From: Burkholderiales bacterium
GTDB lineage: Bacteria; Pseudomonadota; Gammaproteobacteria; Burkholderiales; Burkholderiaceae_C
NCBI GenBank assembly: GCA_017307865.1
Contig: JAFKGE010000051.1
Span: forward strand, 1 to 34,503
DNA: 34,503 bases
Reading direction: 5' to 3'
The notes beneath the pieces are model-generated. The model searched no databases, was not told where the DNA came from, and was given only the letters and a program-made list of their open reading frames with translations. Made by a program: the position numbers and the translations under genes. This document shows positions 1-34,503 of this stretch, in pieces. How positions within the stretch are numbered: position 1 is the first letter of the stretch; every line of letters begins with the position of its first letter.

Positions 1-138
1 TTCCACAACCGCGTCTTCGACAGCCTGGAGGCGCTCGAAGATCACCTTGAGCTCGCCCTGCGAGACTTCGAGAGCAACTGCGAACGGATCCGATCCATCG
101 TCGCCTGGCCGTGGATTATTGATGCGCTATTGAATTAG
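1..138 (+). CDS. IS630-family transposase, C-terminal end (partial)
   Basis: The window opens inside a reading frame of 45 residues ending at TAG (136-138). It begins FHNRVFDSLEALEDHLE and ends near AWPWIIDALLN. I recognise this as the extreme C-terminus of IS630/Tc1-type DDE transposases, which carry out cut-and-paste insertion at TA dinucleotides. The catalytic DDE residues would lie upstream of the window, so activity cannot be judged. No clear terminal inverted repeat is visible after the stop; an unrelated 85-bp interspersed repeat starts about 10 bp downstream. The family call rests on the C-terminal motif only. Confidence 0.72.
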   Translation, partial: FHNRVFDSLEALEDHLELALRDFESNCERIRSIVAWPWIIDALLN

Positions 139-147
139 AAATGGAAT

Positions 148-230
148 CAGCCCCCGGAGGGGGACAACGCCAGTGGCCGGGGCAAGCCCGCTCCGCGACG
201 TTCCCGGAAGGCCTGCTCCGCAGCCTTCGG
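148..230 (-). repeat. 85-bp GC-rich interspersed repeat, copy A
   Basis: In reverse complement this matches 5598-5680 over almost its whole length. Shared blocks include ccgaagg, gcggagcaggcc, cgggcttgccccggccac and agcgttgt followed by a C-run/G-run palindrome. It lies between the IS630 end and the terminator downstream of katA and has no reading frame of its own. It looks like a REP-type element. Confidence 0.7.
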
Positions 231-257
231 ACATTGAATGCGCAGTGAAGACAGGAA

Positions 258-290
258 AAGCCTTGGTTTTTGACCAAGGCCTTCTATTTT
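258..290. terminator. bidirectional intrinsic terminator downstream of katA
   Basis: A 7-bp stem gccttgg (260-266) / ccaaggc (274-280) has a 7-nt loop. It is followed on the plus strand by cttctattttt and on the minus strand by cttttcctgtctt. It lies about 90 nt past the catalase stop, so it can end the minus-strand katA transcript and also transcription coming out of the IS630 transposase. Confidence 0.6.
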
Positions 291-346
291 TGCTACTCTT
301 TCAGTAGCTTCTTGCGCAGGATAGACAGGGGCTGGAGGCGATTTCC
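284..346 (+). repeat. tagctgc-type interspersed repeat, copy 1
   Basis: This degenerate copy of the repeat family has a ctattttt head, agtagcttcttgcgca in the stem region and ggggctggaggc before the tail. A small hairpin gctact (292-297) / agtagc (303-308) lies in its head. It lies between the katA stop and the terminator. Its similarity to the better copies (30548-30612, 12461-12524) is clear in order and spacing but imperfect in sequence. Confidence 0.55.
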
Positions 347-371
347 ATGTGGAAATCGCCGCAGGCGATCG

Positions 372-1901
372 TCAGACCGGCAGCGCCACCAGCGGGTTGC
401 CGAACATCGGGTCGTCCTTCTTCGAGGCCAGCGCCTTGGCCAGGTCGAGCCCCAGCGCCTTGGCCACGCCGGCGCCGTAGGCCGGATCGGCCGCGTTGCA
501 GTTGCGGATGTGGCGGAACTTGATGAACTCGGGCGCGTCGCCCATGGCGCGGGCGGTGTTGCCGAACAGGGCTTCCTGCTGCACCGGGCTCATCAGGCGG
601 AACAGCCTGCCCGGCTGCTCGAAGTAGTTGCTGTCGTCCTCGTGGAAGCTCCAGTGCCTGGCGTTGCCGGTGATCTTGAGCGGCGGCTCGGCAAAGTCGG
701 GCTGGCCCTGCCACTGGCCGAAGCTGTTGGGCTCGTAGTGCGGCAGGCCGCCGTAGTTGCCATCGACGCGGCCGGGGCCGTCGCGGTGGTTGCTGTGCAC
801 CGGGCAGCGCGCCTGGTTCACCGGAATCTGGTGGTAGTTGGCACCCAGGCGGTAGCGCTGCGCGTCGGCGTAGTTGAACAGGCGCGCCTGCAGCATCTTG
901 TCGGGGCTGGCGCCGATGCCGGGCACCAGGTTGCCGGGGGCGAAGGCGACCTGCTCCACGTCGGCAAAGAAGTTCTCGGGGTTCTTGTTCAGCTCGAACT
1001 CGCCGACCTCGGTCAAAGGGTAGTCGCCCTTGTACCAGACCTTGGTCAAATCGAACGGGTGCAGCGCGTACTTCTCGGCGTCAGCCTCGGGCATGACTTG
1101 CACGTACATCTTCCACTTGGGGAAGTCGCCGCGCTCGATGGCCTCGTACAGGTCGCGCTGGTGGCTTTCGCGGTCCTTGCCGACCAGGGCCTCGGCCTCG
1201 GCGTCGGTCAGGTTCTGGATGCCCTGCTGGGTGCGGAAGTGCATCTTGACCCAGAAGCGCTCGCCGTCCTGGTTCCAGAAGCTGTAAGTATGAGAGCTGA
1301 AACCGTGCATGTGGCGGTAGCTCTTGGGGATGCCGCGGTCGCTCATCACCACGGTGACCTGGTGCAGCGCCTCGGGGATCAGCGTCCACCAGTCCCAGTT
1401 GTAGGTGGCACTGCGCAGGTTGGTGCGCGGGTCGCGCTTGACGGCCTTGTTCAGGTCGGGGAACTGGCGCGCGTCGCGGATGAAGAACACGGGCGTGTTG
1501 TTGCCCACCATGTCCCAGTTGCCCTCCTCGGTGTAGAACTTGAGGGCGAAGCCGCGGATGTCGCGCTCGGCGTCGGCCGCGCCGCGCTCGCCGGCCACGG
1601 TGGTGAAGCGGGCGAACATCTCGGTCTTCTTGCCGACCTTTTCAAAGATCTTGGCGCGGGTGTATTTCGTGATGTCCTGGGTCACGGTGAAGGTGCCGAA
1701 GGCGCCCGAGCCCTTGGCGTGCATGCGCCGCTCGGGGATGACCTCGCGCACGAAGCCGGCCAGCTTCTCGTTCAGCCACACGTCCTGCGCCAGCAGCGGG
1801 CCGCGCGGGCCGGCGGTGAGGCTGTCGCGGTTGGTCGGCACGGGGGCGCCGAAGTCGGTGGTCAGGTGGGTGACGGGGCACTTGCGGGGGGCGTCGGTCA
1901 T
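372..1901 (-). CDS. katA: monofunctional haem catalase (clade 3 type)
   Basis: The 509-residue catalase degrades hydrogen peroxide to water and oxygen. The family hallmarks are present. The distal His is in [12 protein letters not shown] (His61), the distal Asn in [11 protein letters not shown] (about 134-135), and the proximal haem ligand Tyr344 in [14 protein letters not shown]. The size fits the small-subunit catalases (about 480-510 aa), and there is no C-terminal flavodoxin-like domain as in KatE. ATG at 1901 is chosen over the upstream in-frame ATG at 1991 because GGAGAT lies 7 nt before it and catalase homology starts there. Upstream is a perfect 7-bp inverted repeat of OxyR type (1996-2014). 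The gene follows mrdA on the same strand but has its own 137-bp leader, so it is probably a separate transcript. The family is certain; the symbol katA rather than another clade 3 name is by convention. Confidence 0.95.
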
Positions 1902-1995
1902 GGCGATCTCCGGGTGGTGGATGGGGAAAACCGGGCGCGGCGCACCCGATGAGCCCCATTCTGGAGGACGATCGATGATTTGCAAACCCAATCGT

Positions 1996-2014
1996 ATCTA
2001 TCTTGTCGATAGAT
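1996..2014 (-). promoter_or_regulatory. candidate OxyR/LysR-type operator upstream of katA
   Basis: The sequence is ATCTATC-N5-GATAGAT, a perfect 7-bp inverted repeat with a 5-nt spacer. It contains CTAT-N7-ATAG, the inner half-sites of the OxyR consensus; the outer half-sites are not matched. It lies about 95 bp upstream of the katA ATG. On the minus strand a possible -35/-10 (TTGCAA-N16-CAGAAT) follows immediately, which would suit an activator bound next to RNA polymerase. OxyR control of catalase is well established in proteobacteria; here it is inference from the site. Confidence 0.45.
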
Positions 2015-2038
2015 TGACTGAGTAGCCTGGGTCGCCGC

Positions 2039-3973
2039 TCAGGGCGCCGCCAGGTCGGTGACGCGGCGCGGCGTGCCGATGGGCGGGCCGGCCTGGCCGC
2101 GCTCGACGGCTTTCATGTCTTCCTCGCTGGGCACCAGGCCGGCCACCCAGTAGTCCATCACGCGGCGCACGATGGGGGCGGCGGCGGCGGCGCCGAAGCC
2201 GGCGTTCTCGACGATGGCGGCGACGGCGATGGTGGGGTGCTCAGCCGGCGCGAAGGCGATGTACAGCGAGTGGTCGCGCTGGTATTCGGCCAGCTTGGCG
2301 GCGTTGTAGTGGGCGTTCTGCCCCACGCTGATGGCCTGCGCGGTGCCGGTCTTGCCGCCCGACAGGTAGGGCGCGCCGGCAAACACGCCGCGCGAGGTGC
2401 CCTCCTGCGTCACCGCCACCATGGCGCGCAGGATGGTGGCCACGTGCTCGGGCTTGTAGCCCATGGACTGGCCGGCGGGCTCGGCGTTGGCGTGGAACTG
2501 GCCGCTGTGCGGGTCCTGCTCGGCCATCAGCAGGTGCGGCACGTGGTGCACGCCGCCGCCGGCCAGGGTGGCGGTGGCATTGGCCAGCTGCAGCATGGTG
2601 AAGTTGTTGTAGCCCTGGCCGATGCCCAGCGAGATGGTCTCGCCCGCGTACCACTTCTGCTGCTGCGGGCGGCGGTAGGTGGCGCGCTTCCAGGCGGTGG
2701 AGGGCAGCACGCCGCGCACCTCGCCTGGCAGGTCGATGCCGGTGATCTGGCCGAAGCCCAGCGGCTTCATGAAGTCGTGGATGCCGTTGACGCCCATGTC
2801 GTTGGCCAGCTGGTAGAAGTACACGTTGCTGGACTTGGCGATGGCGCGGTGCAGGTCGACCGGCCCCAGCGCGTGGCCCGAGCGGAAGGTGTGGCCGCCG
2901 AAGGTCCAGGAGCCGCCGTCCATCACCACGGTGGACGGCACGCGCTTGCCGGTCTCGAGTGCGCCCAGGCCCATGAAGGGCTTGTAGGTGGAGCCCGGCG
3001 GGTAGGTGCCGCGCAGCGCGCGGTTGAGCAGCGGCTTGTCGAGCGAGCCGTTGAGCTCGTCCCAGTTTTCCTGGTCGATGCCGTCGACGAACAGGTTGGG
3101 GTCGAAGGTGGGCTTGCTCACCAGCGCCAGCACCTCGCCATTGCGCGGGTCGATGGCCACCAGCGCGCCGCGGCGCCGGCCGTACAGCTCTTCGACCATC
3201 TTCTGCAGGCGGATGTCGATGGTCAGTTTGATCGACTCGCCCGGCACCGCCGGCTGGGTGGCCAGGCGCCGCACGGCGTAGCCGCCGGCCGAGGTCTCCA
3301 TGCGCTGCACGCCGGTGGTGCCGTGCAGCAGCTTTTCGTAGCTGGCCTCCACGCCCAGCTTGCCGATGTAGTCGGTGCCGCGGTAGTTGGCGGCGTCGTC
3401 CGAGTCCTCGATGCGGTCCTTTTCCTTCTGGTTGATGCGGCCGATGTAGCCGATCAGGTGCGCGCCGGTCTCGCCCAGCGGGTAGTCGCGAAACAGCCGC
3501 GCCTTGATCTCCACGCCCGGAAAGCGCCAGCGCTGCGCGGCAAAGCGCGCCACTTCCTCGTCGCTCAGGTGCATGCGGATGGGCAGCGACTCGAAGTTGC
3601 GCGAGTCCTCGCGCAGGCGCTTGAAGCGGCGCCGGTCGCGCGGCGAGATCTCGACCACCTGGCCGATGGCGTCGATGGCCTCGTCCACCGGGCGGCCCAG
3701 GCGCGAGGGCGTGATCTCCAGCGTGTAGGAGCGGTAGTTGGACGCCAGCACGATGCCGTTGCGGTCGAAGATTTCGCCGCGGTTGGGCACGATCGGCACC
3801 GCGGCCGTGCGGTTGGTCTCGGCCTGGCGCGCCAGGTCGTCGTGGCGCAGCACCTGCAGCACGTACAGCCGCCAGCCCAGCAGCCCGAAGGCGCCCAGCA
3901 TCACCAGCGCCACCACCAGCAGGCGCAGGCGAAAGCGCGTCAGCTCGGCTTCGAGATTGCGCAGTTCGGTCAT
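2039..3973 (-). CDS. mrdA: penicillin-binding protein 2, cell-elongation transpeptidase
   Basis: The 644-residue PBP2 is the D,D-transpeptidase of the rod complex (elongasome), cross-linking peptidoglycan during lateral wall growth together with RodA and MreBCD. It has one N-terminal membrane anchor (about residues 17-40). A PBP dimerisation domain follows, containing NRGEIFDRNG near 64-73. The transpeptidase domain has the catalytic serine motif STYK (328-331), SSN (381-383) and KTGTA (541-545). Length and order match class B PBP2. ATG at 3973 has only a weak ribosome binding site; an interspersed repeat fills the 65-bp gap to mreD. It is fourth in the mreB-mreC-mreD-mrdA operon. The gene that often follows, rodA/mrdB, is not here; catalase follows instead. 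Confidence 0.96.
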   Translation of the reverse strand: MTELRNLEAELTRFRLRLLVVALVMLGAFGLLGWRLYVLQVLRHDDLARQAETNRTAAVPIVPNRGEIFDRNGIVLASNYRSYTLEITPSRLGRPVDEAIDAIGQVVEISPRDRRRFKRLREDSRNFESLPIRMHLSDEEVARFAAQRWRFPGVEIKARLFRDYPLGETGAHLIGYIGRINQKEKDRIEDSDDAANYRGTDYIGKLGVEASYEKLLHGTTGVQRMETSAGGYAVRRLATQPAVPGESIKLTIDIRLQKMVEELYGRRRGALVAIDPRNGEVLALVSKPTFDPNLFVDGIDQENWDELNGSLDKPLLNRALRGTYPPGSTYKPFMGLGALETGKRVPSTVVMDGGSWTFGGHTFRSGHALGPVDLHRAIAKSSNVYFYQLANDMGVNGIHDFMKPLGFGQITGIDLPGEVRGVLPSTAWKRATYRRPQQQKWYAGETISLGIGQGYNNFTMLQLANATATLAGGGVHHVPHLLMAEQDPHSGQFHANAEPAGQSMGYKPEHVATILRAMVAVTQEGTSRGVFAGAPYLSGGKTGTAQAISVGQNAHYNAAKLAEYQRDHSLYIAFAPAEHPTIAVAAIVENAGFGAAAAAPIVRRVMDYWVAGLVPSEEDMKAVERGQAGPPIGTPRRVTDLAAP

Positions 3974-3980
3974 TGCTCTG

Positions 3981-4037
3981 AATAATATAGCTTATCGCGC
4001 TTGTTGCGCAAGGGCTGGAGGCTTGTTTGGCTTGAAA
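3981..4037 (+). repeat. tagctgc-type interspersed repeat, copy 2
   Basis: The copy has the head aataatatag, the stem region cgcgcttgttgcgcaag and the tail ggcttgtttggcttgaaa. It occupies nearly all of the gap between mreD (stop at 4039) and mrdA (start at 3973), inside the operon. The stem is imperfect and no T-run follows it on the minus strand, so it is more likely a spacer or weak attenuator than a full terminator. Confidence 0.75.
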
Positions 4038-4038
4038 G

Positions 4039-4557
4039 TCACAAGGGTCGGTTCTCGTCCGGGTCGGGCGCGCGGCGCTGCGGCGCCAGCAGCAGCACGC
4101 TCACCGGCCACCACAGCGCGGCCTCCAGCACCGGCGCCAGCAGCAGCGACCAGCCCGGCAGCGCCGCCCCGCCGATCAGCCGCAGCACGGTGGTGATGGC
4201 GTGCGCCGCCGCGAACAGCGGCAGCAGCTGCACCGCCTGGCCGGGCAGCCCGAACCACAGGATACGCCGGTGCAGCATGATCGCGAAGTAGATCAGCACC
4301 GTGTAGGCCAGCGCGTGCTGGCCCAGGCGCGCGGCCTGGTGCACATCCAGCAGCAGCCCGAAGATGAAGGCCGCCGCCATGCCCACGCGGCGCGGCTGGT
4401 GGATGGCCCAGAACACCAGCACCACCGCCAGAAAGTCGGGCATGCCCGGCAGGCGCCCCAGCGGCAGCAGGTCCAGCATCAGCGCCACCAGCAGGCTGCC
4501 CCAGATGAAGCCGGGGCGCGCCGGCAGCAGCAGTTGCTGACCACGCGGCATGATCAT
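4039..4557 (-). CDS. mreD: rod-shape-determining membrane protein MreD
   Basis: The 172-residue integral membrane protein has about five hydrophobic segments, for example FIWGSLLVALMLDLLPLG, FLAVVLVFWAI, AAAFIFGLLLDV and ALAYTVLIYFAIML. This is the size and profile of MreD, a partner of MreB and MreC in the elongation machinery of the inner membrane. The start ATG (4557-4555) overlaps the mreC stop TGA in ATGA fashion, indicating translational coupling. A second ATG two codons later (4551) is possible. The stop lies at the edge of an interspersed repeat, so the C-terminus DENRPL is next to repeat-derived sequence. Sequence conservation in MreD is low; the assignment rests on context and topology together. 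Confidence 0.9.
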   Translation of the reverse strand: MIMPRGQQLLLPARPGFIWGSLLVALMLDLLPLGRLPGMPDFLAVVLVFWAIHQPRRVGMAAAFIFGLLLDVHQAARLGQHALAYTVLIYFAIMLHRRILWFGLPGQAVQLLPLFAAAHAITTVLRLIGGAALPGWSLLLAPVLEAALWWPVSVLLLAPQRRAPDPDENRPL

Positions 4558-5570
4558 GGCGCGCTCCTGCGGTTGGCGGGCCTGGCCGCCGAGGTGGCGC
4601 CGCTCTTGCCCGCGGCCTTGGCGGCCGGCTTGCCGTCGGCCTTGGTCACCGGCTTGGCGGCAGCCGCCGGCGGCGCGACGGGCGCGGGCGCGGCGGCGAT
4701 GGGCGGGGTCGCCACCTGCGCCATCGGTGTCAGCACCATGACGTGCGTGGCGCCCTGCAGCTGCGCCAGCGGCTGGCACAGGATGCGGGCGAAGCTGCTG
4801 TCGCCCTGCCGGTCGACGCTGACCACGCGCGCCACCGGCAGGCCGGGCGGGTACACGCCGTCGATGCCGCTGGTGCTGAGCAGGTCGCCCGCCTTCACGT
4901 CCTCGCCCGCGGGCATGTAGCGCAGCTCCAGCAGGCCGCCCTGCGCCGTCGGGTCGCCGAAGGCCACGCCGCGCGTGCCGGTGCGGGTGTTGACCACCGG
5001 GATCACCTGGTCGCGGTCGATCAGCAGCGTGACCTCACTCACGAAGGGGTAGACCTGCGTCACCTGGCCCAGCACGCCCTCGCCGTCCAGCACCGGCGAG
5101 CCGGGCGCGATGCCCTGCAGCTGGCCCTTGTCGATCACCACGCGGCGGCTGTAGGGGTCGGTGGCGTCGTACAGCACCTGCGCCGCCTGCGACGGCACCT
5201 GGATGCGCTCGCGCAGCGCCAGCAGGCCGCGCAGGCGGGCGTTCTCCAGCAGCAGCTGCTCCACCTGGCCGGCGCGCTGCGACTGCTCGACCAGCTTGCG
5301 GCGCACCGCCTCCTCGGTCTTGCGCGCGGTCTTCAGGTCGGTCAGGTAGCCGCCGAACTCGCGCGCCGCCTGCACCGGCTGCAGCGCCAGCCACTGCGCC
5401 GGATACAGCACGGTGGCGATCGCCGCGCGCAGCGGCTGCACGAGGTGAAAGCGGGCGTCGGCCACCATCAGGAACAGCGCCAGCGCGCTCAGCAGCACCA
5501 GCTGCGACAGCGCCGACGGCCCCTGCTTGAAGAAGGGCGGGGGCGTGCGGTCGAGCGTTTCGAGCGGCAT
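4554..5570 (-). CDS. mreC: rod-shape-determining protein MreC
   Basis: The 338-residue MreC is the periplasmic scaffold of the elongasome. One N-terminal transmembrane helix lies near residues 20-42 (LSQLVLLSALALFLMV). A charged heptad-rich segment, probably coiled coil, spans about 75-120. The two beta domains fall around 125-280, including the conserved region DPYSRRVVIDKG. The last 55 residues are an Ala/Pro/Lys-rich low-complexity tail (AKPVTKADGKPAAKAAGK), longer than in E. coli MreC and probably disordered. ATG at 5570 is the only start before the membrane helix; no strong ribosome binding site is seen. It is separated from mreB by 132 bp that hold a repeat copy, unusual for this tightly packed operon. 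Confidence 0.95.
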   Translation of the reverse strand: MPLETLDRTPPPFFKQGPSALSQLVLLSALALFLMVADARFHLVQPLRAAIATVLYPAQWLALQPVQAAREFGGYLTDLKTARKTEEAVRRKLVEQSQRAGQVEQLLLENARLRGLLALRERIQVPSQAAQVLYDATDPYSRRVVIDKGQLQGIAPGSPVLDGEGVLGQVTQVYPFVSEVTLLIDRDQVIPVVNTRTGTRGVAFGDPTAQGGLLELRYMPAGEDVKAGDLLSTSGIDGVYPPGLPVARVVSVDRQGDSSFARILCQPLAQLQGATHVMVLTPMAQVATPPIAAAPAPVAPPAAAAKPVTKADGKPAAKAAGKSGATSAARPANRRSAP

Positions 5571-5597
5571 GGCGGGTCAGCGGCGCGGCAAGCCGTT

Positions 5598-5680
5598 CCG
5601 AAGGCCGCGGAGCAGGCCACGCCAGAACGCCGTGGTCGGGCTTGCCCCGGCCACCAGCGTTGTCTCCCTCAGGGGGAAGG
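5598..5680 (+). repeat. 85-bp GC-rich interspersed repeat, copy B
   Basis: This is the second copy of the element at 148-230, in the opposite orientation. It fills the mreB-mreC intergenic gap. A related C-run/G-run palindrome (ctccctcaggggga) is followed by an A/G-rich echo (ataggggga) next to the mreB stop. It may form a stable RNA hairpin between the mreB and mreC messages, which could help set the high MreB to MreC ratio; that is inference. Confidence 0.7.
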
Positions 5681-5702
5681 CGCGCCGCGCCATAGGGGGA
5701 GC

Positions 5703-6851
<1,149 letters not shown>

Positions 6852-6880
6852 TCAGGCCGTTTGGGCGAAGGCGGGATAAT
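6852..6880 (+). promoter_or_regulatory. candidate sigma70 promoter for gatCAB
   Basis: A good -10 hexamer GATAAT (6875-6880) sits in otherwise GC-rich intergenic DNA, with a weak -35 (TTCAGG) about 18 bp upstream. Transcription would start near 6887 and leave a leader of about 70 nt before gatC. Confidence 0.4.
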
Positions 6881-6957
6881 ACTTCATCGCCCCGCCGGCG
6901 TCACCGGTGCGCGGCGGCCCAATACCTGAGCTTTTCCCTGATTTTTCGGCTTGTTAC

Positions 6958-7257
6958 ATGGCTTTGACCCTGACTGACATCGACCGCATCGCGCACCTGG
7001 CGCGTCTGGCGCTCCCCGACGGCGAGCGCCAGCCCTTGCTGGAGCGCCTGAACGGCTTCTTCGGCCTCGTCGAGGCCATGCGCGCCGTCGACACCACCGG
7101 CGTCGAGCCGCTGGCGCACCCGCTGGCCGCCGTGCAGGACGTGCAACTGCGCCTGCGCGAGGACGTGGCCAGCGAGCCCGACCAGCGCCAGGCCAACCAG
7201 CAAAGCGCCCCGGCGGTGGAAGACGGCCTGTTCCTGGTGCCGCGGGTGATCGAATGA
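6958..7257 (+). CDS. gatC: Asp-tRNA(Asn)/Glu-tRNA(Gln) amidotransferase subunit C
   Basis: The 99-residue GatC is the small subunit that wraps between GatA and GatB and stabilises the complex. The sequence [19 protein letters not shown] followed by the helical N-terminal half, and the ending [15 protein letters not shown], are typical. ATG 6958 is chosen over the upstream ATG at 6907 because the family starts here. The stop overlaps the gatA start (ATGA at 7254-7257), so the two are translationally coupled. Confidence 0.96.
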
Positions 7258-8720
7258 GCGGCGCCGCCCTGCACCACCAAAGCGTGGCACGGCTGGCCGC
7301 CGCCCTGCGCGCGCGCGAGGTCTCGGCGGTCGAGCTGGCACGGCACTTTCTGGCCCGCATCGCGCAGCACGCCGAGCTGGGCGCCTTCCTGGCCGTCGAC
7401 GAGGCCATCACGCTGGCGCAGGCGCAGGCCGCCGACGCGCGCCTGGCCGCGGGCGACGCGCCGCCGCTCACGGGCGTGCCGCTGGCGCACAAGGACATCT
7501 TCGTCACCCGCGACTGGCCCACCACCGCCGGCTCGCGCATGCTGGCGGGCTACCGCTCGCCCTTCGACGCCACCGTGGTGCGCAAGCTGGCCGAGGCCGG
7601 CATGGTCGGCCTGGGCAAACTCAACTGCGACGAGTTCGCCATGGGCTCGGCCAACGAGAACTCGGCCTTCGGCGCCGTCAAGAACCCCTGGAACCCGGCG
7701 CACGTGCCGGGCGGCTCGTCGGGCGGCAGCGCCGCCGCCGTGGCCGCGGGCTTGAGCCCCGCCGCCACCGGCACCGACACCGGCGGCTCGATCCGCCAGC
7801 CGTCCAGCTTTTGCGGCGTCACCGGCATCAAGCCCACCTATGGCCGCGCCAGCCGCTACGGCATGATCGCCTTCGCCTCCAGCCTGGACCAGGCCGGGCC
7901 CATGGCGCGCACGGCCGAGGACTGCGCCTTGCTGCTGTCCGTCCTGTGCGGCCCCGACCTGGACCGCGACTCGACCTCGCTGGACGTGCCCACCGAGGAC
8001 TTCACGCGCGGCCTGAACGACTCGCTGGACGGCCTGCGCATCGGCGTGCCGCAAGAGTTTCTGGGTGACGGCCTGGCGCCCGACGTGCGCGCCGCGGTCG
8101 AGGCGGCGCTGGCCGAGCTGGAAAAGCTGGGCGCGCGCCGCGTGCCCATCTCGCTGCCGCGCACCGAGCTGGCCATTCCGGTCTACTACATCATCGCCCC
8201 GGCCGAGGCCAGCTCCAACCTGGAGCGCTTCGACGGCGTCAAGTTCGGCCACCGCGCCAAGGACTACGTCGACCTGGAGGACATGTACAAGAAGACCCGT
8301 GCCGAAGGCTTCGGCGCCGAGGTCAAGCGCCGCATCATGACCGGCACCTACGTGCTCTCGCACGGCTACTACGACGCCTACTACCTGCAGGCGCAAAAGC
8401 TGCGCCGCATGATCGCCGACGACTTCCAGGCTGCGTTCCAGCAATGCGACGTCATTGCCGGCCCGGTGGCGCCCACCGTGGCCTGGGCACTGGGCGCCGC
8501 GCGTGACCCGTTGGCCGACTACCTGGCCGACGTCTACACGCTGCCCGCCAGCCTGGCCGGCCTGCCCGGCATGAGCGTGCCGGCCGGTTTTGGCGCCGGC
8601 GGCCTGCCGGTGGGCCTGCAACTGATCGGCAATTATTTGCAGGAAGGGCGGCTGTTGAACGTGGCGCACCGCTTGCAGCAGGCGACCGATTTCCACCTCC
8701 GCCGTCCGGAGGGCTTTTGA
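7254..8720 (+). CDS. gatA: Asp-tRNA(Asn)/Glu-tRNA(Gln) amidotransferase subunit A
   Basis: The 488-residue amidase subunit hydrolyses glutamine and passes ammonia to GatB, which amidates misacylated Glu-tRNA(Gln) and/or Asp-tRNA(Asn). The amidase-signature triad is intact: Lys80 in PLAHKDIF, Ser155 in the glycine/serine loop [14 protein letters not shown], and nucleophile Ser179 in [10 protein letters not shown]. Length is normal. It overlaps gatC by 4 bp. The 88-bp gap to gatB is filled by a palindromic interspersed repeat rather than a normal operon spacer. Confidence 0.98.
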
Positions 8721-8725
8721 CAATG

Positions 8726-8803
8726 TGCCCCCACGTTCCTCACTTCGTGTATTCACTGCCCCCCGAGGGGGCGGGCCTCCCTTGGGGCGGCCCGGCGGGA
8801 GTC
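8726..8803 (+). repeat. palindromic C/G-run interspersed repeat, copy in the gatA-gatB gap
   Basis: The blocks are tgcccccacg, then cactgccccccgagggggc, then cttggggcggcccggcgg and gagtcc, in that order. The same blocks in the same order occur inside the sensor-kinase gene at 25560-25652. The central cccccgaggggg is self-complementary. The copy pushes gatB 88 bp from gatA and leaves no obvious ribosome binding site except ggagtcc just before the ATG. Confidence 0.75.
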
Positions 8804-8808
8804 CGGCC

Positions 8809-10257
8809 ATGAGCGCCCCCAAACTGATCCAGGGCTACGAGGTCGTCATCGGCTTCGAGACCCACACCCAGCTGCAGACGAACAGCAAGATCTTCAGCCG
8901 CGCGCCCACGGCCTTCGGCGCGGCGCCCAACACCCAGGCCTGCGCGGTCGACCTGGCGCTGCCCGGCACGCTGCCGGTGATGAACCGCGAGGCGGTGCAG
9001 TGCGCTATCAAACTGGGACTGGCGCTCGGCTCCCACATTGCGCCGCGCAGTGTTTTTGCCCGCAAGAACTATTTTTATCCCGACCTGCCCAAGGGCTACC
9101 AGATCAGCCAGTTCGAGATTCCCGTCGTCCAGGGCGGCACGGTGTCCTTCTTTGTCGGTGACGAGAAGAAAACCGTGCGCCTGGTGCGCGCGCACCTGGA
9201 AGAAGACGCCGGCAAGTCGCTGCATGAGGACTATCAGGGCATGAGCGGGATCGACCTGAACCGCGCCGGCACGCCGCTGCTGGAGATCGTGACCGAGCCC
9301 GACATGGGCAGCAGCGACGAGGCGGTGGCCTACGCGCGCGAACTGCACAAGATCGTCACCTGGATCGGCATTTGCGACGGCAACATGCAGGAAGGCAGCT
9401 TTCGCTGCGATGCCAACGTCAGCGTGCGCAAGCCCGGCGCGCCGCTGGGCACGCGCCGCGAGATCAAGAACCTGAACAGCTTCAAGTTCATGCAGCAGGC
9501 GATCGACTTCGAGATCCGCTGGCAGATCGAACAGCTGCAAGACGGCCACGCCATCCAGCAGGCCACCGTGCTGTTCGACCCGGATACCGGCGAGACGCGC
9601 GCCATGCGCACCAAGGAAGACTCGGCCGACTACCGCTACTTTCCCGACCCCGACCTGCCGCCGCTCTGCATTTCAGAGCAATGGATCGAGCAGACGCGCG
9701 CGCAAATGCCCGAATTGCCGCGCGCCATGGCCGAGCGCTTCGTGCGGCAGTACGGCCTGCCCGAGTACGACGCCAGCACGCTCACGCAGTCGCCGGCCAT
9801 GGCGGCCTACTTCGAGGCCGCGGCCCAGGCCAGCGGCCAGCCCAAACCGGCCAGCAACTGGGTGATGGGCGAGCTGTCCAAGCGCCTGAACGCCGACGAG
9901 ATCGGCATCGAGGCCGCCAGGGTGTCGGCCGCGCAGCTGGCGCAGCTGATCGGCCGCATCCACGACGGCACCATCAGCAACGCGGCGGCGCGCCAAGTGT
10001 TCGACGCGCTGTGGTCGGGCGCGGGCAGCGCGGTGGACGCCGTGATCGAGGCCAAGGGCCTGCGGCAGATGAATGACACCGGCGCGCTGGAAAAAATCGT
10101 CGACGCGGTGATCGCCGCCAACCCAGGCAACGTAGAGCAGTTCAAGGCCGGCAAGGACAAGGCTTTCAACGCCCTGGTCGGCCAGGTGATGAAGGCCAGC
10201 AAGGGCAAGGCCAACCCGCAGCAGGCCAGCGAGCTGCTCAAGGCGCGGCTGGCCTGA
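8809..10257 (+). CDS. gatB: Asp-tRNA(Asn)/Glu-tRNA(Gln) amidotransferase subunit B
   Basis: The 482-residue GatB binds the misacylated tRNA, activates the side-chain carboxylate with ATP and transfers ammonia from GatA. The N-terminal cradle has [10 protein letters not shown], the variant here of the usual GFEIHx[26 protein letters not shown] and [19 protein letters not shown] follow. The C-terminal YqeY-like tRNA-binding domain covers about the last 150 residues. The open frame extends 84 bp upstream, but that part is the interspersed repeat; ATG 8809 ([13 protein letters not shown]) fits the family start. It converges with the DUF4124 gene across 21 bp. Confidence 0.97.
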
Positions 10258-10278
10258 CGCGCCCGCCGGGGGCGGCGT

Positions 10279-10944
10279 TCAGGGGCGGCTGGCGCCGCCC
10301 TCCTTGGGCGCGGCGCCGATCCACAGGGTTTTCAGGTGCGCCGCCTCGGCGTCGAAGCGGTCGTTGATGCGCGCCTGCTCTTCCAGCTGGCCGGCGATGG
10401 CGCGGCGCTGCTCCTGCTGGGCCTGCTCGTTGTCCTCGATCGCGCGGCGCACGCGCGCCGGGGCCTTGGCGGGGTCCTTGCGGTAGAACTCCATTTCCTC
10501 GTTCAGCGCCGTGCGCTCGGCACGCAACTCGGCCAGGCGCTGCTCGGCCGCGTCCATCACCGCCTGGCTCTGGGCCAGCGCCTTCTTGCGCTCGATGTCG
10601 TGCGTGGCGGCATCCGGGTAGCGGGCCAGCAGCACCTGGTCGCGCCGGATGGCGTCGCGCGCGCGCTGGCGCGCCAGCGCCGCCTCGCGCTCGCGGGCGC
10701 GCTGGGCCTCGTGCTCGGCCGCGGTGGGCGTGGGCGGGATGACGCGCAAGGTGGCGCCGCTGTTGCTCAGCTCGCGCTGCGGCCGGTCGATGCAGGCGGC
10801 GATCGGGCGGTCGGAGGTGATGCGCCGGCCCTGGGCGTCGGTGCAGGTGTAGATGGCGCCCTGCTGCGCCCAGACCGGCCCCCAGCCCAGCAGGGCCAGG
10901 GCGGCGATGCACCGAAGGCGGCGCAGGGTCGGGGCGGTGTTCAT
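10279..10944 (-). CDS. secreted DUF4124-type protein with coiled coil
   Basis: The protein has 221 residues. Residues 1-26 form a Sec signal peptide (basic start, ALALLGWGP core, cleavage after VWA). Residues about 30-60 (AIYTCTDAQGRRITSDRPI) match the DUF4124 domain, a short periplasmic beta module with a conserved tyrosine-aspartate-glycine core found in many proteobacteria. Residues about 75-205 are highly charged, rich in Glu, Arg and Ala, and look like a long helical coiled coil. The function is unknown. The start lies 13 bp after the pyrE stop on the same strand, so it may be co-transcribed with pyrE. Confidence 0.8.
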   Translation of the reverse strand: MNTAPTLRRLRCIAALALLGWGPVWAQQGAIYTCTDAQGRRITSDRPIAACIDRPQRELSNSGATLRVIPPTPTAAEHEAQRAREREAALARQRARDAIRRDQVLLARYPDAATHDIERKKALAQSQAVMDAAEQRLAELRAERTALNEEMEFYRKDPAKAPARVRRAIEDNEQAQQEQRRAIAGQLEEQARINDRFDAEAAHLKTLWIGAAPKEGGASRP

Positions 10945-10957
10945 GCGTTTGCGGGGT

Positions 10958-11641
10958 TCAATCCACGCCGTAGCGGCTGCGGTACGCGGCCACGGCGTCG
11001 TAGTAGGGCAAAAACGAGGTTTCCGTCTTCAAAAGTTGCAATAAATGTGCCAGTTTGGCAATAGCGCAGACCTGCAAACCCAGCTGATCGCGGACGTAGT
11101 TCACGGCGCTCCAGGGGACGTCCTGGCCATTTTCGGTCGCCTTTTCCTGTCGGTCCAGAGCAATGGCCACCGCGTGCGGCGTGGCGCCGGCGGCCCGGAT
11201 GAGCGCGATCGACTCGCGTACGGCGGTGCCGGCCGAGATCACGTCGTCGACGATCAGCACCCGGCCCTGCAGCTTGGCGCCCACCAGGGTGCCGCCCTCG
11301 CCGTGGTCCTTGGCCTCCTTGCGGTTGTAGGCAAAGGGCTTGTTCACGCCCAGGCGCGCCAGCTCGACGGCGACGGCCGCGCCCAGCGGAATGCCCTTGT
11401 AGGCCGGGCCGAAGATGACGTCGAATTCGATCCCCGAGTCGAGCAGGGCGCGCGCATAAAATTGCGCCAGGCGGCCCAGCTTGGCGCCGTCGTCGAACAG
11501 GCCGGCGTTGAAGAAATAGGGTGACTGGCGCCCGGCCTTGGTCTTGAAGTCGCCAAAGCGCAGCACCCCGCTGTCGATGGCGAACCGCACGAAGTCGCGC
11601 GCCAATTGGTCCTGCGCGCTGCCCGCCTGTGTTGCGCTCAT
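10958..11641 (-). CDS. pyrE: orotate phosphoribosyltransferase
   Basis: The 227-residue enzyme of pyrimidine synthesis converts orotate and PRPP to orotidine 5'-monophosphate. The PRPP-binding motif VLIVDDVISAGTAVRE has the acidic pair Asp132-Asp133. The flexible catalytic loop is KEAKDHGEGG (about 108-117), and YFFNAGLFDDG and GPAYKGIPLG are also typical. ATG 11641 is supported by AAGGAC about 9 nt upstream; the longer frame to 11815 runs antisense through the exonuclease gene and is rejected. Its start is head-to-head with xth, so its promoter must lie inside the xth coding sequence. Confidence 0.97.
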   Translation of the reverse strand: MSATQAGSAQDQLARDFVRFAIDSGVLRFGDFKTKAGRQSPYFFNAGLFDDGAKLGRLAQFYARALLDSGIEFDVIFGPAYKGIPLGAAVAVELARLGVNKPFAYNRKEAKDHGEGGTLVGAKLQGRVLIVDDVISAGTAVRESIALIRAAGATPHAVAIALDRQEKATENGQDVPWSAVNYVRDQLGLQVCAIAKLAHLLQLLKTETSFLPYYDAVAAYRSRYGVD

Positions 11642-11654
11642 GGGAGACGTCCTT

Positions 11655-12446
11655 TTGTTCAAACTCACCAGCCTCAACCTCAACGGCATCCGATCGGCCG
11701 CCACCAAGGGCGTCGAAGCCTGGCTGGAGCAGCACGCGCCGGATTGTATTTGCGTGCAGGAGGTCAAGGCCCAGCAGCCCGACCTGGCCGGCCGCTTCGA
11801 GGTGCTGGCCGGCATGCAGGGCCACTTTCACCTGGCCGAGAAAAAGGGCTACGCCGGTGTCGGCGTTTACACGCGACACGCGCCCAGCGATGTCGTCACC
11901 GGCTTCGGCATGGCCGAGTTCGACGCCGAAGGCCGCTACGTCGAGCTGCGCTTCGACACGCCCCAGCGCCGCTTCTCGGTCATCAGCTGCTACTTTCCCA
12001 GCGGCTCGTCCGGCCCCGAGCGGCAGGAGGCCAAGTTCCGCTTCCTGGACGGCTTCTATCCCGTGCTGCAGCGCCTGAAGGCCGAGCGCGAGTTCATCCT
12101 GTGCGGCGACGTCAACATCGCGCACCAGCAGATCGACCTGAAGAACTGGAAGAGCAACCAGAAGAACAGCGGCTTCCTGCCCGAAGAGCGCGCCTGGATG
12201 ACGCGCGTGCTGACCGAAGGCGGCCTGGTCGACGTGTACCGGCGCCTGCAACCCGAGGCCACCGACGCCGCCTACACCTGGTGGAGCAACCGCGGCCAGG
12301 CCTACGCCAAGAACGTGGGCTGGCGGCTGGACTACCACCTGGCCACGCCCGCCATGGCCGAGCGCGCGCGCCGCGAGGCGATCTACAAGGAGCAGAAGTT
12401 CAGCGACCATGCGCCGATCACGATCGAGTACGACTGGAAGCTTTGA
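11655..12446 (+). CDS. exonuclease III-type AP endonuclease
   Basis: The protein has 263 residues and belongs to the ExoIII/APE1 family (endonuclease-exonuclease-phosphatase fold), which acts in base-excision repair on abasic sites and 3'-blocked ends. Motifs are LNLNGIR (Asn10), CVQEVKAQ (metal-binding Glu36), ILCGDVNIAH (Asp152, Asn154), TWWSN, WRLDYHLA and the C-terminal SDHAPI (Asp251, His252). The TTG at 11655 is chosen as start because GGGAGA (11642-11647) sits 7 nt before it and family members begin at (M)FKLTSLNLNG. The ATG at 11640 is an alternative, adding five residues, but has no ribosome binding site. It would be named xth or exoA depending on scheme. Confidence 0.92.
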   Translation: MFKLTSLNLNGIRSAATKGVEAWLEQHAPDCICVQEVKAQQPDLAGRFEVLAGMQGHFHLAEKKGYAGVGVYTRHAPSDVVTGFGMAEFDAEGRYVELRFDTPQRRFSVISCYFPSGSSGPERQEAKFRFLDGFYPVLQRLKAEREFILCGDVNIAHQQIDLKNWKSNQKNSGFLPEERAWMTRVLTEGGLVDVYRRLQPEATDAAYTWWSNRGQAYAKNVGWRLDYHLATPAMAERARREAIYKEQKFSDHAPITIEYDWKL

Positions 12447-12460
12447 GCGTGCCGCCTCGT

Positions 12461-12524
12461 TAACTATAAATATAGTAGCTGCTCGCGCTTTGTGGGCAAG
12501 CGCTGGCGCCTGATTTCGTTCAAA
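12461..12524 (+). repeat. tagctgc-type interspersed repeat, copy 3
   Basis: The copy has the head taactataaatatag, the stem region tagctgctcgcgctttgtgggcaagcgc and the tail ggcgcctgatttcgttcaaat. The hairpin GCGCTT / AAGCGC lies between the convergent xth and LysR genes and may weakly terminate either transcript. The tail overlaps the lysR-type gene: the stop codon of that gene (12520-12522) is made of repeat sequence. Confidence 0.75.
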
Positions 12525-13434
12525 TATCGAAAGCCCGCGTCCACCACGGCCCATCCAGCTGCTGCTGCAGCCAGGCGATGAAGCCGGTGACCTTGGCCGG
12601 CACCAGCTTGGGCGATGGGAACACGGCGTGCATTTCCTGCACCGGTAGGGCGTATTCATCCAGCAGCGGCACGATGCGGCCTTCGTCCACCGACTCGCGC
12701 GCCACGTACCAGGGCAGCATGGCCAGGCCCATGCCGGCGCGGCAGGCCGCCAGGATGGCCGACAGGTTGTTGCTGCGCAGCGGGCCGCGCACGGGGATCG
12801 ACAGGTCCGCGCCGCCCGGGCCGTGCAGCAGCCAGCGCGCGTCGCCCTGCACGCTGCTGTAGATCAGGCAGGCGTGGGCCGACAGCTCGGCCGGTGTGCG
12901 CGGCGGGCCGTGCGCCGCCAGGTAGGCCGGCGCGGCCGTGAGCACCCAGGGGTTGATGCCCAGGTGGCGCGCGCCCAGGCTGGAGTCGGCCAGCCGGCCG
13001 ATGCGGATGGCCACGTCCACCCCCTGCTCGACCAGGTTGACGTACTGGTCGTCGAAGCCCAGCTCGATTTGCAGGCCGGGGTGCTCGGCCATGTAACGCA
13101 GCACCAGCGGGATCAGCACGCGCCGCCCGAAGGCCACCGACGAGTTGATGCGCAGCGTGCCGCTGCTGCCCGCCTGCGCCAGGCCGGCCAGGGTGTCGGC
13201 CTCTTCCACCTGGCGCAGGATGGCCTTGCAGCGCTCGTGATAGAGCGCGCCGGCCTCGGTGGGCGTGACGCCGCGCGTGGAGCGGTGCAGCAGGCGCACG
13301 CCCAGGTGGCGCTCGGCTTCGGCCACGGCCTTGGTGGCGGTGGGCTGGGTGCTGCCCAGCTCGGCCGCGGCCTTGCTGAAGCTGCCGGTCTCCACCACCC
13401 GCACGAAGATCTGCATGGCCTGAAAGCGATCCAT
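12520..13434 (-). CDS. LysR-family transcriptional regulator, divergent from gcl
   Basis: The 304-residue LysR-type regulator has an N-terminal winged helix-turn-helix in residues 1-62, with SFSKAAAELGSTQPTATKAV as the recognition region and HRSTRGVTPTEAG as the wing. The periplasmic-binding-protein-like effector domain covers about 90-295. It is divergent from the glyoxylate operon with 122 bp between starts, and an ATTCC-N5-GGAAT inverted repeat lies in the gap. LysR regulators usually control the adjacent divergent operon, so it probably senses glyoxylate, tartronate semialdehyde or glycerate. The effector is not visible from sequence. The last codons are within or next to an interspersed repeat. 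Confidence 0.9.
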   Translation of the reverse strand: MDRFQAMQIFVRVVETGSFSKAAAELGSTQPTATKAVAEAERHLGVRLLHRSTRGVTPTEAGALYHERCKAILRQVEEADTLAGLAQAGSSGTLRINSSVAFGRRVLIPLVLRYMAEHPGLQIELGFDDQYVNLVEQGVDVAIRIGRLADSSLGARHLGINPWVLTAAPAYLAAHGPPRTPAELSAHACLIYSSVQGDARWLLHGPGGADLSIPVRGPLRSNNLSAILAACRAGMGLAMLPWYVARESVDEGRIVPLLDEYALPVQEMHAVFPSPKLVPAKVTGFIAWLQQQLDGPWWTRAFDI

Positions 13435-13463
13435 GCGTGCATCCTAGCGCGGCGCCGGCATTT

Positions 13464-13478
13464 ATTCCATGGCGGAAT
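13464..13478. promoter_or_regulatory. candidate LysR-type operator between the regulator and gcl
   Basis: ATTCC-N5-GGAAT is a perfect 5-bp inverted repeat with the T-N11-A shape typical of LysR-type binding sites. It lies 30 bp upstream of the regulator start and 79 bp upstream of gcl, the usual position for sites that both repress the regulator and activate the target. Confidence 0.4.
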
Positions 13479-13556
13479 GGGTCATATGCGCCCCTGGGCC
13501 TTCCCCCGCGCGGCCATCGCCGGCACCATCGACGCAACCCCAACTAGGAGCAAACG

Positions 13557-15344
<1,788 letters not shown>

Positions 15345-15371
15345 ACCTTTGCCAAGATCGGAGTGACTGAC

Positions 15372-16151
15372 ATGCCCAAGCTCGCCGCCAACCTGACGAT
15401 GCTCTACAACGAAGTGCCGTTTCTCGACCGCTTCGCGCTGGCCGCGCAGGACGGCTTCCAGGCGGTGGAATTCCTGTTTCCCTACGCCTTCAAGGCCGAG
15501 GACATTCGCCAGCGGCTGGACGCCAACGGCCTGCAGCTGGTGCTGCACAACCTGCCGGCCGGCAACTGGGATGCCGGCGAGCGCGGCATCGCCTGCCATC
15601 CCGACCGCACGGCCGAGTTCCGTGACGGCGTGGCCAGCGCCATCGCCTACGCCAGGGTGCTGGGCGTGGGCCAGCTCAACTGCCTGGCGGGCAAAGTCCC
15701 CGCCGGCGTGGCCGACGCCACACTGCACAAGACCCTGGTGGAAAACCTGCGCTACGCCGCTGCCGAGCTGAAAAAGGCCGGCCTGAAGCTGCTGGTCGAG
15801 CCCATCAACACCTTCGACATCCCAGGCTTCTACTTGCACGGCAGCGCACAGACGCTGGCGCTGCTGGACGAGGTGGGCGCCGACAACGCCTTCCTGCAGT
15901 ACGACATCTACCACATGCAGCGCATGGAGGGCGAGCTGGCCGCCACCCTGCAAAAGCAGCTGGCGCGCATCGCCCACCTGCAACTGGCCGACAATCCGGG
16001 TCGCAACGAGCCGGGCACGGGCGAGATCAACTACGCCTTTTTGTTCGCGTTTCTCGATCGCATCGGCTACGACGGCTGGATCGGCTGCGAATACAAGCCG
16101 GCCGCCGCCACCCGCGCCGGCCTGGGCTGGATCAAGGCGCTGGCGCAATGA
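15372..16151 (+). CDS. hyi: hydroxypyruvate isomerase
   Basis: The 259-residue TIM-barrel enzyme of the AP-endonuclease-2/xylose isomerase fold interconverts hydroxypyruvate and tartronate semialdehyde. The start PKLAANLTMLYNEVPFLDR matches the Hyi family. Metal and catalytic residues are in KLLVEPINTFDIPGFYLH (a catalytic Glu), QYDIYHMQRMEG and the C-terminal GWIGCEYKP (the second Glu). GGAG 9 nt before ATG 15372 supports that start over the GTG at 15363. It sits 27 bp after gcl and its stop precedes glxR by 14 bp. Confidence 0.94.
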   Translation: MPKLAANLTMLYNEVPFLDRFALAAQDGFQAVEFLFPYAFKAEDIRQRLDANGLQLVLHNLPAGNWDAGERGIACHPDRTAEFRDGVASAIAYARVLGVGQLNCLAGKVPAGVADATLHKTLVENLRYAAAELKKAGLKLLVEPINTFDIPGFYLHGSAQTLALLDEVGADNAFLQYDIYHMQRMEGELAATLQKQLARIAHLQLADNPGRNEPGTGEINYAFLFAFLDRIGYDGWIGCEYKPAAATRAGLGWIKALAQ

Positions 16152-16165
16152 ACCAAGGAGAAACC

Positions 16166-17071
16166 ATGAGCACTCAACCCCTCCACATCGGCTTCGTCGG
16201 CCTGGGCATCATGGGCACGCCCATGGCAGGCCACCTGATCAAGGCCGGCCACACGCTGCACCTGCATACGCGCGGCACCGTCCCGGCCGAACTGGTGCAG
16301 GCGGGCGGCAAGGCCTGCGCCAGCGGGCGCGAAGTGGCGCAGGCGTCCGACATCGTGATCATCATGGTGCCCGACACGCCCGACGTGGGCGATGCGCTGT
16401 TCGGCAAGGGCGGTGTGGCCGAGGGCCTGACCAAGGGCAAGCTGGTGATCGACATGTCCTCCATCTCGCCGGTGGAGACCAAGGAATACGCCGCCCGGAT
16501 CGAGGCCTTGGGCTGCGACTACATCGACGCGCCGGTCTCCGGCGGCGACGTGGGCGCAAAGAACGCCACGCTGTCGATCATGTGCGGTGCCAAGGAAGCG
16601 GCGTTCGAGCGCGCCAAACCGGTCTTCGAGCTGATGGGCAAGAACATCACCCGCGTGGGCGAGATCGGCGACGGCCAGACCTGCAAGGTGGCCAACCAGA
16701 TCGTGGTGGCCCTCACCATCAACGCCGTGGCCGAGGGCCTGCTGTTTGCCGCCCGCGCCGGGGCCGACCCGGCCAAGGTGCGCCAGGCGCTGCTGGGCGG
16801 CCTGGCCACCTCGCGCATCCTGGAGATCCTGGGCGAGCGCATGATCAAGCGCACCTTCGATCCGGGTTTTCGCATCAAGCTGCACCAGAAGGACTTGAAC
16901 CTGGCGCTCACCGCCGCGCGCCAGCTGGGCCTGGCGCTGCCGGCCACCTCCAACGCGCAGCAGCTGTTCAGCGCCTGCGTGGCGCACGGCGGCGCGGCCT
17001 GGGACCACTCGGGCATGGTGCGCGCGCTGGAGAAGCTGTCCAATTTCGAGATCGGCCAGAAGCCGGCTTGA
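16166..17071 (+). CDS. glxR: tartronate semialdehyde reductase (2-hydroxy-3-oxopropionate reductase)
   Basis: The 301-residue member of the beta-hydroxyacid dehydrogenase family reduces tartronate semialdehyde to D-glycerate with NAD(P)H. It has the nucleotide-binding loop GFVGLGIMGTPMAGHL (9-24), the substrate motif DAPVSGGDVGAKNATLSIM (121-139), and catalytic Lys174 in GQTCKVANQI. AAGGAG (16153-16158) before ATG 16166 fixes the start; the ATG at 16148 overlapping the hyi stop lacks one. Glyoxylate context selects GlxR over 3-hydroxyisobutyrate dehydrogenase. The next gene lies 233 bp away across repeats. Confidence 0.95.
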   Translation: MSTQPLHIGFVGLGIMGTPMAGHLIKAGHTLHLHTRGTVPAELVQAGGKACASGREVAQASDIVIIMVPDTPDVGDALFGKGGVAEGLTKGKLVIDMSSISPVETKEYAARIEALGCDYIDAPVSGGDVGAKNATLSIMCGAKEAAFERAKPVFELMGKNITRVGEIGDGQTCKVANQIVVALTINAVAEGLLFAARAGADPAKVRQALLGGLATSRILEILGERMIKRTFDPGFRIKLHQKDLNLALTAARQLGLALPATSNAQQLFSACVAHGGAAWDHSGMVRALEKLSNFEIGQKPA

Positions 17072-17101
17072 GGGCGGGCGCTTTCGACCGCATCAAAACA
17101 G

Positions 17102-17271
17102 CCGAACGCAGAGGACGCAAAGATCTCGCAGAGGACGCAGAAGATTCAAGAATCATGGGTAAATGTGGTCAAAACCGGCATACAGCAAGCGTCAACAGCT
17201 ATCATTTTCAAAGTGATTCCATACTGTCTTTTTTGCGCCCTTTGCGATTCCTTTGCGCCCTCTGCGTTCGG
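17102..17271. repeat. 21-bp inverted repeats bracketing an interspersed repeat in the glxR-glycerate kinase gap
   Basis: The left arm 17102-17122 (ccgaacgcagaggacgcaaag) and right arm 17251-17271 (ctttgcgccctctgcgttcgg) are inverted copies with one mismatch. A second, weaker pair lies just inside (gcagaggacgcag against ttgcgccctttgcg). Between them is a reverse copy of the tagctgc-type repeat. No reading frame is supported. In RNA the whole unit would fold into a long stem. Confidence 0.65.
17168..17212 (-). repeat. tagctgc-type interspersed repeat, copy 4 (reverse)
   Basis: Read on the minus strand it gives ttgaaaatgatagctgttgacgcttgctg, then a tail ending in gccggttttgacc. It lies inside the inverted-repeat unit 17102-17271, in the middle of the glyoxylate operon. 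Confidence 0.65.
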
Positions 17272-17304
17272 TTTTAAAGGATTGAGCACCCTGTGGAGCC
17301 CTGC

Positions 17305-18600
17305 ATGACGGCCAGCCCGAATCCGCGTGAGATGCTGCGGCGCATGTTCGACGCCGCGGTGGCCAGCGCCCAGCCGGCGCTGTGCGTGCCGCCGCACCTG
17401 CCCACGCCGGCGCAGCTGGGCGGCGGGCGGCTGGTCGTCATCGGCGCCGGCAAGGCCTCGGCCGCCATGGCGCAGGCGGTGGAAGAGCACTGGCCGGGGC
17501 CGCTCACCGGCCTGGTCGTCACGCGCTATGGCTATGGCGCGCCCTGCCAGCGCATCGAGATCGTCGAAGCGGCGCACCCCGTGCCCGACGCCGCCGGCCT
17601 GGCCGCGGCGCAGCGCATGCTGGCCTTCGTCAAGGGCCTGACGCCGCAGGACCTGGTGCTGTGCCTGATCTCGGGCGGCGGCTCGGCCCTGCTGCCGCTG
17701 CCCGGCCCGGGCCTCACGCTGCAGCACAAGCAGGACGTCAACCGCGCGCTGCTCAAGTCGGGCGCCACCATCAGCGAGATGAACTGCGTGCGCCGCCACC
17801 TGTCGGGCATCAAGGGCGGGCGGCTGGCGGCGGCCTGCCATCCGGCGCGCGTGCTGACGCTGCTGATCTCCGACGTGCCGGGCGACAACCCGATCGACAT
17901 CGCATCCGGCCCCACCGTGGCCGACCCCAGCACCTGCGCCGACGCGCTGGCCGTCATCAAGCGCTACGGCATCGAGGTGCCGCCGCAGGTGCGTGCGCTG
18001 CTGGACAGCGGCGCGGGCGAATCCGTCAAGCCGGGCGATGCGCGCCTGGCCGGCAACGCCGTGCGCATCATCGCCGCGCCGCAACTGGCGCTGGAGGCCG
18101 CGGCCGCCGTGGCGCGCCAGGCCGGCGTCACGCCCTACATCCTGGGCGATGCGCTGGAGGGCGAGGCGCGCGACGTGGGCAAGGTGCTGGCCGGCATGGC
18201 GCTGCAGGTGGCGCGCCACGGCCAGCCCGTGCCCGCGCCCTGCGTGCTGCTGTCGGGCGGCGAGACCACCGTCACCCTGCGCGGCCAGGGCCGCGGCGGG
18301 CGCAACGTCGAATGCCTGCTGTCGTCGGCCATCACGCTGGGCGGCCAGGCCGGCGTCTACGGCATCGCCTGCGACACCGACGGCGTGGACGGCGCCGAGG
18401 ACATCGCCGGCGCGCTGATCGACCCCAGCACGCTGGCGCGCGCCTGGGCAAAAGGCATCGCACCCAAGGACGCGCTGGACCACAACGACGGCCACGGCTT
18501 TTTCCAGGCGCTGGGCGACTCGGTCGTCACCGGCCCCACGCGCACCAACGTCAACGACTTTCGGGCGCTGCTGATTGAAGCCGCACCCGCCCAACCGTGA
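17305..18600 (+). CDS. glycerate 2-kinase (MOFRL family)
   Basis: The 431-residue glycerate kinase of the GckA/TtuD (DUF4147-MOFRL) type phosphorylates D-glycerate, in this family giving 2-phosphoglycerate. The N-terminal domain has VVIGAGKASAAMAQA (about 46-60) and LISGGGSALLPLPGPGLTL. The C-terminal MOFRL domain has GRGGRNVECLLSSAI and IACDTDGVDGAEDIAGA. GGAG six nt upstream supports ATG 17305. It follows glxR and is followed 14 bp later by pyk, which fits a path from glycerate to pyruvate. It may be called gckA or ttuD in related genomes. The repeat-rich 233-bp gap before it could hold a second promoter or an attenuator. Confidence 0.93.
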   Translation: MTASPNPREMLRRMFDAAVASAQPALCVPPHLPTPAQLGGGRLVVIGAGKASAAMAQAVEEHWPGPLTGLVVTRYGYGAPCQRIEIVEAAHPVPDAAGLAAAQRMLAFVKGLTPQDLVLCLISGGGSALLPLPGPGLTLQHKQDVNRALLKSGATISEMNCVRRHLSGIKGGRLAAACHPARVLTLLISDVPGDNPIDIASGPTVADPSTCADALAVIKRYGIEVPPQVRALLDSGAGESVKPGDARLAGNAVRIIAAPQLALEAAAAVARQAGVTPYILGDALEGEARDVGKVLAGMALQVARHGQPVPAPCVLLSGGETTVTLRGQGRGGRNVECLLSSAITLGGQAGVYGIACDTDGVDGAEDIAGALIDPSTLARAWAKGIAPKDALDHNDGHGFFQALGDSVVTGPTRTNVNDFRALLIEAAPAQP

Positions 18601-18614
18601 AGCACAAGGCCCCC

Positions 18615-20036
18615 ATGCGCCGCACCCGCAACGCCAAGATCGTCGCCACCCTGGGCCCCGCCAGCAGCGACCCCGCCCTCATCGAGCAGCTGTTTCTGGC
18701 CGGCGTCGACGTGTTTCGCCTCAACTTCAGCCACGGCGTGGCCGACGACCACCGCGCCCGCGCGGCCGCGCTGCGCGCCGTCGAGGCCAAGCACGGCCGC
18801 CCCATCGCCATCCTGGCCGACCTGCAGGGCCCCAAGCTGCGCGTGGGCACCTTCGAGGGCGGTCCGGTGCAGCTGGCCGAGGGCCAGGCCTTTCGCCTGC
18901 AGCTCGATCCCATCGCCGGCACCGCGCAGGCGGTCCAACTGCCGCACCCCGAGATCTTCGCCGCCCTGCTGCCCGGCGCCGAGCTGCTGCTGGACGACGG
19001 CAAGCTGCGCCTGAAGGTCGAGCGCTGCGACGCCAAGAGCGCCGACACCACCGTGCTGGTGGGCGGCAAGCTGTCCGACCGCAAGGGCGTCAACGTGCCC
19101 GGCGTGGTGCTGCCGATCTCGGCGCTGACCGAGAAAGACCGGCGCGACCTGGCCGTGGCGCTGGAAATCGGCGTGGACTGGGTGGCCCTCAGCTTCGTGC
19201 AGCGCCCCGAGGACATCGACGAGGCGCGCGCCCTGGTCGGCCAGCGCGCCAGCCTGGTGGCCAAGCTGGAAAAGCCCGCCGCCATCGAGCGCCTGGACGA
19301 GGTCATCGCCGCCGCCGACGCCGTGATGGTGGCGCGTGGCGACCTGGGCGTCGAACTGCCCGCCGAGAGCGTGCCGCCGCTGCAAAAGCGCATCGTGCGC
19401 GCCTGCCGCAAGAAGGGGCGCCCCGTCATCGTCGCCACGCAGATGCTCGAATCCATGATCGACAGCCCCGTGCCCACGCGCGCCGAGGCCTCCGACGTGG
19501 CGACCGCGGTCTACGACGGCGCCGACGCCGTGATGCTGTCGGCCGAATCGGCCAGCGGCAAGCACCCGGTGGAGGCGGTGCGCATCATGAACCGCATCAT
19601 CGAGCGCGTCGAGGCCGACCCGCTGTACCGCCAGTTTCTCGAAGCCTCGCAAAGCGCCAATCTGCCCGGCCAGACCAGCGTGCCCGACGCCGTCTGCTGC
19701 GCCATGCGCCGCGCGGTGGCGCTGCTGCGCCCGGCCGCCATCGTCTGCGCCACGCATTCGGGCGCCACCAGCTTTCGCGTCGCGCGCGAGCGCGCCGAGG
19801 CGCCCATCCTCAGCCTGACGCCGCAGCGGTCGGCCGCGCGCCGCCTGGTGCTGGCCTGGGGCGTGCATTCGCTGCACGTGAGCGAGGTCACCGAGTTCAA
19901 CGAAGTGCGCATGCTGGCCGGCGACCTGGTGCGCCGCGAAGGCTTCGGCCAGGCCGGCGACCCCTACGTCGCCATCGCCGGCGTGCCCTTCGGCCAGACC
20001 GGCACCACCAACCTGATGCACATCGGCATCGTGTGA
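18615..20036 (+). CDS. pyk: pyruvate kinase
   Basis: The 473-residue pyruvate kinase transfers phosphate from PEP to ADP, giving pyruvate and ATP. Signatures are KIVATLGPASSDP at the N-terminus, NFSHG, the ADLQGPKLRVG loop, the catalytic lysine region LVAKLEKPAAIERL, VARGDLGVELP, and the K+/Mg site VIVATQMLESMIDSPVPTRAE. ATG 18615 has AAGG five nt upstream; a GTG at 18597 overlapping the previous stop would add six residues and is the alternative. Its place at the end of a glyoxylate/glycerate operon suggests it drains glycerate-derived 2-phosphoglycerate, after enolase, into pyruvate. Confidence 0.96.
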   Translation: MRRTRNAKIVATLGPASSDPALIEQLFLAGVDVFRLNFSHGVADDHRARAAALRAVEAKHGRPIAILADLQGPKLRVGTFEGGPVQLAEGQAFRLQLDPIAGTAQAVQLPHPEIFAALLPGAELLLDDGKLRLKVERCDAKSADTTVLVGGKLSDRKGVNVPGVVLPISALTEKDRRDLAVALEIGVDWVALSFVQRPEDIDEARALVGQRASLVAKLEKPAAIERLDEVIAAADAVMVARGDLGVELPAESVPPLQKRIVRACRKKGRPVIVATQMLESMIDSPVPTRAEASDVATAVYDGADAVMLSAESASGKHPVEAVRIMNRIIERVEADPLYRQFLEASQSANLPGQTSVPDAVCCAMRRAVALLRPAAIVCATHSGATSFRVARERAEAPILSLTPQRSAARRLVLAWGVHSLHVSEVTEFNEVRMLAGDLVRREGFGQAGDPYVAIAGVPFGQTGTTNLMHIGIV

Positions 20037-20040
20037 CGTT

Positions 20041-20092
20041 TTCGGGCTGCAGCGCCCGCCAGATCAGCGCGGGCAGCTACGCTTGATGTAGC
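20041..20092 (-). repeat. tagctgc-type interspersed repeat, copy 5 (reverse), with two hairpins
   Basis: On the minus strand it reads gtagctgcccgcgctgatctggcgggcgctgcagcccgaaaa, a GC-rich version of the family. Two hairpins are present: GCCCGC (20054-20059) / GCGGGC (20069-20074) and GCTAC (20076-20080) / GTAGC (20088-20092). It lies between the convergent pyk and tautomerase genes and may serve as their shared terminator, although no T-run follows. Confidence 0.5.
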
Positions 20093-20114
20093 AGGCAGGG
20101 CCTCGCGCGTCGCC

Positions 20115-20330
20115 TCACGCGCCGCTGGCGGCCGGCGGCGACTTGCCCTTGTCGCTCCACAGCACGCCGCCGGTGGCCCAGTTTTGGCGGGCGATGTCGA
20201 AGAACAGCACGTCCACGCTGTCGGCCGAGCCGCCCAGGGTGCGCACGGTGGCTTCGGTCAGGGCGGCGGCCAGGGCGCGCTTTTGCTCCGGCGTGCGGCC
20301 TTCGAACAGTTCGACGCGGATGGTGGGCAT
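20115..20330 (-). CDS. 4-oxalocrotonate tautomerase-like protein
   Basis: The small enzyme has 71 residues including Met. After Met removal the N-terminal Pro1 (MPTIRVELFEGRTPEQKRAL) is the general base of the tautomerase superfamily. Arg11 is conserved in the EGRT turn. The substrate cannot be told from sequence; such proteins isomerise 2-hydroxymuconate-type or related enols. GGAG 8 nt upstream supports ATG 20330; the longer frame to 20441 overlaps the aldolase gene. It starts 17 bp after the aldolase stop, so the two form an operon and may act on related substrates. Confidence 0.9.
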   Translation of the reverse strand: MPTIRVELFEGRTPEQKRALAAALTEATVRTLGGSADSVDVLFFDIARQNWATGGVLWSDKGKSPPAASGA

Positions 20331-20347
20331 GGCGGGTTCTCCGTGAG

Positions 20348-21094
20348 TCAGTGTTTGAAATCGGGGTGCAGGCGCTCGACGCGGCGCAGCAGGGCGGGCC
20401 ATTCGAGGTCGCCGTCCCATTCGCTGCCGTCGCCCACCCATTGTTGGTAAGTCAGCTGCGCCAGCTCGGGCGTGGCCTGCATCACGCGCCCGCCGGCGGC
20501 GGCCATGGCGCGCAGCTGCGCCTGCGCGGCGCGCTCCAGCAGGTGCATCAGCATCCAGGCCTCGGCCACCGTGCGGCCGACGAGCAGCGGGCCGTGGTTG
20601 TCCAGCAGCAGGCCGTCGAGCGTGCCCAGGGCGGCCACCAGGCGCTGCTGCTCATCGGCGCCCAGCGCCAGGCCTTCATAGGGGTGGCGGCCCAGGCGCC
20701 GGTGCAGGCGCATGGCCCATTGCGAGGTCGGCTGCAGGCCCTTCGGCAGCATCGACAGCGCCACGCCCCAGGGCGTGTGCAGGTGGATCACGCATTCCAC
20801 GTCGGGCCGCGCCGCGTGCACCGCGCCGTGGATGGCGAAGCCGCTGGGGTTGACGCGCGCGCCCGAGCCATCCGCCACCCGCCCGGCGACGTCGACCTTG
20901 ACCAGGTTGGACGCCGTGACCTCGTCGAAGCCCAGGCCGAAGCGGTTGATCAGGTAATGCCCCGGCTCGCCCGGCACGCTGGCCGACAGGTGGGTGTAGA
21001 TGGTGTCGTCCCAGCCGTTGGCGGCCGCCATGCGGTAGGCGGCGGCCAGGTCGATGCGCACCTGGGTTTCGGTGCGGGGCGGGCGCGGGGACAT
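20348..21094 (-). CDS. class II aldolase/adducin domain protein
   Basis: The 248-residue protein has the fuculose-aldolase/adducin head fold. Zn-binding histidines are visible in VECVIHLHTPWGVAL (H-x-H) and DNHGPLLVGRT. The N-terminal RIDLAAAYRMAAANGWDDTIYTHLSASVPG is typical of the subfamily often annotated simply as class II aldolase. Substrate unknown. ATG 21094 (MSPRPPRTETQV) is preferred over 21136. It is first in a two-gene operon with the tautomerase. The start is 68 bp from gloC on the other strand. Confidence 0.88.
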   Translation of the reverse strand: MSPRPPRTETQVRIDLAAAYRMAAANGWDDTIYTHLSASVPGEPGHYLINRFGLGFDEVTASNLVKVDVAGRVADGSGARVNPSGFAIHGAVHAARPDVECVIHLHTPWGVALSMLPKGLQPTSQWAMRLHRRLGRHPYEGLALGADEQQRLVAALGTLDGLLLDNHGPLLVGRTVAEAWMLMHLLERAAQAQLRAMAAAGGRVMQATPELAQLTYQQWVGDGSEWDGDLEWPALLRRVERLHPDFKH

Positions 21095-21162
21095 GGGGCG
21101 ATTATGGCGACGGCGGCGCGCCGGAACCGTGGACAATGGCGCGAAGTGAATCGCCGCCCGCC

Positions 21163-21813
21163 ATGACCTCCGCCGCCCGCCTGCATTACCAGACCATCCC
21201 CGTCACGCCCTTCCAGCAGAACTGCTCCATCGTGTGGTGCGAGCAGACCATGGAAGCCGCGGTGATCGACCCCGGCGGCGACCTGCCGCGCATCGAGGCG
21301 GCCGTGCAGGCGCTGGGGGTGGATCTGCGCCAGATCTGGCTGACGCATGCGCACATCGACCACGCGGGCGGCACGGCCGAGCTGGCGCGGCGCCGCCGCC
21401 TGCCCATCGTCGGGCCGAACGAGGGCGACCAGTTTTGGATCGACGGCCTGGCCGAGCAGGGCCGCATGTTCGGCTTTGCCGCCGCCGAGCCCTTCGTGCC
21501 CACGCGCTGGCTGCACGATGGCGACACGGTGCAGGTGGGCCGGTGCGTGCTGAACGTGCGCCACTGCCCCGGCCACACGCCGGGCCACGTGGTGTTTCAT
21601 TCGCCGCAGGCCGAGCGCGCCTTTGTGGGCGACGTGCTGTTTGCCGGCAGCATCGGGCGCACCGACTTTCCGCGCGGCAACCACGCGCAGCTGCTGGCCA
21701 GCATCCGCGAGCGGCTGTGGCCCATGGGGGACGAGACGGTGTTCATCCCCGGCCACGGGCCCGAGAGCACGTTTGGCCAAGAGCGTCGGCACAACCCGTT
21801 TGTTCATGATTGA
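21163..21813 (+). CDS. gloC: metallo-beta-lactamase fold hydrolase, GloC (type II glyoxalase II)-like
   Basis: The 216-residue single-domain MBL hydrolase matches the size of E. coli YcbL/GloC. Metal ligands are THAHIDH (His62, His64, Asp66, His67), His138 in CPGHTPGH, Asp157 in FVGDVLFAGSIGRTDFP and His198 in IPGHGPESTFGQE. The last two motifs are characteristic of GloC-like hydroxyacylglutathione hydrolases. It probably hydrolyses S-lactoylglutathione or a similar thioester in methylglyoxal detoxification. ATG 21163 was chosen by family start; 21136 is rejected. The 3' side runs straight into a large palindromic repeat. Confidence 0.88.
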   Translation: MTSAARLHYQTIPVTPFQQNCSIVWCEQTMEAAVIDPGGDLPRIEAAVQALGVDLRQIWLTHAHIDHAGGTAELARRRRLPIVGPNEGDQFWIDGLAEQGRMFGFAAAEPFVPTRWLHDGDTVQVGRCVLNVRHCPGHTPGHVVFHSPQAERAFVGDVLFAGSIGRTDFPRGNHAQLLASIRERLWPMGDETVFIPGHGPESTFGQERRHNPFVHD

Positions 21814-21832
21814 GATGCGAGGCGCCGCATTG

Positions 21833-22629
21833 GGGTTGCTCCCTCGTCCCTTTGGAGAGAGGGTGGGGATGAGGGACTGCTGGCGTTGGATCGACTCGCT
21901 GTCGTTTGACATTCGGTTGATCCTGCTCACTCCTGCTGGCCGGGATGTGCGCCCGGCGGCGCACCTTCTTTTCTTTGCGTCGCCAAAGAAAAGAAGGCAA
22001 AAGAAAGGCGACCCCACTGGCCGTGTCCCTGCGCTGCGCTGCGGGCAACCTGCGATGCTCGCGTCTGGGGCGGTGCTGCGGAACTCGCTTCGTTCACTGC
22101 GCTCACTCCGCTCGAACAACCGCAGCAAGTCAGAACACGTTGCATGGGCATGCTCTGCTCCCCATGCCCGCCCCAGCCGCTGCGCTTCTCGGCACGGCCA
22201 GAGGGGATTTCAAAGCCGGGGCCGAGCGCAGCGATGGCCCGCATCAAAACCCCTGTGGCTGCGCCTGCAGCGCGGTGCTTGCGGGGTGGCGCGTGCACCG
22301 CAGGATGCACGCGTTTCGTGGACTGACTCGCGGGGGTTGTTTGAGCGGAGAGAACGCAGTGAACGCAGCGAGTTCCACCGCGCACCCCGCAAGCGCCACG
22401 ACGCAGGTTTGCCCCGTAGCGAAGCGCAGGGGCCGCAGACTTGGGGTCGCCTTTTCTTTGCCTACTTTCTTTTGGCGAAGCAAAAGAAAGTGGGTGCGCT
22501 GCCGGGCGCACATCCCGGCCAGCAGGTGCCTGCAGAGTCAACTGAACATCGAACAACAGCGAGCCCGATCCAACGCCGCTGGCCCCTCACCCCAGCCCTC
22601 TCCCCAAAGAGGCGAGGGAGCAAAAACCC
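21833..22629. repeat. large imperfect palindromic element (about 800 bp)
   Basis: The outer arms 21833-22015 and 22443-22629 are inverted copies. The left arm begins gggttgctccctcg and the right arm ends cgagggagcaaaaaccc. Both contain ctggccgggatgtgcgcccgg (or its complement), a ctttctttt-rich block that is itself a small palindrome, and end in aggcgacccc. Inner pairs are also inverted: 22027-22054 with 22402-22431 (ccctgcgct...aacctgcg) and 22081-22121 with 22335-22376 (gaactcgct...aacaacc). Open frames on both strands here are mirror images of each other and are not treated as genes. The blocks resemble an interspersed element known from many Burkholderiales and Xanthomonadales genomes. 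Confidence 0.85.
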
Positions 22630-22645
22630 AGGCCCGGGCTGACGC

Positions 22646-23986
22646 ATGACAGACGCCGCCACGCCGCGCCCCCGCTGGCGCGACACGCTCAAGGTCTACC
22701 TGGCGCCCGAAAGCCTGCGCATGCTGACGCTGGGCTTTGCCGCCGGGCTGCCGCTGCTGCTGGTGCTGGGCACGCTGAGCTTTCGCCTGCGCGAGGCCGG
22801 CGTCGACCGCTCGACCATCGGCCACCTGAGCTGGGTGGGCCTGGCCTACGGCTTCAAGTGGGTGTGGGCGCCGCTGGTCGACCGGCTGCCGATTCCGCTG
22901 CTGACGCGCGCGCTGGGGCGCCGGCGCTCGTGGCTGCTGCTGGCGCAGGCGGGCGTGGCCGCCGGCCTGGTGGGCATGGCGCTGACCGATCCGCGCGTGT
23001 CGCTGACGGCGGTGGTGGGGTGGGCGCTGCTGGTGGCCTTTGCCTCGGCCACGCAGGACATCGCGCTGGATGCCTTTCGCATCGAATCCGCCCCGCCCGA
23101 CGAGCAGCCCGCGCTGGCGGCCACCTACCAGACCGGCTATCGGCTGGCCATGATCTGGGCCGGCGCCGGCGTGCTGTGGCTGGCCGCGCGCGCGCAGGGC
23201 GCGGTCGGCGGCTACGACGACGCGGCCTGGCGGCTGGCCTACCTGGTCATGGCCGCCTCGATGGTCGTCGGCATGGTCACCGTGCTGGGGGCGCGCGAGC
23301 CGGCGCCGCGGCCCATCGCGCCCGCACGCAACCTGGGCGAATGGCTGCGGGGCGCGCTGGTCGAGCCCTTTGCCGACTTCTTTCGGCGCTACCGCTGGCA
23401 GGCGCTGCTGATCCTGGCGCTGATCGCGCTGTACCGCATCAGCGACGTGGTGATGGGCATCATGGCCAACCCGTTCTACGTCGACATGGGCTTCACCAAG
23501 GACGAGGTGGCGGCGGTCACCAAGGTCTACGGCGTCATCATGACGCTGGCCGGCGCCTTCGTCGGCGGCGCGCTGGCGCTGCGCGTGGGCGTGATGCGCG
23601 TGCTGTTGCTGGGCGCGGTGCTGAGCGCCGCCACCAACCTGGCCTTTGCCTGGCTGGCCGGCGTGGGGCACAACGTGCCGGCGCTGATCGTGGTGGTGTC
23701 GGCCGACAACCTGGCCTCGGGCATCGCGTCGGCGGCCTTCATCGGCTATTTGTCCAGCCTCACCAACATCAGCTACTCGGCCACGCAGTACGCGCTGTTC
23801 AGCTCGATGATGCTGCTGCTGCCCAAGTTCGTCGCCGGCTTTTCGGGCGACTACGTCAACGCCTTCGGCTACGCCCAGTTTTTCACCAGCACGGCGCTGC
23901 TGGGCCTGCCGGTGCTGGTGCTGGTGGCGCTGGCGGCGCGGGTGCACACGAGCGGTTCAAACCAAATCGGGCCGCAGCGCGCATGA
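22646..23986 (+). CDS. ampG: AmpG-like muropeptide permease (MFS)
   Basis: The 446-residue membrane protein has about 12 hydrophobic segments. AmpG takes GlcNAc-anhydroMurNAc peptides from the periplasm into the cytoplasm for wall recycling, and can affect AmpC induction. Family features are YLAPESLRMLTLGFAAGLPL at the N-terminus, VGLAYGFKWVWAPLVDRL, the loop SATQDIALDAFRIE, and the late segment SYSATQYALFSSMMLLLPKF. No clear ribosome binding site precedes ATG 22646, because the palindromic repeat reaches to 16 bp upstream. The last 10 residues (about SNQIGPQRA) and the stop codon are encoded by an interspersed repeat, so the tail is not family-conserved. Confidence 0.9.
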   Translation: MTDAATPRPRWRDTLKVYLAPESLRMLTLGFAAGLPLLLVLGTLSFRLREAGVDRSTIGHLSWVGLAYGFKWVWAPLVDRLPIPLLTRALGRRRSWLLLAQAGVAAGLVGMALTDPRVSLTAVVGWALLVAFASATQDIALDAFRIESAPPDEQPALAATYQTGYRLAMIWAGAGVLWLAARAQGAVGGYDDAAWRLAYLVMAASMVVGMVTVLGAREPAPRPIAPARNLGEWLRGALVEPFADFFRRYRWQALLILALIALYRISDVVMGIMANPFYVDMGFTKDEVAAVTKVYGVIMTLAGAFVGGALALRVGVMRVLLLGAVLSAATNLAFAWLAGVGHNVPALIVVVSADNLASGIASAAFIGYLSSLTNISYSATQYALFSSMMLLLPKFVAGFSGDYVNAFGYAQFFTSTALLGLPVLVLVALAARVHTSGSNQIGPQRA

Positions 23987-24019
23987 ATCAAGCGCCAACA
24001 GCTATGAAAATAATAGTTG
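23956..24019 (-). repeat. tagctgc-type interspersed repeat, copy 6 (reverse)
   Basis: On the minus strand it reads caactattattttcatagctgttggcgcttgattcatgcgcgctgcggcccgatttggtttgaa, a good family match with intact tail. Its first 31 bp are translated as the C-terminus of the AmpG-like protein. Its other end lies about 38 bp before the CpxR-type box of the next operon. Confidence 0.75.
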
Positions 24020-24056
24020 AATGCGGCGCCGATGCACGACCGGTCGGCGCCCGCCG

Positions 24057-24071
24057 TTTACCTATCTTTAC
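24057..24071 (-). promoter_or_regulatory. perfect CpxR-type box upstream of the response regulator
   Basis: TTTAC-N5-TTTAC on the plus strand is GTAAA-N5-GTAAA on the minus strand, the CpxR consensus with exact one-turn (10-bp) spacing of the direct repeat. It lies 69 bp before the regulator ATG in otherwise GC-rich DNA, which suggests autoregulation of the two-component operon. Confidence 0.6.
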
Positions 24072-24139
24072 CCGCGCGACAAGCCTTGGGGCCGTGTCGG
24101 CGCGATGATGGATCGCAACCCCTTCTATTGCCGCCGCGC

Positions 24140-24847
24140 ATGAGCACCGCCCACCTGTTGATGATCGAAGACGACGCCCGCCTGGCCGCCATGGTGGGCG
24201 AGTACCTGCGGCAGTCGGGCTACGGCGTGGCGCACGCGGGCGACGGCGAGTCGGGCCTGGCGATGCTGCAGGACGCGCCGGTCGACCTGGTGGTGCTCGA
24301 CCTGATGCTGCCCGGCATCGACGGGCTGGAGGTGTGCCGGCGCATCCGCGCGCTGCCGGGCGATGCGGCGCGCGTGCCGGTGCTGATGCTGACCGCCAAG
24401 GGCGACCCGATGGACCGCATCATCGGGCTGGAGTTGGGCGCCGACGACTACCTGCCCAAGCCCTTCGAGCCGCGCGAGTTGCTGGCGCGCATCCGCGCCG
24501 TGCTGCGCCGGCGCCAGGGCGGCGCCGCGCCCGAGCAGCAGCGCATGAGCTTCGGCAGCCTGGAGATCGACCGCGATGCGCGCACCGTCACCGTGGGCGA
24601 CGTGCCCTGCGAGCTGACCAGCTACCAGTTCGACCTGCTGGTCACGCTGGCCGAGCGCGCCGGGCGCGTGCTGACGCGCGAGCAGATCATGGAGGCGGTG
24701 CGCGGGCGCGAGCTGGAGGCGTTCGACCGCTCGATCGACGTGCACATCGGCCGCATCCGCGCCGCCATCGAGCAGGACGTGAAGAACCCCAAGCGCATCG
24801 TCACCGTGCGCGGGGTCGGCTACGTCTTTGCCAAGCAGCAGGATTAG
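24140..24847 (+). CDS. OmpR-family response regulator, CpxR-like
   Basis: The 235-residue regulator has a receiver domain 1-120 with acidic pocket Glu10-Asp11-Asp12, phospho-acceptor Asp54 (VVLDLMLPG), Thr85 and Lys107 (DDYLPKPF). The winged-helix DNA-binding domain is about 135-235, with VLTREQIMEAVRGRELEAFDRSIDVHIGRIR. The stretches IIGLELGADDYLPKPFEPRE and FDRSIDVHI are close to E. coli CpxR. A perfect CpxR-type box lies upstream. ATG 24140 gives the conserved start (MSTAHLLMIEDD); the frame upstream to 24017 covers the box and is not coding. It is followed 36 bp later by its sensor kinase. Confidence 0.93.
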   Translation: MSTAHLLMIEDDARLAAMVGEYLRQSGYGVAHAGDGESGLAMLQDAPVDLVVLDLMLPGIDGLEVCRRIRALPGDAARVPVLMLTAKGDPMDRIIGLELGADDYLPKPFEPRELLARIRAVLRRRQGGAAPEQQRMSFGSLEIDRDARTVTVGDVPCELTSYQFDLLVTLAERAGRVLTREQIMEAVRGRELEAFDRSIDVHIGRIRAAIEQDVKNPKRIVTVRGVGYVFAKQQD

Positions 24848-24883
24848 GGCCGCCGCGCCGACGGTGCCGGGGCCGCGATCGCC

Positions 24884-26218
24884 ATGGCCAATCCCATCGC
24901 CCGCAAGCTGTACGTGCGCATCTGGCTGGCCGTGGCCGGCAGCGTGCTGCTGCTGAGCCTGGTGCTGGGCTGGGCCTGGCACCGCGCCGAGCGCGAGCGC
25001 GAGCGCATGCGCCTGCTGCAGCCGCCGCGCGAGGTGGTGGTGCGCAACGAGGGGGGCGAGCGCATCGGCAGCGCCGCGGCGCTGATTCGCCGCGGACCCG
25101 GCCACGGCACCGAGTTCGCCGTCACCCTGGACGACGGCGAGGTGCTCAACCTGGAGCTGGCGCCGCCGCGCGCGGCGGCCGCGCGCGCGCGCCCGGCCGG
25201 CTCGCGCCGGCTGCTGAGCTGGCTGCGTCCGCCCTACGGCTTCATCTGGATCGTCGGGCTGGCGGGGCTGGCCGTGATGGTGGGCGTGTTTCCGATCGCC
25301 CGGCGCCTGACCCAGCGGCTGGAGAGCCTGCAGCACGGCGTGCAGCGTTGGGGCGAGGGCCATCTGGACGAGCGCGTGCCGGTGGTTGGCAGCGACGAAG
25401 TGGCCGACCTGTCGCGCCACTTCAACGCCGCCGCCGCCCGCATCGAGGAGCTGATGCAAGGCCAGGCCGCGCTGCTGCAGTCGCAGAAGTCGCTGCTGGC
25501 CAATGCCTCGCACGAGCTGCGCTCGCCCTTGGCGCGCATCAGGATGGCCCTCGAACTCATGCCCCCACGCTCCGCGGCTGCGCCTGCTGCGCTGCCCCCC
25601 GAGGGGGCCGTCGCCGCCTTGGGGCGGCCCGGCGGCGGCGAGTCCCTCGGTTCGCAAGGGCTGGCGGTTGCGGAGATCCAGCGCAACATCGCCGAGCTGG
25701 ACCAGCTGGTCGATGAAATCCTGCTGGCCAGCCGGCTGGAGGCGCCGCAGACCGACCTGGGCACGCTGGAGCTGATCGACCTGGCTGGCCTGGCGGCCGA
25801 GGAGGCGGCGCGCGTGGATGCCGAGCTGAGCCTGGCGCCCGGCACCGGCGAGGTGCTGGTGCGTGGCGTGTCCAAGCTGCTGCGGCGTGCGGTGCGCAAC
25901 CTGCTGGAGAACGCCGCCCGCCACGGCCGGCGCGCCGGGCAGCAGCTGACCGTGGACGTGACGCTGTCGGTCGCTGACGCGCAGGCCGTGCTGCAGGTGG
26001 ACGACCATGGGCCGGGCGTGCCGCCCGAGCAGCGCGAGCGCATCTTCGAGCCCTTTTACCGCCTGCCCGGCGCCAGCGAGCGCGAGGGCGGCGTGGGCCT
26101 GGGCTTGGCGCTGGTGCGCTCGATCGCCCAGCGCCATGGCGGCAGCGTGCGCTGCGGCGAGCACCCCGGCGGCGGCGCGCGCTTCACCCTGCGCCTGCCG
26201 TTGGCCGATCCCGGTTGA
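24884..26218 (+). CDS. sensor histidine kinase, CpxA-like, with an insertion in the DHp hairpin
   Basis: The 444-residue inner-membrane kinase is the partner of the preceding regulator. TM1 is about 13-31 and TM2 about 119-139. A short periplasmic domain lies between, with an Ala/Arg/Pro-rich end. The HAMP domain follows (FPIARRLTQRLESL, 136-190). The DHp domain has phospho-acceptor His210 in LANASHELRSPLARIRMALEL. The ATPase has N-box NLLENAARHG, G1 DDHGPGVP, F-box FEPFYRLP and G2 GGVGLGLALV. Between DHp helix 1 (ends near Met226) and helix 2 (AEIQRNIAELDQLVDEIL, from about 263) there are about 35 extra Pro/Ala/Gly-rich residues, where relatives have a short loop. They are encoded by a palindromic interspersed repeat in frame. 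All catalytic motifs remain. Confidence 0.93.
   Translation: MANPIARKLYVRIWLAVAGSVLLLSLVLGWAWHRAERERERMRLLQPPREVVVRNEGGERIGSAAALIRRGPGHGTEFAVTLDDGEVLNLELAPPRAAAARARPAGSRRLLSWLRPPYGFIWIVGLAGLAVMVGVFPIARRLTQRLESLQHGVQRWGEGHLDERVPVVGSDEVADLSRHFNAAAARIEELMQGQAALLQSQKSLLANASHELRSPLARIRMALELMPPRSAAAPAALPPEGAVAALGRPGGGESLGSQGLAVAEIQRNIAELDQLVDEILLASRLEAPQTDLGTLELIDLAGLAAEEAARVDAELSLAPGTGEVLVRGVSKLLRRAVRNLLENAARHGRRAGQQLTVDVTLSVADAQAVLQVDDHGPGVPPEQRERIFEPFYRLPGASEREGGVGLGLALVRSIAQRHGGSVRCGEHPGGGARFTLRLPLADPG
25560..25652 (+). repeat. palindromic C/G-run interspersed repeat inside the kinase gene
   Basis: The blocks tgcccccacg, ctgcgctgccccccgagggggc and cttggggcggcccggcgg, then gagtcc, occur in the same order as at 8726-8803 in the gatA-gatB gap. 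Here they lie within the open frame of the kinase and are translated as PPRSAAAPAALPPEGAVAAL and what follows. Confidence 0.75.
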
Positions 26219-26258
26219 GCATTAGTTCACGATCGGTGGGTGTTTGTACCAAGAACGG

Positions 26259-26402
26259 TTGGCGGATCGATCCACGTTTGCTTACAATCGTCCCAACGCT
26301 GCTGTCACGCGCCTGGCGGTTCAAGAATGCCTCGCCCCTGCGACCCGAGCATTCACCACCATCTTCATTTTCCAGCCACCCCTCGGGGTGGCGTTCTTTT
26401 TT
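26259..26402 (+). ncRNA. candidate small RNA gene with its own promoter and terminator
   Basis: Between the kinase stop (26218) and the convergent glycosyltransferase stop (26411) lies a promoter-like pair, TTGGCG (26259-26264) and TACAAT (26283-26288), with 18-bp spacing. An intrinsic terminator follows: stem gccacccc (26375-26382) / ggggtggc (26385-26392), then ttctttttt. A transcript would run from about 26295 to 26402, roughly 105 nt, with a C/U-rich unpaired middle (ccucgccccugcgacccgagcauucaccaccaucuucauuuucc). No ribosome binding site or convincing reading frame is present. I do not recognise the RNA family. The terminator alone could instead serve the kinase operon. Confidence 0.5.
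26375..26402 (+). terminator. intrinsic terminator
   Basis: A stem of 7-8 bp (gccacccc / ggggtggc) with a very short loop is followed by gttctttttt. It is oriented for plus-strand transcripts, and is the best-formed plus-strand terminator in the window. Confidence 0.8.
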
Positions 26403-26410
26403 GCGGCGTG

Positions 26411-27529
26411 TCAGAGCGCCGGCGGCTGAAACAGCGCCAGGTACTCGCGGCGCATGCGCTGGCGGTCGAACGTGGCCTGCACGTGGCGCCGGCCGGCGGC
26501 GGCGATGCGGGCGCTGCCGGGCGAATCCTGCAGGCGCTCGGCCAGCAGCTCGGCCAAGGCGGCGGCGTCCTGGTGCGGCACCAGAAAACCGGTTTCGCCG
26601 GGCGTCAGGATTTCCTGCACGCCTTCGACGTCGCTGCCGATGCCGCAGCAGCCCGCGGCCATGCCTTCGATCAGGCCCAGGCCCAGGCCTTCATAGTGGG
26701 TGGACAGCACGCACAGCTTCACGCGCCCCAGCAGGCCCGGCATGTCGCGCACATAGCCCAGAAAGCGCACCTGCTCGGCCACGCCCAGCTCGCGCGCCAG
26801 CCGTTCGGCGCGCGCGCGCCAGCTCGACTTGCCCTCGCCGGCGAGGTACACCACCGGGCGCAGCCCCCGCGCCGCCAGCAGGGCGGTGGCGCGGATCAGG
26901 GTGAAGTGGTCTTTCTGCCCGGCAAAGCGCGCCGGCATGACGAGCGCGTCCTCGCGCTCGTCCCAGGGCCGTCCGCCCTGCCAGCGTGCCAGGTCGATGC
27001 CGTTGAGCACCACGGTGCAGCGCTCGGCCGGATGGCCGCGCGCCACCAGCGCGTCGCGCACCGCGCGCGACACGCCGATGATGCGCTCGGTGCGCTGCGC
27101 CAGCCACAGCGACTGGCGCAGGCGCCACCAGCCGTAGCGTTCGCGCGTGTTGTGCTCCACCTGGATCAGGCGCGGCACGCCCGCCCACAGGCCGGCGTAG
27201 CGGCCCCACAGGTGCTCGCTGAAGCCGTGCGCCACCAGCACGTCGGGCCGCCAGTCGCGGCACAGGCGCATCAGCGCGCGGATGGTGGCCCAGTGCGACC
27301 AGCGCGGCACCACCTCCACCTGCAGACCCTGGGCGCGCAGCTGGGCCACGCGCGGCGCCGGGTCGATCGAATGGCGCCGGCGCAGCACCAGCAGGGTGTC
27401 CTGCCCCGACTGCGGCCCGCACAGGTCGATGGCGACCTGGGTGGCGCCCGAGAAGCCGCCCGAGACGAAGTGCAGCACGCGCAGCGCCCGCGCGGGCGAG
27501 GCGGCGTCCGCGCCGCCGGGCGGCGTCAT
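26411..27529 (-). CDS. GT4-family glycosyltransferase
   Basis: The 372-residue GT-B fold enzyme transfers a sugar from a nucleotide donor, probably in surface polysaccharide or LPS assembly at the inner face of the membrane. The N-terminal acceptor domain has LRVLHFVSGGFSGATQVAI. The linker has GVSRAVRDAL and VVLNGIDLARW. The donor site has the E-x7-E type motif THYEGLGLGLIEGMAAG, then GSDVEGVQEIL and ETGFLV. The start ATG overlaps the stop of the upstream ligase-like gene (ATGA), so they are co-translated. The longer frame to 27694 runs inside that gene and is rejected. Substrate unknown. Confidence 0.9.
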   Translation of the reverse strand: MTPPGGADAASPARALRVLHFVSGGFSGATQVAIDLCGPQSGQDTLLVLRRRHSIDPAPRVAQLRAQGLQVEVVPRWSHWATIRALMRLCRDWRPDVLVAHGFSEHLWGRYAGLWAGVPRLIQVEHNTRERYGWWRLRQSLWLAQRTERIIGVSRAVRDALVARGHPAERCTVVLNGIDLARWQGGRPWDEREDALVMPARFAGQKDHFTLIRATALLAARGLRPVVYLAGEGKSSWRARAERLARELGVAEQVRFLGYVRDMPGLLGRVKLCVLSTHYEGLGLGLIEGMAAGCCGIGSDVEGVQEILTPGETGFLVPHQDAAALAELLAERLQDSPGSARIAAAGRRHVQATFDRQRMRREYLALFQPPAL

Positions 27530-28815
27530 GGCCTGGGCTCCGTGGTCGGGCGGGACGGCTCGTCCGCGCCCGGCCAGCTCACCGCCAGCCACAGCGAGAC
27601 GGTCAGCAAATACATCAGGTTGCCGTTGTTGTGGGCGAACATGACCTGCGTGACGCCGAAGCCGAGATAGGCCAGCACCGTGGTCAGCCCGCACAGCGCG
27701 GCGGCGCGGCGCGTGCGCTGCGCGGGCGTGTCACCGCCCGCCTGGCGCAGCGCGCGCCAAAACAGCACGCCCGGCACGGCATAGAACAGCAGCAGGCCCA
27801 GCACGCCCAGCAGGCCGCGCTTGGCGAACATGTCCAGCCATTCGTTGTGCGCGTGGTTGTAGCGCACGGCCAGCGCCGGCATGGCGCCTTGCTCCACCGC
27901 CGCGCGCTGGCGCTGCTCGTAACCCAGCTGGCCCACGCCCACCCAAGGGTGCTCCAGGCCGTCGGCCCAGGCCTGGCGCCAGAAGGACACGCGCAGGCCG
28001 ACGGAGGTGCCCGCGCCCTGCTGCGCCTGCTGCTGCAACTCGTCGGCCGCCAGTTCGGCGCGTTGCTGCACCACCGGCAGCGTGGCCAGCACGGCCGAGA
28101 CGACGGCGGTGACCAGCACGGCGCGCAGCGCCCGCCGCCCGGCCGGCGCGGGGCTGGGCGCGCGCTGCAGCCACAGGATCAGCAGCAGCAGCGGCGGCAG
28201 CATGACCCAGCCGCCGCGGCTGGCCGAGGCCAGGCTGGCCACCAGGCCCATCGCCGCGCCCACCCAGCCGACCAGCGCGGGTGCACGCGGCGGGCGGCAC
28301 TGCAACACCCAGATGGCACTGCACAGCCCCAGCAGCAGCGCCAGGTTGCCGAACTGGATGGCGTTGGTGTAGCCCTCGGCCCGATCCAGGTGCTGCACCT
28401 GCACCTGCCACAGCGCCGTCAGGCCGGCGCCGATGGCGCCCAGCGCGCAGCCCCAGCCCAAGGCGGCGGCCGCGGGCCGGCGCACCAGCAGGGCCGGCAG
28501 CATGAGCAGGGCACCCAGGTACTTGACGCAGCGGTCGAGCCCCAGCGAATCGGTGATCAGCTGGCCGTTGGCGTCGACGATGTGCATGCTCCACACGCCG
28601 CCCATCAGGGCCACCGCGCCGGCCCAGGCCGCCAGCGGCAGCGACCAGCGCACGCGCCCCGTCAGCACGCCGGGCCAGGCCGCCAGCCCCAGCGCCAGCA
28701 GCAGCACGGCGCCCAGCGAATAGCCCGAGCGCAGGCCGAGCGACAGCGCCAGCAGCAGGAATGCCGCCGCATTCATCAGGGCCGTGGCGGGTGGCACCCC
28801 CCGGAGCAAGGCCAT
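27526..28815 (-). CDS. O-antigen ligase (Wzy/WaaL)-family membrane protein
   Basis: The 429-residue polytopic membrane protein has about 10-12 hydrophobic segments. A large soluble loop lies in the second half (about 255-325). The Wzy_C motif NHAHNEWLDMFAKRGLLG (about 322-339) is typical of O-antigen ligases, polymerases and PglL-type O-oligosaccharyltransferases. It probably ligates or polymerises surface glycan at the periplasmic face. The overlapping downstream glycosyltransferase supports a polysaccharide role. ATG 28815 is 22 bp after the zinc-finger gene stop; an alternative ATG at 28776 would remove 13 residues. No strong ribosome binding site decides between them. Confidence 0.85.
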   Translation of the reverse strand: MALLRGVPPATALMNAAAFLLLALSLGLRSGYSLGAVLLLALGLAAWPGVLTGRVRWSLPLAAWAGAVALMGGVWSMHIVDANGQLITDSLGLDRCVKYLGALLMLPALLVRRPAAAALGWGCALGAIGAGLTALWQVQVQHLDRAEGYTNAIQFGNLALLLGLCSAIWVLQCRPPRAPALVGWVGAAMGLVASLASASRGGWVMLPPLLLLILWLQRAPSPAPAGRRALRAVLVTAVVSAVLATLPVVQQRAELAADELQQQAQQGAGTSVGLRVSFWRQAWADGLEHPWVGVGQLGYEQRQRAAVEQGAMPALAVRYNHAHNEWLDMFAKRGLLGVLGLLLFYAVPGVLFWRALRQAGGDTPAQRTRRAAALCGLTTVLAYLGFGVTQVMFAHNNGNLMYLLTVSLWLAVSWPGADEPSRPTTEPRP

Positions 28816-28837
28816 GGGTGCGAACGCCCCCGGACGA

Positions 28838-29062
28838 TCAGTGATGCGCGTGCGCGTGCACGTGCGCCAGCGCCTGGTCGGGCTGCACGTGGTACTCGGT
28901 GCCGCAGTAGGGGCACTTGGCGTGGCCGGTCGCGCTCAGCTTGAGGAACACCCGCGGGTGGGTGTTCCACAGCTTCATGTCGGCCTTGGGGTTGGGGCAG
29001 AAGATCTCGCCGTCGGGCGTGAGATCGGCGGCCTGCAGTTCGATCACGGGGGCGGTGCGCAT
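28838..29062 (-). CDS. small zinc-finger protein (zf-CHCC type)
   Basis: The 74-residue protein has the CHCC zinc site of the NDUFS6-like family: Cys22 in IFCPNPKADM, His35 in LWNTHPRVFL, and Cys50 and Cys53 in KCPYCGTEYHV. The C-terminus is a run of His/Ala (ALAHVHAHAHH), possibly an extra metal-binding tail. In many Betaproteobacteria this gene follows ilvE, as here with a 16-bp gap. Its cellular role is not established as far as I know. Confidence 0.88.
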   Translation of the reverse strand: MRTAPVIELQAADLTPDGEIFCPNPKADMKLWNTHPRVFLKLSATGHAKCPYCGTEYHVQPDQALAHVHAHAHH

Positions 29063-29078
29063 GTGTCGGTGTCCCCGC

Positions 29079-30017
29079 TCAAACCTGGGCCAGCCAGTGG
29101 GCGTACTTGGCGTTGCGGCCGTTCACGATGTCGAAGAACGCGCCCTGGATTTTCTCGGTGACGGGGCCGCGCTGGCCGGCGCCGATCTGGATGCGGTCGT
29201 ATTCGCGGATCGGCGTGACCTCGGCCGCCGTACCGCTGAAGAACATCTCGTCGGCGATGTAGCACTCGTCGCGCGTGATGCGCTTTTGCACCACCTTCAG
29301 GCCCAGGTCCTCGCAGATGTGCAGCACCGTGTTGCGCGTGATGCCGTTGAGCGCGCCGGCCGACAGGTCGGGCGTGTAGACGGTGCCGTCCTTGACGACG
29401 AACAGGTTCTCGCCCGAGCCTTCGCTGACGAAGCCGCTGCTGTCCAGCAGCACGGCCTCGTCGTAGCCATCGTCGGTGGCTTCCATGTTGGCCAGGATCG
29501 AGTTGGTGTAGTTGCTGACCGTCTTGGCCTGCGTCATGGTGATGTTGACGTGGTGGCGCGCGTAGCTGCTGGTGCGCACGCGGATGCCCTTCTTCATGCC
29601 GTCCTCGCCCAAGTAGGCGCCCCAGGACCAGGCCGCCACCATGGCGTGGATGCGGTTGCCCTTGGGCGAGACGCCCAGTTTCTCCGAGCCGATCCACACC
29701 AGCGGGCGCAGGTAACAGCTCTTCAGGCCGTTGGCGCGCACCACCTCTTTTTGCGCGGCGTTCAGCTCGTCGGCGCTGAAGGGCACCTTCATGCGCAGGA
29801 TCTTGGCGCTGTTGAGCAGGCGCTGGGTGTGGTCCTGCAGGCGGAACACCGCCGTGCCGGCGGCCGTCTCATAGGCGCGCACGCCTTCGAAGGCGCCGCA
29901 GCCGTAGTGCAGCGTGTGGGTCAGGACGTGGATCTTGGCGTCGCGCCAGTCCACCATCTGGCCGTCCAGCCAGATCTTGCCGTCGCGGTCGTCGAGCGAA
30001 GGTGCGGGAGAGCTCAT
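29079..30017 (-). CDS. ilvE: branched-chain amino acid aminotransferase
   Basis: The 312-residue fold-type IV PLP enzyme does the last step of Leu, Ile and Val synthesis, the transamination of branched 2-oxo acids with glutamate. It has THTLHYGCGAFEGVRAY at 33-49, YLRPLVWIG, PLP lysine Lys165 in QAKTVSNYTNSILAN, EGSGENLFVVKDG, GITRNTVL, and FFSGTAAEVTPI near the C-terminus. The first gene of a likely ilvE-zinc finger-ligase-glycosyltransferase transcript. ATG 30017 is 73 bp from the stop of the next gene upstream. Confidence 0.97.
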   Translation of the reverse strand: MSSPAPSLDDRDGKIWLDGQMVDWRDAKIHVLTHTLHYGCGAFEGVRAYETAAGTAVFRLQDHTQRLLNSAKILRMKVPFSADELNAAQKEVVRANGLKSCYLRPLVWIGSEKLGVSPKGNRIHAMVAAWSWGAYLGEDGMKKGIRVRTSSYARHHVNITMTQAKTVSNYTNSILANMEATDDGYDEAVLLDSSGFVSEGSGENLFVVKDGTVYTPDLSAGALNGITRNTVLHICEDLGLKVVQKRITRDECYIADEMFFSGTAAEVTPIREYDRIQIGAGQRGPVTEKIQGAFFDIVNGRNAKYAHWLAQV

Positions 30018-30090
30018 GATTCGGGTGTTCCAGAAGGAAGAGTGCCATCACGGCGGCGCCGCGTGGGGCGTCGGCCACAAGCCGCTGATT

Positions 30091-30513
30091 TTAAGCCTCG
30101 CCCGGCGGCTCGGCGGCGGGGTCGGGGGCGGGGCGCTCCAGCTTCCACTGCAGCAGCTTGCCGCCCCTGAATTCGGCCGTCACGAACGAGCCGCCCGGGT
30201 CGGTCCAGCGATACACCTCGGGGTCGACGCCGACCTCGGTCAGGGGCTGGCCCAGCGCGCGCGTCATCGCCAGCACCTTGAGCAGCGGCTGGCCGGCCTG
30301 CAGCTTGGCGTTGAGCATGACCGCGCTGCCGACATAGCCCACCGGCCGGTCGGCGGCGCGCCGCATCACCGTCATGATCTGGTTGTAGTACAGCAGGGCC
30401 CACAGCACCAGCGCGCTGCCCATCAGCGCCAGGCCCGACCAGCCCCCCGCGCGCCAGGCGCCGGCGCCCAGGGCCACGGCCAGAAGAATTGCAAGCAAGC
30501 GTCGCCAGGTCAT
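30091..30513 (-). CDS. small membrane protein of unknown function
   Basis: The 140-residue protein has two N-terminal hydrophobic segments (LLAILLAVALGAGAW, about 5-19, and GLALMGSALVLWALLYY, about 28-44). A soluble C-terminal domain carries YVGSAVMLNAKLQAGQPLLKVLAMTRALG and VYRWTDPGGSFVTAEFRGGKLLQWKLERP. The last part looks like a small beta domain. The C-terminal end is Pro/Glu-rich. I do not recognise a family with confidence. It lies between proX and ilvE on the same strand, cut off from proX by a terminator-like repeat, so it may be read with ilvE. Confidence 0.75.
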   Translation of the reverse strand: MTWRRLLAILLAVALGAGAWRAGGWSGLALMGSALVLWALLYYNQIMTVMRRAADRPVGYVGSAVMLNAKLQAGQPLLKVLAMTRALGQPLTEVGVDPEVYRWTDPGGSFVTAEFRGGKLLQWKLERPAPDPAAEPPGEA

Positions 30514-30547
30514 GCCGCTATTGTCGCCGGCTGCCGCAGGGCACGAA

Positions 30548-30612
30548 ATAACTATAAAAAAAATAGCTGCTCGCGCTTGCTGCACAAGCGCGAGCAGCCG
30601 ATTTGGCTTGAA
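30548..30612 (+). repeat. tagctgc-type interspersed repeat, copy 7 (best-preserved)
   Basis: This is the clearest copy: head ataactataaaaaaaatag, perfect 13-bp stem ctgctcgcgcttg (30567-30579) / caagcgcgagcag (30585-30597) with loop ctgca, then tail ccgatttggcttgaa. It lies between proX and the small membrane protein gene. Confidence 0.85.
30552..30597 (-). terminator. intrinsic terminator of the proVWX transcript, formed by repeat copy 7
   Basis: Read on the minus strand, the 13-bp perfect stem is followed by gctatttttttt: eight Ts at 30563-30556, three nucleotides beyond the stem. It starts about 36 nt after the proX stop. This is a strong rho-independent terminator made entirely of interspersed-repeat sequence. 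Confidence 0.75.
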
Positions 30613-30632
30613 GTTTGATTTTCCGGCCGTGC

Positions 30633-31661
30633 TCAGGATTTGGCCGCCGCCCGGGCGTCGGCGATCCACTGGTCGAAGGTTCTCTGGTGCGCCTTGATCC
30701 AGCCGTCGACGTGGCGCGCGATGTCGGCCGGCTTGTTGGCGCCGTCGTGCATGGCCTTGTTCTGGGCGTTGATGTCGGCCACCGGCAGCTTCATTTCCGA
30801 AAACAGCTTCTTCACGTCCGGGTGCGCGTCGACGAAGGCGCGGTTGGCCAGGATGCGCTGCGTGTTGACCACGAAGCCGTAGTTCTGGCCACCCGGCAGC
30901 CGGGTGTCGATGCCCTTTTGCTCGCCCGGCAGCGACGAGAACGGCACCTGCAGCCACGTCACGTCCCGCCCCGGCACCAGCACGTTGCTGACCCAGTAGG
31001 GCGTCCACGTGTAATAGAAGATCGGCTGGCCCTGCTGGTAGCGCGCGATGGTGTCGGCGATCAGCGCCGAATAATTGCCCTGCACGTGCGTCACCGTGCC
31101 GCGCAGGCCGTAGGCGTCCAGCTGGTGCTCGATCACGCGCTCGCAGCCCCAGCCGGGGTTGCAGCCCGTCAGGTCGGCCTTGCCGTCGCCGTCGGTGTCG
31201 AACAGCTTGGCGATCTTGGGGTCCTTGAACTGCTCGATGTTGGTGATGTGGTACTGGTCGGCGGTCTTCTTGTCGATCAGGTAGCCCTGCAGCGCGCCGG
31301 TGGAATAGGCGTTGTCGCGCCACAGCTTGGCGTCGCCGCCGGCGTTCTTGTAGTAGTCGGCGTGCAGCGGGTCCCAGTGGTCGGCCAGAAAGGTGCCGTC
31401 GCCGCTGGCGATGGCCAGGTGCGCGGCGGGGTAGTCCACTTCCTTGATCGGCCGGACGTCGTAGCCCAGTTTTTCCAGCGCCTTCATCACGATCTCGGTC
31501 TGGAAGGTTTCCTCGGCGATGGTGCTCTTGAGCGGCTGCACGACGACGCCCTGGCCGGGCAGCTCGCCCGCGCCCAGCGCGGGGGCGGCCACGGCAGCCG
31601 CGGCCAGGCCGAGGGCGGCCAGCAGGCCGCGTCGGGTGGTGAATGACAGGATGGAGGTCAT
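30633..31661 (-). CDS. proX: glycine betaine/proline-type ABC transporter substrate-binding protein
   Basis: The 342-residue periplasmic binding protein captures glycine betaine or related quaternary amines for ProVW. The N-terminal signal peptide (about 1-31) starts with [12 protein letters not shown], so Tat export is possible as well as Sec. The tryptophan cage of E. coli ProX (Trp65, Trp140, Trp188) is matched with identical spacing by Trp96 ([10 protein letters not shown]), Trp171 (NPGWGCE) and Trp219 ([10 protein letters not shown]). [10 protein letters not shown] loop, as in ProX, may bind calcium. GAGGAG before ATG 31661 fixes the start; the longer frame reaching 32675 overlaps proW. 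Third gene of proV-proW-proX, as in E. coli. Confidence 0.95.
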
Positions 31662-31702
31662 GACAGGGGTCTCCTCGTGAGGCAAAAAAACAGGGCGCGC
31701 CG

Positions 31703-32914
31703 TCAGGCGTGGGACGCCGAGGCGGCGGGCGCGGCGGGGGCAACGGGCGTGGCGGAAGCGGCGGGCAGGGCGGGCGCCGCGGGGCGCGCGCCGACCAGAC
31801 GCCGCAGCAGGCCGACCGGCCCGCGCTGGAACCAGCGCTGGCGCTGGTCGCGCCGCGGCTGGCCCATGGTCTGGGTGATGCGGTCGAGCACGATGGCCAG
31901 GATCACGATGCCCAGGCCGCCCACGGCCGCCAGGCCCATGTCCAGCCGGCCGATGCCGCGCAGCACCATCAGGCCCAGGCCGCCGACGGCGATCATCGAG
32001 GCGATCACCACCATCGACAGGCTCAGCATCAGGGTCTGGTTGATGCCGGCCATGATCGAGGGCATGGCCAGCGGCAGCTGCACCTTCACCAGCAGCTGCC
32101 AGGGCGAGGCGCCGTAGGCGCGCGCGGCCTCGACCAGGTCGGGGCGCACCTGGCGGATGCCCAGGTTGGTCAGGCGCACCAGCGGCGGCAGCGCGAAGAT
32201 GATGGTGACGATGACGCCCGGCACATTGCCGATGCCGAACAGCATGACCACCGGCACCAGGTAGACGAAGGCCGGCGTGGTCTGCATGGCGTCCAGGATG
32301 GGGCGCACCCACTTTTGCGCGCGCTCGCTGCGCGCCAGCCAGATGCCCAGCGGCAGACCGATGAGGACGCAAAACAGCAGCGAGGTCAGCACCAGCGACA
32401 GCGTCACCATGGCCTCGGGCCAGATGCCCAGCACCGCCACCACCGCCAGCGACACCAGCGTTGCCAGGCCCAGCGCCTTGCCCGCCAGTTGCCAGGCCAG
32501 CAGCGACAGCAGGGCGATCATCACGCCCGTGGGCGGGTATTGCAACGCCGCTTCCACGCCACCCAGCAGGGCGTCGACCGGGCCGCGCAGCGAATGCAGC
32601 AGGGGCCGAAAGTGCAGCACCAGCCAGTCCAGGCCCTGGTTGATCCAGTCCTGCACCGGCAGGCTGCCGTCCCACAACTGGTTGATGGACCAGCCGGGGT
32701 CGGCGGGCGGCGTGGCCGTCGCTGCGCCGGCCAGAAAGTCGCTGCCGCCGGGCGCCGGCGTGCCGCCGCCGAGCCAGGCATCGCTGCCGGGCGGGGGCGG
32801 GGCGGCTTCGTAGGGATTGAGGGCGGCGTCCGCCGCCTGATAAGGGTTGGCGACGGCATCTGCCGTAGGCGCGCTGGTGGCGGCGCTCCAGGGATCGTTC
32901 GTGGTTTCGCTCAT
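31703..32914 (-). CDS. proW: glycine betaine/proline-type ABC transporter permease
   Basis: The 403-residue inner-membrane permease has a binding-protein-dependent transport domain in about residues 180-360. The EAA loop [20 protein letters not shown] contacts the ATPase. As in E. coli ProW, a long N-terminal region precedes the membrane core: about 100 residues rich in Ala, Pro and Asn with an internal pseudo-repeat ([16 protein letters not shown]). The C-terminal 45 residues are also extended and Ala/Pro-rich ([20 protein letters not shown]), absent from the usual 354-residue protein. The start lies 13 bp after the proV stop. Confidence 0.94.
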
Positions 32915-32927
32915 GGGGGTGTTCCGT

Positions 32928-34202
32928 TCAGGCGGCCACGGCCGCGGTGGGCGCGTCGGCCGCGTCGCTCGCGGCGGCGGGCGGTGGCAGGGGGTTGCCG
33001 TGCGGGTCGGTGCTGGGGTCCAGAAACTTCAGCAGCGTGGTCTGGCTGATGGCGCCCAGGAAGCGCCCGTCCGGGGCGACCACCGGCAGCGGGCAGGGGC
33101 ACTGCACCATCAGGCCGTACAGCTCGCTGATGGGCGTGTCGGCGGCCACCGGCGCCACGTCGGGCACGAAGGCGTGGCGCAGGCCGAGCGGGCCCTCGTG
33201 GCCGCGCAGCGCCTGGCGCAGCGACTCGGCCGACACCACGCCCAGAAAGGCGTGGTCGGGGCTGACCACGTAGCCCCAGTCGCGGTCCTGCTGCTGCAGG
33301 CGCTTCAGGGCCGGGCGGCAGCCGCGCGTGGGGCTTTCGGACACCTCCACCTGGGTCTTGCGCGCGATGTCGCCGGCCTTGAACACGGCGGCGGCGTCCA
33401 CCCCGCGGATGAAGTTGCGCACGTACTCGTCGGCCGGCGCGCGCAGGATTTCCTCCGGCGTGCCCACCTGCACCACCTGGCCGTCCTTCATGATGGCGAT
33501 GCGGTCGCCGATGCGCATGGCCTCGTCCAGGTCGTGCGAGATGAACACGATGGTGCGGCGCTTGTCCTGCTGCAGGCGCAGCAGCTCGTCCTGCATGTCG
33601 GTGCGGATGATCGGGTCGAGCGCCGAGAAGGCCTCGTCCATCAGCAGGATCGAGGGGTCGGCCGCCAGCGCGCGCGCCAGGCCCACGCGCTGCTGCATGC
33701 CGCCCGACAGCTCGTCGGGGTAGGCGTTGGCCCACACCTCCAGCCCCACCTGCGCCAGCGCGGCGCGCGCCTGCTCCAGCCGCGTGGCGCGGTCCACGCC
33801 GGCCAGCTCCAGCCCGAAGGCGGTGTTGTCCAGCACCGTCAGGTGCGGCAGCAGCGCGAAGGACTGGAACACCATGCTGATGTCCTTGCGGCGAAACGCG
33901 CGCAGCTCGGCCTCGCCGTAGTCGTTGATGTTCTCGCCGTCGACCACGATGCGCCCGGCGGTGGGTTCGATCAGGCGGTTGAGCAGGCGCACCAGGGTGG
34001 ACTTGCCCGAGCCCGACAGGCCCATGACGACGAAAATCTCGCCGGCCTGGATGGTGAAGCTGGCGTCGAACACGCCGATCGACTGGCCGGTCTGCGCCAC
34101 GATGTCCTGCTTGGAATGGCCCTGGCGCGCCAGCGCGAGGGCCTGCTCCGGCTGCTCGCCGAAGACTTTGAATACATGTTCGATCTGGATGGTCTTGGCC
34201 AT
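32928..34202 (-). CDS. proV: glycine betaine/proline-type ABC transporter ATP-binding protein
   Basis: The 424-residue ATPase energises uptake of osmoprotectants. It has Walker [11 protein letters not shown]-loop [11 protein letters not shown], signature [15 protein letters not shown], Walker [13 protein letters not shown] and the switch histidine in [10 protein letters not shown]. The C-terminal 150 residues hold a tandem CBS module, the osmotic or ionic-strength sensor in OpuA/ProU-type transporters. They end in an Ala/Pro tail ([19 protein letters not shown]). ATG 34202 with GGGGAAAG upstream is the start; frames reaching 34427 or 34485 run into the repeat array and are rejected. It is first in the operon; 160 bp upstream lies a transposon-like repeat array. 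Confidence 0.95.
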
Positions 34203-34362
34203 GCGCTTTCCCCTGGGTTGGCGACGACAAGGCATGGCGCGAGCCCGGCAAGGGCGCTCCAGCGCGCGCGGCGCGATCAATCGAGTTGGACGGGGCCGGA
34301 TGCAGGCCGGTGCGACCGGCGTTCGACCCCTGGGCGGGCGATGTGGAGCGCGTGCTTGCGCA

Positions 34363-34503
34363 TTCCACTGATGGCGGACAGTGATTCCATTCCCATCGCG
34401 GACAGCGTTCCATGCGATGGCGGACACGCTGCGCGAGTGTCCTGAGTGACGAGCAAATCGTAGCCGAAGTGTCCGCCATCAGCATGGAACGGGTGGCTGC
34501 TCG
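34363..34503 (+). mobile_element. probable insertion-sequence end with repeated 18-20 bp sites (IS21-like, runs off the window)
   Basis: Three direct copies of ttccaYnnnnatSgcggaca lie at 34363-34380, 34385-34404 and 34408-34426, spaced 22-23 bp. A fourth, inverted copy is at 34470-34489. The first and last give a perfect 12-bp inverted repeat, tgatggcggaca (34369-34380) / tgtccgccatca (34470-34481). Multiple transposase-binding repeats near an end are typical of IS21-family elements. An ATG at 34484 opens a frame (MERVAAR) that continues past the window and could be a transposase start. The family is a guess from this architecture. Confidence 0.45.

Follow-up and report, generated by a model that had tools for sequence, protein, structure and literature searches.

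Introduction

In-frame mobile repeats are best known from Rickettsia, and relaxed selection is a usual excuse for their presence. Rickettsia palindromic elements (RPEs) are small palindromic repeats that have inserted both within unrelated genes, in frame, and at other places (review PMC10969869, which lists Ogata 2000 and 2002 among its references). In betaproteobacteria, Hot et al. (2011) described the Beta-proteobacterial repeat element (BRE), a unit of 75-91 bp that occurs in tandem in Bordetella and Comamonadaceae and is richest in Polaromonas (PMC3110155). Partial copies of about 40-60 bp were also described, some copies were 'entirely within coding sequences', and the mean GC content in Bordetella was 69.0% (63.7-78.9) (PMC3110155). 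The section of that paper on BRE contains no analysis of frames, host proteins or loops. Apart from that paper and the Rickettsia literature, none of the matches listed for the open-access literature, judged by title and abstract opening, deals with reading frames, affected genes or repeatedly hit loops of a repeat from betaproteobacteria. Here, we describe a GC-rich repeat of a Burkholderiales genome, one copy of which is read in frame within a sensor histidine kinase.

Results

The sensor kinase gene and the repeat unit

The window, that is, the whole stretch of 34,503 nucleotides analysed here (contig JAFKGE010000051.1), contains the following features.

24017-24847, forward strand: response regulator (Response_reg and Trans_reg_C, by domain matches), followed by the kinase gene
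24884-26218, forward strand: sensor histidine kinase gene, 444 amino acids, by domain matches
25560-25646, forward strand: full-length repeat copy, by covariance model, reading MPPRSAAAPAALPPEGAVAALGRPGGGESL in frame at the turn that links the two DHp helices
8726-8809, forward strand: second copy of the repeat, intergenic, by covariance model
25594-25608, forward strand: invariant hairpin GCCCCC-CGA-GGGGGC of the repeat, by copy alignment
25611-25641, forward strand: second hairpin, with variable arms (25611-25618 and 25634-25641) that covary between copies, around TTGGGGCGGCCC

The kinase contains HAMP (residues 138-189), HisKA (201-287) and HATPase_c (329-441) domains, with H210 as the phospho-acceptor; its type is RstB/CpxA/EnvZ-like, with a score below every curated NCBIfam cut-off shown. 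The response regulator, whose real start is probably downstream of 24017, is by position the cognate partner of the kinase. An earlier note on this DNA, made from the letters alone, had proposed that blocks within the kinase gene match an intergenic repeat in order, with the frame kept and all catalytic motifs remaining. We found the blocks in the same order at 25560-25646 and 8726-8809, and the H210, HisKA and HATPase_c matches were intact. The size given there required correction: the unit in the kinase is 87 nt rather than about 99 bp. The intergenic copy at 8726-8809 occupies nearly the entire spacer between the stop codon (8718-8720) of what we take to be a GatA-like gene and the ATG (8809-8811) of a presumably GatB-like one, and provides GGGAG directly before that ATG.

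A strict two-block core, defined independently of any model, matched 16 times in the whole genome, and the reversed control pattern matched 0 times. A covariance model built from these 16 copies detected 52 copies at E<=0.001. Both window copies scored well (85.7 bits for 25560-25646 and 81.3 bits for 8726-8809), a match by construction, as they are among the 16 model-building copies. The unit measured 83-89 nt in 49 of the 52 copies and 71, 73 and 79 nt in the other three; the commonest length was 86 nt (25 copies). Several copies lie head to tail, for example C71:197738-197824 with 197825-197911, and three at C49:12952-13211. The repeat is GC-rich, the two window copies having GC contents of 74 and 85%. 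A weak model match at 29846-29922, in a gene that we take to be IlvE-like, was dismissed because it looks like chance. The window also contains a second repeat family (3976-4036, 12464-12524 and 30552-30612) and large inverted repeats at 21836-22623.

The hairpins were analysed across the copies. All six pairs of the first helix are invariant, and this helix therefore gives no covariation evidence. In the second helix, 7 of 8 pairs vary on both sides, and the covariation score was reached by 0 of 500 shuffles; the arms of a given copy paired better than exchanged arms, with an exception in 1 of 10000 permutations. Overall, 91.3% of cells were paired, and all slid controls scored lower. The kinase copy did not fold clearly more stably than shuffled sequences: modelled as RNA, it was equalled or surpassed by 40 of 200 shuffles (z-score -0.73), and modelled as DNA by 24 of 200 (z-score -1.27). 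For the 8726-8809 copy as RNA, 83 of 200 shuffles folded at least equally well.

It is possible, though on balance unlikely, that the element acts mainly as an RNA or DNA structure, such as a terminator, stabiliser or small RNA, and that the in-gene copies are accidental. The covarying arms of the second hairpin and the location of a Bordetella BRE in the bprJ1/bprJ2 small-RNA region (PMC3110155) would fit such a role. However, a search of 16 loci against Rfam yielded no family at the gathering threshold, in-gene copies occur on both strands (11 sense and 26 antisense), and the BRE section of Hot et al. assigns no function to the element (PMC3110155). A structural role would be compatible with the interpretation given in the Discussion, the two not being exclusive.

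Distribution and movement

Within the genus, 18 of 29 genomes had the strict core, the present genome among them. The covariance model had matches in 30 of the 33 named genomes to which it was applied, at between 1 and 132 copies per positive genome; these 33 are the genomes behind the named loci, drawn from the 80 best-scoring named loci rather than sampled at random. Four Polaromonas genomes had 41-132 copies, Xenophilus sp. E41 (hereafter E41) 59, P. citrulli 4, and Delftia PS-11 3.

With a length of about 86 nt, the element shows no sign of carrying a gene. We put at about even odds that an enzyme recognising the hairpins moves it in trans and that the tandem arrays grow by slippage. One Y1 (RAYT-like) transposase domain was identified in the genome (C43:45000-45332). 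A RAYT next to copies of the repeat was looked for and rejected: this locus (L170), the sole Y1_Tnp locus found in the genome, contained no copy of the repeat. The flanks upstream of the copies were moderately A-rich for a GC-rich genome. In a test for target-site duplication, flank similarity slightly exceeded that of swapped pairs (equalled in 2 of 200 and 0 of 200 shuffles), a result confounded by tandem copies and flank composition.

In-frame copies in other genes

The coding context of the 52 copies was assigned with a simple codon-usage score trained on the window, plus homology, and the same score was applied to E41. By inspection, 16 copies in 15 genes of this genome looked in frame. 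One fixed automatic rule gave 15 of 52 in-frame in-gene copies here and 22 of 59 in E41; UvrA and RsmH failed this rule here, and a second BepA copy passed. According to NCBIfam/Pfam, which covered the 14 non-kinase proteins of this genome, the genes encode TsaC, ValS, AmgK, UvrA, BepA, PEP carboxylase, RsmH, an RND permease, Fmt, MurU, PurL, LigA, AidB and an OlsE-like hydroxylase. Each had a Pfam match above cut-off; AmgK, BepA, MurU, OlsE, UvrA and the RND permease were below the NCBIfam cut-off, the ORFs of UvrA and the RND permease being cut by the locus end. valS carries two inserts, and the RsmH copies sit behind the family match, forming a C-terminal tail. When the flanks alone were considered, both were in the same frame at 12 sites and in different frames at 2 here (14 and 4 in E41); the latter sites may be gene boundaries or broken genes.

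Comparison with solved homologues placed the insert in a clean gap in six of nine cases, as follows.

ValRS insert: between residues 472 and 473 of 1gax
LigA insert: between residues 161 and 165 of 2owo
PurL insert: between residues 600 and 604 of 1t3t
PEP carboxylase (ppc) insert: between residues 567 and 573 of 1fiy
Fmt insert, three tandem copies: between residues 100 and 104 of 1fmt
AidB insert: between residues 108 and 110 of 3djl

Searches of the PDB with the kinase, UvrA and the RND permease did not yield a clean junction. In fmt (L152, contig C49), the three tandem copies account for about 85 extra residues, which lie a little N-terminal of the conserved N-x-H-x-SLLPRWRG motif of methionyl-tRNA formyltransferase, as read from the alignment. 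The uvrA (L143) and purL (L011) ORFs also contain the peptides PSPPPSPQRGEGA and SPLTPTLSPEGRGS. These look like a translated third repeat, akin to the inverted repeats at 21836-22623, and other repeats, too, may enter genes in frame.

The reading frame of the in-gene copies was strongly biased. In the 34 of 52 copies with a GAGGGG core, all six frames were mostly stop-free (25 to 32 of 34). Against this background of open frames, all 11 in-gene sense copies were read in the LPPEGA frame (binomial p 6e-6), and the 26 antisense copies in the APSGGS frame (20), a second frame (5) or the third (1) (binomial p 5e-5); tandem neighbours were entered separately, so that the counts are not fully independent, and one E41 copy was assigned with four core mismatches. 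Each disfavoured frame (CPPRG, AAPRGG and PPRGA) has an arginine in its core peptide, and LPPEGA, APSGGS and GPLGGQ have none. Selection acting on the peptide is therefore a likely filter. In the two valS inserts common to this genome and another of the genus (G152), 13 changed codons were non-synonymous and 2 synonymous; the corresponding numbers for the remainder of valS were 130 and 148 (p 0.003). These two inserts thus keep the frame and not the peptide, and their codon changes give no hint of constraint on the protein.

The same loops in other genomes

Six of the 15 genes (kinase, valS, tsaC, amgK, uvrA and ppc) were compared with orthologues in three genomes of the genus (G015, G146 and G152), in the genome of the nearest kinase relative (G176) and in E41. 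The comparison did not extend to fmt, purL, ligA, aidB, rnd, murU, olsE and rsmH, and bepA, though included, gave no clear picture; the first four of these nine have clean PDB junctions. Insert-free orthologues exist, and there the flanks of the insert abut, or nearly so.

Both valS inserts were shared with G152 (83% ValS identity) and absent from G176 (91%), G015 (87%) and G146 (85%); E41 valS lacked the first insert and had a different short sequence at the second site. For PEP carboxylase, a decayed copy was found in G176, none in G146 and G152, and a copy with another upstream frame in E41. The AmgK loop carried copies here and in G146, partly in G015, and in E41 in the opposite orientation, and was short in G176 and G152. 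For UvrA, a copy was present in E41, a short sequence in G152, and no copy in G176, G146 and G015. TsaC had no insert in E41 and G015. Thus, of the seven sites examined, E41 shares four (kinase, UvrA, PEP carboxylase and AmgK) and lacks a copy at the two valS sites and in TsaC. A shared-gene test gave p 3e-5 and 9e-7, values that are only indicative because gene totals of 1500 and 3500 were assumed, the counts (14, 21 and 4) were set by hand, and shared inheritance would pass the test too.

The UvrA insert was 51 consecutive bases identical between this genome and E41. In a search of 110 genomes (109 matched), the best 30 loci, selected by score and not at random, included clear copies also in G014, G065 and G023 and likely remnants in G101 and G089; the site, strand and frame of the uvrA inserts were common across five genera, this one included. 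Because of the identity with E41 and the copies in three further genera, the UvrA insert may be an old inheritance and not a fresh insertion. In uvrA of another genome (L207, G019), a different stretch (GCTACAAAATTAGTAGC...) lies in frame in the same loop; by eye it resembles the second repeat family of the window (3976-4036, 12464-12524 and 30552-30612).

Could all the inserts be old, dating from a Comamonadaceae ancestor and since lost precisely many times, with little recent movement? The agreement of the uvrA inserts over five genera argues in this direction, as do the valS inserts shared with G152 and missing from the closer G176, G015 and G146. We nevertheless consider this history unlikely, in view of the opposite orientation of the amgK copy in E41 and of the kinase, whose carriers fall in separate clades with nearest other members that lack the insert. 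The AmgK orientation and the kinase tree favour separate insertions at the same loops. A more specific possibility, which we put forward tentatively as rather less than probable, is a recurrent and partly targeted system of loop insertion, in which one set of loops (the kinase DHp turn, UvrA, PEP carboxylase, AmgK and ValRS) receives the element in a readable frame in several lineages, where it decays and perhaps is lost again. If so, it would lastingly supply conserved enzymes of bacteria with large genomes with variation in loop length.

The insert at the DHp turn of the kinase

The kinase was compared with 108 homologues (109 sequences in total; L102 was dropped since the motif was absent). 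A further alignment (A2) comprised the window kinase and 52 homologues; L107 was left out for a stop in its translation, and L093, L110, L117, L126 and others to shorten the list. A recognisable insert at the DHp turn was present in 3 of the 108 homologue rows, L047, L019 and L056, and a few other rows had DHp loops of intermediate length. L056 is E41; L019 has one and the same sequence and is probably of the same species. The window kinase had gained a net 27 residues relative to the insert-free L049 and L024, fewer than the 33-35 given before.

L047 was the sister of the window kinase (support 1.0); its insert begins with the same 27 repeat bases as the window copy and continues in a shortened in-frame form. 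The nearest sequences in the same clade, L048 and L049 (support 1.0), had no insert. The E41 kinase grouped with that of X. aerolatus (support 1.0), which had none either. Two separate gains at this turn would be the simplest reading of the tree. The proposal of an interspersed repeat turned into protein in frame inside the DHp hairpin is thus supported; of the close orthologues, L048 and L049 lack the segment and L047 carries the shortened form.

In the predicted model of the window kinase, helices 172-225 and 254-286 are joined by coil, and insert residues 231-250 are predicted to be disordered (pLDDT block means 56 and 51). The model of the insert-free L049 has helices 171-224 and 231-258 with a six-residue turn. 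Both are single-chain predictions and say nothing on handedness in the dimer. An alignment with the CpxA structure was set aside, as it passes across the insert and shows no clean gap there.

Whether autophosphorylation takes place in cis or in trans is reported to depend on the loop between the DHp helices (PMC5956149, in a passage citing Ashenberg 2013). On this basis, the insert might have been selected, a long flexible turn freeing the handedness of the bundle and shifting cis/trans autophosphorylation or the kinase/phosphatase ratio, and the E41 copy at the same turn, with X. aerolatus as its insert-free nearest relative in the tree, would suit such retuning. We judge it improbable: the insert is rare among the homologues (3 of 108), shortened in the sister L047, predicted to be disordered, and found in many unrelated enzymes. 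The earlier view that the position is special for tuning of the kinase was not supported in the form given, since about 14 further genes of this genome carry the same repeat in frame. Because of these genes, a general tolerance of in-frame loop insertions explains the kinase without a kinase-specific role, and the insert is most likely a tolerated passenger loop.

That the GC-rich stretch is an ordinary linker expansion resembling the intergenic repeat by chance composition can be rejected with near certainty: taken by themselves, the two short blocks are of modest rarity within the window (as many matches arose in 8 and 6 of 100 shuffles), but the genome census of 16 core matches against 0 for the reversed pattern and 52 model copies contradicts it, and a copy on contig C90 is identical base for base to the kinase copy over 48 positions (columns 2-49).

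Discussion

We consider it likely that the element is a non-autonomous, hairpin-forming interspersed repeat of Comamonadaceae, whose in-gene copies survive in flexible loops and tolerated frames, and that the kinase copy is one such case. In the model we propose, the repeat would spread through Comamonadaceae genomes non-autonomously, and a copy entering a gene would tend to persist if its length keeps the frame, if the site is a flexible loop, and if strand and frame yield a low-charge peptide rich in Pro, Gly and Ala. The kinase copy would have been gained before the split from L047, lengthening the turn of the DHp hairpin by 27 residues that are predicted to be disordered, with the helices and catalytic motifs kept.

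In-frame mobile repeats are encountered here in large-genome betaproteobacteria, and the enzymes affected include ValRS, Fmt, LigA and PurL. The same module of ~29 residues in many proteins, often with insert-free orthologues, constitutes a natural library for direct tests of how far loops tolerate insertion, how the frame is filtered and how new stretches of protein arise; the kinase is a ready example with a known structural hinge. It also appears to be one case of a wider route by which junk-like DNA turns into protein, and many of the affected genes are housekeeping genes.

Comparison with known systems

With RstB/CpxA/EnvZ-type kinases, the window kinase shares the HAMP-HisKA-HATPase layout and the catalytic motifs; it differs in its DHp turn, which is 27 residues longer than in L049 and L024. 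Regarding the terminal inverted repeats of MITEs, the GCCCCC at the 5' end of the kinase copy pairs with GGGGGC in the middle and not with the 3' end. Like REP elements associated with RAYTs, the repeat forms short hairpins, has many copies and is possibly moved in trans; unlike them, it has a longer unit with two or three hairpins, and no copy lies in the locus of the sole Y1 transposase found in the genome.

The likeness to BRE is closer. The unit length is similar (75-91 bp in the description of BRE; all but three of the 52 copies here fall within 83-89 nt), both form head-to-tail arrays with no or few bases between tandem copies, and both are spread over Comamonadaceae with Polaromonas richest; P. 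citrulli has 4 copies in each case, in different strains (PMC3110155). The counts for Delftia differ, 3 in PS-11 here and 13 in another strain (PMC3110155), and the mean GC content of BRE in Bordetella (69.0%) is below that of the window copies (74 and 85%), the composition of the hosts differing. Compared by description, that is, by length, arrays and distribution rather than by sequence, the repeat is probably BRE.

By behaviour, the repeat can be likened to RPE. RPE is about 150 bp long and belongs to host-restricted bacteria, whereas the present repeat is about 86 bp long, GC-rich and found in Comamonadaceae; both are inserted in frame in unrelated genes. The preferred frame and the one peptide per strand of protein-coding repeats of the RPE type were encountered here as well, in 11 of 11 sense and 20 of 26 antisense copies. 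What is new here, therefore, is that a probably known repeat family behaves as a further case of protein-coding repeats.
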